Assembly: GCA_024220505.1 (NCBI GenBank)
Contig: JAKZZE010000009.1
Location: 72,001-136,000, forward strand
Origin: Rhizopus arrhizus
Taxonomy: Eukaryota > Mucoromycota > Mucoromycetes > Mucorales > Rhizopodaceae
Direction: 5' to 3'
Length of the DNA: 64,000 nt
Each line of letters starts with the position of its first letter. Position 1 is the stretch's first letter. Position numbers and translations under genes: made by a program. Below, piece by piece: positions 1 to 64,000 of this stretch. The notes under the pieces are model-generated. The model did not search any database, had not been told where the DNA came from, and saw only the letters and a list, made by a program, of their open reading frames with translations.

Positions 1-3000
1 ACCAAACGAGTACAAAGCCTGATTGGAGAAGAAGGAACAGATGGAGTCTATGTGAGCGAACCCAATATTAAACTTGATCTACCATCCGAATTTGTTTATT
101 ATGCCTGGCACCGAGTACTTTATCTTCCACCTCATCCACTTCAATTACCACCCGCCAATTTTACTCTACACATGCTTGGCATCCGTCAACTCGTCGATAC
201 CTTTTGCCAATCCAAAACGGACGGTAATACACTTTTACACATGTTTGGCACTTTTCTATTTGATGCCGCTTCACGCGCCTCAACTTCTCTTGACCATGAA
301 TCACAGCGAGGCTGTTCCGAGGCCTTCATCACACTCTGCACCATCTTCTGTCAACCTGAACAAAAACAGGCATTTTTACGAACTTATATCGAGAAATTTT
401 ATGCCGCTCTCTCTGTCGGCTTAAAATCACCTTTTTGCCTGCCTACTCTGCTACTCTCATGTACCGAACTGTTTGCATCTGATCTTGAGGGTGTTCGGAT
501 TTTGGTACCTGATTTTATTACGGCGATTAAAAAGGTATTGCCCAAGTTACGGGTTGAATCGAATGTGCCTCTGGATCAATTGAGATTGGCGGCCATCAAG
601 GTATTGAGTACCATCATGTGTTTACCCAATTATTTGGATAAAATTGAACCTACTGGACGAGAAGAGATGGAGCAAGTCGGAGGAGATCAAGAGCAGGTGA
701 TTGCTCAAGTGGTAAGCTATCAGGTAAACAAAATAAAGAGAAAAGCACGCTTACTATTTGCTTAGATACGTGTGCTTTATGCTGAACCACAAGAAGGAAG
801 TACGGTGAAACCCACATTATCTGTAAGTTTTTCCCTCCTTTTTTCAAGAGATAGTTTAAAAAAAGATTTGTATATAAAAACGTATTTTCTGAAAAGTTAA
901 AGTTCTACGTACTTGAAATGCTTTTAATGTCCCTTCGTACAGAAAATTCATCTTACAACATGAGATATATTCTTCACTTGATCAATGTATATGTGATTGA
1001 AGATGTACCTTTTTGTCCTGGGTTGGTTGGTACAGTAGTTAAGCTGATTCAAGACAAGGTAAGCCTCTAAAAACAATCAAATTTCTTAATACTGACACTT
1101 TATTTAGATTCTGACAATGCAATTACCTAATGATGTTATCTTTGTTGCATTTGATGTGCTGATGGATTTTGTAGACTTGTATGATTATGTGAAAAGAGAT
1201 AGCAAGGTAAATGCAGAGAAAATTCTGTGAACGAGAAATTAATCAAAGACAGAGCAGAATGTAGCAAGAGAACTTGTATTAGCACTAAGCCGATATGTGA
1301 ATACACTGCTACATGCTGGTAATCTGGCGAACACATATGGGCTTGTTGTACAAGCTTATGAATGCATGATCCGGTGGGTCCTTGTAAGTCAGTGGATTAC
1401 AGATGATCGTGATTGTTACAAGGCAGTAATAGAGACTCTCAGTAAAGGTATCACCATATTGGACAAGGGTGTTCAAACAGCTTCAACCGCAAGTGAACCA
1501 GTCAGTGTTGAAAAGAGGAAACGAAGAGACACCGGATTTCCACCTCCAAAGCAACTCTTTCAACTTCCACCAAGAGTCAACAAGGGGTCCTCTCATCAAT
1601 CAGCAGCAACAACAATACATGAGCAAAAGAATCAAAGCTCGACGGACGCTCGACCCACAAAGGAATGCGTGGCGATCAGAAGAGCTGCTGATTATTATAT
1701 GTCCCTCTTTATCAATCAACTGGGTCGATTTATACTTCCTAATGCACTCAATAGTACACGACCTCCTATAGCTGATGATATACATCAACTAAGGCTCTAT
1801 CAAGAGAAAGATCTTGACAGTTGTCCCATACGCTGCTTTTTGATCGACAAACGTACTTTATTGACCATCACTGATCTTCAGAATCAGAATATACCCTCCA
1901 TCTTGGTCGTCATTCGAGATACAACTGGAAAATATGTTTGGTCAATGGAAACAAACTATAAAGGCAACATAGAAATCAAAGAACCCCCTATACACGTCGA
2001 TATCCAACCCAACGTGCCTAGGCCACCCCTTCAAAGACAGGTATCTGTGCCTAAGGCAACTGCGGTCAATGAGATGGAGATGCCCACGATGGAAAAAATC
2101 TTTGCTTCATCTGCGCTTCAAACAGTTTTGGCATTAATGGAACGTCAGCAAAAGGCGCAAGAAGAAGCAATTCCAAAAATGAATAAGGCTTGCAAGATTG
2201 CACCTGCTGGTACAAATGTAGACTATGAAACACCAAGAGGATTTAGATTATTTTTGTCTCAGCTTGGGATCTTGTTACCAAAGAACAGGGAGCATATCAT
2301 TCCTTTAAAGATTAATGATACTTTGATGAATGAAATAGAAGCATTAGATTTATTAAACGAGTAAGGCGCACAGCTTATATGATAAACTTGGATGACTCAA
2401 CATTTATCATTATAGACGAGAATGTATTTCAGTATCTGTTTATTATACAAAATCTAGTAATACAACATGGTCTGAGCTGGTTCAAGATTTACCTGCGCCC
2501 AGTGAACAATTTCAACAATTCATTCACTGCCTAGGTTGGTTTGTAAGTCTTGTTATTATATAAAACCTAACCAAGACTAATCTCATTTAAAAGGTGGATA
2601 CTGAAAATCATAAGGGCTATAAAGGAAAATTGACACCTTCAACAAGTGACACAATCACTTATTACTCTGATCGAATTGTAGAATTTATTGCTCATACACC
2701 TTACTTTTTGAAAAAGCAAGACTCAGATCTTCATCAGCAACTGACAATAGATGATCGTACATGCATTGTCTGGGTAGAAGAGGGCTTGGCTAATTATCAA
2801 TCATTAGCACATTTGATTAAGCAAAATGCTGCACCCAATTCCAAATTGATGGTTTATTTATTTATTAGTCCTTTAAAGCATACATCAAATGGACTTTATT
2901 GGATACGTATCCATGTGCCCTCCAATGGATCCAGCCAAAAGCTTTCTGAAAACATGATGGTAATAAGATATATGCCTGTTAGACATGTGCTTATGATTGC

Positions 3001-3285
3001 GTTATATAGATCCTTGGGCCTTTAGTGGATGGTATTGTAGTGAGTCGACATGCTTTAGGATCCATGATTCGGAGGACGGCGATATCAGCTCATCAAGCAT
3101 GTCGAGTAGTCACAGATACATTTACAAGACCTTATGTGGCTAGAAAAGAATATATTGAAGAAATGGCCAATAGACATCGTACTACACCAACTTTATCCGA
3201 GTAAGTGTGAATGTTTAGACATGAATAGTAATGACTGACTTTGTTTTGCAGATTCTATTATGATTTGTTTGTAAAGAAGCAATAA
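1..3285 (+). CDS. RalGAP beta-like GTPase-activating protein (5' partial)
   Basis: The reading frame is open from base 1, so the N-terminus lies outside the window. Exons I can join are 1-711, 766-822, 903-1058, 1108-1206, 1258-2360, 2416-2542, 2594-2959, 3010-3200 and 3252-3285, all with GT-AG introns. The first half is helical and repeat-like. The last third matches the Rap/RanGAP-type domain of RalGAP subunits: a CLGWF segment, then PLVDGIVVSRHALGSMIRR and a FYYDLF C-terminal end as in animal RalGAP beta. That family forms a heterodimer with RalGAP alpha and switches off Ral or Rheb-like small GTPases upstream of TOR and membrane traffic. The beta subunit is usually the non-catalytic partner, so GAP activity itself is not implied. 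The match rests on the C-terminal exons; the N-terminal half is assigned by continuity. Confidence 0.8.
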
Positions 3286-3528
3286 TACTACTATTAATAC
3301 TATTACTACTAATAAAGCAATTCCCTTTGTCTTTGTATGCCATATAATGCTCTTTAGATGGATTTTCCTTTACGATTCCCACGATGAATCTCTCTTTTGA
3401 AGCAGTCACATAGAAAAACCTGGAAATGTTGTGTTTGAATTTTTTTTGAAAGGCCTGTTTGATAAAAGGGTCCCCCACCCTTCAACTTGTTTTTCTTTTC
3501 TTTTTCTTTTATTCGCAAAAAATAAATC

Positions 3529-3990
3529 ATGGTAAATAGAACCACACCTTAAAGTAAACGATCATTAAATGAATATAAATTAGTCTGCCAACAAGCTTAA
3601 GAACATTGTTCCTCTTCTTGACCGTGTCTTGGTTCAACGTATCAAGCCTCAACAAGTAAGTAAATGAGAATGATTCGAGAAGCAGATGAAATAATAAAAA
3701 TGTAAAGAAAACTGCTGCTGGTATTTACATTCCTGAAAAAGCCCAAGAAGCCTTGAACGAAGGTATCATTGTTGCTGTTGGTAAGGGTGCTCTCAACAAG
3801 GAAGGTAAGCACATTCCTCTTCAAGTCAATGCTGGTGACAAGGTTATCCTTCCTCCTTTTGGTGGTAACCCCGTCAAGGTTCAAGGCGAAGTAAGTTGAT
3901 ATGAGTGGAAAGAAAATATGTTTATTAATTTGTTACTAGGAGTATATCTTGTTCCGTGATTCTGAAATCCTTGCTAAAGTTGTTGAATAA
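3529..3990 (+). CDS. hsp10: Mitochondrial chaperonin Hsp10 (GroES)
   Basis: Four exons (3529-3531, 3584-3655, 3708-3890, 3940-3990) give 102 residues, the usual GroES length. The first exon is only the start codon. The protein reads NIVPLLDRVLVQRIKP at the N-terminus, then AAGIYIPEKAQE (mobile loop region), VGKG, GDKVILPPFGG and EYILFRDSEILA, which are the GroES landmarks. It caps the Hsp60 chaperonin in the mitochondrial matrix during protein folding. The mobile loop ends in the conserved IPE pattern that docks to Hsp60. No long presequence is present, as is normal for Hsp10. The gene ends 136 bases before the Kae1 start on the same strand. Confidence 0.96.
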
Positions 3991-4126
3991 ATTTAATAGA
4001 AAAGCGAAAAAAAAATAAAGAGATCCCCTTTGTATATTAATAGTTGTTTATAATCATTTGAATCAAATAAATATTCTGGAAAAAAAAAAGGACTTTGTGA
4101 CTCTTTTCTTTTCTTTTCTTTTTTTT

Positions 4127-5246
4127 ATGGTGATTGCAATTGGCTTTGAAGGGTCAGCTAATAAGCTTGGTGTGGGTATCATTCGACATGAAGGAAACCA
4201 AGTTGATATTTTAGCCAATGTTCGTGATACGTATATTACTCCACCCGGACAAGGCTTTTTGCCTCGAGATACTGCGCAGCATCACAGAGATTGTATATTG
4301 GATGTCACCAAGAAGGCATTAAAGCAAGCTGATATAAAAACAGAGGATATTGACGTGATTTGTTATACAAAAGGACCAGGCATGGGAGCACCTTTATTAT
4401 CAGTTGCTCTTGTTGCTCGTACACTGTCTTTATTATGGGACAAGCCTTTAGTAGGTGTCAACCATTGTGTAGGACGTAGGGTATAATGAAGATTTTTTAA
4501 GGAAAGATGATTTATATTTCAAATAGACATTGAAATGGGTAGAGAAGTAACCAAGGCAAGTAATCCAGTTGTACTTTACGTGAGTGGAGGAAATACGCAA
4601 GTCATTGCTTATTCACAGCAATGCTATCGTATCTTTGGTGAAACACTGGATATTGCAATTGGTAATTGTTTGGATCGTTTTGCTCGTATACTGAACTTGT
4701 CAAACGACCCAAGTCCTGGATATAATATTGAGCAATATGCTAAAAGGTATTTTAATGACTGTAGAAAGAATCTTTTATTCATAATTTAATAGAGGCAAAA
4801 AGTATATTCCTTTACCTTACACTGTAAAGGGCATGGATGTATCATTTTCAGGTATCTTATCACACATTGAAAAGATTGCCAAAGAAGATTTACCCAAGGG
4901 TGAGATTACACCTGAAGACTTGTGTTTTTCACTTCAAGAGACTCTGTTTGCCATGTTGGTAGAAATTACAGAGCGTGCGATGGCTCACGTAGAATCCAAT
5001 GAAGTGTTACTAGTGGGTGGTGTGGGTTGTAATATAAGATTACAAGAAATGATGGAGGAGATGGCAAAGCAAAGAAATGGTTCCATATGCGCTACAGATG
5101 ACAGATTTTGTATTGACAATGGTATCATGATTGCTCATGCTGGTCTGTTGGCTTACAAGACTGGATTCACTACACCATTAAAAGAGAGTACAGTTACACA
5201 AAGATTCAGAACTGACCAAGTTAAAATTGCTTGGAGAGACGATTAA
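4127..5246 (+). CDS. KAE1: Kae1/OSGEP tRNA N6-adenosine threonylcarbamoyltransferase
   Basis: Three exons (4127-4475, 4527-4746, 4793-5246) give 340 residues, the normal length for cytosolic Kae1. The start is [13 protein letters not shown], the ASKHA-fold phosphate loop. TAQHHR carries the metal-binding histidine pair region, and [22 protein letters not shown] and VGGVGCN follow in the expected order. Within the KEOPS/EKC complex this enzyme transfers threonylcarbamoyl to A37 of ANN-decoding tRNAs; KEOPS is also linked to telomere upkeep. The chosen ATG gives the canonical N-terminus; the in-frame extension upstream is low-complexity and untypical. The second splice joint regenerates the [12 protein letters not shown] segment exactly. 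Confidence 0.96.
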
Positions 5247-5310
5247 TAAAAAAAAAAAAAAAAACTTTTTCTTTTTTTTTAATATTTAAAAAGACGCGTA
5301 TTCATGTAAA

Positions 5311-6135
5311 ATGCCTAGAAGAGAAAAAGAAGAAAGAAATGCTTCAAGAGAGGGTCATTATAAAACAACAAGAAAGAAAAATGAAAATTACAAAGAAGAA
5401 AAAGAAAATATTAAAGAAGAGGAATCAAAAAAGACTGAAAAAAGGGTTCACAAGAAAAAAAGTTACAGAAAGATTACTGAAAATCTTGAATTCTTTCCTT
5501 CTGATGCTTATTTGTCATTGAGTGGATTACGAATTGATCAGTTTGCTTTAACTGAAGATCCGTTTGTTTTACCACAAATGCGATCTTTACGTCAAGAACG
5601 AGACGGCGACCATTATCATATCACGGTCATCAACCACCTTGAGGTCCGTCAACTCACACCTGCCCTTGTTCCCTCTGATGAGATTCCCAAAAAGCGTAAA
5701 CATCCGATTGCCTTGAAGGCACTGTCAGAAAAGATCACGTGTCAGTTTGGACGTGCACAAGGTTGGGAACCACCCGTCGACCTTGGCCTGGGTCGCTGTA
5801 CGAGCAAGGATCATGCTGCAACGAGCTACTTTCGTGTGATTTATTGGCCATTTGGACAAATGATTCGAAAGACATTTGAACTTGGCTTTACCAATTTCCA
5901 CATCACTTGCGGTTTCTTTCCAAAGGATGTTCATGAATATAAAGGACCTGGCTCACTTGTCTGTTTAGCAGAAGGTCAGTCATGCAGTCTAGAGCAAGCG
6001 GAATTGTTAGTGTCAATTGCTAGTCACTATAAACATGATTCTATCTTCTTGAACAGGTTACGTGATACCTGTCAAAGACATGGATACACACAACAATTGA
6101 ATGAATTGAGACCCTGGGTGAATTCAAGTGGATAA
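5311..6135 (+). CDS. 2H-phosphoesterase-like protein with K/E-rich N-terminus
   Basis: A single open frame of 274 codons without introns. Residues 1-58 are almost only Lys, Glu, Arg and Asn, a charged and probably disordered tail. The remainder looks folded and contains two H-x-T motifs, YHITV (H103, T105) and FHITC (H197, T199), about 94 residues apart. Paired HxT motifs are the signature of the 2H phosphoesterase fold, whose members open cyclic phosphates in RNA repair and tRNA processing. I infer that relation only from the motif pair; the exact family is unknown to me. It starts 64 bases after the Kae1 stop on the same strand. The start codon is uncertain because the charged region could also be 5' leader. 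Confidence 0.6.
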   Translation: MPRREKEERNASREGHYKTTRKKNENYKEEKENIKEEESKKTEKRVHKKKSYRKITENLEFFPSDAYLSLSGLRIDQFALTEDPFVLPQMRSLRQERDGDHYHITVINHLEVRQLTPALVPSDEIPKKRKHPIALKALSEKITCQFGRAQGWEPPVDLGLGRCTSKDHAATSYFRVIYWPFGQMIRKTFELGFTNFHITCGFFPKDVHEYKGPGSLVCLAEGQSCSLEQAELLVSIASHYKHDSIFLNRLRDTCQRHGYTQQLNELRPWVNSSG

Positions 6136-6507
6136 AAAAAAAAAATTGTATAATGCACTTATTAAAAGTTTATTCTTATTTATGCATTTTCTTTTTTTTT
6201 TTTCCTTCTCCTTTTATTAGTTTCTACATTTTATCATCTTTTTTTTTTATTTTTTTTATTTTTTTATTCATACAAACTCTTCAAATGATAAAAAAGAGGT
6301 TTACGCGTATTGTTATGTTTTTAACTTATTACACGCCAAATTTTTTATACAAGAAACTTTAATCTACAAAAGATGTAGAGTCATAGTCTGTTTAGTCTCA
6401 ATTTCTATTTATGTGTTACCCTAATGATATCATGCGCTTAAAATAAACTTGTTTATTTTTTTTTGCAAATTTTTTTTCCCTTTCTTTTTCTTCTTTATTT
6501 TCAAAGA
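6136..6507. other. Intergenic T-rich spacer / promoter region
   Basis: No supportable gene. The stretch is very T-rich with runs of 8-10 T and ends in a pyrimidine-rich tract just before the reticulon start codon, a common arrangement in this window. Confidence 0.5.
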
Positions 6508-7521
6508 ATGGCTGATACCGAATTACCTCCTGTTGTTGATACCACTGCTCCCATCACTGATACTGTCACTGCTCCTATTGGTAATGAAAAGCAAGATGAG
6601 TCTCCTCTTCCTTCTGCTACCATACGTAAGTTATATTTGTTTTGTTTTATGCTTTATATTAAAATATTGCTATTAGCTTCTAGTGATAATGTATTAAATA
6701 CTCCTCGTCCTTCTGATAATACCACCACTGCTCCTGCTACCAAGCCAACTCAAACTAACGTATATACTTCATCAAATGTTGATTTTGATAGTGGTAACTT
6801 TTTCTTTTTTTTTTTTTTTTCTCTTTTTCAGTATTCATTCATACTTTCTTTAGATCCTTCTGCTTATGTAAAGACAAAGGTCCAATCTCTTATTTATTGG
6901 GAATATCCTAAAAAGAGTGCCATCTTTTTAGCTGGTTCTCTTGGTGTTTTGGCTCTTACTCAATATTACTCTGTCTTGCAAATCCTTGCTGGTCTTTTTA
7001 GTTTGGCTACAGGTATTAACTGGGTTTATGTGAACCTTCACAAACAAAGCCAAAGAATGATTTCAAACAAACAACCTCAAGAAATTGTGAACCCTCACAA
7101 TCACCGTCTTCAAGCCAAGACGACCTATATCCCCCGAGAACGCGTCTTACGTGTGGCCCATTTTACGATGGACGTGGCTGAAGTCGTTACACAACATGTG
7201 ACAAAGTTGGTCTTGATTGAAGACAGCATGCGCTCCTTCACTGCCTTTGTTGCCTCTTTCTTTGTTTGGATCTTGGCTAAGCATGTGTCTACAAAGAACC
7301 TCTTGAGTACCTTTATCCTCCTCGCCTTTTCTTTACCTCGACTTTATCTTCAACACAAGGAAGTAGTTGATGCTCACGTTGCCAAGCACTCTCACACCGC
7401 TCGTTTGTTGGCCGAGCAATATGGAAATTTGGCTAATGAAAAGTTAAGAGAAGTTGTTGGTCAGGTCAAGAGTCGTATTAGACCCGAAAAGGTTTCAGTT
7501 GAAACAAAAAAGACAGAGTAA
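6508..7521 (+). CDS. Reticulon-domain ER membrane protein
   Basis: Three exons (6508-6625, 6677-6793, 6854-7521) give 300 residues. The N-terminal 80 residues are acidic, Pro/Thr-rich and probably disordered. The reticulon homology domain follows: VQSLIYWEYPKKSAIFLAG opens the first hydrophobic hairpin (about residues 85-130), and a second long hydrophobic pair (SFTAFVASFFVWILAKHV and the FILLAFSLPRLYL stretch) lies near residues 205-250. Reticulons sit in the ER membrane as wedges and shape tubules. Both introns are multiples of three (51 and 60 bases) and contain no stop codon, so unspliced forms would also be translatable. The ATG at 6508 is the first after the pyrimidine-rich leader and gives MADTELPP. 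Confidence 0.88.
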   Translation: MADTELPPVVDTTAPITDTVTAPIGNEKQDESPLPSATIRKLYLFCFMLYIKILLLASSDNVLNTPRPSDNTTTAPATKPTQTNVYTSSNVDFDSGNFFFFFFFSLFQYSFILSLDPSAYVKTKVQSLIYWEYPKKSAIFLAGSLGVLALTQYYSVLQILAGLFSLATGINWVYVNLHKQSQRMISNKQPQEIVNPHNHRLQAKTTYIPRERVLRVAHFTMDVAEVVTQHVTKLVLIEDSMRSFTAFVASFFVWILAKHVSTKNLLSTFILLAFSLPRLYLQHKEVVDAHVAKHSHTARLLAEQYGNLANEKLREVVGQVKSRIRPEKVSVETKKTE

Positions 7522-9099
7522 AGAAGAAGAATGTGTGTATAAAAAAATAAATAAAAAAAGGATTCATAATTTTATTAAAAAGCCATTTGGATTGCATGTA
7601 ATTAAACCATGAAACAAATTTACATGTTGTATTTAAAAGCAGCATATATTACTTATTTTTATTACCGACGGAATCTACCCGTGTATTCTCGAATGTCTAC
7701 CTTATCAGCGGCACTTGAATAAAACTACTATTGACCAAAAAGAATGTCTACTTTATCTTTACTCAGTGATTACTAAAGATATATCTTGTATAAAAAGTAA
7801 AATATAGTCTAGTAGTCAAATTATATAAGGTATTAAATAGAATGATATAATCATTTAGTCTAAAACATAAGTTATATCAGACGATGAAGTATGTGTATGT
7901 GTTTATAAACATCGCAATTTAAACTGTATTTATGCTTTCAATTTTAAGGATTTTCTTTTAACCGAGTCATAATCCTTATGAAATATACACAATTAATGCC
8001 GTCATATTTTAAAAAGAATATCAAAATCAGATAACTTCTTTATTAACAATAATAATAAAAAAAAAAAAAAAAAACGGACTTTTAACCTGATTATAGAGTA
8101 CATCATCTGTCTGTTGATCGAATGAATTTATTTTTTTAAAAAAAAAAAGGGTCAAGTCACACAGAGCGATGTATAAATGAGGTGGTTTAATAAACAAGAT
8201 CACTCTGAAACCAAACAAAAAAATAAAATAATAATCTCGATATTATCAACATTGACAAAAGAAGAAAAGTGTTAAATTAAAGATGAAGCCAATATTCGTT
8301 TCTTTTTATCCACTTTTGATTGCAGTCGTGGCTATTTCAAGAATATTATTTTTATAAAACATGAATAGACTTTTGATAAGCTTGCCATACGCAAAATACA
8401 TTTATTTTTGTTATAAGCATCATTTAACTCAAAGTATGTCATTTCATCTATTGGGAGATCATCAAAAAATTTCTATGTTGAGCAAATAATGATGTTAAAA
8501 GTTAGAGTGTAGTACTTGTACCAAATCTCTCTTTTACACAACTTTGAAGAGAGTCTGATTGTTATATTTTGACTTTGATGATAGAAATTAGATGAATACT
8601 TTGTAAAGAAATAGTAAACGTAAAAGAATCATTCTTTGTGAATATCTGAAAGCATCACATCTAAACTTTTTCTAAATTTGAATTAAAATAAAAGGTATTC
8701 TCTCTCTCTCTCTCGATCAGGTTTTCTAAAGAAACTCTTTCTTCTTATTCTTTCACTGTCTATAAATCCATTTTTTTATTGTAGCTTAGAGTGTCTTTCA
8801 TACTTTGTATCACAAACATCATTTGATGTGAGAATGAGGTATGTCTTGATTTAAGCTTTTTTTTTTCAAAAGTACACATGCTAAAGCATATTTTTTGATA
8901 AAAGTATGTCTTGTAGAATCATCAATTAATTCTTTCATGCTGTCCTTTAGTCTAACATTTTCTTTTTCTGACAGGTGCATTTATGTATTTGTTTGTATAA
9001 AATGACAGTAAATAAGAGCATCATTTGGGAAAAGTTTTATATATCAAATGATAATCATCGCTTTATTTTAACAAGTCTTTCAACATGTATTGAACTATC

Positions 9100-9140
<41 letters not shown>

Positions 9141-9270
9141 ATTGGTTTTTGATTAATCAGTTAAGATTTGAAACAGTGTCAGAATTGACTGAGCCATGAG
9201 AAATCCTCATCGTCGTCCTGTTCATTCTTTCCTTTTCTCTTCTTCATTTCCTTAAGTCTTTCCTTTCTCA
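7522..9270. other. 1.7-kb intergenic region with a 37-base T tract
   Basis: No convincing gene; short frames here are AT-rich and full of stops. It holds a CT microsatellite near 8700-8713 and a T37 run at 9102-9138, about 130 bases before the homeobox start codon. The length fits a large control region for the homeobox gene. Confidence 0.5.
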
Positions 9271-10205
9271 ATGGCAATAAAAAAACAAATGAAAGAAAGT
9301 AAGAGACAGTTGGTTGAAGAAAATGAAATCAGGGAACTTGAAAAATATGTACATTTCGATCAGCAAGTTACTAATCTAGAGGGCGCACAAAAGCATCCTG
9401 AACCCTCTTGTTCAGAAAATAAAAAGAACAATATATCAAGTGACGAAGATGACTTGTTTAATATTCCAATTCGTCCAAGAAAACGTTTTGCTTCTAATCA
9501 AATACACTTACTAGAAAGTGCTTATACGAAAAGTGATCATCCATCAAGAGAAACCAAAGAAAAACTTGCTAATCAATTCAAAACGAGTACCAGACGTATC
9601 CAGATTTGGTTTCAAAACAGGAGAGCAAAAGAAAAGCGAGGTGAAAAGGGCGAAGATAATAAAAATGATGATCGAAGAAGTAGTACGCATACTACAGCTA
9701 GTAGCAGTTCGAGTCGTAACGCTAATATTTATTTGTTTAAAAATGAAAATGTCCTTATTCCCGACTCCTCCAATCTGAATGAATCTTGCCTTGATACTGA
9801 GACCAAGGATCATTCTGAATTTAACTGTCCTTCAGATACAGTTGATAGGACAGTAGAAGTCAATAATGCAGGTAAGTGATTATGCTTAGAACATATACGC
9901 TTAGTAATATCCTTCTTTCGTTTCGATGAACACGTAAATTCTCCACAGGCAATTTCAATGAATTCAGACGCGTTATGGGTGGTCCTAGCTGTTCGCCATC
10001 TTTTAATGGTTCTTTTGTAACTTATGGTGGCTACCCATTTTTTCCTCAACCTAATCTTTATGATTATGGATCCTTTCATCCTATTAATACTGCGCAGCAC
10101 ATTCCTAACACTACTGATTTATTGTTGACACATGAGCCTCATCAAGAGCTCTACATTGATCCATTAAACACAATTGGTAAAAGCAGCAGTGAAAAAAAAT
10201 GGTAA
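9271..10205 (+). CDS. Homeobox transcription factor
   Basis: Two exons (9271-9871 and 9949-10205) give 285 residues. A typical 60-residue homeodomain spans about residues 67-124, preceded by the basic arm RPRKRF and containing QIWFQNRRAKEKR in the recognition helix (W113, F114, N116, R118). The helix-turn-helix is of normal, non-TALE length. The N-terminal region is charged and helical, and the C-terminal part (second exon) is rich in Gly, Pro, Tyr and Phe, as in activation domains. It is a sequence-specific DNA-binding regulator of unknown targets. The long upstream spacer suggests complex regulation. Confidence 0.92.
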
Positions 10206-10397
10206 ATTAACACAAATCATATAAATCAAGATATCTTGACGCTTTGTATAGAAAAATGATTAACTGTCAAAAAGTTGCACCATAAAAAACTATTTTTCCG
10301 GTTCCTTTTTTTTGTTTATTTTTTTCTAATCGCAGCTCTTAAAAATGAGTCACACTGACAAATGAGATTTCATATTTACTTTATTTTTTTGGCAGAG

Positions 10398-10399
<2 letters not shown>

Positions 10400-10445
<46 letters not shown>
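10400..10445 (+). repeat. T46 homopolymer tract
   Basis: Forty-six uninterrupted T end 13 bases before the TRP1 start codon. Poly(dA:dT) tracts exclude nucleosomes and commonly mark fungal promoters. The exact length may be affected by sequencing. Confidence 0.85.
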
Positions 10446-10458
10446 CCTTTTTAACGCA

Positions 10459-12756
10459 ATGACCACTTTACTTATTGACAACTACGACAGTTTTACTTAT
10501 AATGTCTATCAATACTTGAGCTGCCAAGGCGCCAATGTAGTTGTCTACAGAAACGACAAAATCACCATTTCCGAAATTGAGCAATTAGCTCCTCGTAATA
10601 TTGTCATCTCACCTGGCCCTGGCCATCCTTCCACCGATGCCGGTGTCTCTCGGGAGGCCATTCGAGCTTTTGCAGGAAAGATTCCCATCTTGGGTATTTG
10701 TATGGGTCAGCAGTGTATGTACGAAGTGTACGGTGGTAAAGTGTCATATGCAGGTGACATTGTGCATGGCAAAGCATCCAGCATCAAGCACGACAGTCGA
10801 GGTATCTTCAAGGGCGTTCCTCAAAACAACATGGTCACTCGTTACCATTCCCTTGCTGGCATGCCTTCTACTTTACCTGAAACGTTAGAAGTCACTGCGA
10901 CTACCGACGATGGTATCATCATGGGCATTCGACACAAGGAGTACACTGTCGAAGGTGTTCAGTTCCATCCTGAAAGTATTCTTTGTGAACACGGACATAC
11001 GATGATCAACAACTTTTTAAGCTTGCGTGGTGGCACTTGGGAAGAAAACCCTGCAGCTGGTGTTGTCTTTAAAAAAGCTCGTTCCGAAACACCCAAAGTC
11101 AGTGCTAGTGAATCCCAACTCGATCTCTCTCAGCAACAACCTGCCGCAGCACCTTCTATCTTGACCCGCATTTATTCTCAACGACTCAAGGATGTTCAGG
11201 CGGCCAAGGAGATTCCCGGCCAGACATTTGAAGATTTAGAAAAACTTTTGAAGCTGCACGTCGCCCCACCTCTTCAAGACGTCGTCGCTCGTGTGCGTCA
11301 AAGCAAGCCCGCTTTAATGGCCGAAGTCAAGCGCGCCTCTCCCTCTAAAGGAAATATTGATGTTTCGGCCAACGCAGCTGAGCAGGCACTTCAATATGCA
11401 TTAGCAGGTGCAAGCGTTGTCTCTGTTCTGACTGAACCCAAATGGTTCCGCGGTACGATTCATGATATGCATCAGGTCCGAGAGGCTTTGAGCCATCTGC
11501 CCAACCGTCCTTGTGTGTTGAGAAAAGATTTTATTGTCGATCGCTATCAAATCTTGGAAGGTCGTCTGTACGGTGCTGATACCATCTTGTTGATCGTGGC
11601 CATGCTGAACGATGAACAGCTGCACGAATTGTATCATTATGCGAAATCATTAGGTATGGAACCCTTGGTCGAAGTCAATAATACGGAAGAGATGGCCCGT
11701 GCCAATGCTTTGGGTGCACGTTTGGTGGGTGTTAATAATCGCAACTTGCACAGCTTTGATGTTGACATGGAGACCACGAGTCGATTGGTAGAGATGGTGC
11801 CTGAAGGAACAATCTTGTGTGCACTTTCTGGTATCACCGGGCGAGCTGATGTTGAAATGTACGTCAAGCAGGGTGTGCATGCTGTCTTGGTAGGTGAAGC
11901 CCTGATGCGTGCTTGGAATTTGAAGGAGTTTGTGTCTGATTTGTTGGGTCATGAAAAGAAGGATCCTGTGCCTGTGTCCAAGGAATCAAAATCTTCACTG
12001 GTGAAGGTGTGTGGTATCTCTAGTGTGGATGCAGCAGTTGAAGCAGCCAAATCTGGGGCTGACTTGATCGGTCTTATCTTTGCTGAAAAGTCCAAACGAA
12101 AAGTGTCTTTGGAAAGAGCTCAAGAAATCGTGTCCTCAGTGCGTGCCTTGGATATTCAAGTCAAACGAACGTTATCAAATGATGGTTCTCAACTGGATTG
12201 GTTCCAGATGCACAAGCGTCTCTTGGAGAAGCGAGCAAGAAAACCTTTGGTAGTTGGTGTTTTTGTGAATCAATCGATTGAATACATGACTGAGGTGGCA
12301 ACGACAGTCGGACTGGACCTTATTCAGCTGCATGGAACCGAATCAACGGAGCTTGCACGTTATTTACCCGTGCCTGTCATCAAAGCTTTCCATATTGACA
12401 GTGGTGAGTTCAATGAAGCTCAGATACCAAACCTAAATCAACCAGGCTCTTATCATTATGTCTTACTGGACGCTAAAGTGCCCAGTTTACCATCGGATCA
12501 ACAAGGTGGACGTGGTGTCAAGTTTGATTGGTCCATTGCTACCAAAATTGTAAACCACAGGCACTTTGAATTTTTGGGTAATCAAGATTTCCCTGTCATC
12601 TTGGCTGGTGGGTTGGATCCTACCAATGTGGCCTCTGCCATTCAACAGGTGAAACCCTGGATTGTGGATGTGTCGAGTGGTGTTGAAACAGATGGGGTGA
12701 AAGATTTAGAAAAGATTCGTACATTTGTTGAAACTGTTCGGTCAACACAATTTTAA
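10459..12756 (+). CDS. trp1: Trifunctional anthranilate synthase II / IGPS / PRAI
   Basis: An intronless frame of 765 residues, the normal size of the fungal three-domain tryptophan enzyme. Residues 1-190 are the class I glutamine amidotransferase, with SPGPGHP, the nucleophile C81 in GICMGQQC and the QFHPES histidine-glutamate pair. Residues about 240-500 are indole-3-glycerol phosphate synthase ([26 protein letters not shown]). Residues about 510-765 are phosphoribosylanthranilate isomerase ([28 protein letters not shown]). The protein supplies ammonia to the anthranilate synthase TrpE partner and carries out the third and fourth pathway steps in the cytosol. Codon use is richer in C than that of neighbouring genes, which suggests strong expression. 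The start directly follows the T46 tract. Confidence 0.97.
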
Positions 12757-13308
12757 GAATAAAAAAAAAGTCAATACTCTACTCTTTGCGGATGCATTGC
12801 TTCTTGTTGACCTTCATTTTTGTTTTAATTTATTCAATAGTTTTAAAATTATTTGGTGTTAGTGATATAGGAGATTGGGCCTTTATTCAAATGAATTACG
12901 ACATGTAGAAGCCCTGATGTATAGATACAAGGAGAACTATAAAAAAAAGCGCGATAAAGAAGTTTATAGAAGATAGAAACTCCTTTTTACTCGCATGATG
13001 AAGTATAAAGTGCGGATATGTTAGTAATGATCTTGAAGAGATCATGCAACTCCTAATACAAGTTCCTTGCTGTGAATTTGTGAAACTTATTAAAGTGAAT
13101 TGTGAGGGGAAAAGAAATCTCGATTTAAGAGAGGAATATCTATTGTTGACCATACTTTTATGGGAATGATTGCTCCTAATTAAGAAAATCCCCTCCCCTT
13201 TTCTTCATCTTTACCCCTCTTTTTTTTTTATAAATAAGTTCTCCTTGATACAAAATATATATAAAAAGAACATTACTTACTGTTTTTTATTTATTTATTT
13301 ATTTAAAG
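12757..13308. other. Intergenic spacer
   Basis: Nothing firm. A minus-strand frame at 12896-13153 has a hydrophobic end but no supporting signals. A TATAAATA box-like string lies near 13230, upstream of the small frame at 13309. Confidence 0.4.
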
Positions 13309-13416
13309 ATGAATTATTTTATTCAACTTGACACAGAATATAGTTTTTGTCCAAAATGTGGAATAGACACTACACAATTCTCACACGAAGATCACTGTCC
13401 ACATGCTTCAAGATAA
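13309..13416 (+). CDS. Candidate 35-residue Cys/His microprotein
   Basis: A small open frame, too short for usual gene callers. It encodes a CPKCG knuckle (C14, C17) followed by a HEDHCPH cluster (H26, H29, C30, H32), enough ligands for one zinc site. A TATAAATA-like box lies about 80 bases upstream and a run of TTTA repeats precedes the ATG. It overlaps the last bases of the RhoGEF gene on the opposite strand by about 25 bases. No homologue is known to me; the frame could be a chance product of 3' flanking DNA. Confidence 0.3.
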   Translation: MNYFIQLDTEYSFCPKCGIDTTQFSHEDHCPHASR

Positions 13417-15722
13417 TAATGTTTGTTTTGCTGGTGCTTTTTAATTGTATCAAACCATAATTTTCTAGTTGAATCTGTCATAGTAAATAAAGTGAGATGT
13501 TGATCATTTGTACATGTATTTTTAAATGTGATTGGAAAAGATTCATTGTATTGATGTGTGTTGGGTATAGAAACTTGTAAATCTTCTAGCGGAATAGGCT
13601 AGCATAGCAATAAGTGATTGATATGGTTTTAAAAGTATATACCTTTTGATATAATTTGTAATATTCTAATTGCTGAACAAGTTTAACTTTACAAACAACA
13701 AGGTAATTATCAAATAAAAATAATTGTAAGCTTGTACTCTTTGTACGCTTCATTTTGCCTCTCATTACAAGTTGGCGTTTAGGATTTAATAACTCTAATT
13801 CCTACAATGTCCATCAGTCTATCTTCTCCCTATTCTAGCACAGTGATACTTACAGGTCCTTTAAATGGTAATATTCTATTGGATAATTGCTGTAAATGAA
13901 AAGTATTGTCTGATAAACCTACTTGATGATTCAATTGAATCAAGAATTGTGTGATTAGATCCATTGCTATTGGTATATCTTTGTAGTCTTTGTGATCTTT
14001 GGGCGTCACTTGATGTATAGAGTTTAGTAGCAAATTATATCGACCCAGCCTTGAAGTAGGCTTCGTCAGGTATCCATTGAGCTCCAACCGACGTGACTCT
14101 GGTCTTCTCTCAAGATTCATCACAAACTGTTGAAATCGAGGGTTCATTTTTTTTTCCATCTCAAAGGTATGTTTACCAATCATTTGGTGTGCACCATAAG
14201 TCACAAAGGGATCAAAATTCTTGACGTGTGATATCATGATGTCACCAATACAAGGTATCACCGAGTGTTTATCTTGTCGTGTAGTGAGTGCCTTTGATAG
14301 AGAAGAGCTTATTTTTTCAATTTCAGTCAAGTTCCAAAACACGTTTGTAATAAATTCTTGTCTTCTTTCTAAAGGAACAATATCGCTCGATTGAATAGGT
14401 TGTATCCAAAACTATTCACAAGTTAATGAATCAAATATACGATCGAGTTTTATTATAAAACGGTACCTCTTTTATGTATTGTAAATCTCTTGTAAAGTCT
14501 TGTTCAGTATAAACAAGTTCATAAATACATTCTTGTCTCTTTTTTTCTTTATCATTTGTTTCCATAACAATATCTAAAGGCACAGAATATCTCCATAATA
14601 CTCTATCCTTTAAATATTCTTGATCTTTTCTTGACAAATGAGCTGTGCTACTATTACATGTCTCTGTCTACAAATCATATGAATATTACCATACTGATGC
14701 TTACAAGTATTTACATTGTTTTTTCTTTTCATTCTAGGACAACTGTTACTATAACAAGGATTCTTTCTTGTACAGGTAGGTGAATAACAATCAGTCAAGA
14801 TAGTAAACACACTATTGACACTACTGTTATCACCTGCAATTAAAAATAAGCATCATTTCCTTTAAAAAATGAATTTATGTATACCATTCTCAAGATCAAG
14901 TTGATAGAATTCATTATCCAAATCTCTCAAACGACAATCATATGTTACATGATGGATAAAATTTTGATTTTCTAACGCACGTCCAATTAATAAACCAAAA
15001 TTTCTATCTCGAATTTTTAAAATATTTAATAAACAATCCTACATAACAAGTTAATAAAAAAAATAAATAAAAATAAAGCATATTTTATATGATTTTACCA
15101 CAGCCTCTGAACCAGTAAATGTATTGTGATACTCTATGCCATCTTTTACTGCTATAGGCTTTAATGAAATTCTTTTACTAAATTCCTTTGAAACGCAAGA
15201 TAATAAAGCTGTATAAACTGGTTGATCGTTGAATAAAGCTGGTTTCTTTTGTAGACGAGAAAATACGTGTTTTAATCTGTTCTCTGTCGATTTTTTCTTT
15301 TTCTGTGAAAACGTTACTTCAGATTTACTAGGTCTTAATAACTCTTGTATCATTTAATTTTCTCACTCTAAAACTATATATATATATTTTTTTTTTTTTT
15401 TTTTTTTACCAACAAATTTATGAGCAGTGGATTGTTTTACTGGTTGTTCTTGCTCTTCTTGTTGCTTAGATGATGTAACGGTTAGTAATAAATTAGGATT
15501 GGATACACATCGACGACGTTCATGCTGTTGTTTCTTTTCTTTCTCTTCAGGTTGAGTTGGTATCTTTTTAATGATATAATCTTTTTGAAATACTTGTAAA
15601 CTTTGGCGTCTGATAGGTAAGTTTTGTTTACGATAACTGTTTTCTATATCTGGTGTTAACATGCTTTTTCTATAAGCATTTTGAAAATGATTTCTTTCTT
15701 CTTCTATAATAGTTTGACTCAT
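13392..15722 (-). CDS. Rom2-type Rho guanine nucleotide exchange factor (DEP-DH-PH)
   Basis: A multi-exon minus-strand gene; the first exon is 15410-15722. In order it encodes a basic N-terminal region, a DEP domain (FTGSEAV joined by an intron to DCLLNILKIRDRNFG), a Cys-rich linker CYSPTCTRKNPCYSNSCPR typical of fungal Rom1/Rom2, a DH domain (QECIYELVYTEQDFTRDLQY, then the NVFWNL and TKPTSRLGRYNLLL helices) and a PH domain (RQLVMRGKMKR to TRKLWFDTIKKHQ). These proteins load GTP on Rho1 at the plasma membrane in cell-wall integrity signalling. The frame stops at 13392 just after the PH domain, so the usual C-terminal CNH domain is absent and there is no room for it before TRP1. Two exon joints (after exon 1 and near 14715) are approximate. 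Confidence 0.82.
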
Positions 15723-16595
15723 ATTTTACAAAGAAAAAAAAAAAAAAAAAAAGGAGAAGAAAATGAAGAAAAAAGAAAAAAGAGCGCAATTAATTTTTTT
15801 TAAAAAGAGTTCAGTTTTTCATTACTTATTTACTAAAAGAAGCAAAAGAAATATGTAAAAAAAAATCATTCAAGAAACAAGGATTTTGATCAAATCAAGT
15901 TTCACGTTTCTATAATATATTTTCAATAAATTATTAATGTCAATGTTTGACTTTACAGGATTCATTTCTGGTTACACATAAGCTTTACATTTTTTATTAA
16001 AGACAATGAAATATGGGTATTTTATATCTTGGGATTCTTATTAACACAAGAATGTGTCTATTATTCTTGACACAATCAACGCATATTTTATCTCCCATTT
16101 CTATCTTTGGCAAGTTAAGAAAAGGAGAGGCGCGTGCTAAAAGATGCTGTCTTGACATAATCTTGACCAACTTTACACGCAATTGTCGGGATTAGTATAT
16201 GACTTCATCTGATATCCAATACCAGAAATCACCTTTTATTATACCACTGTAACCAAATCTACATTGACTATCACAAAAAGCCTTGAATAAATTCAAAAAG
16301 ATTAGTATCACAAATATTTTATTAAAGCACTTATCAATAACAACAAGAATGGTAAAAAAAAAAAAAAAAAAAAAAAAAATAGGATTCTACTTTTCACCAC
16401 TATGTGTAGTGACGATAGTGCCTTATGGCTTAAGCGGGAAATGATACTAATGATATAAAGTTACACAACTTTATCTACATCCACCTGTTTTTTTTGGTTC
16501 CTTTTTTAAAAGCACAATTCTGAAGCCATTCAAGGCTTTCAAGCCAAATTTATACTTTAATAGACGCTATTTCAATTATCAATTAACAATCAAGA
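15723..16595. other. Intergenic AT-rich region
   Basis: The RhoGEF upstream region plus unassigned DNA. It contains an A26 run at 16354-16379. Short frames here on both strands lack any family feature. Confidence 0.4.
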
Positions 16596-16724
16596 ATGGG
16601 ATTATTCGATTTTTGCTTCAAATTAACTTCAAGTTATTCTACAAGCAACCTCATAACAAGAGATAGACTGAGCAAAGAAGGCATAAATTTATTATCTGAA
16701 GTAGATATATATGAAGGATGTTAA
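16596..16724 (+). CDS. Small open reading frame, 42 residues, doubtful
   Basis: ATG to stop without intron, starting MGLFDFCFKL. A TTTATACTT box-like string lies about 45 bases upstream. The composition is not repetitive, but no motif or homologue is recognised. It may well be chance. Confidence 0.15.
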   Translation: MGLFDFCFKLTSSYSTSNLITRDRLSKEGINLLSEVDIYEGC

Positions 16725-17006
16725 ATAATAATTTATCTTTGTATTCTCTAATAATCTCTGTGTATATGTCATTATTTGATATAAAAGAAACTAGAGTAAA
16801 ACGCGCTAGTAAAATTAATTTTATGTGTCAAACTCATGGTTTTTGCTATTCGCCCGCTTTTCTCTCCTCAATGAACAATCATAAAATACTTTTTTTAAGA
16901 AACAAAAGGTTTAAGCACTTTTTATTATTAATATTAAATAGTTCAATTTTGTTATTGTATTGGCCCTAAAATAAGGTAGAATTGACTTCATCTACAAAGG
17001 CTCCTG

Positions 17007-17498
17007 TCATTGGGTTGTTTTCAGTCTGTTTTTAGACTTTCTTTGTCTTTTATTGTAATGAGTGCGATAATGTGCCCGCAAATTATCTGATCTACCGAAT
17101 GTCTTGTTACATCCTGGATGTTCACAGGTAAAGGGACGCTCTCCAGTATGAACCAACATGTGTCGCTTTAAATGCTCATACCTTTTGAAACTCCACTGAC
17201 ACTGACCATATCCACATACGTGTTTGTGCTGCTGAAGACCCTTCTTTTTCTTTGATTGCTGCTGTTGTTGCTGTTGCTGTTGCTGTTGCTGCTGTTGATG
17301 CTGCTGTTGCTGTTGCTGTTGCTGTTGTTGAGGATAATAGTAGAATGGTATGATAGGTGTAAGTGGAGGTGATATCGTCATTTGTTGTTGATGAAAAACT
17401 GGATGATAATAAGGTGATACCATTGGGTTAAACATCTTGGCTTGCTCTTGTGGTTGAAATGTATTGTTATTATTATTATTATCAAAATAAGATAACAT
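17007..17498 (-). CDS. PolyQ C2H2 zinc-finger transcription factor
   Basis: A single exon of 163 residues. Residues 1-55 are rich in Asn, Pro, Tyr and Gln. A glutamine tract of about 24 residues, broken by one His, spans roughly 57-82. Two C2H2 fingers follow: [19 protein letters not shown] and [19 protein letters not shown], each C-x4-C-x12-H-x3-H, joined by the TGERPF linker. The tail is basic (KRQRKSKNR) and likely a nuclear signal. The finger pair resembles that of fungal stress and morphogenesis regulators such as Ste12-type or Msn2-like proteins, but I cannot place it in one family. It is transcribed divergently from the TTC1-like gene. Confidence 0.82.
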
Positions 17499-17895
17499 TT
17501 TTTATTAAAAAGAAAAATAAAAGAAAGAGAAATTACATTTTATATAAAAGAAGTATCTGCAAGAGTAAATGTACCTTCTCCTTATTTTGCTCTATACTTT
17601 TTAGTATTTAATATGTCTTTTTTAATCAAATCAATTGGCATTCCTACTATTTTTTCCTTTTTTTCTATTTCAAACATTTTTTTTTTTCTTTTTTCTTTTT
17701 TTTTTATTTTAAAAAAAAGGAAAGCAAAGAAGTTTCGCTAAACTAGTCTTTTTTATTTACTACATACAGTAAGAAGATCATATAATAAACCAAAAGGACA
17801 TTGTTATGCGTATCAAATCTCTTTCATTTTCAGTTTCAGCTCCCTTTTTTTTTTAAGTAACATTCTTTATTTTTTCTTTTTTGTAAAACTTTGCA
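17499..17895. promoter_or_regulatory. Shared divergent promoter region
   Basis: 397 bases lie between the start codons of the zinc-finger gene (minus) and the TTC1-like gene (plus). The stretch is rich in alternating A and T runs, consistent with a nucleosome-poor promoter. No individual factor site is claimed. Confidence 0.4.
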
Positions 17896-18743
17896 ATGGC
17901 AATTATAGAAGAGCTCAACAGAGTGGAAGAATCAAGTAAAACATAGATAAATTATTTTTCTTTTTTGTTTATACACATATTAAAGCTTATTCTATAGACA
18001 ATGCAAGTCCACCTGAATTAGAAGCCGATGAAGAAGGTGATATCTTTTATGAAAGTGAAGAATATCAGCAAGAAGAACTACAAGTAATGTACATATGCAT
18101 TTGACATTTTAAATAGAAACTTATTACTATAGTAGAAGCTCATGACTGAAGCAACCGAGTTTAAACTCAAAGGAAATACACATTTCGGTAGAGGAGAATA
18201 CAAACAGGCTATAGAACAGTATGAAAATGCTTTAATGACTTGTCCACTGTCCCTTGCAAAAGAAAGAGCTGTTTATCTTGCTAATATTGCTGCGTGTCAT
18301 ATGAAACAGGTTCTCTCAATGCGAACACATGAAGTAATGCGTATACTTACATTTTACATTAGAATGAATATAAAGACGCGAAGGATATGTGTACTCAAGC
18401 ATTAAAATCAGATCCTACTTATTCAAAAGCTTTATTAAGAAGAGCACAAGCTAATGAAAAGATCGGAAGCTATACAGCCATGTCTGAAGCCTTGGATGAT
18501 TATAAAAAATTAAAAGCCCAAACGAATGATCAATACACTTTAAAAGAATGTACACGCGCAGAAAGGGAATTACCGATCAAAATTAAGGCTCAAATGGAAA
18601 AAGAAAAGGAAGAAATGATGAGCAAATTAAAAGATGTGGGTAACACGATTCTTGGTAAATTTGGCTTATCCACAGATAATTTCCAATTTACACAAGATCC
18701 ATCTGGTAGTGGCGGATATAGTGTGAACTTTGTAAACAAATAA
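17896..18743 (+). CDS. TTC1-like TPR co-chaperone
   Basis: Four exons (17896-17935, 17998-18083, 18136-18309, 18363-18743) give 226 residues. After an acidic N-terminus the TPR block begins at EATEFKLKGNTHFGRGEYKQAIEQYENAL and runs over three helix pairs (residues about 45-160). The C-terminal end, with KLKDVGNTILGKFGLSTDNF and GGYSVNFV, matches the conserved tail of animal TTC1. TTC1 binds the C-terminal EEVD-type ends of Hsp70/Hsp90 and small GTPases and acts in the cytosol. The third acceptor could lie 3 bases earlier, but that reading meets a TAG. The gene ends 28 bases before the convergent Not4 stop. Confidence 0.88.
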
Positions 18744-18771
18744 TAAACTGTATATACACACACACGCACTT

Positions 18772-21700
18772 TTATTTATAAATATCCCCAGGATGTATAT
18801 TACCCGTATTTTTAAATCTATTGTCGTCTTGATGAAATAACATCATAGGCGGTCTCATCATTGGATTGCCTGCCATATGCCCCATTGTATTAATTGAAGG
18901 CTCTAAAAAGTGAGGGGCGAACTGTGGCGGAGGCTGTTGTAGACCATTTTGATGGTTAAACATATGTTGTTGCTGTTGTTGTAGACCATTTTGATGGTTA
19001 AACATATGTTGTTGTTGTTGGTGTTGTGGTGGTGGTGGTGGTCGAAATTCAGGAGGCATAAACATATTGTTACCAAATGGTTGTCCTCTTTCGTCAAAAC
19101 CGGGATCTAAATAAATTATTCTCTGTTCATTCATACCAAATCGAGGATCAGATCTTTGATGCATAGACTGCTGCTGCTGCTGCTGCTGAGGCATCGACGC
19201 AGGTAGTGTTTGTCCTCCTAGAATTTGAAGCATCGCGTTTTGATTTGATGGTTCATTTATAGGGTTTTCTGTTAAATGTACAGACATGATTGCTGGATCT
19301 TGAAATGGTAATGGATTTTCTAATAAAATAATTAGTTCGGCTCTTTTCTATAGACATCAATAAAGGATACCTGTTCTTGATCCATATTCCTCTTCTTTCT
19401 TGTTTGATGTTTCCTGTTGATTGGATGAGGCCGCTTTTCGAAGAAATTCACCAAAGAAATTCTGTGCTTCAGTTCGAACATCTGGGTTTATGTTTTGTGG
19501 CAAATGATCACTCGTGCCTTGTTGTCCAAATGAATCCTGTTTATAAAAAGGCGCCTTGTTTTGTTCGAGAGGAGGATGAAATTTCATGGAATGATTAGGA
19601 GACATTGAATTTATGGAGTTGCTTGATGCAACATTTTCTTGAACGTCCATTCTTCTTAAGCCAAGTCCTTGATGCTGTATATGATCGATGGGCCCTTTTT
19701 GCTGGTTATTGTTGAAGCTGATGTTAACATTGGGTAATAAAGCTCTTAGATCCTCTCGAGATTGAAATTCTTCTCTATTTCTGCCGTTTAGAGCCATAGC
19801 ATTAAACTCGGCCCTCAGCCTGTTTGTATCATCCATGGATAAATGGCGAGGAGGTAAATTTGATCCAAAATGAGGCATATTGGCTCTATTTTGAGGTGGA
19901 GGAGGCCTCATCATAGGATGATGATGAGGTGGGGGACCAAGCATGTTTGTGAATGGTGGAGGAGGTTGATGAGGAAAGCCAGGTGTACCTTCATTAAAAT
20001 TTGGATGAAAACCAAAGGGAGATATAGAAGGCAGAGGTGGAGCAGGACGATGTGGAGGAAACCCATTATTAAGACCAAATAAACCACTTGCTTCCATCAT
20101 GCGCTGTGAATGCTGTAAGCGTCGAGCGGCTATTAGTGAAGGGTCTTGGCCATTGAAAGGATCAAATCCTCTATTCATCCATTCTGGTAAAGCTGGAGGA
20201 GGGCCAAGACCTGGAGGAGGCATGGGTTGGCGCTTATTTTCAGTGAAGGGCGCATAATTGTCTGAAGGAGGAAGAGGATGAGAAAATCTGTCTACTGTGG
20301 GCTGTTGAGGAGTGTTTGATGAGATCTCCTGTTCAACAAGGGTAGATAGCCTTTCCATAGCAACAAGTGGCGAAGGAATATGATCATTTAAGCTTGAATT
20401 AACAATTGCCGATGGCTGGCCATTATCCTGCTCGTGTTGAATCTTTTTGGATGCATTGACAGATGGATCGCCAGACATGTTTGAATCGAACGCTTTAATA
20501 ACGCTTTCGTTCAATGTTGCCAACGCTTCTTCTTGCTTGCTATCTTCAGTTTCTACAATATCCTCACTGTTAAAAACATTTTGCTGGTCAACCTTCTCTA
20601 CTGGAGATGTTATATTAGGTTCTTCTATTGTCTGTGCAAAATCATTCCTATGATCTTCTTTACTCAGATGTCCATCTAATTGAGTTTGGTCATCAAGGGC
20701 AATTTCCTCTTCAGCTTCAACCTTTACACTACAAGTCTCTTTTGTTTGTCCAGTTACTTCCAAATTTTCCAAGGCTGACTCTTCAATACGTTTTTCAGCT
20801 TCAAGCAGCACATTTTGCTTTTCAATGCTGTCTTTTATCTTTTCTTCTTCTGTTTCATCATCATTGATCGCTGTTTCTTTCACCTCAACAACCTCGTCTT
20901 CTATACACATGTCAATAACAGCAGGCGTTGAATGAACATTTTTTGTAGGAATTTGTTCTGATTGAACTGAAATCTCTTTTTCATGCACTTCATGCACTTC
21001 ATGCGTTGATTTTGGTTGCTGTGCGACTTTTTTTGCCTCTTCAAATTCTTCAAGACGAACCATTCTACTTTTGCCCCTTTTCTCTTTCTTTACCTTTCCA
21101 GAAAGTATATGCTTTGGCTTTTGCGCTGTTTGTACAGCATCAGATAAAGAAGGACCAAAGTTAGTAGGTGTAATCACATTTTCTTGTGGAAGCATGGGTT
21201 GAGCCTTGGCCCACGAGACAGTGGGGGGTAAGGCTGGTTTAGTGCTTTCTTCTTCATTTGGTTTCGAAACTTTTTTCAACTTATCAGTAGTCTTCTTGGT
21301 TGTGTTTGATCTAGAGGCTTTCATGGGCGCGACGCTCGGAGAAGTAGTTACCATTTTTGATTTTTCCTTTGCAGGGCTGTATTCCTGTATAGGGCTGGGC
21401 TTTTCTGCAGGTACTTCTTCAATCACAACAGGTGAAATTGGGACAATTTTAGGTATAGGCGCCCATGTGCGAGGCGTGGTTGTGGGTGGTTTGATTTCTG
21501 CACCTGGTGTCTTGGAAGCTTCTGGTATCTTGGAAGCCTCTTGTTTTGCAGCAGTAGCAGGTCTCTTGTTTGGATATACAGAAGTTGAGCTCGGTGTAAC
21601 ATGCTTGCTACTAAAGAACATTTAGCTTCTATTTATAAACATCTTTCGTATTCTTACCCAACTGTCACTGTATCTTTGTTAAAGCTGTCAACATCATCTC

Positions 21701-22476
21701 CAGGCTCATGTAAATACATACAGTTAGGATTAGGACAAGACATGTGTCGCAAGTAATAGGTGCAGTATTTAGTTGTTCCAAAAGAAGCTCTATAAGAAGT
21801 CTTAGGAATGACTCTCTTATGAACACTTACTGTCTATATACCTAACAGTTTTTCCATCCACTTCTATGCCATTTAGACCTTCAATTGCTTTACTCGCGTC
21901 TTCTTTTCGCGTAAATGTGATATAAATTCCGGCAGGTGCATTGTTTGTTGTTCGTTTACTGATGACCACTTTATCGATCTTCCCATATTTTCTAAATATT
22001 TCATTCTACAAAAAAAAAAGACATAAGCATTACAAGTCGAATTACTTTGCTTTTTCTATTACTTCGACATAAGCATGTTTTAAGCTCATCCCAAGCACAT
22101 AGACAAGGTTTTTCTGAACAACTCTTATGCTAGACAGTTGTCTCCTACTTGGATCTCGCATTTCTCGTGTCTGACGGTCCTTTTCTTTTTTTTCTTTTTT
22201 AAGACGCATGACTTCTTCAGCGCTTACAGGAATAAATTCAACAATTTGCTCGCTATATAACCTTCTGCATGCAGGACAACGACCGTTCAAATTTGTTTTA
22301 ATATGATGCCAACAGAAACGACAGATCTATTACAAGTGTAAGTTGTACTGATTCTAAATTGACAACTATAAAAAAAGAACCTGATAACCACAAGCACAAG
22401 GTCTAAAGTTTCGGTCGGCAATATCAAGCTCTTCCATGCATAAAGGACAATCGGTATCCTCTTCGTCAGAAGACAT
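18772..22476 (-). CDS. NOT4: Not4 (CNOT4) E3 ubiquitin ligase of the CCR4-NOT complex
   Basis: Minus-strand gene with at least six exons. Exon 1 (22381-22476) begins MSSDEEDTDCPLCMEELD and carries the first half of the C4C4 RING finger; exon 2 completes it (CRFCWHHIKTNLNGRCPACR). An RRM follows (QKNLVYVLGMS, KYGKIDKVVISKR, GIYITFTRKEDA), then a C3H zinc finger (YCTYYLRHMSCPNPNCMYLH). A very long C-terminal region of about 900 residues is Ser/Pro/Glu/Gln-rich and disordered, with polyQ and a duplicated HMFNHQNGLQQ block. Not4 ubiquitinates stalled-ribosome and other targets and is a subunit of the deadenylase complex. The donor of the intron inside the RRM (near 22045-22060) is uncertain. Confidence 0.9.
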
Positions 22477-23507
22477 ATTAATATCTACTAATAAAAAACA
22501 ATCTTAATAAAAAAAAGTCGCCTTGTTTTTTTACCCAGAAAAAAAGATGCGTAATGCTTGATACACCGCTTAATTATCATTGCTGGATATGATTCAACTC
22601 AACACTGTGCAGCCAATCAAAATAAATTGAATATCATTTGTGACAAATCACATCAAATAAACCGTACTTTGTTAAAGGTGCCAAGAAGGCTCATTGTTAT
22701 TATAATCTTTTAAATTTGCTGTATGCAAACCTATATTGACTGACCCATGCATAGAGAGCTCAAAATTATGGACGATACTAATATAACTTTCGCGTTTATT
22801 TCCAATTGAATATAGTACACTATACAATTAAAATGACTAAAAGTAGACAAATAAGAAGGTAAAAGTCACATTGAGATAATTAATTCACCTACAATAAAAT
22901 TTATATATTCAATTAGTTTACATATAGATAAGGTAGCGATTTTCCTTGTATGAGTGTTAAGAAAAAGACATGATAAAGAAATACAATTTGAATCTCATGC
23001 AAGCTGTTCTTTTTAAAAATTCTAGCTTTCAAAAGCTATGTTCATAGAAAAATAGTTGGTAATCTAGCAAGTTGGCTATCATTATACCTGCAATATTTAT
23101 AACTAAATGTAGTAATGCTACATTTCACCAAATACGTCCTTTTTTTTTATTTTATTTCTTTCGTCTTTTATTAAAACAACAGCTTGAGACATGGTTTCGA
23201 ATGAAAAAATATCATTACTCTACAAAAAATGTATGCTGTATACAATGATTTAATACCAATTTAAAGATAAATGCGTGGATAGAATATAGACATTCAGTGC
23301 ATCCTTTTAAGCAATATTTCATTATATCAAAAGATAATAAAAATCGTATGTGCAGTAGTCTACCAACAACAGGGATATCGCCTGACTATAACCAAAGGCT
23401 AGTGTTGATACAAAAATTCACTAACATGTAAATAGTCCCATCAAATTAAAATGCAAGCAATGGCAGTCTCCTCTGAAAGCGAAAGTAATAGATGACTTTT
23501 ATGCTTA
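22477..23507. other. Intergenic region, left flank of the Fanzor element
   Basis: No gene seen. The last 12 bases (23496-23507) are half of a 23-bp target string whose intact copy lies at 34690-34712; they end in the TA duplicated by the transposon. Confidence 0.5.
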
Positions 23508-23530
23508 CAGTGGGGCTGGTAAATTTTGTC
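23508..23530 (+). repeat. Left terminal inverted repeat
   Basis: Begins CAGTGGGGCTGG and runs through AAATTTTGTC; mirrors 28708-28730 with about three mismatches. It is preceded by the TA target duplication. Confidence 0.88.
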
Positions 23531-23535
23531 GGTTT

Positions 23536-23640
23536 AAAGAAAATAAACTTCGTTTAGCAAAAAACAAATGTCGTTTCCAGAAAAGTAAATGTCACTAACC
23601 TAAATGAAAATTTCGTTTAATACATTTATTATTGTCGCTT
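23536..23640 (+). repeat. 21-bp periodic subterminal repeats, left end
   Basis: Four degenerate copies of an AAATAAAyGTCGTTT-like unit. The central C falls at 23551, 23572, 23593 and 23614, exactly 21 bases apart, and a fifth related unit (ATTGTCGCTT) is at 23636. They are probable transposase-binding sites, two helical turns apart. Confidence 0.75.
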
Positions 23641-23740
23641 TGTATTTGTTTTATTGCAATACCTGTATTAAATGACCAAAGCGATAACCTTGGTGGATAA
23701 TTTTTTATGATTTTCCTACTTTTGTTCTACTTAAAGATGA

Positions 23741-26648
23741 TTAGTCTAAAAGACATTTTCTGGTGAAAAGGCTAGGGCGTTCGCCAGTCTTTCTCAAACT
23801 ATTTAGGATCTTGAAAAAATTCAATACGGCTGCTTGATCGCGATTCCAAAGTCTTCTTTTTATTCCTGTGGTTTGTTGTTCAAGACACGAGAGACTCTTA
23901 CACCTAGTACTGCGTTAGTAATCAAGAATTAATCTATTTTTTCTTCTTCTTCTTCTTTGGATTACCTCAGCAAACCATTGCATAGCACGTCTGGATTCTT
24001 TTTCTGTTGATAAGGGCGAGGGTTTGGCACGGTTTTGAATTTTTCTAATTCATTTTCACAGATTGGGCAATGGGAAGACGTTTTATATTCATTGATTAAG
24101 TAGACAACAAACCCGTTCTTCTTTAACATCCTGATTAACCCCTTGTTTCTTGTCGGCTCTTGATACTTGACATTAGGGGCGGACCAATCTCCAAAAACTA
24201 AGACAGCATCTTGACCAAATTTTGCTTTTAAGCTACGCACCAATTTTTGATCATTCTGGTCAAAGAAGATTTTACTTGAAAACTTCAATTTTCGAAAAGG
24301 TAAAAGTTGTAGTTTTTCTAATGCTGTACTGATAATCTTTTTGTAATTGCTTTGCTGTGGTCGTCTATACATCTCTTTTGCCAGCCCTAGAACTTTGCTT
24401 TTCTCACTATCATCTAGTCTTTCTGAAATATGCTTTTGTTGTAGCATTGTTTGTAGGTAAGTAGCATACAGTTGAGGCTTTACAGAGCTATCAGTAGAGT
24501 AATTCTCAGGTTGAGGGAAAAAACCACGGATTCTTGCTATGAACAGATTTCCATAATACAAATTACATCTTTGGTCGACTCGAAAGTCAAATTCGGATTC
24601 AGGGAAATATGTTTCTTTAGACTTTGCTGTCTCGTTTTCATAATATTCGTACAAAGTGTTTTTTACTGATGCTCTTGTTTTAATGTACTGTACAAACTTT
24701 TTCAAGTCTACAGAGTTGGATTCAGATCTAGAAAGGATTGCTTCGGCTTTCTGGACCACAAAAGATTGAGTACGCTTTCTTAAATATCTGAAGTGCCTTG
24801 AACATTTTGAGCGGTTGTTCTTGGTAAATATAAGTGTTTGTTTTTCTTCAGCAGTGCTGGTTTCTTTCATGCAGTACATCAAGTCCCGCCTTCCAGGATC
24901 TATCAAGACGCACTTGCCTTCAGTGCTCTTTAAGTCGGTTTGACTTAATCCTTCAATATACTCTGTTTGATTACCGTCCACTTTCTTTTCAGTGTTGGGT
25001 TTAGGCGACTTTCTGCTTGTATCAGTGTTTTGCTTTATTATGGAGACACCGACTCCATCGGTTTCGAGAGTTCCTTGGAACCGCAAAGACTTTTGAAATC
25101 CTTGATGCTTGAACGCCTTTTTATTTAGGTCTACGACGGCACCCCATGTCTCAAACTTGCTTCCTGTTTTTAGATTCTTTTTGCTCTTGAGAACATGGTG
25201 ATGAATTATTTTGCTATCCAACGTCATGTAGCAAGGAATAAAGGTGGTACGTAGCGGGAAACAAGCAAACTGTTTCATCTGTTCAGCTTCAGACAATTCG
25301 GCAAGTCTGAAGAAGGCTTTAAAATGGTTTTTTGGATTAGCCATAATGTCATAGTAAATTGAGTTCTTTTGAAAGGTGTAGCCCTCTGGGTAGCTTGAGA
25401 GAAAACCATTTAATTGTGTTCTTGATTGATCATCTAAAAGACCAACTTCAGGCAGTTCTTTTTTTGCGATGGCAAGCTTCACCTTATTGCAAGGTCCATA
25501 AATCTTCTCTCGGGTAGCTTCTTTTATCTCTTTACTACTAGACTTGTTTGCTTGCATTTCTCCTCTGAGACTCTCTGCCTTTTCCTTCTTTTTAAATAAC
25601 TTGTTTATCAAACCACGCAGCCTATTTCCAAAATGAGCTTTGATGTTGTTATAGTAGGCCGTTTGGATCTTCGTACACTCGTACAAGGCTATTTGCTGAG
25701 CATATGGTAAGTTGGGGGGAGTATAACCAGCATCTTCAAAGTAAGCTTCTTTATATTTTGATATCAATCGCCTATAGTTTTTTGTCGTATCCTTCAGTCT
25801 TGTGCTATTTCCACCCTTTGAGAGAACAAGACTCAGAAAAACTTCAACAAAGAAATCTTTTGTCACAAAGTTGTTCAGCGCAAAATTTTCATTTGTTGCC
25901 AGTTCTTGTAAATATATGTACTTTGTGAAGGCAAAGGTATGTGTAACTAGTAAGTTGGTAGTGTGAACCAAATCATACAATGCTTGTAAATATGCTGATT
26001 TCCAAATATTCTTTACAGTCGTTTTAATTGTCATCACACGCTTGCTTATCTTCTTAGGGCCATCTTTAATGTTACTTGCCTGGTCAACAGGCGCAGGACA
26101 AAAACTTGACTTGACAGAAGTTGCAGCTGACTTGAAAGCAGTTGGAACAGGTTTACTAGGCTTGGAGGAAGTTAGACTTGTTTTAGAAGCAGTTGTGCTT
26201 GACTCCACAGCAGCAGAACCTGATTTGGTCATACGAAAAGCAGACTTGGTTGATTCACTCAAAAAGGGTCTTTTGATGACAGATGCATCAAAATCGTCAC
26301 TGCTATATTCAAGATCATAGTCATCAAGAGTGATCTTATTGAACATGATAGTTTCATCTGTTGTAGAGATACCAGTACTACTCGTAGTAGTAACTTCAGA
26401 ATCTGTAGCTTTTCCTTTGCCTTTGAGCCTCTTTTGTAATCCACTCTGAAGAGTATTTTCCCTACCTATGATGGAGTTTCATACGTTAGACTAGCTGTTT
26501 ACCTACATCAAGTTTGACAATGCAACTTACTTTTTCTTTTTCTAGCTGTTACAACGGGTTGGAAGTCGTCGTCTGAGTTGTCTTCTACATATAGTTCAAA
26601 CGAGTCTATAACAGTATCAATTTTGTGGTCAGTGACATTTCGATCCAT
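23741..26648 (-). CDS. Fanzor RNA-guided nuclease (eukaryotic TnpB-like)
   Basis: Three exons read on the minus strand: 26531-26648, 23966-26465 and 23741-23903, giving 926 residues. The N-terminus holds basic clusters (RKRKSRE, KRLKGKGK) fitting a nuclear signal and a Ser/Lys-rich tail. The RuvC-like nuclease is complete: RuvC-I CVLIDPGRRDLMY (D562), the VLVFGDWSAP strand (D799), LINEYKTSSHCPICENELE with the displaced catalytic Glu (E832) and first zinc Cys pair, then CNGLLR and, in the last exon, CKSLSC (second Cys pair) and LWNRDQAAVLNF with RuvC-III Asp (D895). These are the Fanzor hallmarks. Fanzors cut DNA guided by an omega-RNA. The exon 2 frame reaches a TAA only because it runs into the second intron (23904-23965). 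No damage is visible. Confidence 0.92.
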
Positions 26649-27281
26649 TATTAGATATGGAGCCTACCGTTTTCGCTCTTAGATGGCTTCTTTTGATTTG
26701 AAGAGAATAAAGTATCCTTTTGCTTTCCTTTCATTTTCTAATGTGTTTTCACGAGTGAAATGTACAAACAAAAAGAAAAAATGTCTTCAGAAATTGATTT
26801 AAATGTTAAAAGGAAGTACTCTCATCCCATTTATACAGATTTATTCAAACACAGCTACAACCGAATAATAGCAATGCGCCTACAATGAGCTTACACCATA
26901 TAATAGCTTGTAACAGAAGATACTTGTTTTCTAGATTCACATAGAATAGTAGTTACACATAGTAGGTAGGATTTGAGAAGTTATTGGCGTCTGAATGTGT
27001 CAAGTTCTTTATACTTTTTCATCAAACCTCAATGCTAAATATGTTAAGAACAAACTTGATAAGCATAAAATGTTGGACCGTCATCTTGTAATGGCACTGC
27101 ATAATGATGATATATTAACTGATAAAAATATCCATTAAAAGCCCTTTGCTGAGACCAATAAAACTGTTTTAATCATACCAATTCTCGCAAGGATTACATT
27201 CTAAAAAAAGTATGGTGTTATGAAACTATCATAGTATGATTTTAAAAGCATGTTCACATGGTGTTTTATTACAACAGTGGA
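26649..27281. other. Spacer between Fanzor and transposase genes
   Basis: About 630 bases of AT-rich DNA with no frame of note. It should contain the Fanzor promoter. Confidence 0.4.
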
Positions 27282-27710
27282 TTATTTGACTAGAGAAGCC
27301 ATAAAGAACTTGATTACAAGCATCAGCACTTCGATTCGATAAGTTTTCATTCGACAATGTTTGAGCTTTCCTTTAATTATAGTCTAAAACTGCTCAATTG
27401 GGTTAAGCCCTGGCGAACAAGGAGGTAAATACGTTACTCTATAACCTCTACTCTCAATTTTTCTTATCATTGGATGAGACTTATTAATAGTACAGTAATC
27501 CATTACAAGGTATCTACCCATAAGACTTTCGTCCATGTCCATGATATCAAGAAGCTCGTTTATAAATCTTACAAAGTGGGCAGTAGCTGTACCTTTTGCT
27601 ACTGGCTTGTTACTCTCTATGGCAGTACTCTTCTCCACATCAACGTACTCTATAGTAGGCTCTTCAATAATAATGTCGTCTGCTCTTTGCTCTTTGCCTC
27701 CTGCAAGCTT

Positions 27711-27744
<34 letters not shown>

Positions 27745-28455
27745 TTTGGCTGTCTTTAATGCAGCCTCATCAACAAAAATGCGGTTCTTAGTGTAACCCA
27801 GATCCGAGCCTTTTCACTTCATGAACCATTCGTATCTCGTTTGCAAGCTATTGTCAAAGTTTCTTGTCATAGGATCGAAGGTTGGTTTCTTTATTGAAAT
27901 GAGCATGTTGTTTCTCAAGTGGTGGTTCATTTGAGACGTTGAAATCTTCAAGTCCTCAAACTGCGATTTCCGAGAAACAATAATGTCATCAGCACAAAGC
28001 TGTGAGTCTTTTTCTATTATTTGTTGAATGTGCTGCTCATGCTCAGGAGTTAGTGAGTTAGGTCGGCCGGGATTTCTTTGCAACTTTTTGTAAGCTACCT
28101 TCCCAGTTTCTTGATAGTGTTTCCATCAGCGCATAGCAGTACGAGGATTAATTCCAAGATCCTTTGCATGCAACGTCACTTCCTCTTTCCGTAGGACCCT
28201 CGATCATTCAGTCAATAAATATCTCTCTGGTTTGGTCGTTGTAGTCTTTGTAGACGCTGATCCCTTGACCACTTTTATAGCCTTTTTTGTTGAATCTTTT
28301 ACAGTAGTTTCTTTCTCTGCTGGTTTGAGACTCAGTTAGGACTTTTGGCTCGTTATGGTTTCAAGTATTACGTTTGGATCACTGATTTCGGTTAACACAC
28401 CTTCTATCGGGTCAGAGCCTCTCTTTCCATCCTTATTGTAGGTATTATTGTGTTC
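27282..28455 (-). pseudogene. Decayed DD34E Tc1/mariner transposase
   Basis: One conceptual frame on the minus strand shows an N-terminal helix-turn-helix part (LHAKDLGINPRTAMR), a GRPNSLTPEHEQHIQQI linker, and all three catalytic positions: Asp in IFVDEAAL, Asp in YLVMDYCTINKS and Glu in LPPCSPGLNPIEQF with 34 residues between the last two. At least four in-frame stops break it (28204-28206, 28126-28128, 27814-27816, 27384-27386), and a 31-base A/T run (27713-27743) has been inserted or expanded inside the frame. The pattern of TGG to TGA or TAG changes points to true decay and not to sequencing error. The intact family mobilises DNA by cut and paste into TA sites. Confidence 0.85.
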
Positions 28456-28620
28456 ATCTTCATAAAAAATGTATTTTTTGTCATGTTATTCAATTGTTAG
28501 AGCGAAGGGAAAGAAATAAAGCCTTTACATCATAGCCGACAATAATCCCTCAGTAACCCAATTTGACTCGGCCCAAAAAGACAAAGTAAAGTTTTAAGAG
28601 CGACAATTATTTGCTAGCAA

Positions 28621-28707
28621 ACAGCTAAACATTTATCAGGTAGTGCCGTTTATTTTTAGGTAACCGCCATTTATTTTTCGGAAGTTGCCGTTTATTTTTT
28701 CAGAATG
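28621..28707 (-). repeat. 21-bp periodic subterminal repeats, right end
   Basis: Read inward, three units of AAAATAAAyGGC type have their key C at 28688, 28667 and 28646, exactly 21 bases apart, and weaker units follow further in (28624, 28601). They mirror the left-end array. Confidence 0.75.
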
Positions 28708-28730
28708 GACAAAATTTACTAGTCGCACTG
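28708..28730 (-). repeat. Right terminal inverted repeat
   Basis: Reads CAGTGCGACTAG from the outer end inward and is followed outside by TA at 28731-28732. Pairs with 23508-23530. Confidence 0.88.
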
Positions 28731-28770
28731 TATAAAAGATTTGGAACATCAAAACCATTGACAATTGTAA

Positions 28771-30030
28771 ATGCCACCAACACGAGGTCCTTACAGAAAA
28801 GACCCACCACCTACTCTATCTACAGAGCAGTTGGCTGAGCTTGACGCTCTTTTCCAAAATTATCGTAAACAGCTTACTTGCCCTGCTTGCAAAGTGACCA
28901 CCACCTTTCATAGACACGGCTCTACTTCGCGCGACCCTACTCAACCTCAGTTTATGTGCACTTCTTGCCATAGATACATGAAAGCATACCAAATGTATCA
29001 TCTCCTCAAACTTACTGCAGCTCCTGTCGACTACCCTTCTCAGTCAGACACTATGGACTTTGAAACCCCCACACACGAAAATGACGCTAATGTAGATCTT
29101 ACAATTACTCCTGTAACGACCCCAACAGACGACTCTCACTCTGCTATTGAACAACTCCAAAAAATGGTTGCTATGTTGACCTCTGAACTTTCTAAGGCTC
29201 ACCTTGCAATTAAGAACCTTCAAACTCAACTCCAGACTCTTTCAACACAACCTACGAAAGACCCCAATTGCATCCCTGCTGCCGATTTTCCTAGTATTAA
29301 GGAATCATTGAACATCAGCAGCACCCAATTTCCTGATGCACCCTGGCACAACCAAGCTAAGGTCGACGCACTTAAACAGTCGATGCTTCGTCAACGAGAA
29401 CTTCGTCGTGTCCAACGTGAAGCTGCTGCTGCACGCTTCTTCCAGCCACCTTCTCCTAACCAAGGTTTCAAGTATCTCTATATCCCTACAAAAGCTCGTA
29501 TCCCAGTTGGTACTCTTCGCACCACATTCCGTCGTCTAGGTGTTAACAATGCCCGTCTCCTAGACATACACTATCCTGCACGCCACACAGCTGCCATTCT
29601 TATCCATAATGACTATGAAACTGAATTCACTGAACTCTTATCTAAACACCGTATCTCACCAAAAATGGACTTTGATCCCAATAGTGGCAAGACCCTCGAA
29701 GATCCTAATCTTGCAGCCCTCTCTGATGCCGAGCGCGACAACGCCGCTAGGCAACATCAAATCACCCGACTTGAACGTGCTGTACATCACATCCGCGCTC
29801 CAGTCAAGTTCGCAGTTGCTCGCTTCTTCTACGACAAGCAATGGATTTCAAAGAAGTTCTATGACACTATAGTCGCTGCTCGTAACCCCCAATTATCCAA
29901 TATCTTCGACCAATCACCCGCTGCAGGTGACAGTAACACCAATGATCCTACTGCTGACGATATCAACATGCTCACCGCCGATGACTTTGAACAGTTCGGT
30001 GATCGCGACTCTCAACCTTCTCACCATTAA
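28771..30030 (+). CDS. LINE ORF1 protein with zinc ribbon
   Basis: 419 residues, uninterrupted. Near the N-terminus two CxxC pairs (CPAC about residue 37 and CTSC about residue 64) form a zinc ribbon. A predicted coiled coil lies around residues 120-155 (MVAMLTSELSKAHLAIKNLQ). The C-terminal domain (FKYLYIPTKARIPVGTL onward) recurs in the ORF1-only unit at 33770. By analogy with other LINEs it binds element RNA as a chaperone. It ends 4 bases before the ORF2 start codon. Confidence 0.8.
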   Translation: MPPTRGPYRKDPPPTLSTEQLAELDALFQNYRKQLTCPACKVTTTFHRHGSTSRDPTQPQFMCTSCHRYMKAYQMYHLLKLTAAPVDYPSQSDTMDFETPTHENDANVDLTITPVTTPTDDSHSAIEQLQKMVAMLTSELSKAHLAIKNLQTQLQTLSTQPTKDPNCIPAADFPSIKESLNISSTQFPDAPWHNQAKVDALKQSMLRQRELRRVQREAAAARFFQPPSPNQGFKYLYIPTKARIPVGTLRTTFRRLGVNNARLLDIHYPARHTAAILIHNDYETEFTELLSKHRISPKMDFDPNSGKTLEDPNLAALSDAERDNAARQHQITRLERAVHHIRAPVKFAVARFFYDKQWISKKFYDTIVAARNPQLSNIFDQSPAAGDSNTNDPTADDINMLTADDFEQFGDRDSQPSHH

Positions 30031-30034
30031 ATTA

Positions 30035-33000
30035 ATGAGATCTCTAAAACTCTCATTATTTAATGCCACTGGAATGCCCAAACAATCTATCAATCCAATT
30101 CTGCAACTATCTCAAAACTCGGACTTACTCTTTCTCACTGAGACTTGGTTACTGCCACCCACAAAATACAGGTCTTCCTGGGTGGAATACCACACCTATG
30201 GTATACCACGGGACTCTTCTAATATCGGCCAACTTGGCTTGGCTCTCTTGGTGAATCCTCAATGCAATCTACCAGTCTACCAAATCACTCATACACATCC
30301 TTTACTAGCTAAGTACTCTTTATCAATAGTCTTAGCCTCTAAACTACTGATTCACTGCCTTTATTTACCACCTTCTTTAGAAAATAATGAAGTAACAACT
30401 ATACTTGACGCCTTACCGATGCAATACTCAAATACTACCAATACCTTTTTATGTGGCGATTTTAATGCTCGATTGGGCACTTTCACTGGTGATTCTCGAA
30501 TTGACCCCAGAGGACGAATTTTCTACAATTGGATGTGCTCTCACAATCTGATATTATGGAATCAGCGTCTCACACATGGTCAACCAACTTCCTACACAGT
30601 CCAAGGCACCAGTATCATTGACTTCTTCCTCAGTACCGAAGAACTACTCTCCCCGTCCCTAAACATACGCCATGACCTTTCACTCACTTCCAATCACAAG
30701 TTTATGACACTGTCTTTTGATGTCTTTGATGATCTTCAAGAACATCTACCTCCTAAACGCGTTACCTGGAACCTGGGCAAACTAAAAAATCCGCGCATCA
30801 GAGACTCCTACAGGGACGTATTCACTGATAATTTACCGCTTATATTACCTCCACAGTCATCCGTATCCTTTTCCAATAGAAATACAGCCTGTCAGTACAT
30901 AGATTCAATTCATGAACAGCTCTGTAACACTATATATGACAGTTTAGATACGATCTGTGGCCGACGCTCACCACCAATGGACGAATGGCTTAAGGACTTT
31001 TGGACAACAGAAATGACTGCAGCTTTTAACCGCAAAGAATACTATTACAAAAAGTGGAGGAGAGCCCGCGGGTTAAATGCACTACGGCTATGGGTATCTC
31101 ATCAGGAAGCTCAGGCTAAACTGAGACAGCTTATCCTAAAGCGCCGTCGTGAGACATGGCGCTACTTCTGCGATCAGATGGCTAACGGCACGTATACCAA
31201 GGCAGTCGCAAAATTCAGTCGCATAAGAAAAAACAGAACCCTCAAACCCACCTTTTCCCATGTGGAAGGACCCCAACATGCCGCTGATGAAATGGCTCGA
31301 CACCTTCAACAAACCTTTGCTGGTGATTTACTATCTACCACTACAGAATCAACGCCGACTACCATCAATGCGGAACCCTTTGACTCAGATGAATGCCCTT
31401 TTACAATTGAGACAGTTAACGATGCCATTGTACATCTACCTCGACGTAAAGCACCTGGTGTAGACCATCTAACTATTGAAACACTTTTGTCTCTTACGGA
31501 TCGGTTAACTCCAATCCTGGTGTACCTTTATCGACTCTGCTGGCGCTGGAGCTATACTCCCTTATCATGGCGAGTTGCCCAAATTCTTCCCATACATAAA
31601 AAAGGTCCGGTAACCGATCCGGGAAATTTTCGCCCGATTAGCTTAACCTCTATCTTCAGAAAGATCTTAGAAAAATGTCTATATCGTGACCTGGTTGACC
31701 AAAGCCCAACGCTGGACATTGCGCAAGGTGGATTCCGTGAAGCTCGTAGTACACTGGATCAAGCACTATCACTTGTAGAACTATGCTCCATCCTACGCAA
31801 ACATCATCAGACCACTCCAACATTGGCCTTTCTTGATATCAAGTCTGCCTATGACACTGTGGACCGAAACTATATATGGCAAGCTTTAGAACCGTACCTG
31901 GACCCTCCACTACTCAGCCTGCTTAAGAATATGTTTAATGACGTCCGAATTGAAGTACTTCTCGGTAATACCACCTCGGATCGTTTCTCTCCAACAACTG
32001 GCGTACTCCAAGGATCGATTCTATCTCCCTTCTTGTACTCTATCTACATCAATCAGTTGCCTAGCTTGTTACGTACCCAACCTCTGGAAGTGGACTCTCA
32101 ACCTGCTCCTATTGAGTTTGCACTATCAATTAACTGTTTGTTGTATGCTGATGATGTCGTTCTCATCGCCTCCCCTACTCAACTCCAAATGCTTCTACAG
32201 CGTTGCGAAGAACATAGTCTCCATTTGGGTTATCGTTGGAATCCTCTCAAGTGTGTAATATTGGCCCCATCCTCCGATACCCAAAACTATACACTCTATG
32301 GTACTACTATTCCTCATGAAACCTCCTTTAGTTACTTAGGTATTCCTATCAGCCCTGGTGGATATCTTGACACACAGGCACTTATCCAAAGTAATACTAC
32401 CAAAGCCCTGAAGACTATGAATCAAATGACTGCCATCGGTGTTAATTCCACCGGATTTAACAAACTTCTCTCAGTACGATTCTACTCTCAAATAGTGCGT
32501 CCTCAACTTGAGTACGGTCTTGCAATCAGTGCTGTGAAATATAAAGATTTCCAGAAGCTGGAATCATGTCAAAATCAGTGTCTACGTCAGATCTTTGGAG
32601 GCAGCCCACGCTCATCCGTTAAGGTCATGCTACATCTGGTGAATCAGCCTACGATGAAAGAACGCACCCATATCTTACAAGCTAAGTTCTTGCTCCGTAG
32701 TACTAATACACCAGAGGATACCCTTATTTTTAGATTACTCCCATATATTCGCACCTCTTCAAGCCAATCTCAATGGTACAAGCTCACCACTTCTCCACTC
32801 TGGCGTCGATGTAGGGATATTGATCCGAACCAACTTAATAAACGACAGTTTAAAACTATTTGTCAAGCTCACCTACAAGAAACTCTCGAAAAAACGCCGT
32901 ACCGATACCAATTCCATCCTCCTTTCCACTTGTCGCCCCCAATTGATTGTGGATCCCATCCTCTGGCTACCGATGTCCTATGTTGAACGTAGTCGCTTAA

Positions 33001-33344
33001 TTCGCTGGCGTATGGGTTGGTTACCCGGTGGTAGACCAAAGCCGTGTATATATCACCCCCATGATCTACTTACTCGGTCACATGCTATTACTTGTCTAAA
33101 TATGCATCGACGTCTTCAATTACCAAGCACTGTTACTGATCCTTTATCTTTTCTCCTGAATATCTTGCCCACTTCCAGGAAAAAGCCAACGACACAAAAT
33201 CGATCGAAATATGCTGCTTGGTTTATACGTTGGCCAACCATTTGCCAAATTTTACATGAACTTGACTATCTTCACCATGACAAGATCGCTCCTGAGGTCC
33301 CACCCCTTGGCTCTAAACTCTTGCATTGGCTTGGCCCTAATTAA
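30035..33344 (+). pseudogene. LINE ORF2: endonuclease-reverse transcriptase with one frameshift
   Basis: Starts at the ATG just after the ORF1 stop. Endonuclease motifs: LFLTETWLL and FLCGDFNARLG. Reverse transcriptase motifs in order: LPIHKKG, GNFRPISLTSIFRKILEK, GFREARSTLDQ, AFLDIKSAYDTVDR, GVLQGSILSPFLYSIY, the active site LLYADDVVLIA and YLGIPISPGG. The frame stops at 32986, but the family's conserved C-terminus (DPILWLPM, RWRMGWLPGG, and Cys/His spacing SHAITCLNMH) continues in another frame to 33344. The shift lies at an A6 run, 32889-32894; the truncated copy at 42 kb shows the expected joint. The element is otherwise well preserved, so the shift may be recent or a read error. Confidence 0.85.
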
Positions 33345-33530
33345 TCTAGTATTGTTTGTTACTTTGTCTATCACCTCTTCCCTTCTTTACCCTTTTTCCC
33401 TTTTGCCTATCAAAAGGTTTTTAGCTCCCACCCAAATCTTGAACTGGCTCGGGCAATGCAATAATTTCATATTATTATGTGCTCAATTTGGGTCATTAAA
33501 ATTTTACAATAAATACATTATTATTAAACG

Positions 33531-33691
33531 TATAAAAGATTTGCTCTATCCTTTTTACCTTTTTGGCTATCAAAAAGGTTTTTAGTTTCTCTAACACTTC
33601 TTTGAACTGGCCCGGGCAATACAATATGTCAAATATTATGTGCTCATTTTGGGTTTTAAAATTTTTACAAATAAAAAAATTATTCTTTAAT
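33531..33691 (+). repeat. Solo LINE 3' tail, unit B
   Basis: About 160 bases starting with TATAAAAGATTTG and holding only the family tail: CCTTTTTGGCTATCAAAAAG hairpin, GGTTTTTAG, TTGAACTGGCCCGGGCAAT and TATGTGCTCA. It is either a severely 5'-truncated copy or a SINE-like unit. Confidence 0.7.
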
Positions 33692-34689
33692 CGTATAAAA
33701 GATTTGGAAATTCTCTTTCGCTTCCCCAACACTTTTGATAGTTTTTTCCTTTTAAGGAAATAACCCATCATGTCCACCCACCTTCAAACCATTCAACGAT
33801 TACAAAATGAACTCGCAATCGCTAATGCCAAGATACACCAGTTGCAACAGGAAAACGCTTCTTTGCGGAAGCAAGTATCCTCTGAACCCACCCCAACTGC
33901 AAACTCCAGTCCTCCTTCTGAATCTACTCCCCCCTCCTCCAAACGTCCACGCTCCCCCAGCAATGATGCTGCTCCTCCCACAACCAAGGTATCTAAACTT
34001 CCGAATCCCAAACCCAAACACAGTTTAGCTGCCATTGCTCGGCAATTTTCCTCTCCTACTGCTCCTTCCAGCTTCAAGTTTATTCACGTTCCCATTCACC
34101 GTCGCCTCCCCATCCATCAACTCCGTGCTAACCTTCGTGAGTTGCACATTAACACACGCCGCATTCTGGATATTCAATATTCAGATCGAAATGTGGTCAG
34201 CTTCCTTATCCATACCGGTTTCGAACCTGAGCTCCGTTCTCAGCTGTACAAACACAAAATCACTAATCGTGACGACTTCGACCCTCTGAGCCCCTCCATC
34301 ATTCGTGATCCTACACTTCTCAATGAATCCATTGAAAGAAAAACCAAACTTGCTCGTCATGTATTCCTCCAACGACTTGGTTCTGCTTTCCGCCGTCTCA
34401 AGGCTCCTCTTTACAACGCTGTCACTAACTACTTTCTCCAATCAGGACTCATAGACCTCAATTTCTTGGAGTCTTTTGATCTCGCTCCCCCTCACAACTA
34501 TCACAACCCTCTCCTAGACAAGATCTAGAGCTCTTTTCTACCTCTTCCCTTCCCTTTCCTTTTTCCTTTTTGATTATCAAAAAGGTTTTTAGCACTCTTT
34601 TATCCTCTCTTTGATCTGACCCGGGCAATTCAATCCTAGAAGTGATTATGTGCTCAATTGGGTTATCTTAAATTTAAAATAAAAATACT
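33692..34689 (+). mobile_element. ORF1-only LINE derivative, unit C
   Basis: A 1-kb unit starting TATAAAAGATTTGGAA, with one ORF1-like gene and the same conserved 3' tail (hairpin near 34560-34585, CCCGGGCAATTC, TATGTGCTCAATTGGG). It has no reverse transcriptase and so must use one supplied in trans. Confidence 0.75.
33770..34528 (+). CDS. ORF1-type protein of the non-autonomous LINE unit
   Basis: 252 intact codons. Residues 1-40 form a leucine-heptad coiled coil (TIQRLQNELAIANAKIHQLQ). A Pro/Ser-rich linker with a basic patch follows. Residues about 100-245 (FKFIHVPIHRRLPIHQLRAN to the LESFDL end) align in order with the C-terminal domain of the ORF1 at 28771. The zinc ribbon of the longer protein is missing. 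A role in packaging its own RNA is inferred. Confidence 0.75.
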   Translation: MSTHLQTIQRLQNELAIANAKIHQLQQENASLRKQVSSEPTPTANSSPPSESTPPSSKRPRSPSNDAAPPTTKVSKLPNPKPKHSLAAIARQFSSPTAPSSFKFIHVPIHRRLPIHQLRANLRELHINTRRILDIQYSDRNVVSFLIHTGFEPELRSQLYKHKITNRDDFDPLSPSIIRDPTLLNESIERKTKLARHVFLQRLGSAFRRLKAPLYNAVTNYFLQSGLIDLNFLESFDLAPPHNYHNPLLDKI

Positions 34690-34712
34690 CTTTTATGCTT
34701 ATAAAAGATTTG
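34690..34712 (+). repeat. Intact 23-bp target site copy at the 3' end of the LINE array
   Basis: Begins CTTTTATGCT and ends AAAAGATTTG. The other copy was split by the Fanzor transposon into 23496-23507 and 28733-28743. It serves as a natural empty site for both insertions. Confidence 0.85.
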
Positions 34713-34894
34713 AAATCAAAATATAAATTTTCCCTTTATAACTCCTGTCTATTTTGCTATTAGCTGCTAAATTTGATGATCTAAATGCTCATGTTATAAG
34801 TAGAAATGTTTTCTCATCTATTCCCGCGTTTTATTATGAATAAATCTCTTTGATAAATAATATTTTCCGGCAATGCTTCTTTATTTAATCAAAT

Positions 34895-35707
34895 TTAGAA
34901 CTTCATGTCGTGAGGGAATTGACCCTTACGGAGGCTGAAGGTAGACTTCAAGTAAGAGACGAGGTAAGCATCCTTGGCAGCAGCGGCAAGGATTTCCTTG
35001 TCAAGAGCCTTCTGGTCGGCAGCCTTGGATTCAGGGAAAGCAGCCTTCTTCTATAGTATTGCTTAGTTATCTATTTGAATACTTTCTATGTTGTGTAATA
35101 TTTACCTGTTCACCTTCAAGGAAGGCCTTTTCAGTTTTGGCAGATTTCTTGAAGTAAGCATCGTTGAACTTTTCATCAACCTAAAAAAGCACAATTAGTA
35201 AAGTGTACGTACAAACGTCATCTTTTATGCTACCTTGGCGGAAGAGAGATCAATCTTGGTGGAGGTGGCAATAACATAAGCTTGATTGACACGACGAAGA
35301 GGAACGCCGTTGACCTTGAAGGGACCAGTGACAAGCAAGAGTCCAGAATCCAATTGCTTCAAGAAGACAACACGCTTTCCACGGTAGCGACCAGCCAAAA
35401 GGATCAAAACGGTACCAGGGGTGATGTTGGAGCGAAGAGCAGTCTTCTTAGCAGACTTACGGTTGACCTTGGGTTGAGGAACATCTTCAGCAGGGTAGAA
35501 ACGAGGAGCCTTTTGGGCAGGAACAGTACGCTTACCGCCATTCTTGGCACCCTTGACTTCAACAGTCTTTTCAGCAACGGTTTGCTTGGTAGGAGCAGCA
35601 ACATTGGTTTTTTGGCGTTTATACAAGGCCTTCTTGGAGTAAACAGTGGAACGGCTGTAACGGCTGACACCGGGAACAAGAACGGAATTTCTGGGAGCGT
35701 GAGCCAT
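34895..35707 (-). CDS. RPL6: 60S ribosomal protein eL6
   Basis: Three exons (35234-35707, 35106-35180, 34895-35050) give 234 residues. The family landmarks are present: [58 protein letters not shown] and [11 protein letters not shown], with [14 protein letters not shown] near the C-terminus. It is a structural protein of the large ribosomal subunit. Codons are strongly biased (AAG, GCC, GTC), as expected of a highly expressed gene. It lies between the LINE array and the small secreted-type gene and is not damaged by the nearby insertions. Confidence 0.97.
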
Positions 35708-36529
35708 GTCTATTCAATTACACCTATAAATTGAATTAATACTGAAGTTCAATTACCAAAGGGTGAGGAAGGACTGTTTAACAGTTGCATATCGCAAAAA
35801 AAAAAGAAAGCAAGTTTGAATTTCTATTTTTGAGTCGTTGTGTTTTTAAGTAGTCAATCGCTGTTCAATTATATATGTCATATCTCATTTAGTTTCCAAT
35901 CTACCATCCATCCATCCATCCATTTATCTATTCATAGGTGATGCTCCTTTTTTCTGGATATACTTCTGTTTTGCAGTACTATCCTCTCCTCATAATCCTA
36001 CCTAATAGGGCCGGGAAAAAGAAAGAGGGGTGTTTTGTAAATGAATGTTTAACACTTATGCTCTTCGTCCACTGACAACTTACCCCCACCCGAGACAAAT
36101 CGGGAATTTAAAATTGGCTTTTAAAAACAGTCACTGCTAAAATTCATGATGGATCAGGAGCATTATTTGCAGAAAATACACAATATGTTTCTTCTTTTTA
36201 TTATATGGCTTCTAATACCAAAATTTCTACATCTTTGCAGAGACAAAGAAGCATTATCACATGTATTAAACCTGTAAAAAACAATAATAATCTAAGAAAT
36301 CCATTGGCATTTGATCAACATTTTCCATGTTGTAAAAAACGAGTTGCATTTTTGTTAGACCGTAAATATATTAAGAAGATTGGTGAGATATTGTAACATA
36401 TTGATTCTGAGCATCTTATTGTACACAAACACTTTGATTTTCAATGTTGTCCCTTCCTTTTTTTTATGACCGATTGCTTTAAACAATTTATCATCGTTGA
36501 TTGAAAGTATAAAAGCTACATTTCTTTTT
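35708..36529. other. Intergenic region with CATC microsatellite
   Basis: Contains a (CATC)n tract near 35903-35922. A frame at 36205-36396 and an alternative hydrophobic frame from 36151 overlap in different registers; neither is convincing. A TATAAAAG box at 36508-36515 precedes the next gene. Confidence 0.4.
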
Positions 36530-37072
36530 ATGCTTGCTCTTTATATACTTACTATGCACCAAATTATTACCCTTTTAATGGCAATTAAACTTGTTTCAAT
36601 GGAAAACACCATAAGATGCATGAATGAACATGTTGACGAGACCAAACTACCTATTAATGCAATCATGAGCTCTGAATTTAATAGTTCTACTTCTTCTGCT
36701 GCCTCCTTGCCTTTTAAATCACTGGATACTTCTCCAGCTCAACCGGTGAGCTATATTTCCTTTGTACTGTCCAATAGCTTAAATCTCGGTATTGTTCAAA
36801 AGTATAATACGCCACCAATAACGATGTCTTCAGATGAAGAAACAACTTTTTCTTTTTCACAGGAAGTATTAACAACCGCTACCATCCTTCCTATTATTGT
36901 TAGCAGTGTGCAACCTGCTCTTAGTCCTAGTCCAGGGCCATTGAATACAGTGTTTACGATAGTTTCACTTAGTATGACAACAAACGCTACCACATTGCTT
37001 ACATCGCATACAACAATTCCTCCTATTCCAGGTGCAACCAGTAGGAAAAACAGTTATATGACATTCTCTTAA
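36530..37072 (+). CDS. Small Ser/Thr-rich protein with signal sequence
   Basis: 180 residues from the ATG at 36530, chosen because a TATAAAAG box lies 22 bases upstream and the ATG gives a clean hydrophobic start (MLALYILTMHQIITLLMAIKL). An in-frame start at 36497 would lie upstream of that box. The remainder is rich in Ser, Thr, Pro and Ala (SSTSSAASLP, SPSPGPLNT, TTNATTLLTSHTTIPP), as in O-mannosylated cell-surface proteins, with few cysteines. No GPI-anchor-like hydrophobic end is present. No family is recognised; it may be a secreted or wall-associated protein. Confidence 0.5.
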   Translation: MLALYILTMHQIITLLMAIKLVSMENTIRCMNEHVDETKLPINAIMSSEFNSSTSSAASLPFKSLDTSPAQPVSYISFVLSNSLNLGIVQKYNTPPITMSSDEETTFSFSQEVLTTATILPIIVSSVQPALSPSPGPLNTVFTIVSLSMTTNATTLLTSHTTIPPIPGATSRKNSYMTFS

Positions 37073-37191
37073 GGTTTATTCTTTTTGGCGTTATGCCTTT
37101 TATAATAAAAACAAGCTTTTTGTTTTAAATAAATGATTATTATTGTTATTATTATTACAAATCTAATATTATATTACAGAAAAATGATAGC

Positions 37192-37702
37192 TTAATTAAT
37201 AGCAAATGATTCGCCACAACCGCAAGTCCCTTTTACATTTGGATTATTAAATACAAAGTGCTCTGATAGTTTATCTTGTACAAAGTCCATTTCTGAGCCT
37301 AATACTGTGATTAAAGCTTTTGAATCGACAAGTACAGTGACACCTATTATTTATGGTGAGATAAGGAGTGGGTCAAAGCGTTTTCATATATTACCGTCTT
37401 GATTGACAATTTCGTCAAATTTGCCTTTCGTGTCTGTGAATTCCAAAGTGTATGAATTTCCTGAACAGCCCTTTTGTCTAACACCAACTCGTAAATATTT
37501 TGGAGTAGGTCCTTCTGTTAAATCTTTTAGGCGAGAAACTGCTGCAGGTGTCTAAAGAGAAAAATTAGTTAGCAAAAGAAGAAGAATGATTAAAATCCCT
37601 TACAAGAGTCAGTGCTGCTTTTCTTAAGCGTAAACGTGAGCTTGCATTTGATGTTTTTAATGATTCGGCTGCAACTTGCTTTACAATCGCACCGATGGGC
37701 AT
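37192..37702 (-). CDS. ISA1: Mitochondrial iron-sulfur assembly protein Isa1 (A-type)
   Basis: Three exons (37604-37702, 37395-37551, 37192-37343) give 135 residues. The A-type carrier cysteines are present: GVRQKGCSGNSYTLEF and the C-terminal KGTCGCGESFAIN. SEMDFVQDKLSEHFVFNNPN is also family-typical. The N-terminal 30 residues are rich in Arg, Lys and Ser and may serve as a mitochondrial presequence. With Isa2 and Iba57 it matures [4Fe-4S] clusters for aconitase, lipoate synthase and others. Confidence 0.95.
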
Positions 37703-37888
37703 AGTTATTTAATTTATGGAAAAGAAAAAGAACGAAAATTTCCAGGCATTGCTGTGATTGAATATATGAACATTATAATGCAGTAATTTGATTGGTCGTT
37801 AAAGACGAAAATGGAATCTCGTTTTTTTTTTTCACAAAGGATTTGTCATAAAGCATTAGAGTCAAATATACTGTTTTTTGAATATGTG

Positions 37889-37983
37889 TTTGCGCTGAGA
37901 TAAAAATTAATTTGCGCTGATTTTAAAAGAATGTTTGCGTCAAAGTAAAAATAGTTTTGCGTTGCTTAATAATAAATTTTGCG
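37889..37983 (+). repeat. Five TTTGCG units at 22-23 base spacing
   Basis: TTTGCG starts at 37889, 37911, 37934, 37956 and 37978 in an AT-rich context. By position upstream of the transposase pseudogene this looks like the subterminal repeat array of the second transposon. I could not find a matching right end. Confidence 0.7.
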
Positions 37984-38284
37984 CCAAGAGATTAGAGCAA
38001 AAAATATAAATGATCTAAAATATCGTAAAGGATTAGACTGGGCAAAGTCCCCTAGTGAAGTGGTCAAGTTCTTTCTGCTGGATTAGTATCTCGTCTAGTG
38101 GCACTAGTTCCAATCTCCATGGTCGTTTTCTGTTTGTTTGTTCGTAGGTTTAAGCCCTGTTATTAAAAAATGTTTGTTATGATGACCAGCTAAAAATGCG
38201 GCATCCGAATAAAATCCTCATACAAAAAAAAGTAAAGGATTCGACTCCTTTTTTCTTTTATTTAGTTTAAATATTAGAACAAAC

Positions 38285-39675
38285 ATGCAAAACGTTAGTG
38301 AATTTATTGCTGATAGAGAAATTATTTCTGATAATGATATGGATACTTCATCTGACGATTATATGGAAGATGACGAGCAGAAGGAAATGGAAATTGAGCA
38401 TTTCAATTTGAGCGAAGAATGGATGGAGAAAGTAAGACGAATCGGGGAATGATTCTCTATCATGTGTACGTGAATATGTGGAAGTAGATTTAATAGAGGA
38501 AGAGAATGAAGATTTTTTTAAAGATGCTTTTCTTTTCGCAGAGTCAATGTCGTTGAAAAAAGACATACGGCTTTGAATGTTAAAACGAGAGGTTCTTACA
38601 GAAAGTATACTCCTAAACAAGTTGAGAAACTCTTCGACTTAATAATCGAAGAAGGATTCACGACAAAAGCTGCAGCTTTAGCCACTGGGATTAATGTACG
38701 CACTGTCCAGAATTATGTTAAAACTTATAACAATGATCCTAAGAGACGACTTCCAGGACCTTATTCTAAACCTCGTGGAAGACCTCGTGCTAAGTTGACT
38801 GAGGAGCATTCTAAATTTCTACTTGACTATATCGAAAAGAATACTACTGCTATATTAGATGAGTTAAAGTTAAAACTTTGTGAGAAATTTGAGGGTTTGA
38901 AAATCTCTATTTCTGCCATTCACAGACATTTAGTACATAAGCATAACATTACGTTAAAGAAACTTGAAAAAATACCAGCAGCAAGAAATTCTGACAGAGT
39001 AATAGCATTGCGAAAGGCGATTGTTGAACAGTATAAGAGTGATGCAGATATGAATTTTTCTAAGAATTGTGTTTTTATTGATGAAGCAGGTTTCAATTTA
39101 CATACGCAAAGAAGCCACGGCCGTTCATTAAAAGGCACACCTGTAAAGAGCACTGTACCAACTGGAAAAGGTGTTACATTTACAATTTTAGGTGCAATTT
39201 CTCAAGCAGGTATCATAAATATTGGAGTTAAAAAACCAGAATCAGCTTCTTCTAAAAAAGAAAGGCAGATGGTAAAGAAGTAAAAATAAATGGCAAAGTT
39301 GGGACAAGAACTGAGCACCTTTTGGCCTATCTAAACAATGTAATGAATACACTAGATAAGAATAATATAAAAGGGCAGTATATTGTTATGGATAATGCAC
39401 TTATTCACAAGCCAAAAGCAATCAAAGCATTGATCGAAGAACGAGGACATAAGTGCATATATTTGCCACCATATTCTCCTTTCTTGAACCCAATTGAGGA
39501 ATTTTGGTCAAAAGTAAAAGCTGGTGTTAGAAGAACACCATTGACGGCAGATAATCGTCTCACTGATCGTATATGTGAATCGGCTGGAAAAGTAGCAAAA
39601 AAAGATTTTGAAGGATGGATTAAGTATTCAATGTTGTTTTTCCAGAGGTGTTTGAATGAGGAAAGAAATCTTTAA
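38285..39675 (+). pseudogene. Second DD34E Tc1/IS630-type transposase, frameshifted
   Basis: Protein-like sequence runs from an acidic N-terminus (MQNVSEFIADREIISDNDMD) through a helix-turn-helix (EEGFTTKAAALATGINVRTV), a GRPRAKLTEEHSKFLLDYIE linker, and the catalytic residues in CVFIDEAGF, YIVMDNALIHK and FLNPIEEFWSKVK (34 residues between the last Asp and Glu). The frame is broken at three places, each a homopolymer: G4 at 38444-38447, A6 at 38556-38561 and A6 at 39254-39259. One-base changes would restore a continuous frame, and no nonsense mutation was seen. It is either a very young pseudogene or an artefact of homopolymer reads. It differs clearly from the 27-28 kb transposase. Confidence 0.8.
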
Positions 39676-39928
39676 AATAGTCATTAGGAGTGTAGCTTTC
39701 AACAGACGTACTCTGAATGCTCATTGAGATTTGAACAACATGAAACAAGAATTAACAAAAAAAAAAAAAAAAAAAAAAAGGAAAAACGATAAAAGCAAGA
39801 AGAAAAGTTTATATTGATATTAAAGGTTAAAAAAAAAACCATCATTCATTAACATAAATGCAATACATATGAATAAATACTGTACAACCATTAGTGTCTT
39901 AAAGCTTAACATAAATATATTTACAGCA

Positions 39929-40400
39929 TTAAAATCGAACTGGGCAACTTCGATTACGATCCTTTGTCAGGTCTGTCAAATCAATCAAATCAGTAAGTTT
40001 TACTGATGTTCGGTGTCTTTGTTGCATAATACTTGGTATATCTGACTTTTTACAGAACTTCCAAAAGGCATGGCATACAAGTAGCAAGATATTCAAGTTT
40101 TTAAGGTTTGTGAAAACTGGAAGTTGTGCCAAGGAGGAAGGGAATTCAAGGTGACCGATCTCATACATAACATAAAGTCTGTCATGGCCCAGTCTTGTTA
40201 GAAAAAATGTAATGGCAAATCCTATATTTACAAAATTAGCCACACTCAAACACAAATCTATGGATATATATATAAGAAAATTGAATTACCGTGGATTTGA
40301 AATGAAATTGAAGACTCCAGGAGGTGCAAGTCAATAGCTTCCTTGCTAAAACAAGCGATTCTCGTCAAGTCCATACATAACGCCGCTTTGTTACATGTTG
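39929..40400 (-). pseudogene. C-terminal fragment of an unidentified protein
   Basis: Two exons join on the minus strand: one around 40308-40400 (NKAALCMDLTRIACFSKEAI) and one at 39929-40259 ending RNRSCPVRF, with a GT-AG intron between. The sequence reads like real protein, with hydrophobic helices and a SVKLTDLIDLTDLTKDR segment. Upstream the frame fades, and no start codon is supported. It sits between a transposon remnant and another gene fragment, so I treat it as a relic, although a complete gene with undetected 5' exons is possible. Confidence 0.35.
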
Positions 40401-40584
40401 GCTGAATAATATAGTTATAAAGTTCAAAAAAAAAAAGTAATTAGTTTTAATTTATGTTTAGAATAACAGTGTGTTAATGTTATCAGGATAATACTTAGCT
40501 TTGTTTTGGAACCTTCTTGACTTAAAATTACTGAAGTAAATTTTAAAGCTTGACAGTTAAAAGTAATGAGTAAGTGTCTTCTTG

Positions 40585-42076
40585 AAACTCATCTCTGGGG
40601 ATATTCGCAATATAGTGAATGTCGCAAGAGAGATTATATCAGGAGGGTTCGCCAGTGAATGCATAATTCTATTAAGGAATCACAGGCTACTAGCTGCAGC
40701 GCATTCAAGAAACATGAAGAACCCATCTCCAGGAACATTTGCAAAATAGCAAACATCGCAGGGGAGACAGTATCCGGGGTTTTTCGCTTTATGATCCAAG
40801 AAGAAATATACAATTCTATCATAATCACAAACTACTGGCCACAGGGCATCTTCATGATCGGCACTGAAGACGTCAGAGATAAAACTTTCGTTGAACAGTC
40901 GCTGAGATTGAAAACGCCCAAACTATTCTTTTTCTTTTTTACATAAAACTGTCGCGTAAGAAGATCCCTGATGATGTAAAATAGTGCAAAGAGAATATTC
41001 AAACTTTAACAGCAAAAGCCTTCTTTGATGAATATAATTTTACCGATAGTCGAAAAGCTTCTCGCAGATATAACACTATCTTACAAAAATATCTGATTGA
41101 TAATGTGAAAGCCCAGCAATTGACACGAGAATTTACAGCATTCAAATCATCGTCTAACTACAAAAATTACTAGAAGGAGAAACGACGAAATACTGTAAGA
41201 GATAAAATACATGAAATCTGCGCTGACTATGTCGGAGATGTTGCTGAACAGGAAGCTAATGAATTACGAAATGGTGATGAAAAACTGTCAACATAAACTC
41301 AAGCAAGAATAGGAGAAATTATACTTGACGCAGCAGCAAGTGAAGTCAATTTGAATGACGAACAAGCAAGGACACTTTTTTCCGATGAACCGGCACAAGA
41401 ACCTACACCTCACGAACAAACACAACAAGAGCCATTGAATGATATCCAAGATTGTTTCCTAATCTTTAAAAACGAAGTGAAACGTATATTACAGGTTAAC
41501 CAGACTCTCAAGATAGAAGAACATGTTCAGGAATTATTGTCATTAAATAATATCCTCTTGCTACGACCCCTTCAGTACAGTCAATTGATACGTTCAGTCT
41601 TTACTGATTCTTTGTTAGCCAAAATACATGACGAATTCCAGAAGAAAATTGAATTCCCAGATATGAAGTTTACTTCAGCAGAATTTATGAGTATCGTTGA
41701 AAACATTATGAACCTAGACTCCGGAATCACATCAGTACTGTCAACCACGGCAGGGTTATTACAAATCGCATCAAAGATGCCATATGAAAAACAGAGAGTC
41801 ATAGCGGGTCTCGCTATGTTGATTCAAAAGTTGTCCAAGAATTCCATAAATGATATGACCACCATTAATGAAACTGAGCTCTGGAATACTTATTTCGACT
41901 CTTTGTTGTCTTGTGCTGTTACTAATTCAGAAAGATCAGTATTGTTAAGGTGGCTAGACAAAGTTATTAGTCCCAGTTTGCCTTTGAGACCAGATGCTGT
42001 AGTTTCTATTGTTGACAAGCTCTGGCAAAATTTATTATTAAGCAACGCAAAACTGTTTCTTTATTTTTTATTTTAA
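40585..42076 (+). pseudogene. Broken gene remnant of unknown family
   Basis: Several frames in series look like one former coding region: repeated helical segments (ISGDIRNIVNVAREIISGG and, 135 bases on, ISRNICKIANIAGETVSGV), a charged stretch with a TAG near 41171 and a TAA near 41295, then an open frame 41351-42076 (241 codons, from MNDEQARTLFSDEP to the end). The last frame runs into the LINE tail at about 42075, which suggests that it was truncated by that insertion. No domain is recognised. Confidence 0.4.
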
Positions 42077-42079
42077 AGA

Positions 42080-42770
42080 TTATTTATTTATAAAGTCCAT
42101 TTGAGCGCGGGGTGTTTATCACATCTGTTCGCCCGGACTAGTTCAATATGAAGTAAAGTAATGTGAGGCTAAAAACCCTTCGGGGTCAAAGGTAAAAAAG
42201 GTCAATAGAACAGCATTTGGAAAACAGTAACATCCTTAATGCTTTAAGAGTCAATTTAGAAGGAGCTGGCCATGTAGAGGTCTAGTACAAGTGTCTATAT
42301 GGTGGTAAAGATAATCCAGTTCAAACAGTATTGAACATATGATTAGCCAATGAAGGATCCGAGGGGTAACTGTAAGACTTGAACGAGGAAGTTTTGTTGG
42401 TAGGAGATTTAAAAGGAACGACAAAGGATCTTCAATAGTGCTAGGCATTTGTAGCCGGTTGTGCATGTTGAGACATTGAATTGCGTGCGATTTTGTCAGC
42501 GTCTGATTTGGATAGATGGGACAGGGCCTGGGTTTGCCGTCAGGAAGCCATCCAAGGCGCCATCTTATGCATCGGTTACGTTCTTTTCGGGTCATCGGCA
42601 ACCAAAGGATTGGATCAAGTGAGACTGTTGGTCTACAACAAGAAAGCAGTTTTGAATTTTTATGTTGTCTTTGGTTATCTAGACCTTGTTGCAGAAACTG
42701 TTTCTTGATGGCCTTAAAAGTCTTGATACTGACTTCTTCCACTGGAGGGCAAATTAATTTTTATCTCAGC
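42080..42770 (-). mobile_element. 5'-truncated LINE copy (ORF2 C-terminus and tail)
   Basis: On the minus strand the frame 42251-42742 encodes SLDPILWLPM, IRWRLGWLPDGKPRPC and SHAIQCLNMHNRLQMPSTIEDPLSFLLN, matching 32900-33344 of unit A. The tail at 42080-42250 keeps GGGTTTTTAGCC, TTGAACTAGTCCGGGC and a GCGCTCAA variant of the unit A tail. Everything 5' of the last part of ORF2 is missing, as is common for LINE insertions. Confidence 0.8.
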
Positions 42771-42995
42771 ACAAACTCATATTCAAAAAACAGTAATTAA
42801 TTTACTCCAATCATATTAGCTTGAAGCATATCGGTAACACATGAACATTGACTCCCTTTTTTTTTTTTTGCACCTATTCGTTCTTAAAATATAATCACTC
42901 CGATCATCACGCGAAACATCAGGCTACTGTTCAATCTTCATTTTATAAACAACTTTTGTACCATTTTCCTTTCTTTTCTTCTTTTTAACTATACA

Positions 42996-44360
42996 ATGAA
43001 ATCAAATAAAGTATAATAGAGTAAATAAAATACATTATATTCATTAATACTATCTTAAAAAGGTATTATTGATGGGAAAGTGCGGTACAGGAAAAACATC
43101 AATGCGGTCCATTATATTTCATAATAATATAGCAAGAGACACAAGAGAATTAGAACCTACAAGTATGTGCTGGTAGATAATTAGGTATTCAGTTTTCTGC
43201 TCTTTAATTTTTCCTTTATCTAAAATATTATAAGAAAATACTTTTTATTATTTCAGTCCTTTTCTTTTTTTTTTTTTAATATAATCAAATGTAGATTTAT
43301 GGAATAATGAAACAAAAGTTCAATTTTTGAGCAATTTGAGCTTCAATATATGGGATTGTGGAGGGTAAAGAATTACGAACTTGTTTACGCGTTGTTTATT
43401 CTTTTATTAGACAAGATGCTGCATTTCATGAATATTTTACAACATACCAAGAGATCATTTTTAAAACGGTTTATCTTTTTATCTATGTCTTTGACTCTGT
43501 TAGTGCAGAGCCTGATAAAGATATACATTATTATCAGTCATGCTTAGAATTTATTTTAACACATTCGCCTAATGCCAAAGTATTTTGTTTGATGCATAAA
43601 ACAGATTTAATACCGGATGATAAGCGTGAAAAGGTTTATACAATATAAAAGTCTTTTTTTTATTGAAAGGTCCTATTGCTAGGTATATGAGAAACAAAGG
43701 AAAGAACTTCACATTCGATCTGAACCTGTTCAAGTTCAAGTATTTCAAACCTCTATTTGGGATGAATCACTTTATGCAGTAAAATAATAGAGTTGTGTAT
43801 AACATATTTTCTCCAATTTAAATATTGAAACAGGCTTGGTCAAAAATAATACGCTGTCTTGTACCCAATATCAATGCCCTTCAGAACGGCCTTAACAAAT
43901 TTTGTGATATCTGTGATGCGGATGAGATTGTACTATTTGAGAGAACAACACTTTTGGTTATAGCGAATTCTGCCAGCATATACCATCCTGATCCACAAAG
44001 GTTTGAAAAGATCAGCAGTATTATAAAGCAGTTTAATTTATACACTAGGTGAAATTTATTATAGTTAAATACGTAAATATATATATTTATCATTTTGTTT
44101 AGAAAAGAAAGATGTTCAAATCAAATGCAACTTAAAGGAAGTACGTTTACTGCTTACTTTGATTCACTTACCTCAAGTACAAATATACTATTAATTATAT
44201 CTGACTCTAGAATAAGTGAGAAAATTTAAAAAGTTTTTAATCATGAAATACCAACATCATCTTCATAGCACCTGCTGCTACACAAATTAATATAAAAGCT
44301 GCTAGAAAATACTTTGAACAATTAGAAGATCAGCAATCTATTCAAATTCAAGAATTGTAG
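42996..44360 (+). CDS. GTR1: Rag GTPase Gtr1 (RRAGA/B)
   Basis: Eight exons (42996-43010, 43063-43162, 43295-43364, 43411-43633, 43683-43778, 43834-44048, 44103-44215, 44269-44360) give 307 residues. P-loop GKCGTGKTS, switch II WDCGGQDAFHEYF-like, HKTDL in place of the usual NKxD, and [15 protein letters not shown] follow the Rag A/B pattern, as do the C-terminal roadblock part ([27 protein letters not shown]) and the final [13 protein letters not shown]. Gtr1 pairs with Gtr2 on the vacuole and reports amino-acid supply to TORC1. Switch I reads EPTNLW where the family usually has ATIDV, an effect of the exon 2/3 joint that should be checked by RNA. Confidence 0.93.
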
Positions 44361-44467
44361 AGCAATGATTAATAAAAATATGCTTACGATAAAAAAATGA
44401 ATTTTTTTATTAAAGTAAAAGTTACGTGAAGATAGAAAGCATTTCCTTTTCTATTTCACTGGATATA

Positions 44468-45629
44468 TTATATACCAATTTCCTTGGGGTCTTCTGGCAA
44501 ACTTGCTTCTTTGTATCCTTCCATCTTTTCAATCAAGTGCATAGTAACTGGATCAGAAAATCCAAAGAACTAAGACAAACGCATACTATTAGTTCATCTT
44601 TTCATTCCATGTTTTTATTTGTTTACCAGTGGGCCGCTAACACGAGTGCTACTTGATCTGCTTCTTATACAGGCTTCAGTCCATGGAGCAGTCGGTGTTT
44701 TTCCATTAAATGTAGTAGAATTTATTTGAACCTATAATTTATAAAATGTTTCAACTCAAGTTTGACAAAAAAAAAGGGGGGATTTTGTTACTGTGAAAAT
44801 TGGCTCTCCTTCGGGGCTTAAAGTAATTCCCATTGTGTAATCATTGCCAAAATGTGATTTTGTTGCCTTGTAGCCAATTGGATAAGGATGTTTATATTTA
44901 CACTACATAAGCAATATGAATATTAACAATTCATATTATATTATTTCAAATATGTACCCCTCTACTACTCCATGCTTTAGATCGGCCTTTACCAGTATTT
45001 AATTCTCCCAAAGACCAAATGGTTGTACCAATACTTCCTAAAGATATATTACCTTAATATCTGTTATATACGTGCGCATGTTTATGATTTTACTCAAAGT
45101 TAAGGGTACATGTATGTTTTTTGATAAAGACAAAGTATCTTCTTGCTCTATCTCCTTCTCTGCAATTTCCAATTGGCGTACTCTATCATTTTCATCCACT
45201 ACTTCACTTAAATCAGTCTATATCAATGATTTATCAATTTAGCCTATTTGTTGCTGTATAAATAATGAAGCTTTACAATCTCTTCAGGTGTTTGTCCTCT
45301 GATTCTTCGAGAAAGCCTTACAGGCGCCTTAGGTTTTGGTGGAGCTCTGTTGTATCTTTTTTTAGATTTCTTTGTTTGTCTTTGGTTTGGTTCAAAATGT
45401 GGAATGTCCTATCCTTATCATGAGCAATGAAGTTTATACGCGTTATATAAATTTATTTACAGCAGCAATGCCTTCAGAAACACCTAATCCTAACTGCCTT
45501 AGCAAGTTTTGATTTTCTTCTATATTCGTCTTTCTCTTCAGCTCATAGTTACTATGTTATTAATCTTTTGAGTATTTCTTATAAGTAGAGCTTTAATTGT
45601 AGCAGATTGCACCTCAAATCAACCGTCAT
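44468..45629 (-). CDS. FYRN/FYRC-domain nuclear protein
   Basis: Minus-strand gene with about eight exons. Exon 1 begins at 45629 and encodes MTVDLS; the next carries NYELKRKTNIEENQNLLRQL, a basic linker follows (KKSKKRYNRAPPKPK, RLSRRIRG), then the FYRN part (ISLGSIGTTIWSLGELN, YPIGYKATKSHFG) and the FYRC part (NGKTPTAPWTEACIRS, SGPLFFGFSDPVTMHLIE). FYR domains pair in MLL-type methyltransferases and TBRG1, where they form one alpha/beta fold in chromatin proteins. No SET or other catalytic domain is present, so it is closest in plan to TBRG1. The exon joint before ISLGSIG was chosen because it is the only one keeping the frame open (a 41-base intron). Confidence 0.72.
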
Positions 45630-46377
45630 TTTGTATAAAATGTCAAAAAGAAAAAATTTGTTCCTGTTTTTAGCGGAGAAAAAGACGCGACAAAAAATCA
45701 GTTTGTAAAAATAAATAAAAATGCTTTGTGCGATGAGCAACAATTGATTGCATGTACTTTCTTCTTATTGTTGAACTGCCAAAAAGATTTAATTGAATTC
45801 TTGGTTGTTCTATCATTTTTATTTTTTGTTTGATGCTAGAGGCAGGAAAAGCATTTTAAAATGCAATCCAATATATAGCTGCTATTATTAGTATTTGAAA
45901 GAAACACTAAAGAATGCGAAACAATGCAAGCGCATCATTTTGATAAATAGCAACGTAAGAGCGTAAATTTAGTCAAACTAGGCTATTAATTCAATCCCTT
46001 CTCTTGGGTTTTTCATAAAAAAAAAAAGGCTGGGTAATTCATATTATTTATCTAGTTGGCATGTCATTTTATATACATGCAAAAAAATAGACAACAATTG
46101 ATGGAAACTTCATTTTGATTGTTCATATTTTTATCCAATCAAAGAAGGTTTTTATGCGAGATTTTGCTATAAACGGCAATTAACTGTGATTGCGATTGGT
46201 GGCTTATCAAAGATCTCACTCATAAAGCTATTTCTGTAATCTCTTTTTTTCCTTCTTACTTTTTTGCAAGTGTAAGCATTTTCTTTATTTGTAATCTTTA
46301 AATTACTTTTTAATTAATTTTGTTTAATTAGACAACTTCAGATAGGAAACTTTATAGAAATTACTGAAAACTTCAGC
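45630..46377. promoter_or_regulatory. Divergent spacer between FYR gene and Set2
   Basis: About 750 bases of AT-rich DNA separate the two divergent start codons. No gene is seen. T-rich and A-rich runs are frequent. Confidence 0.4.
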
Positions 46378-49300
46378 ATGCATAGTGCTGACATAAGGTT
46401 TGTGTTTCTACAAAAACTACGGCTTGTAACTAAAAGACATTTTACTACTCAGATTATCAAGAACATTGACTTTTGATTTTGATAAAAAGGATTTGAATTA
46501 TGAAAAAGGTAAAAAAAAAAAAAATCTCGACTGGAAAAACCAGATTACTTTTATTGCATGAGCTCTGTGAAAAAAGTTAACACAAAATTTTCTAGAAACA
46601 TCTGGTTTTTTATCAAGCAATTATTCACTTGATTCAAGCATAAGTGCATCGAATGAAGCTAATAGAATAGATTTGACATCTTTTAAAGAGCTCTCATTGA
46701 GTTCTTCAACAGAGGAAAGTGGGGTGATGCATCGATCTAGTGTTGATTCAGAAAATGGGGATGCTAATTTTAATTCCCGATTCAGTGAGCATGGCAACGA
46801 ACAAGGGCCGCAATTAGAAGCAAAAACACAACTGCCATCTGCAACAGCAGATGCTATGGAGACATACGTAAATATTAGTGAAAACATATATTGCGGATCT
46901 GCTACGGGAAAGTCCATTGCAGAAGAATCAATGCCCTGTGAATGCAAGTACCAACCTGACGTGGATGACTTGGATGCAGCCTGTGGTGATGATAACTACT
47001 GTATCAACCGAATGATGTTTATGGAATGCACAGCAGATGATTGCCCCTGTGGCAGATACTGTCGTAATAGACGGTTTCAGTTACGACAATATGCTCGTGT
47101 AGATGTCATTCGAACTGAGAAGAAGGGGTTTGGACTAAGAGCATTAACTGATTTACCAACGTATGAATACTTTTTTTTTATGAACAATTGAGTGAAGTTA
47201 AATATATTGATTATAGGAACGCATTTATTATGGAGTATATTGGTGAAGTAATTCCAAACAAAGAGTTTATCAGGAGAACAAAGCAATATGAAGCTTCTGG
47301 GTTAGAGCATTATTATTTCATGACTCTTAAAACGGATGAGGCAAGTGGCAAAATCGATATGTTTAAAAAACTAATATAAGATTCTAACAAACAAATATAT
47401 CTGGCTTTAGATTATTGATGCAACCAAGAAAGGTTGTTTGGCTCGGTTTATCAACCATTCTTGTAATCCAAACTGTGTCACTCAAAAATGGGTAGTTGGT
47501 AAAAACATGAGAATTGGTATCTTTACCACTCGATGTATCAAAGCTGGAGAAGAGCTTACTTTTGATTATAAATTTGAAAGATATGGGTAAGAGAAGCTGA
47601 CATGTAAAATGGTCATATGTACTCATTCTTGATAATTAGTGCTCAAGCTCAAATTTGTTACTGTGGAGAGCAAGTGTGTAAAGGTTTTATTGGAGGCTCT
47701 TTCAAGAACAATTCAAAAATAAACGATGAATCATTTGACAATGAAAAACTGGACAGTAATAGAGATGAAGAAGAAGACGATGATGACGAAGATGAGAGAA
47801 AGCAAAGCGATTCGGACGACGATGAAGAAGAGGCTGTAACTTTAACACAAAAGAGAATGCTGAGAAAGATGAATCGACGTAAAGCACATCAGCCTTTGAA
47901 GAATCCAGATGAAATGAAGTCGTTCGTGAAGCGAATGCTGGACTCTGTTGGTAAAGCACATCTTGTTACGAGGCTACTGCGTCGTCTAGAATTGACAGAT
48001 AAAGACACGGCTTTGGGAAAAGAAATTTTTAAGAGATTTATCCATCTTCATGGATTGAAAATGTTAAAATTCTGGTTAGGAGAATGGAAGAACGATAAGG
48101 AAATTATAATTAGAGTGTTCCATGTCTTATCACAACTACCACTAGCAAATAGAAATGGCTTAGAAGACTGTAAAATGTTTGATATTGTTGGAAAGTTTAT
48201 CAACGACGAAGACGAGGAGGTTGGCAAACTAGCAGAACAGCTATTGAAAAATTGGGAGCAGTTGAAGAGCGTATATCGTATTCCAAAGAGAAATGTATGT
48301 GCACAAAATAGAGAAGTCATATAGAAATTCTTACTGTTTTCTATATAGGTGGTAGAAACCCCCGAACCCTCAAATGGACATACAAATAAGGATGGAACGA
48401 ATGATACTGACATGTCAAAAGACTCTCAGTTATCTTGCCAATACGATTCCTCTAGAGAATTTTTGATCCTGATGATGACTATTATGAGTATTTCTCAATG
48501 GATGTGAATGCAAACGAAATAAAATGGAGAATAGAATATCCCCCACGTTGCGTCATTCCAACTGCTCCTCGTGCTATGATGGACGCTAAAAATGGATATC
48601 TTGGCTATGCAAGACATATCAGGACCCCAAAAGCTTCCTCTTCTTATCTGGCTCATGTATCTACAGGTTATAACTCTGACGACGTTCATCCTTTCCACAA
48701 CAGCTCTTTTCACAATCGTATTAAATCAAGTGATTCTTCTGTTTTGATGAATGACACACAAAGCATTGATTCAGCATCTGCTGTTTCAGTCACTACTGGC
48801 CCTTTACGGAAACTACCTTCCAATTGGAAGTTTGCGTATGCGGAAGATGGTACGATTTATTACTATCATAAATATACTGGCAAAACGCAATGGAATTTTC
48901 CTGAAGAGAAATCTAGTTCAATTGAAGGTGTGAATCAGTCAGATCTTGAGGATTTGGTTGAAAAAACGATTCAAGATGCTGAAAAAAAGAAAGTGGTAGA
49001 ATCTATCAGAAGTAATAGTCCTGCTGCTCTTCTTGTAAGTCATTTGAGTACGGACTCATCTCAGGTTGCAACACCTTTAGCGAGCAGAAGAGGATCCGAT
49101 GAAGTGGATGGTGCTTTAAATGAAGCTCAATTAAAGAAAGGGATTGGAAAAATTGTAACTAAATATCTTAGTTCGAAGCAAAAAGGTCTCTGGAAGGATG
49201 ATAAACATTTATTTAAAGAACTGGCTAGAAAGGTAACACTAAAAATCAATATGAAAAGGAAAAAGCTAAGCTTTTTTTATTATTATTAGATTACACATCA

Positions 49301-50054
49301 TATTGTTGACAGAGAAATACAATCTTCAAGAAAGATTCAAACCATGAACAGTTACGTGCGTACAAAGGTCGAAAAATTTATTGATGCACATGGTGTTGAT
49401 CTGGTGAATAAGATTGTTCGTAAAAGGAAGCATCCTTCAACAGCTCCAAAAGAAGTTCAGGTTGATAGTCCTCGAAGTATTGTATCTGAAGATACCAACA
49501 AGTACTCTAAAGTGATTTTTTCACCCTCTGTCTCGCCACCCAATAACACTGTAGTATCTTTGCCTGAAAATGGAACAGAATGGCATTATGAGGACCTCCA
49601 TTCTTCACCTGTAAAGAAGAGGGCATTAGTGAAAAACGATACGATCTATACATCAAATCAAAGCATGACAAGCACAGCAGCAGAATACATGTCACCAAGT
49701 ATCATAGCTGATGATCCTTGCCCAAACGGAAGGAATTTTGAAAAATCATCCGTGCAAGATGATGATGATGATGAATTTCAGCATAATAGAAGCCGAGAAG
49801 TATCTCCTAGTGATAAATCAAAGGTGTCTCGATGCGCAGGAGAATATGTTCGTCCGGGTTATGTAAAGATACTATCCTCAGGGTCTTATCGTTATGTGTC
49901 ACCAAATTCAACCTCTTCATATTACAGAGGCAGTAGTCGATACTATTCTGCAAGAAAGTCCTCACCACCAGCCTATTACCACAGACATTCTGCAAACTCA
50001 TCCAAAAGAGGATCATTATCCGATGATGACTTGGATAGACGAAGACGAAATTAG
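46378..50054 (+). CDS. SET2: Set2 histone H3K36 methyltransferase
   Basis: Eight exons (46378-46397, 46453-46508, 46596-47160, 47217-47340, 47411-47586, 47640-48294, 48456-49232, 49290-50054) give 1,045 residues. Domain order is full Set2: AWS ([27 protein letters not shown]), SET ([45 protein letters not shown]), post-[17 protein letters not shown], an acidic coiled-coil part, a TFIIS-like helical stretch, a WW domain ([20 protein letters not shown]) and an SRI domain ([20 protein letters not shown]). It methylates H3K36 co-transcriptionally while bound to the Pol II C-terminal domain. The intron at 47341 has a GC donor. An open segment inside intron 48295-48455 could reflect alternative splicing but breaks the frame. 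Confidence 0.95.
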
Positions 50055-50433
50055 TTACTCTTATTTTTATTTGTAAATATTTATTCCCCTTCTTTTTGTT
50101 AGTCTATTGTAGTAGTAAGAATTGGTCAAAAAGATTTCCTTCTTTGACAGCCATAGCTCATCTGCAAATGTAAATAGAACAAATACACTAAAAAATTAAT
50201 AAAGTACTATAAAATTTTTATTTTTTATTTTTTTTATAACATTATATTATATCGCTTTATATTAAGAATAATTTATATGTTGACCTGACAAAACGATCTC
50301 CTAATGGTATAATACATACTAGGTCCGCCCAGGGGATGACCAAAAAAAAGCTCAGATATGAGTTTTCAAGTGATCTTGTTTGCTTCAAATGACTTGTTGA
50401 ATCAAGTGAATATTTTATCAAAAAGTTGATTTA

Positions 50434-50870
50434 TTAATTGATAAAAAAGGAAAAAAAGAAGGATAGAATCCATTGTGGAATATCTCTTTTTGGGTGATGG
50501 TGGTTGTATTCTATGTCTTCCCATAAAAGGATACCAAATATAAATGTACAAAATACGAATAAAATCATTGTAATTATCGACATGGCCATATTTAATTTAA
50601 GCCAAAATACTTCATATTTATTTTGACTTTTTGGCCAACAACACCAAGCCATAAACCAAATAGGTGGAAACAGACTACTCGAGTGTTAATATAAAGTATA
50701 TTTTATAATATATAATCTTACAATCCCAGTAAAAAGAATGAGGCATTTATCGGAAAATGCCTTATGTCTGAATCTCTTTTTTTGATAATATAGATGTTAT
50801 TGTTAGCTAAGGATAGTGGTTGTGGTTGTGATGGTAATACGGTATAATAAGGAGGGGGCTGATCATTCAT
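50434..50870 (-). CDS. Small two-helix membrane protein with PPPY motif
   Basis: Two exons (50722-50870 and 50434-50674) give 129 residues. The N-terminus reads MNDQPPPYYTVLP, containing a PPxY motif that is a ligand for WW domains of Rsp5/Nedd4-type ubiquitin ligases. Two hydrophobic segments follow: FFLLGFLFPPIWFMAWCCW and MSIITMILFVFCTFIFGILL. The plan fits an arrestin-like or Bsd2-like adaptor of ubiquitin ligases or a PPxY-sorted vacuolar protein, but no family is assigned. It lies 57 bases downstream of the DHHC gene on the same strand. Confidence 0.65.
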
Positions 50871-50926
50871 TTTAAATAAATAGAAAAGAAAATAAAAAAA
50901 ATGTGTGTGCGTATCACTTTATTTTA

Positions 50927-51758
50927 TTATTCTTCCTCCATGCCAAGTGTCTCATATGCATATGAGTTTATAGGGTAAAAAGTACCTTCGCCTAAACTAC
51001 ATAATAACAACAGATATTAATATCAATGATAAAATTAATAATAAAAATCTTACGGTTTTCCTAATGGAATAAACATTTTCCACTTATTTTTACCAAGAAC
51101 TTGCTCAATATTTTTTCTTGTACCAATATCCCACGGATTAAAATATTTAGTTCTCATAACATCATTTCTTCCTAGCATAAAATTCGTCTTTTCATAAAAT
51201 TCGATCGTTGTTCTATTCTTGCACATTTGTCTCGTGTGAAATAATGTAAATGGTATCAGGAATATACCAAATATACCAGATACAAATACCAGTAGCACTA
51301 AATTGATATCGATTTCTAATATGTTTGAATTTACTGTTTCAATTATAGGCGGCAAAGTGGTTGAAAATACGCATATACAATATACACTTGCATATATCAA
51401 GAATAGATAAAATGACTTGTAATTGTAAAATCCAACACAATTGTTTATCCAAGGGCAGTGGCTATATACTCATGTATAAGCCCACATACATTATATGTAG
51501 CATATCATTAATATGACTTACTGATCCATTTTTAATACACATTTTTGGCATTGTCTACAGTGATGCGTTCGATCAAATTTTTCAAGTTTACATTTTTGGC
51601 AGTATCTTCTTGCTCCATCTCTTTTCACTGTAATAGGGTATCTTAGGCTTAACTCTTCATGCACATTTAATAATCCGTCATTTTCTTCCTCTTCGCCAGG
51701 TTCTTCACTCTTTTTCTTTTTATGTAACTGAAAAGAATGATTAAATATATGAAGTCTA

Positions 51759-51794
<36 letters not shown>

Positions 51795-52228
51795 CTTACA
51801 TCAATAGTATATCCAGGTGAAGTTTTACAAACAGTCCAATAACTCCATACACACAAAATAAAACTTGGATAATATATTACTATGTACAGAATACCTAACA
51901 ATAATACTTAATTTTCACAATAGATTGAACAAAATAAGCACATACCTTGAATAAAATGCTCTTTATTTATAAATTGATTCCAAATTAGTCTAAAATTGAA
52001 AGCCCAAAAACTCCAAGTAAATAAAACAACAAGTAAAGCTACTGGTGAAGCATTAACAATTGTCATACAGCATCTTTGAACTTTTTTTAATGAAGGACAT
52101 CTTGGCATGTTTTTAATGAAGAAAAAGAGGCAAAATAAACTGAGATTTAAAAAAACTGCTGCAAAGAAAAATGCGAAAGGTACAGTGTGAAGTATCCACC
52201 TAAAACTTTTTTTTATAGAACTTGTCAT
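50927..52228 (-). CDS. DHHC palmitoyltransferase
   Basis: Minus-strand gene of five or more exons, roughly 360 residues. Two N-terminal membrane helices (PFAFFFAAVFLNLSLFCLFF and VALLVVLFTWSFWAFNF), a third (ILYIVIYYPSFILCVWSYW), then the Cys-rich DHHC domain RYCQKCKLEKFDRTHHCRQC with CVLKMD and, after an intron that splits the motif, HHCPWINNCVGFYNYKSF, followed by another helix pair. The intron joint restores the catalytic DHHC exactly. The enzyme S-acylates cysteines at ER, Golgi or plasma membrane. One intron holds a 34-base T tract (51761-51794). The C-terminal exon ends with GEGTFYPINSYAYETLGMEE. Confidence 0.9.
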
Positions 52229-52587
52229 TAATTGCTAAGTTACTGATCCGTTACATATACTTATTTGTATAGTTTGTTAATGTATCTTTATGCCAAGAGT
52301 TAAAACTAAGCGCTTGTAAATATCTTGGCATCGCTGTTCTTTTATTTTAATTCCAATCTTTCATACAAAATTGTCTTCATATGACAGTTTTGTTGAAGAA
52401 AGCTATGATTCATTTAAAGATAAATAAGTGATAGAATAACAAATATTTTCAGATACTTTACATTCAGGAATTGTCATTTTGTTAGAATATATATTTTATT
52501 TTAAAATAATGTGTACTTTTTTGTAAAATATGAAGAATTGACACAAGAGGGAAAAGGAGTGAGTGATGAAAGTTATGTAATAGAGGT
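52229..52587. other. Intergenic spacer
   Basis: The short stretch between the DHHC start and the Sin3 stop; nothing supportable is seen. Confidence 0.4.
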
Positions 52588-55500
52588 TTATTGAAAAAGC
52601 CTTTTTGCTTGCTCTTCTGCTTCTGCTTTATTAGTGTTATCATTCCAATGTTTATCAAGCCATGTTGTCCATTTATTGTTTTTTTTTGTGTTGTCTGATT
52701 GTTTTGCAGTGTGATGACGAACGAAGACATCCTCTGTGTCAAGTATATAAAGCATATGATAAGTATCTCTGCAAATTTTATATTGTAAGCCAGAATAAAC
52801 ATGAGTGTTTTGTGATTGCTGTGTCTTGTATCTCAAATTTCTAAAATACAGGAATAAGTTATATTTTTAATACACATTTAAAGCATGCCCACTACTTTTT
52901 TAAAAATGTTGGTGTAAGCAATGACCGATCAATGCCCTCTGTATCTTTTGACCAATTGATATAATTTGCTACATATTCATTGTAATCAATCTCAGTTAGT
53001 CGAGGTTTTCTCAGATGCTTGTTGCCGTCCAGCAGCTGGACACTTAGTGCTCTACTCTTAATTTTCTATAATAACAAATTAATTTTGATAAGAAATAGTA
53101 GGCTCTAGCACATACTAGAGTAATATGATATATATTGTCTGTTGGGTCAAGCAAATTTGAAATCTTGGTCTTGTATGTTGCAACATCACCTTGATTCATT
53201 TGCTCAGCTCTATGCTCTGTCTTAAATATTTCATATAATTCTTGTGAACGGGTATCCGTAATAATAATGTGAATCTATAAAGAAGATAAGAGGATAAATA
53301 AATATGGTTTTTTTGTATAACTTACGTGGCGAACAAGCGATAATACAAGTTTATCAATTGTAAATAAAATATATGCATCAGTTCCAAATATGTAACGGAC
53401 GCTCTCTTCAAATGTCTGTTGGTCAATATTCCCCTCAAATAGTTTATCAATGAGTGCAAGTAATACATTATAATAGCCTTTCTTCGTGTCCATTTTCAAT
53501 GCTAAGCACATAAAAGATGTAATTAAAAATAATTGTAGTGTACTCTTTCTACATTTTACCTTTAAAACGTCTCGGTGTAATCCCTAAATCAAGCGCTTCC
53601 TTGCAAGCTTTTTTAGATTTTTCTCTATTTAATTTAAATTCTGAATCCAATTTCTTCATTTTATATAAACGATCATAAAGGATTTGATATAATCTAAAAA
53701 AGCAGTAGAACCCGTTGTCAGCAAAAAAATGATACATTTTTTGATTTTCTGGTTCAATCGATACTTCCTTTTCCTCTGACTCTTCTTCCTCTTGCTCATT
53801 TTGCTCTTCGGACTCTTCCTCTGTTTCTTCTTGATGCTGTTCATGATCATCCTCCTGTCTTATTTGATCTTGTTCTTCTTCATCATCTGCATCATCTTCG
53901 TCTGAAGATGATTGAATTTTACTTGTATTTCGCATCAACACATTTTTTAGCAGACCATCCACTCTTTCATGCCTACTTCTTTTTGTTGATCTTTTGCTGA
54001 TAAGCTTTTTTGGTTGCTGGCCTGCAAATACAGAGTCTAATGAATACACGGATGACCTATCATCAAATTCGTCATCATCCGCTTCTTCCATTGTAATATT
54101 TTCTACTGTGACAAGTGATGGTTCAACATCTTGCACATCAAATATCATTGGGATAATCATATCCATAAACTTGTGCATGGATTCACAATCTTCTGGATTA
54201 TAGACAGGCTGACGATTCAAAAAGAAATAAATCAATCTGGAAACATCCTTGAATATAGACTTGTCTTGAAAGTTAAATTCAAAGCATTCTACTTTCTCTG
54301 CTTCGGAGACTAAAGATCGTGTAGTCAATGCCTTTCTATCTGTCATTTTGAACATGATGCCTTTGTAATCCAAGGATTTCCAATAGTTCTTAGCTTCAAC
54401 CTCTCTCCAAATCTTATTCCACTCTCTTTGTGCGCGTCTCCACTCTTCTTCTTTTTGTTTTAATCGTTTCAAAACAATCGGAACTGATTGTGCAGGATTG
54501 TTGTGTAAAAGTTTGATGATCTCTATGCCCTTTACAGGACCGTATATCTTTTTCAGGATACGTTGATAGACAGCTTTTGAGGAACTTCCAAAATCGGATG
54601 ATAATCTAAAGCTGGATTTTCATCTGGTGTCATCATATTTATTTTTTTTGCTATGGGCTCAAGTAAAGCAATTGTGGTTAAATTGGCTTCGATATTTAGA
54701 TCATAGTCGTATCTACAAGTATATATAGTTTTATAAAAATATAATATAATCTTTTTTTTCATACCTTTCTTCTTCTACCCGAAGCAAGGCTTCTTCGTAT
54801 TGATTCTTTTTACATGCAATCGAAGTTCGTATCTCATTCGGCCAATTAGGCTGAGAAAGATAAGAATCGTTCAGTACATCCCAACATAACGCATCTCTTC
54901 CAGAACATTTGTTATTTTGCCATAGTTTTGAGATATATTTGTATGTGGGGCCGCAATTCAGCTTTATCTCGTCATCCAAATTTTCTTTGGCTTCTGATTT
55001 AGAATTTGAAGTAGGTCTATTCTCAATCATATCATCGTTATTTCCACTGTATTCAATCAAGGTTTTAAACCAATTAAATAATTCCTTATTGCCGCCGATA
55101 AAACTTTTAGCACAACTAACAAGCTCATCCTGATTAGTTGCTTGTTCGTTAAAAAGTTCAAGAATTTTGAGAAATTCTTTATAGGTCTTCTTGTCGTTGA
55201 TGTAACTCTTAGCCTTTTCAAAGAACTCAGACTCTTCTGCGGAAAAGTTGGAGGTTGCATAATCTACTTCTTCTCTCGGATTGGGTGCAAGTGATCGAAC
55301 GTCGGAAGTTTCAATTTCTTCTTTATGGTGATAATGTTTTGATCTCTATAATTTATAAAAAAGATATAGGAAAAGCAAGCAAAAAGAGTCGTCTCGTCTA
55401 CCTTTGACATACTCGGTGAAGGAATATTGCCTAATCTTTTCTTCCTCAATTTTGGCTCAGGTAAGAATTGCTTAAATTCATCTAATAACTCTGTTGATCC

Positions 55501-56226
55501 ATTCAACAAGACTTTTACTTCTTCATAAACCTAAATCATTCATGAGCAAGATATACCTTTTTTATATACATCTACACACCTTATGTATAGGGTTTTCACC
55601 CTTTTGATAGGTTTGAAGTATTTCCAGAAACCTTTTATAAGTTTCTGGATGATCAGTAAAACAGTTTTTAACCTTGTGAACGTAAGCAATGGCGTGATTG
55701 ATTTCCAAATGTCCTGTTTCCTTTTGTTCTGTTTTGTTCTGACCCAAATTCAGTAATTCTGAATCTGAAATGGTTGTTGTGCCTGAAGGTGTTATTACTT
55801 TGATAATGTTGCGTTCTTGTTCATCTATACTGCATTCAATAGAGTAACCAGGCGGTAAGAATGTGTTGAATCCTGATATTAAAGTAGGGTTCCCTCTAAA
55901 TAAACTAGATACGCGTTCAATAACACCTGGTGTATCAACACTATATACAAAATCGCGTTAGAGAAGCTAAAATAAACAGTAAAAAGGCGAGGAAGAAATA
56001 GTAGTTACAGCTGACTCTTGAAGTCTTTCATAATGTCCAAAAAGCGATTATATATATCAGGCTGAGTTGCGAATTTTGACTTTACTTTGTCAAGGTAAGT
56101 AAGAGCATCCTTTACATTAAGTGGGCGGATTTCATCTTTTTGTTCTGTGGTTAGATGACTAATGAGATTTTTTTTTTTTAGTTTTAGAGTAGGTCTACTT
56201 TGCTTTATATACCTTTCTTCAGGCAT
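52588..56226 (-). CDS. SIN3: Sin3 transcriptional corepressor
   Basis: Minus-strand gene with many short introns. The start is taken as MPEERYIKQ at 56226, directly before PAH1. Paired amphipathic helices: PAH1 ([19 protein letters not shown]), PAH2 ([19 protein letters not shown]) and PAH3 ([19 protein letters not shown]). The Sin3 HDAC-interaction region follows ([38 protein letters not shown]), then a conserved C-terminal part with an acidic Glu/Gln insert and the end region ([35 protein letters not shown]). Sin3 scaffolds Rpd3-type histone deacetylases. The N-terminal extension common in other fungi is short here. An in-frame extension to 56322 is possible but hydrophobic and unlike the family. 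Confidence 0.93.
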
Positions 56227-56864
56227 GTTAATAGCATAAAATACAAAAAAAGAAGAAGAAGAAGAAAAAGAAAGTTTCAACAATAGAAAGTGCCACACTC
56301 TAATGCTCACGCGTGTGTGCAATGTGACTCTCTAGGTTTTTTTTTTTTTTTTTTTTTTTTTTTGTTGATAGAACAATGATTTGTTCTCCTATTTCACTCT
56401 ATTTTTGTGAGTAAATTGACAAGCATAAAAAGAGGGGGAAGAGAGGGAGGAATATACAGGTTGATAAAGATTAAAAGGATACTTTATAAAAATTAGCATG
56501 TGTATCTGCATAAATGAAATTTACCAAATAAGCGTTTGTGTATTAGATCAAAAATTCTTTTTTTTTTTAAAAAAAAAATTGACATATCCTATTTTTGAGT
56601 GAAGCGCGCTTTGCTTAGTTTTTCTTATGCTTTCATTTCCATCAGCGTTTTAAAGATAACTGAAAAGATGCTTATTACTGATATAAACTGAACAAAGCCA
56701 CTTGGCAAAAATAAAAAATAAAAATAAGTGCTTCAAAAGAAAAAAATAGTAAGAAAGACGTCCAAGTCTTTTAGTAAGAATAAAGCAATTATTAAAAGAG
56801 GGTCTGCCCATTAACTTTGGAAGGTGTCTAATATGTAATATAAGTACTTTTGTTAATTTCTTTT
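56227..56864. other. Intergenic spacer with T27 tract
   Basis: Upstream region of Sin3 with a T27 run at 56337-56363, about 110 bases before the Sin3 start. No gene is seen. Confidence 0.4.
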
Positions 56865-57470
56865 TTAGTTATTTACCATTATTTTTAAAAATTCTTCATA
56901 ATTAATCAATTCATCTCCATCAATATCTGCAGAGTGAAGCATTTCTTGAATCTCTTCCTCTGATACATTATTACCGAATAATGCAATGCCGCGTTTTAAA
57001 TCATCACCGTTAATTTGGCCGTCATTATCTGTGTCAAGCAATTTGAAAACTTTAGTTACTCCTTCTTCTGCATTTATTTGATATTGCTAAATTCATTATG
57101 AGTCAATCATTACTTGTTGAGCAGTCTCTCCTTATTTACCTTATTCATAACGGATAAAAAATCATCTATTTCTACTTTATTATGACCTTTTGTATCAGCA
57201 GCACGAATCTTTTCATGTATTAGTTTTATTCAACAAATACTAAGTGATTTACCTGTGCTTGGATTTCTTCATCAGAAACTTGGATTTGGGCGATCTTATA
57301 AATTTCTTTTAATGTTTCTGCGGTCATGCCGTGGCCGTGAGTAAGTGCTTCAAATTTCTTTTTAAAATAGTTGATTTCAGCATCGGACATGGAAGTAGTA
57401 GTGGTCTATGAAGGAAAACATATTAAAGAAATTCATTTTGTCTACTCAGCTTCTCTGTTCTGTTTACCAT
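56865..57470 (-). CDS. EF-hand calcium-binding protein, calmodulin-like
   Basis: Minus-strand gene of four exons; the first exon is just the ATG at 57468-57470, followed by an intron to 57405 and TTTTSMSDAEINYF. Without that exon the frame could start at the ATG 57390. About 155 residues with four EF-hand positions. Hands 3 and 4 have good loops (DTDNDGQINGDD and DIDGDELINYEE). Hands 1 and 2 (THGHGMTAET, ADTKGHNKVEID) lack key acidic ligands. The plan matches calmodulin-like light chains in which only the C-lobe binds calcium. The target is unknown. It ends MVNN after the last helix. Confidence 0.8.
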
Positions 57471-57723
57471 TTTATCTCTTAATTAAAAAAAAGAAAAAAA
57501 AAAACAAATCAATTGAAAAACAAAAAGTAAAAATAGAAAAAAGAAACTTAAATACTGTTCAGACGAATTATGAATAAAACGATTTAGTATGCTTGACTTG
57601 CATCACATGCTTACATTTCTATCCAAACGAAAAAGAAATATCCGAGCAAGAAAAAAAAAAATCTTCTTTTTATTATACAGAAGAGAGATTATCTAATACA
57701 TGTGTAGTCTTGTTTTGCTTCAT

Positions 57724-60700
57724 TTAGTTTTCCAAAGCCTTTGCCAAAAGATCCTTTTCTTGTTGGTAGTGTTGTTTCTTGTTACCAGTGGCAACAGAAG
57801 CAGAAGGTGCACGGCCAGCATAAATAGGTGTCTTACCAGCATGATGTTGAGTTTGAGACAAGGAAGTGGCAATACGAGGTTGGACGTGTTGCCATGCACC
57901 CATGTTCAAAGGTTCTTCTTGACACCAGACAATGTCAGCATTAGGATATTTGTCAGCGTGTTCCTTGACTTGTTCGTAAGGGAAGGGATTCAATTGTTCG
58001 ACACGAGAAATGGCAACATCGTTGATCTGGTTTTGTTCACGAGCCTTCAAGAGAGCATAGTAGACTTGACCGGTACACAAGACGTGTTTTCTGATCTTTT
58101 CAGGTTCAACAAGGTTCTCGGGATGTTCTTCAGGGAGGTACAATTGGAAATGGCTGTCGCCAATCAATTCTTGCAAGTCGGATTTCACAAGAGGATGACG
58201 AAGCAAGGACTTGGAGAAAGGCATAATCAAAGGCTTACGGAATTGACGACAGATTTGACGACGCAAGACATGGAAGTATTGAGAGGGAGTAGAGGGATAT
58301 ACGATTTGCATGTTGCAGTCTTGATGTTGTCTCTCTAACTTTTCAGGAGCAGGGTAAGTGTAAGGGTAATCATCACACAATTGAAGATAACGCTCAATTC
58401 TGGCAGAGGAGTGTTCAGGACCTTGACCATCATAACCGTGAGGCAAAGACAAGACTAAGCCAGAACGTTGGAGCCATTTCTGTTCACCAGCAGCCAAGAA
58501 TTGATCGATGATGACTTGAGCAGTGTTAGCGAAATCACCGAATTGAGCTTCCCAAACAACAAGTGAATCAGGGTTGACAAGGGAGTAACCTAATTCAAAA
58601 CCGAGAACACCGTATTCAGATAAGGAAGAGTTGGAGATAGAAAGAACACCCTGCTCAGGGCTGATATGGTTCAAAAGAGTGTGGCGACTGCCATTCTTTT
58701 GGTCGTGAAGAACAGCATGACGTTGAGAGAAAGTACCACGTTCGACATCTTGACCTGAAATACGAACATGCTTGCCTTCGGCAAGGAGAGATCCCCAAGC
58801 CAAAGCTTCAGCGGTAGACCAGTCAATACCCTTACCTTCCTCCAATGACTTTCCACGGTTTTGAAGAATACGCTTCAAGTTACGGTGAACATTGAAGTTG
58901 TGGGGAAGAGTGGTCAAGGCCTTTCCAACAGTTTGGAGGGTTTCAAGAGCAATACCAGTAGGGTAGTGAGGCAAGTTTTCTTCGGCTAACTCCTTAGGTG
59001 ACTTGAATCCAGGCCATGAGCTAGATAACCATTCGCTGGACTTGGGCTTGTAGTCTTTGCTACGGGAATAGCTTTCTTCAAGGATACCCCAAACACGTTG
59101 CTTGTTAGCAGAGATGTCATCTTCAGTAAGAGAACCTTCTTTCTTCAATTGCTCTTCATACTTCTTGGCAACGGGTTCTTGCTTAGCAATAGCCTCGTAC
59201 ATACGAGGTTGAGTAAACATGGGTTGATCGGTTTCGTTGTGGCCATGTTTACGGTAACAAACCAAATCGATCACAACATCTCTGTGGAAGGTTTGACGCC
59301 AGTCAGCAGCCAATTGCATCACAAAGGTCACGGCTTCAGCATCATCACCATTAACGTGGAAAACAGGTGCATTGATAGACTTTGCGATATCAGTACAGTA
59401 AGGAGTGGAACGACCGTAACGAGGATCGGTGGTGAAACCGATTTGGTTGTTAACAACAACGTGAATGGTACCACCAGTAGAGTATGAAGGAAGGTCATGG
59501 AAACCCATTGTTTCATAAACGACACCTTGACCAGCAAAGGCGGCATCACCGTGAATTAAGACAGCCATGGCCTTTTCTCCCTTAGGATCTTTGCCATAGA
59601 ATTGAAGAGCACGAGTCTTGCCAAGAACAACAGGATCAACAGCTTCCAAGTGGGAAGGATTAGCGACCAAAGAAAGATGGACACGTTTGCCAGATGGAGT
59701 AGGACGGACGTAGTTCATGCCAAGATGGTATTTGACATCACCAGATCCTTCTTCAGAAGGTTCAATGGCGCCACTGAACTCACAGAAAATTGATTCATTA
59801 GGCTTACGAACAACGTTAGAAAGAACGTTCAAACGACCACGGTGAGGCATACCAATGACAACAGATTCAACACCAAGGTCGACGGCACGATCAATCTACA
59901 TTATACTGGTAAGCTTCTGTTACCTATGCAATTCCAGTTTGATGCTCAACTTACCATAGCCTTCATACCAGGAATCAATGTCTCACCACCTTCAAGTCCA
60001 AAACGTTTTTCAGAAGGATACTTGGAAGCAACAAAACGTTCGAAACTGTCAGACCAGGTCAAGCGGTCAAAGATGACGCGCTTTTCATCAACAGAGTATT
60101 TGTAAGGTTGAGCAGTCTCGATACGTTCACGAATCCAGTCACATTGGGCACGATCAGGGATATGAATGTATTCGACACCAATAGAGCCACCTATAAACAT
60201 ATTAAAACTCCGAATATGTCATCACACACCCCCTAGAGATTATATACTCACAGTAAATCTTCTTCAAATGATCAATGATTTCACGAAGAGTGAGGGTAGC
60301 ACCACTGCGAGAGAAGGCAGGTAAGATACCGGGACCGATGGTAAAAGTTCTGTCAAGATCAGCATCCCTGAAGCCATAATAACTGTATTCTAACTCGGGA
60401 GGAGTGGTAGCATCAAGATCAGCGTGTTGAATACCAAGAGGATCCAAGTTGGCAACGTGATGACCACGAACTTGGTAAGCTCTCACCAAAAGTTGGATTT
60501 TCATGTGATCAATCACTTCAGGAGAACCAGCACTGCCAGAGATACCATCGCCAGGCAATACGGGTAAGCGAGCACTAGCAGAGGGAACTAAAGTAGGAGG
60601 AGGTGTATAGGCTTGACCAGGGGAAACACCATTAGCCATATTTTTGAAATAGACTTGCCATGACAAGTGAACTGAAGAAGGATCTCTTAACCAAGCTTCG

Positions 60701-60888
60701 TACATTTCTTCAATGTAATTGGCAGAGTTGCCATGCAAAAAGCCATCATTACTCTCGGGTGCTGCAAAACGAGATCGAGTGGTGTGGAAAGAAGCAACTG
60801 AAGTGCGAATGGCTGTTTGCTTTAATTTGGGCAGAACAGAAGGTCGAAGTGTACTAGACACTTTAGAAAGCGCTGATAACCGATACAT
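57724..60888 (-). CDS. KGD1: 2-oxoglutarate dehydrogenase E1 component
   Basis: Three exons (60252-60888, 59955-60190, 57724-59895) give 1,014 residues, the normal length. The N-terminus is an Arg/Ser-rich mitochondrial presequence. Family landmarks: [65 protein letters not shown], the thiamine-diphosphate part [33 protein letters not shown] and the C-terminal [12 protein letters not shown]. It is the decarboxylating subunit of the TCA-cycle 2-oxoglutarate dehydrogenase complex in the matrix. Codon use is strongly biased, in line with high expression. Confidence 0.97.
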
Positions 60889-62234
60889 TTCTAAAGTTTT
60901 TTAAGTTTTTGAATATACACACAAAGCTGTGTAAATGAGGTTGGGTGTGTGTTGTGTGGGGTAAACTTAAGAGGAAAAGAAAGGGTACGGTCGGAATTAT
61001 AAAGTCATTTATAAATTTTTTTTTCCCGTGACGCATTCTGAATGAAGTAATCCTCATTTCGCCGATTTACGTGAATAAGTTTCTCCGTTCATCAACTTAG
61101 GCCGAAAAGAAGAGCAAGGCCCTGAGAATTCCGTAAGGTGTCATTATAGAAATTATTCAGAGAAAGAGCAACATACTGCTGGACTTAAGTTTATCCCCAT
61201 GTTCTAATTTATGAAATAGGTGCCGTAAACAATTTTCAAAATTAGAAATCTATTGTTTTTGTAAGCTACCCTTCGCATGCGTAGCTCTTCTGGTATCTGC
61301 TTCTATCATAAAGCAATTGAAGATGGAGTTTTAAAGATAATAATAAATGAATCCTCTTTGGATCCCACAAAAAACTTGTACTTTTATATGCAGCGCTAAT
61401 GCTGCTACTTCAAAGACAAAAAAGTGAACTGCTTATATGGGTTACTTAGTATAATAAACACTTTGTTCCTGATGGGCATGAAATATTTGAATGAAAGATC
61501 ATATTCAATATTCGATTTAATAAGCATCAGTGTTTTATTTGAAACATGTCACTTCAGTACAACCTTTTGAAGCTACATTAAGTAGCTGGATGTCAAAATA
61601 ATAATACTCTGCCGTTAATTCATACACATGTCAAGTGGTTTAGTATGCCTTTAGTTTATTCTTGCTAAAAAATGAAGATGTCCTTGTGTGACCTTTGATG
61701 GTTTTTTATCAGTAATTATATAATATAACTAACAAGAAGTCTAAAATTAAGAGAAATAATTGGCCTTGATTTATATAGTTAAATAGTTGCGCGAAGTGAA
61801 AACTATTTTGAACACATGTCGATGATAATACTATTGTTTTATGGATATCTTTATGGAAAAGATGAACACGTTCTGAATCCAAGCTTTAATTAATCAAAGG
61901 AGTAAACCTTGTTACTTATTGCATAACATCATAAAGTATCAAAGCCAATTTAGCGCATTGAAGAACCTTTAATTTCCAAAAATCAAATCTTTGTCTTTTG
62001 GCTTTATAATCCATTTCTGTGTATTAATAGTATACTTATTTTCTTGCTTTCAAAAATAATTGTAAAACTGCTCAACAAATCTCAGGCATTTCTTTTTATA
62101 AATACTGTATTTTTTTTTTTGTGTATAAACAAGTATCCCTGTTCAGGTCCTTGTCTTGAAAACAAAATTTGATCTCCGCTGTCTTCTCTTGTGTCAAAGA
62201 GTGCCTGGTCGTTTTTTTTTTTAAACCTGTCAAA
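60889..62234. other. 1.3-kb intergenic region between divergent genes
   Basis: No convincing frame or RNA gene is seen. It separates the divergent KGD1 and mitochondrial PheRS genes, both mitochondrial, and presumably holds both promoters. Confidence 0.45.
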
Positions 62235-63735
62235 ATGCTTCGAACAGTATTCCAAGTTAGTCGAACCAGTAATCTCAGCAGAAGCGGTCATTGTGGTATA
62301 TACAGTGTGTATAGAAGAGCATTTTACTCTACCACTTCAACTAGTGACTCAGGTATTTTGCCGTGTGCTTTTGTTCACTTTTTTATACTGATCTTGTCAT
62401 TCAGCCAATTTTGTGGTTACAAAAGAAGAAACCATTATTGAAGGCAAGAAAATATCCCGCGACGACTGGACTAATGTCACGCCCACCGTACTTTCAAAAG
62501 TTCACCGCAAACTTCACTTACAACCACAAAACCCCATTTCAATCATTCGTCAGCTTATTGAATCCAACTTTAAAGATTTTAAGACGTTCAACAACCTGAG
62601 TCCAGTCGTGACAACCAAACAAAATTTTGACGACTTATACATTCCCCAAGACCATCCCAGTCGTAGCAAGTCTGATAATTATTATTTTAACAAGGATACT
62701 GTCCTTCGTGCACACACCTCTGCTCATCAACTGGACGGCTTAGCCTCAGGGAGCGACCGCTTCTTGATCAGCGGTGATGTTTATCGTCGAGACGAGATTG
62801 ATTCATCGCATTATCCTGTATTTCACCAAATCGAAGGGTTTTTCTATTTAGATGATGATGTCAATAAGATTTCTGCAGATCTTGCAAGAATTCAAACAAG
62901 AGAGACACCTAATATTGAATTGGTGGATGACACGCTGATTAAACCAGAGAACCCAGTTCAAACATGTCACAACCCAGAAGCAGTCAATTTGATTACTGCA
63001 CACCTGAAGCATTCCATCAACTCAATGATCAGAAACTTGTTTGCAGATGAACCCAATTTAAAAGTAAGATGGATTGATGCTTATTTCCCTTTCACAAGTC
63101 CTAGTTGGGAAGTAGAAATTTTGTATAAAGGAGAATGGTTAGAAGTGCTTGGTTGTGGTGTTGTAAATCAAAAGATTATGAATCAAGCAGGATTAAATGA
63201 CAAGATTGGATGGGCATTTGGTATGGGACTTGAGCGATTGGCTATGGTCTTGTTTGGTATACCTGATATTCGATTGTTTTGGTCTGAAGACAGTCGATTC
63301 ATTGAACAGTTTACACCGGGAAAGATTAACAAATTTGTTCCTTTCTCTAAGTATCCACCTTGTATTAAAGATATCTCATTCTGGTTACCAGAAACACAAT
63401 GGAACGAAAATGATTTTTGTGAATTAGTAAGAGGAATCGCAGGTGATATTGTCGAAAATGTTTGCTTAGTAAGTAAAAACAGTCTGTTTGATAAAGCTCA
63501 TCATTAACGTTACTTTTGAAAAAAGATTGATGATTTCACTCATCCCAAAACAAAGAAACGTAGTCTGTGTTATCGTATTAACTACAGATCCATGGATAGG
63601 TAATAACAACGAAAACTTAATAAGTAAATATTAACCCTTACAATCTGTAGAAATGTAACAAATGAAGAAATTAATGAGATTCAAGAAAAGGTTCGATTTG
63701 TTGTACAGAAGGAATGTAATGTAGAACTCAGATAA
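62235..63735 (+). CDS. MSF1: Mitochondrial phenylalanyl-tRNA synthetase
   Basis: Four exons (62235-62352, 62405-63468, 63526-63599, 63651-63735) give 446 residues. An Arg/Ser-rich presequence precedes the class II catalytic core: LRAHTSAHQLDGL (motif 2 region), FLISGDVYRRDEIDSSHYPVFHQIEG, WEVEILYKGEWLEVLGCGVV and motif 3 GWAFGMGLERLAMVLFGIPDIR. The C-terminal anticodon-binding (ferredoxin-like) part follows, with DFTHPKTKKRSLCYRINYRS and VRFVVQKECNVELR. It is a single-chain enzyme charging mitochondrial tRNA-Phe. Confidence 0.95.
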
Positions 63736-63963
63736 ATAAATAAGTATAATTTCATTGGTTAGAGCATCAAAGCATAGGAATGATTATTATAATTCTCTTT
63801 TTATATTCCAAATGGATTTATATTCAAAGTGAAGTACATGTATGCCTAGCACATCTATTTGATACTTGTACTTTTATAAAAACAGAAAGACTTTATTATA
63901 TCTGCCATCTCTATATTTTTATATTTAGAAAAGGAATATAATTTATCAAAAGACAATTAAAAT
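63736..63963. other. Intergenic spacer
   Basis: AT-rich, nothing seen apart from its position before a possible start codon. Confidence 0.3.
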
Positions 63964-64000
63964 ATGAGCACAACTAATCAAGTAAATCAAAACAAATGGC
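63964..64000 (+). CDS. Possible start of a further gene, cut by window end
   Basis: ATG followed by an open frame (MSTTNQVNQNKW) to the window edge. Only twelve codons are visible, so this is a weak call based on the A-rich leader and its position downstream of MSF1. Confidence 0.2.
   Translation, partial: MSTTNQVNQNKW

Follow-up and report, generated by a model that had tools for sequence, protein, structure and literature searches.

An intact Fanzor1-type gene in a Tc1/mariner-type element with a decayed transposase in Rhizopus arrhizus

In IS607 and IS605 elements, the nuclease TnpB takes its guide RNA from one end of the element and has its target motif at the opposite end. The Fanzor1 of Parasitella parasitica (PpFz1) is a tested RNA-guided nuclease with solved structures (PDB 9cf0-9cf3); its target motif is ATN, and its omega RNA, which was tested, is 75 nt long (PMC11423790). 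Fanzor1 genes in mariner elements have also been published, as an earlier sequence-only reading of our locus had noted in outline, with a Fanzor1 motif written as D-X(125,275)-[TS][TS]-X-X-[C4 zinc finger]-X(5,50)-RD (PMC3627910). Both the nearest nuclease and the type of carrier were thus previously described. Here, we analyse a window of 64,000 nucleotides (the whole stretch of DNA studied, contig JAKZZE010000009.1 of Rhizopus arrhizus). The Fanzor system that it holds is of a known kind; the new lead is a set of odd junctions with repeated guide-match bases.

The Fanzor gene and its carrier

The element belongs to the IS630/Tc1/mariner-like group and has CAGTG ends and TA duplications. Its features, in window positions, are:

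23490..23505, minus: predicted guide, first 16 nt past the TA, AGCATAAAAGTCATCT
23506..23507, no strand: TA target-site duplication, Fanzor-3' (guide) side, read from the sequence
23508..28730, minus (Fanzor sense): whole element, CAGTG...CACTG, Tc1/mariner type, read from the sequence
23508..23600, minus: terminal repeat on the Fanzor side, also the predicted 3' portion of the omega-RNA scaffold
23741..23903, minus: Fanzor exon 3, with second half of zinc ribbon, RuvC-III WNRD and stop
23904..23965, minus: Fanzor intron 2, GT...AG, 62 nt
23966..26465, minus: Fanzor exon 2, with REC, WED, RuvC-I, FRI insertion, RuvC-II and first half of zinc ribbon (domains named by alignment to PpFz1)
26466..26530, minus: Fanzor intron 1, GT...AG, 65 nt
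26531..26648, minus: Fanzor exon 1
27387..28188, minus: decayed IS630/Tc1/mariner transposase gene, HTH and DDE_3 pieces
28638..28730, minus: TAM-side terminal repeat, with 21-bp subrepeats inside
28731..28732, no strand: TA target-site duplication, Fanzor-5' (TAM) side, read from the sequence
28731..28734, minus: TATA, predicted target-adjacent motif from end counts, fitting the ATN of PpFz1 (PMC11423790)

The claim of a TA-flanked Tc1/mariner element with clear terminal repeats is borne out by the CAGTG ends and by TA at 23506-23507 and 28731-28732; 20 of the 23 outermost bases of the inverted repeats are identical between the two ends. The complete frame that the sequence-only reading had proposed was likewise confirmed in coordinates and residues. 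Its product of 926 residues is encoded by three minus-strand exons and requires both GT-AG introns, the GT and AG of which are conserved in all seven aligned copies. It carries RuvC-I D562, the displaced Glu E832, a zinc ribbon (C839/C842/C874/C879) and RuvC-III D895, with roles assigned by alignment to SpuFz1 and PpFz1 and from general background on Fanzors. The Fanzor1 motif is present as D562, 272 residues, T835 S836, the four cysteines and R894 D895.

Sequence search retrieved PpFz1, the nearest solved relative, with E=0 (about 66% identity over 689 columns) and SpuFz1 with E=2.8e-41. A structure model without exons 1 and 3 (mean pLDDT 61.6) matched 9cf1 (E=4.6e-59), 9ceu (2.9e-15) and 9cer (6.3e-7) in Foldseek, which points to a RuvC core like that of the solved Fanzors. 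The RuvC insertion with GFFPQPE, including P690 and P692, is the feature of the FRI subgroup, and its PQP loop is predicted to bind cyclophilin. By homology and modelled fold, we classify the protein as Fanzor1-type, with RNA-guided DNA cleavage as its predicted activity. The expected identification by fold and profile succeeded for the fold and the solved Fanzors but not for curated Pfam, which gave PF07282 alone (E=0.03, under its cut-off); Pfam and NCBIfam returned no Fanzor-named match in the protein. The bacterial TnpB profile PF01385 had no match at E<=0.001 in the whole genome, which is uninformative because the Fanzor here is so divergent. The same genome holds a second Fanzor family, which lacks the cyclophilin-binding insertion.

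Genome copies, constraint and the transposase

By our own count from the genome search, the element occupies at least 36 distinct places. The whole Fanzor gene is intact in five copies, including that of the window, with spliced frames of 2.7-2.8 kb. In these five copies, pairwise dN/dS is 0.34-0.48 for Fanzor versus 0.44-1.20 for the transposase, so that Fanzor as a whole is under stronger constraint. Hence, given five intact frames and these dN/dS values, its intactness is more than chance. Constraint is uneven along the gene: the first 180 residues show dN/dS of 0.85-1.49 in the four pairs involving the window copy. Divergence reaches 5.9% in exon 3, and that of intron 1 (3.1%) is not above that of exon 2. 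The Fanzor-3' end, the predicted guide-RNA region, is among the best-conserved stretches of the element. With gaps counted, divergence is 2.6% over positions 23523-23615, down to 1.5% in other gene stretches, and 3.8% at the TAM-side end once the single copy whose end was remade is excluded; the contrast between the ends is therefore weaker than first stated. The 3' terminus is conserved in the copy alignment. Two-sided changes affect 2 of the 51 predicted omega-RNA pairs in 20 aligned copies, giving no real covariation support in this set. Single-strand folds of the 3' end at several lengths were mutually inconsistent, and we therefore claim no omega-RNA structure.

By sequence, the transposase is a DDE/D enzyme of the IS630/Tc1/mariner superfamily. 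The window piece matches DDE_3 at 3e-10; a 265-codon open frame in another copy (C37, protein P0001) gives both HTH-like and DDE_3 matches (PF13358 at 3.6e-11; the IS630 model NF033545 at 3.1e-20, under its cut-off). Relative to the longest copy, the window gene has two in-frame stops and two frame-breaking indels; in addition, a stop after NPIEQF is common to the 12 copies that were read. Eleven of the 12 carry additional stops or indels that break the frame. None of them encodes a complete transposase, and the element does not count as autonomous on this basis. Thus, the remnant does lie on the Fanzor strand, as had been noted, but the second gene is broken. Among the matches listed, of 197, we identified no trans-acting transposase with the same ends. 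The best partner candidate among them (C12, L052) has 318 open codons, but was rejected as an intact partner for carrying the same stop and an internal deletion; its second catalytic motif is altered, as judged by eye.

Flank searches of the assembly and the window found no empty site for the window copy. The left flank (200 bp) is single-copy in the assembly, matches to the right flank elsewhere begin at its 15th base, where a LINE starts, and a search of the window with each 500-bp flank gave no second match. The empty-site control announced earlier thus falls away. With it goes the description of a clean natural system, given a transposase broken in the window copy and the 11 others read, and an element in so many places.

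Insertion sites, odd junctions and competing explanations

We assigned the ends of family copies to the TAM or guide side by alignment. Of 37 TAM-side ends, 32 have the TA, as do 48 of 50 on the guide side. TATA was counted on these TA-bearing ends, which leaves out five on the TAM side, including the remade end of copy C2, and two on the guide side; the remade end of C11 was scored as non-TATA. At the Fanzor-5' end, 25 of 32 insertions have TATA, versus 12 of 48 at the other end; the preference holds for the former only. Many assignments rest on short alignments, so a strict set was also made; two guide-side rows (L065, L066), retrieved as TAM-side ones, are possibly assigned to the wrong end. 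In a Fanzor-free mariner family, TATA occurs at 4/15 and 4/16 of the two ends, excluding three spurious matches away from termini and with no clean end in L112, L113 and L125; this control is imperfect because its two ends are nearly identical. Family-2 counts (9 and 12 sites) were read by eye, with six copies at one shared site counted as one and L131, L143 and L145 excluded for disturbed ends. As regards LINE retroposition as the source of these six copies, no clear target duplication was found at C2, C12 and C23.

Two copies, perhaps three, repeat the start of the guide match on the wrong side of the element, and these odd junctions retain 5-9 guide bases. C2 has TATA-GGAGCCTAA on the TAM side, then the element end short of its first 8 bases, and TA-GGAGCCTAA after the element end on the guide side. 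The repeated bases at the TAM-side junction are CAAAGACT in C11 and perhaps ACAGT in C3, where they can also be read as a terminal-repeat remnant. The criterion for such refill junctions was fixed only after C2 and C11 had been noticed, and eight damaged ends were assessed by eye. By chance, cross-pairs gave matches of >=7 in 2/650 and >=8 in 0/650, and shuffles gave matches of >=9 at 0.00025 per element. Two 8-nt matches (C21, C41c) start off the TA and were attributed to chance.

We favour, with some confidence, the explanation that a Fanzor1 gene is kept intact in an element with a decayed transposase and that the nuclease aids retention or spread. By analogy with relatives, the protein would bind an omega RNA from the Fanzor-3' end, the scaffold of which would end with the terminal repeat and TA (positions 23506-23507 being its predicted last two bases, after PMC10711439), and the next 14-20 nt or so of host flank would be the guide. 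The inserted element parts motif and guide match, which are therefore adjacent only at an empty site. The nuclease would cut such sites (allelic, sister or post-excision) and repair would copy the element in, so that Fanzor would raise its retention and spread, while jumping itself would be done by a transposase supplied in trans. This idea is made testable by the five intact nuclease genes, the decay of the transposase, the presence of another Fanzor family in the genome and the site bias.

Alternatively, Fanzor may be cargo without a present role. The intact copies would then descend recently from a small number of active masters, and the TATA bias would reflect the target preference of an unsymmetrical transposase. 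We regard this as unlikely, though a real contender. Of the Fanzor matches listed, most are either interrupted by stops or partial in their coverage, and the N-terminal 180 residues seem unconstrained in the pairs involving the window copy. The two terminal repeats also differ (the window's TAM-side repeat and the repeats on the guide side of three other copies agree to about 74%), hence a transposase could orient the two ends differently. Against it stand the stronger overall constraint on Fanzor in the same five copies and, within the limits of the control, the lack of end asymmetry in the Fanzor-free family. Moreover, SpuFz1 elements have CA ahead of their TA at the corresponding position, and their assayed motif is CATA (PMC10432273). 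It is improbable that the element is still autonomous, its transposase, truncated past the catalytic Glu, being functional or read through. The open C37 frame would fit, and the stop shared by all copies read implies that the family multiplied while carrying it; yet nearly all of these copies have further lesions, transposase dN/dS exceeds that of Fanzor, and the control family's transposase extends well beyond the stop position. Domestication of Fanzor as a host gene agrees with its purifying selection, but we give it hardly any credence given many divergent copies in many places, mostly broken or partial among the matches listed.

The repeated guide bases hint that an empty site was cut and then refilled, which predicts such repeats. 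Motif and guide match adjoin solely there, so the break would lie within the guide match. Recombination of its right side through the flank would then copy in the element, with microhomology sealing its left side. That some of the copies are fossil traces of homing driven by Fanzor is a tentative suggestion, to which we attach a low probability. One-ended aberrant transposition, with no need for Fanzor, has a somewhat better claim, if still short of an even one: the guide-side end would join first, the free target end would be extended by a few bases, and microhomology would join the other end, leaving a long target duplication. It predicts the same letters, and microhomologies (CTA, GACT) occur at two of the odd junctions. 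However, TATA directly precedes the repeated bases in all three copies, as a nuclease motif would need, in three cases only and with C3 ambiguous. Both the TATA asymmetry and the odd junctions could also stem from the transposase. If homing were the cause, genomes could be mined for scars of a eukaryotic RNA-guided nuclease spreading its transposon in nature.

Relation to known systems

IS607/IS605 TnpB (OMEGA) shares with the window system the RuvC nuclease, the guide RNA from the element end and the motif at the opposite end from the guide (PMC10711439); unlike these, the window carrier is of DDE type instead of Y1 or serine type, and its nuclease gene has introns and a larger product. PGv-1, PUl-1 and PUl-4 share Tc1/mariner ends and TA duplications, with Fanzor1 and a mariner transposase in the first two and Fanzor1 alone in PUl-4, and some of their coding sequences are degenerated according to the legend (PMC3627910). 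They come from an algal virus and an oomycete, in contrast to our element, and are likened by description only. SPu-1/SpuFz1 of Spizellomyces punctatus is a Fanzor1 inside inverted repeats with a TA duplication, with two conserved bases ahead of the left repeat, an omega RNA across the right-end repeat and many ghost copies (PMC3627910, PMC10432273). It differs in its motif (CATA versus TATA), its single ORF, described without a transposase, and its identity of about 20% to the window Fanzor. PpFz1, which has been purified with its RNA from Saccharomyces cerevisiae, comes from another Mucorales genome, and its 75-nt omega RNA is tested whereas ours is predicted. It shares with the window Fanzor the REC/WED/RuvC/TNB layout and the FRI insertion with the PQP loop, which in PpFz1 binds cyclophilin, and the window flank ATA fits its ATN.

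The Fanzor gene and the decayed transposase of its carrier

The element and its surroundings comprise the following features (window coordinates).

23508-28730: Tc1/mariner-type element, CAGTG at both ends, TA on either side
Within it, minus strand: Fanzor1 gene, three exons and two GT-AG introns
27387-28188: transposase remnant
28745-33693: non-LTR retrotransposon (LINE), recognised by eye, with ORFs at 28771-30030 and 29927-32986

The three-exon model yields 926 residues, the length given by the sequence-only reading. When seven copies were compared side by side, all had kept both intron positions with their GT and AG, and five had an intact frame; C40:1223671 and C41:665150 are broken.

Intact Fanzor copies (contig and position; product length)
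Window; 926 residues
C37:1553180; 926 residues
C34:1972521; 926 residues
C2:768813; 909 residues
C7:1247310; 909 residues

The window is C41:72001-136000 of a genome of 50.26 Mb in 41 contigs. Searches of this genome gave at least 74 matches to the protein, many containing stops, and at least 70 pieces of element DNA, counted as at least 36 distinct places. The nearest protein relatives come from Rhizopus arrhizus and R. delemar (at most 93% identity), and also from Parasitella, and the host is accordingly a Rhizopus-like member of the Mucorales. Most of 56 protein relatives carry a precomputed PF26935.1 domain; the Pfam search used gave no such match for the window Fanzor.

The dN/dS of Fanzor is 0.34-0.48 (10 pairs among the five intact copies), and that of the transposase remnant 0.44-1.20 in the same copies (10 pairs); across all pairs of 12 transposase copies, summed dN over summed dS is 0.76. 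Residues 1-180 of Fanzor show no visible constraint (0.85-1.49, four pairs with the window copy). None of the 12 transposase copies read is complete, because all share a stop immediately 3' of NPIEQF, where the 443-codon frame of an intact Tc1/mariner family in the same genome (L095, L096) continues; 11 have further stops or frame-breaking indels. The least damaged product (P0001, C37, 265 codons) matches DDE_3 at 3.6e-11 and an IS630 transposase model at 3.1e-20, under that model's cut-off. The two copies compared from the intact Tc1/mariner family are 99.1% identical, so this family has perhaps been recently active. A 39-base T run (27709-27747, 89% T match) lies within the remnant and varies in length among copies.

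Mean pairwise differences by region, with gaps ignored, are 3.5% for exon 2, 5.9% for exon 3, 3.1% for intron 1, 8.0% for the transposase region, and 0.4% for the Fanzor-side terminal repeat vs 8.4% for that on the TAM side (the Fanzor-5' end, beside the predicted target-adjacent motif). Once gaps are included, the figure is 2.6% for 23523-23615 and 8.5% for the TAM-side end; the latter drops to 3.8% when C2, a copy with a remade TAM-side end, is omitted. Within the gene, a few stretches differ by as little as 1.5%. Because of these gap-counted figures, the better conservation of the Fanzor-side end is suggestive rather than strong. Across the genome, all 40 guide-side repeats that were scored (75 candidates) are at least 94% identical to the window; on the TAM side, 21 of the 40 scored (62 candidates) are under 90%. 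The two lists are different element sets with some partial matches. Copies L042-L051 have internal deletions and retain the Fanzor-side end.

Insertion-site bias and odd junctions

Where an end has TA, TATA makes up the four outer bases in 25/32 cases on the Fanzor-5' side vs 12/48 on the Fanzor-3' side (Fisher 3.5e-6), and in 8/10 vs 6/27 in a strict set (0.002). A second Fanzor family gives 6/9 vs 2/12 (0.03). As a control, a Tc1/mariner family without Fanzor in this genome gives 4/15 and 4/16. Selection by the nuclease could produce such a bias, and so could an unsymmetrical transposase; the two ends of the control family are near-identical, and these explanations are therefore incompletely separated. 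The gene, ends, constraint and motif side are observed here; by analogy with relatives, Fanzor would cleave under RNA guidance, with the guide after the TA and the motif at the opposite end. The motif adjoins the guide match solely in the empty site. Fanzor probably cuts empty sites and thereby favours filled ones, and the element's jumps would rely on a putative transposase supplied in trans.

Both ends were read in 26 elements of the window copy's family, and the TAM-side end is damaged, as judged by eye, in eight. In the C2 copy, TAGGAGCCTAA lies 3' of the guide-side end and recurs, preceded by TA, abutting the shortened TAM-side end; C11 has the same arrangement with ACAAAGACT. C3 repeats TAACAGT, which may alternatively be a remnant of the terminal CAGTG. 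TATA immediately precedes the repeated bases in all three. Under a criterion fixed after C2 and C11 had been noticed (a repeat beginning at TA and finishing near the junction), the lengths are 11, 9 and 7 nt in C2, C11 and C3; cross-pairs reach 7 nt in 2/650 cases and 8 nt in 0/650, and shuffles reach 9 nt at 0.00025 per element. A cut within the guide match, copying-in via the opposite flank and joining by microhomology (CTA, GACT) might explain these junctions, but we consider this rather unlikely, and the same letters would result from one-ended transposition that fills in a few bases.

The neighbouring LINE and a second Fanzor family

An exact 14-bp repeat, TATAAAAGATTTGG, lies on both sides of the LINE, at 28731-28744 and 33694-33707, the first copy adjoining the Fanzor element end. 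Three further 5' ends of this LINE are 100% identical (C12:1762491-1762676, C34:1841103, C1:1839913). L052, a deleted Fanzor element, has its end 108 bp away from one of them, and another has a related transposase match (C34:1840183) at a distance of ~600 bp. The neighbourhood of these 5' ends is possibly non-random.

The second Fanzor1 family (L097, L098; nine matches at 98-100% identity) is 2.86 kb long, carries Fanzor only and lacks the FRI insertion in RuvC. Six copies (C2:1446844, C12:1736553, C23:226197, C3:1019500, C9:108986, C20:409817) have a LINE 3'-end piece in common on the TAM side and differ in their guide-side flanks.

Relation to published Fanzors

Mariner elements that carry Fanzor1, some together with a transposase and some without, have been on record since 2013 (PMC3627910), and a solved structure exists for the closest protein. 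Our Fanzor literature search, judged by titles and abstract openings, found no report on this element. The six second-family copies recall the 5'-variable MCi-2 family as presented in PMC3627910, and the deleted loci L042-L051 resemble the ghost elements of SpuFz1 (Spizellomyces punctatus). In PMC11423790, Parasitella and Rhizopus are the only sources given for the FRI domain. Its range here extends further, to Helicostylum pulchrum, Mucor flavus, M. mucedo and M. saturninus, whose proteins have an FRI-type insertion with a PQP loop; in the 14-row alignment, nine rows have PQP, one PRP and four neither.

PpFz1, from Parasitella parasitica, requires 5'-ATN (PMC11423790), and in SpuFz1 elements a conserved CA dinucleotide precedes the left repeat, the motif being CATA (Saito and others, PMC10432273). 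According to a figure legend of Yoon and others (PMC10711439), eukaryotic target duplications are part of the RNA scaffold, and the guide would therefore start after the duplication. The Rhizopus element has the same layout of motif and predicted guide as in these reports.
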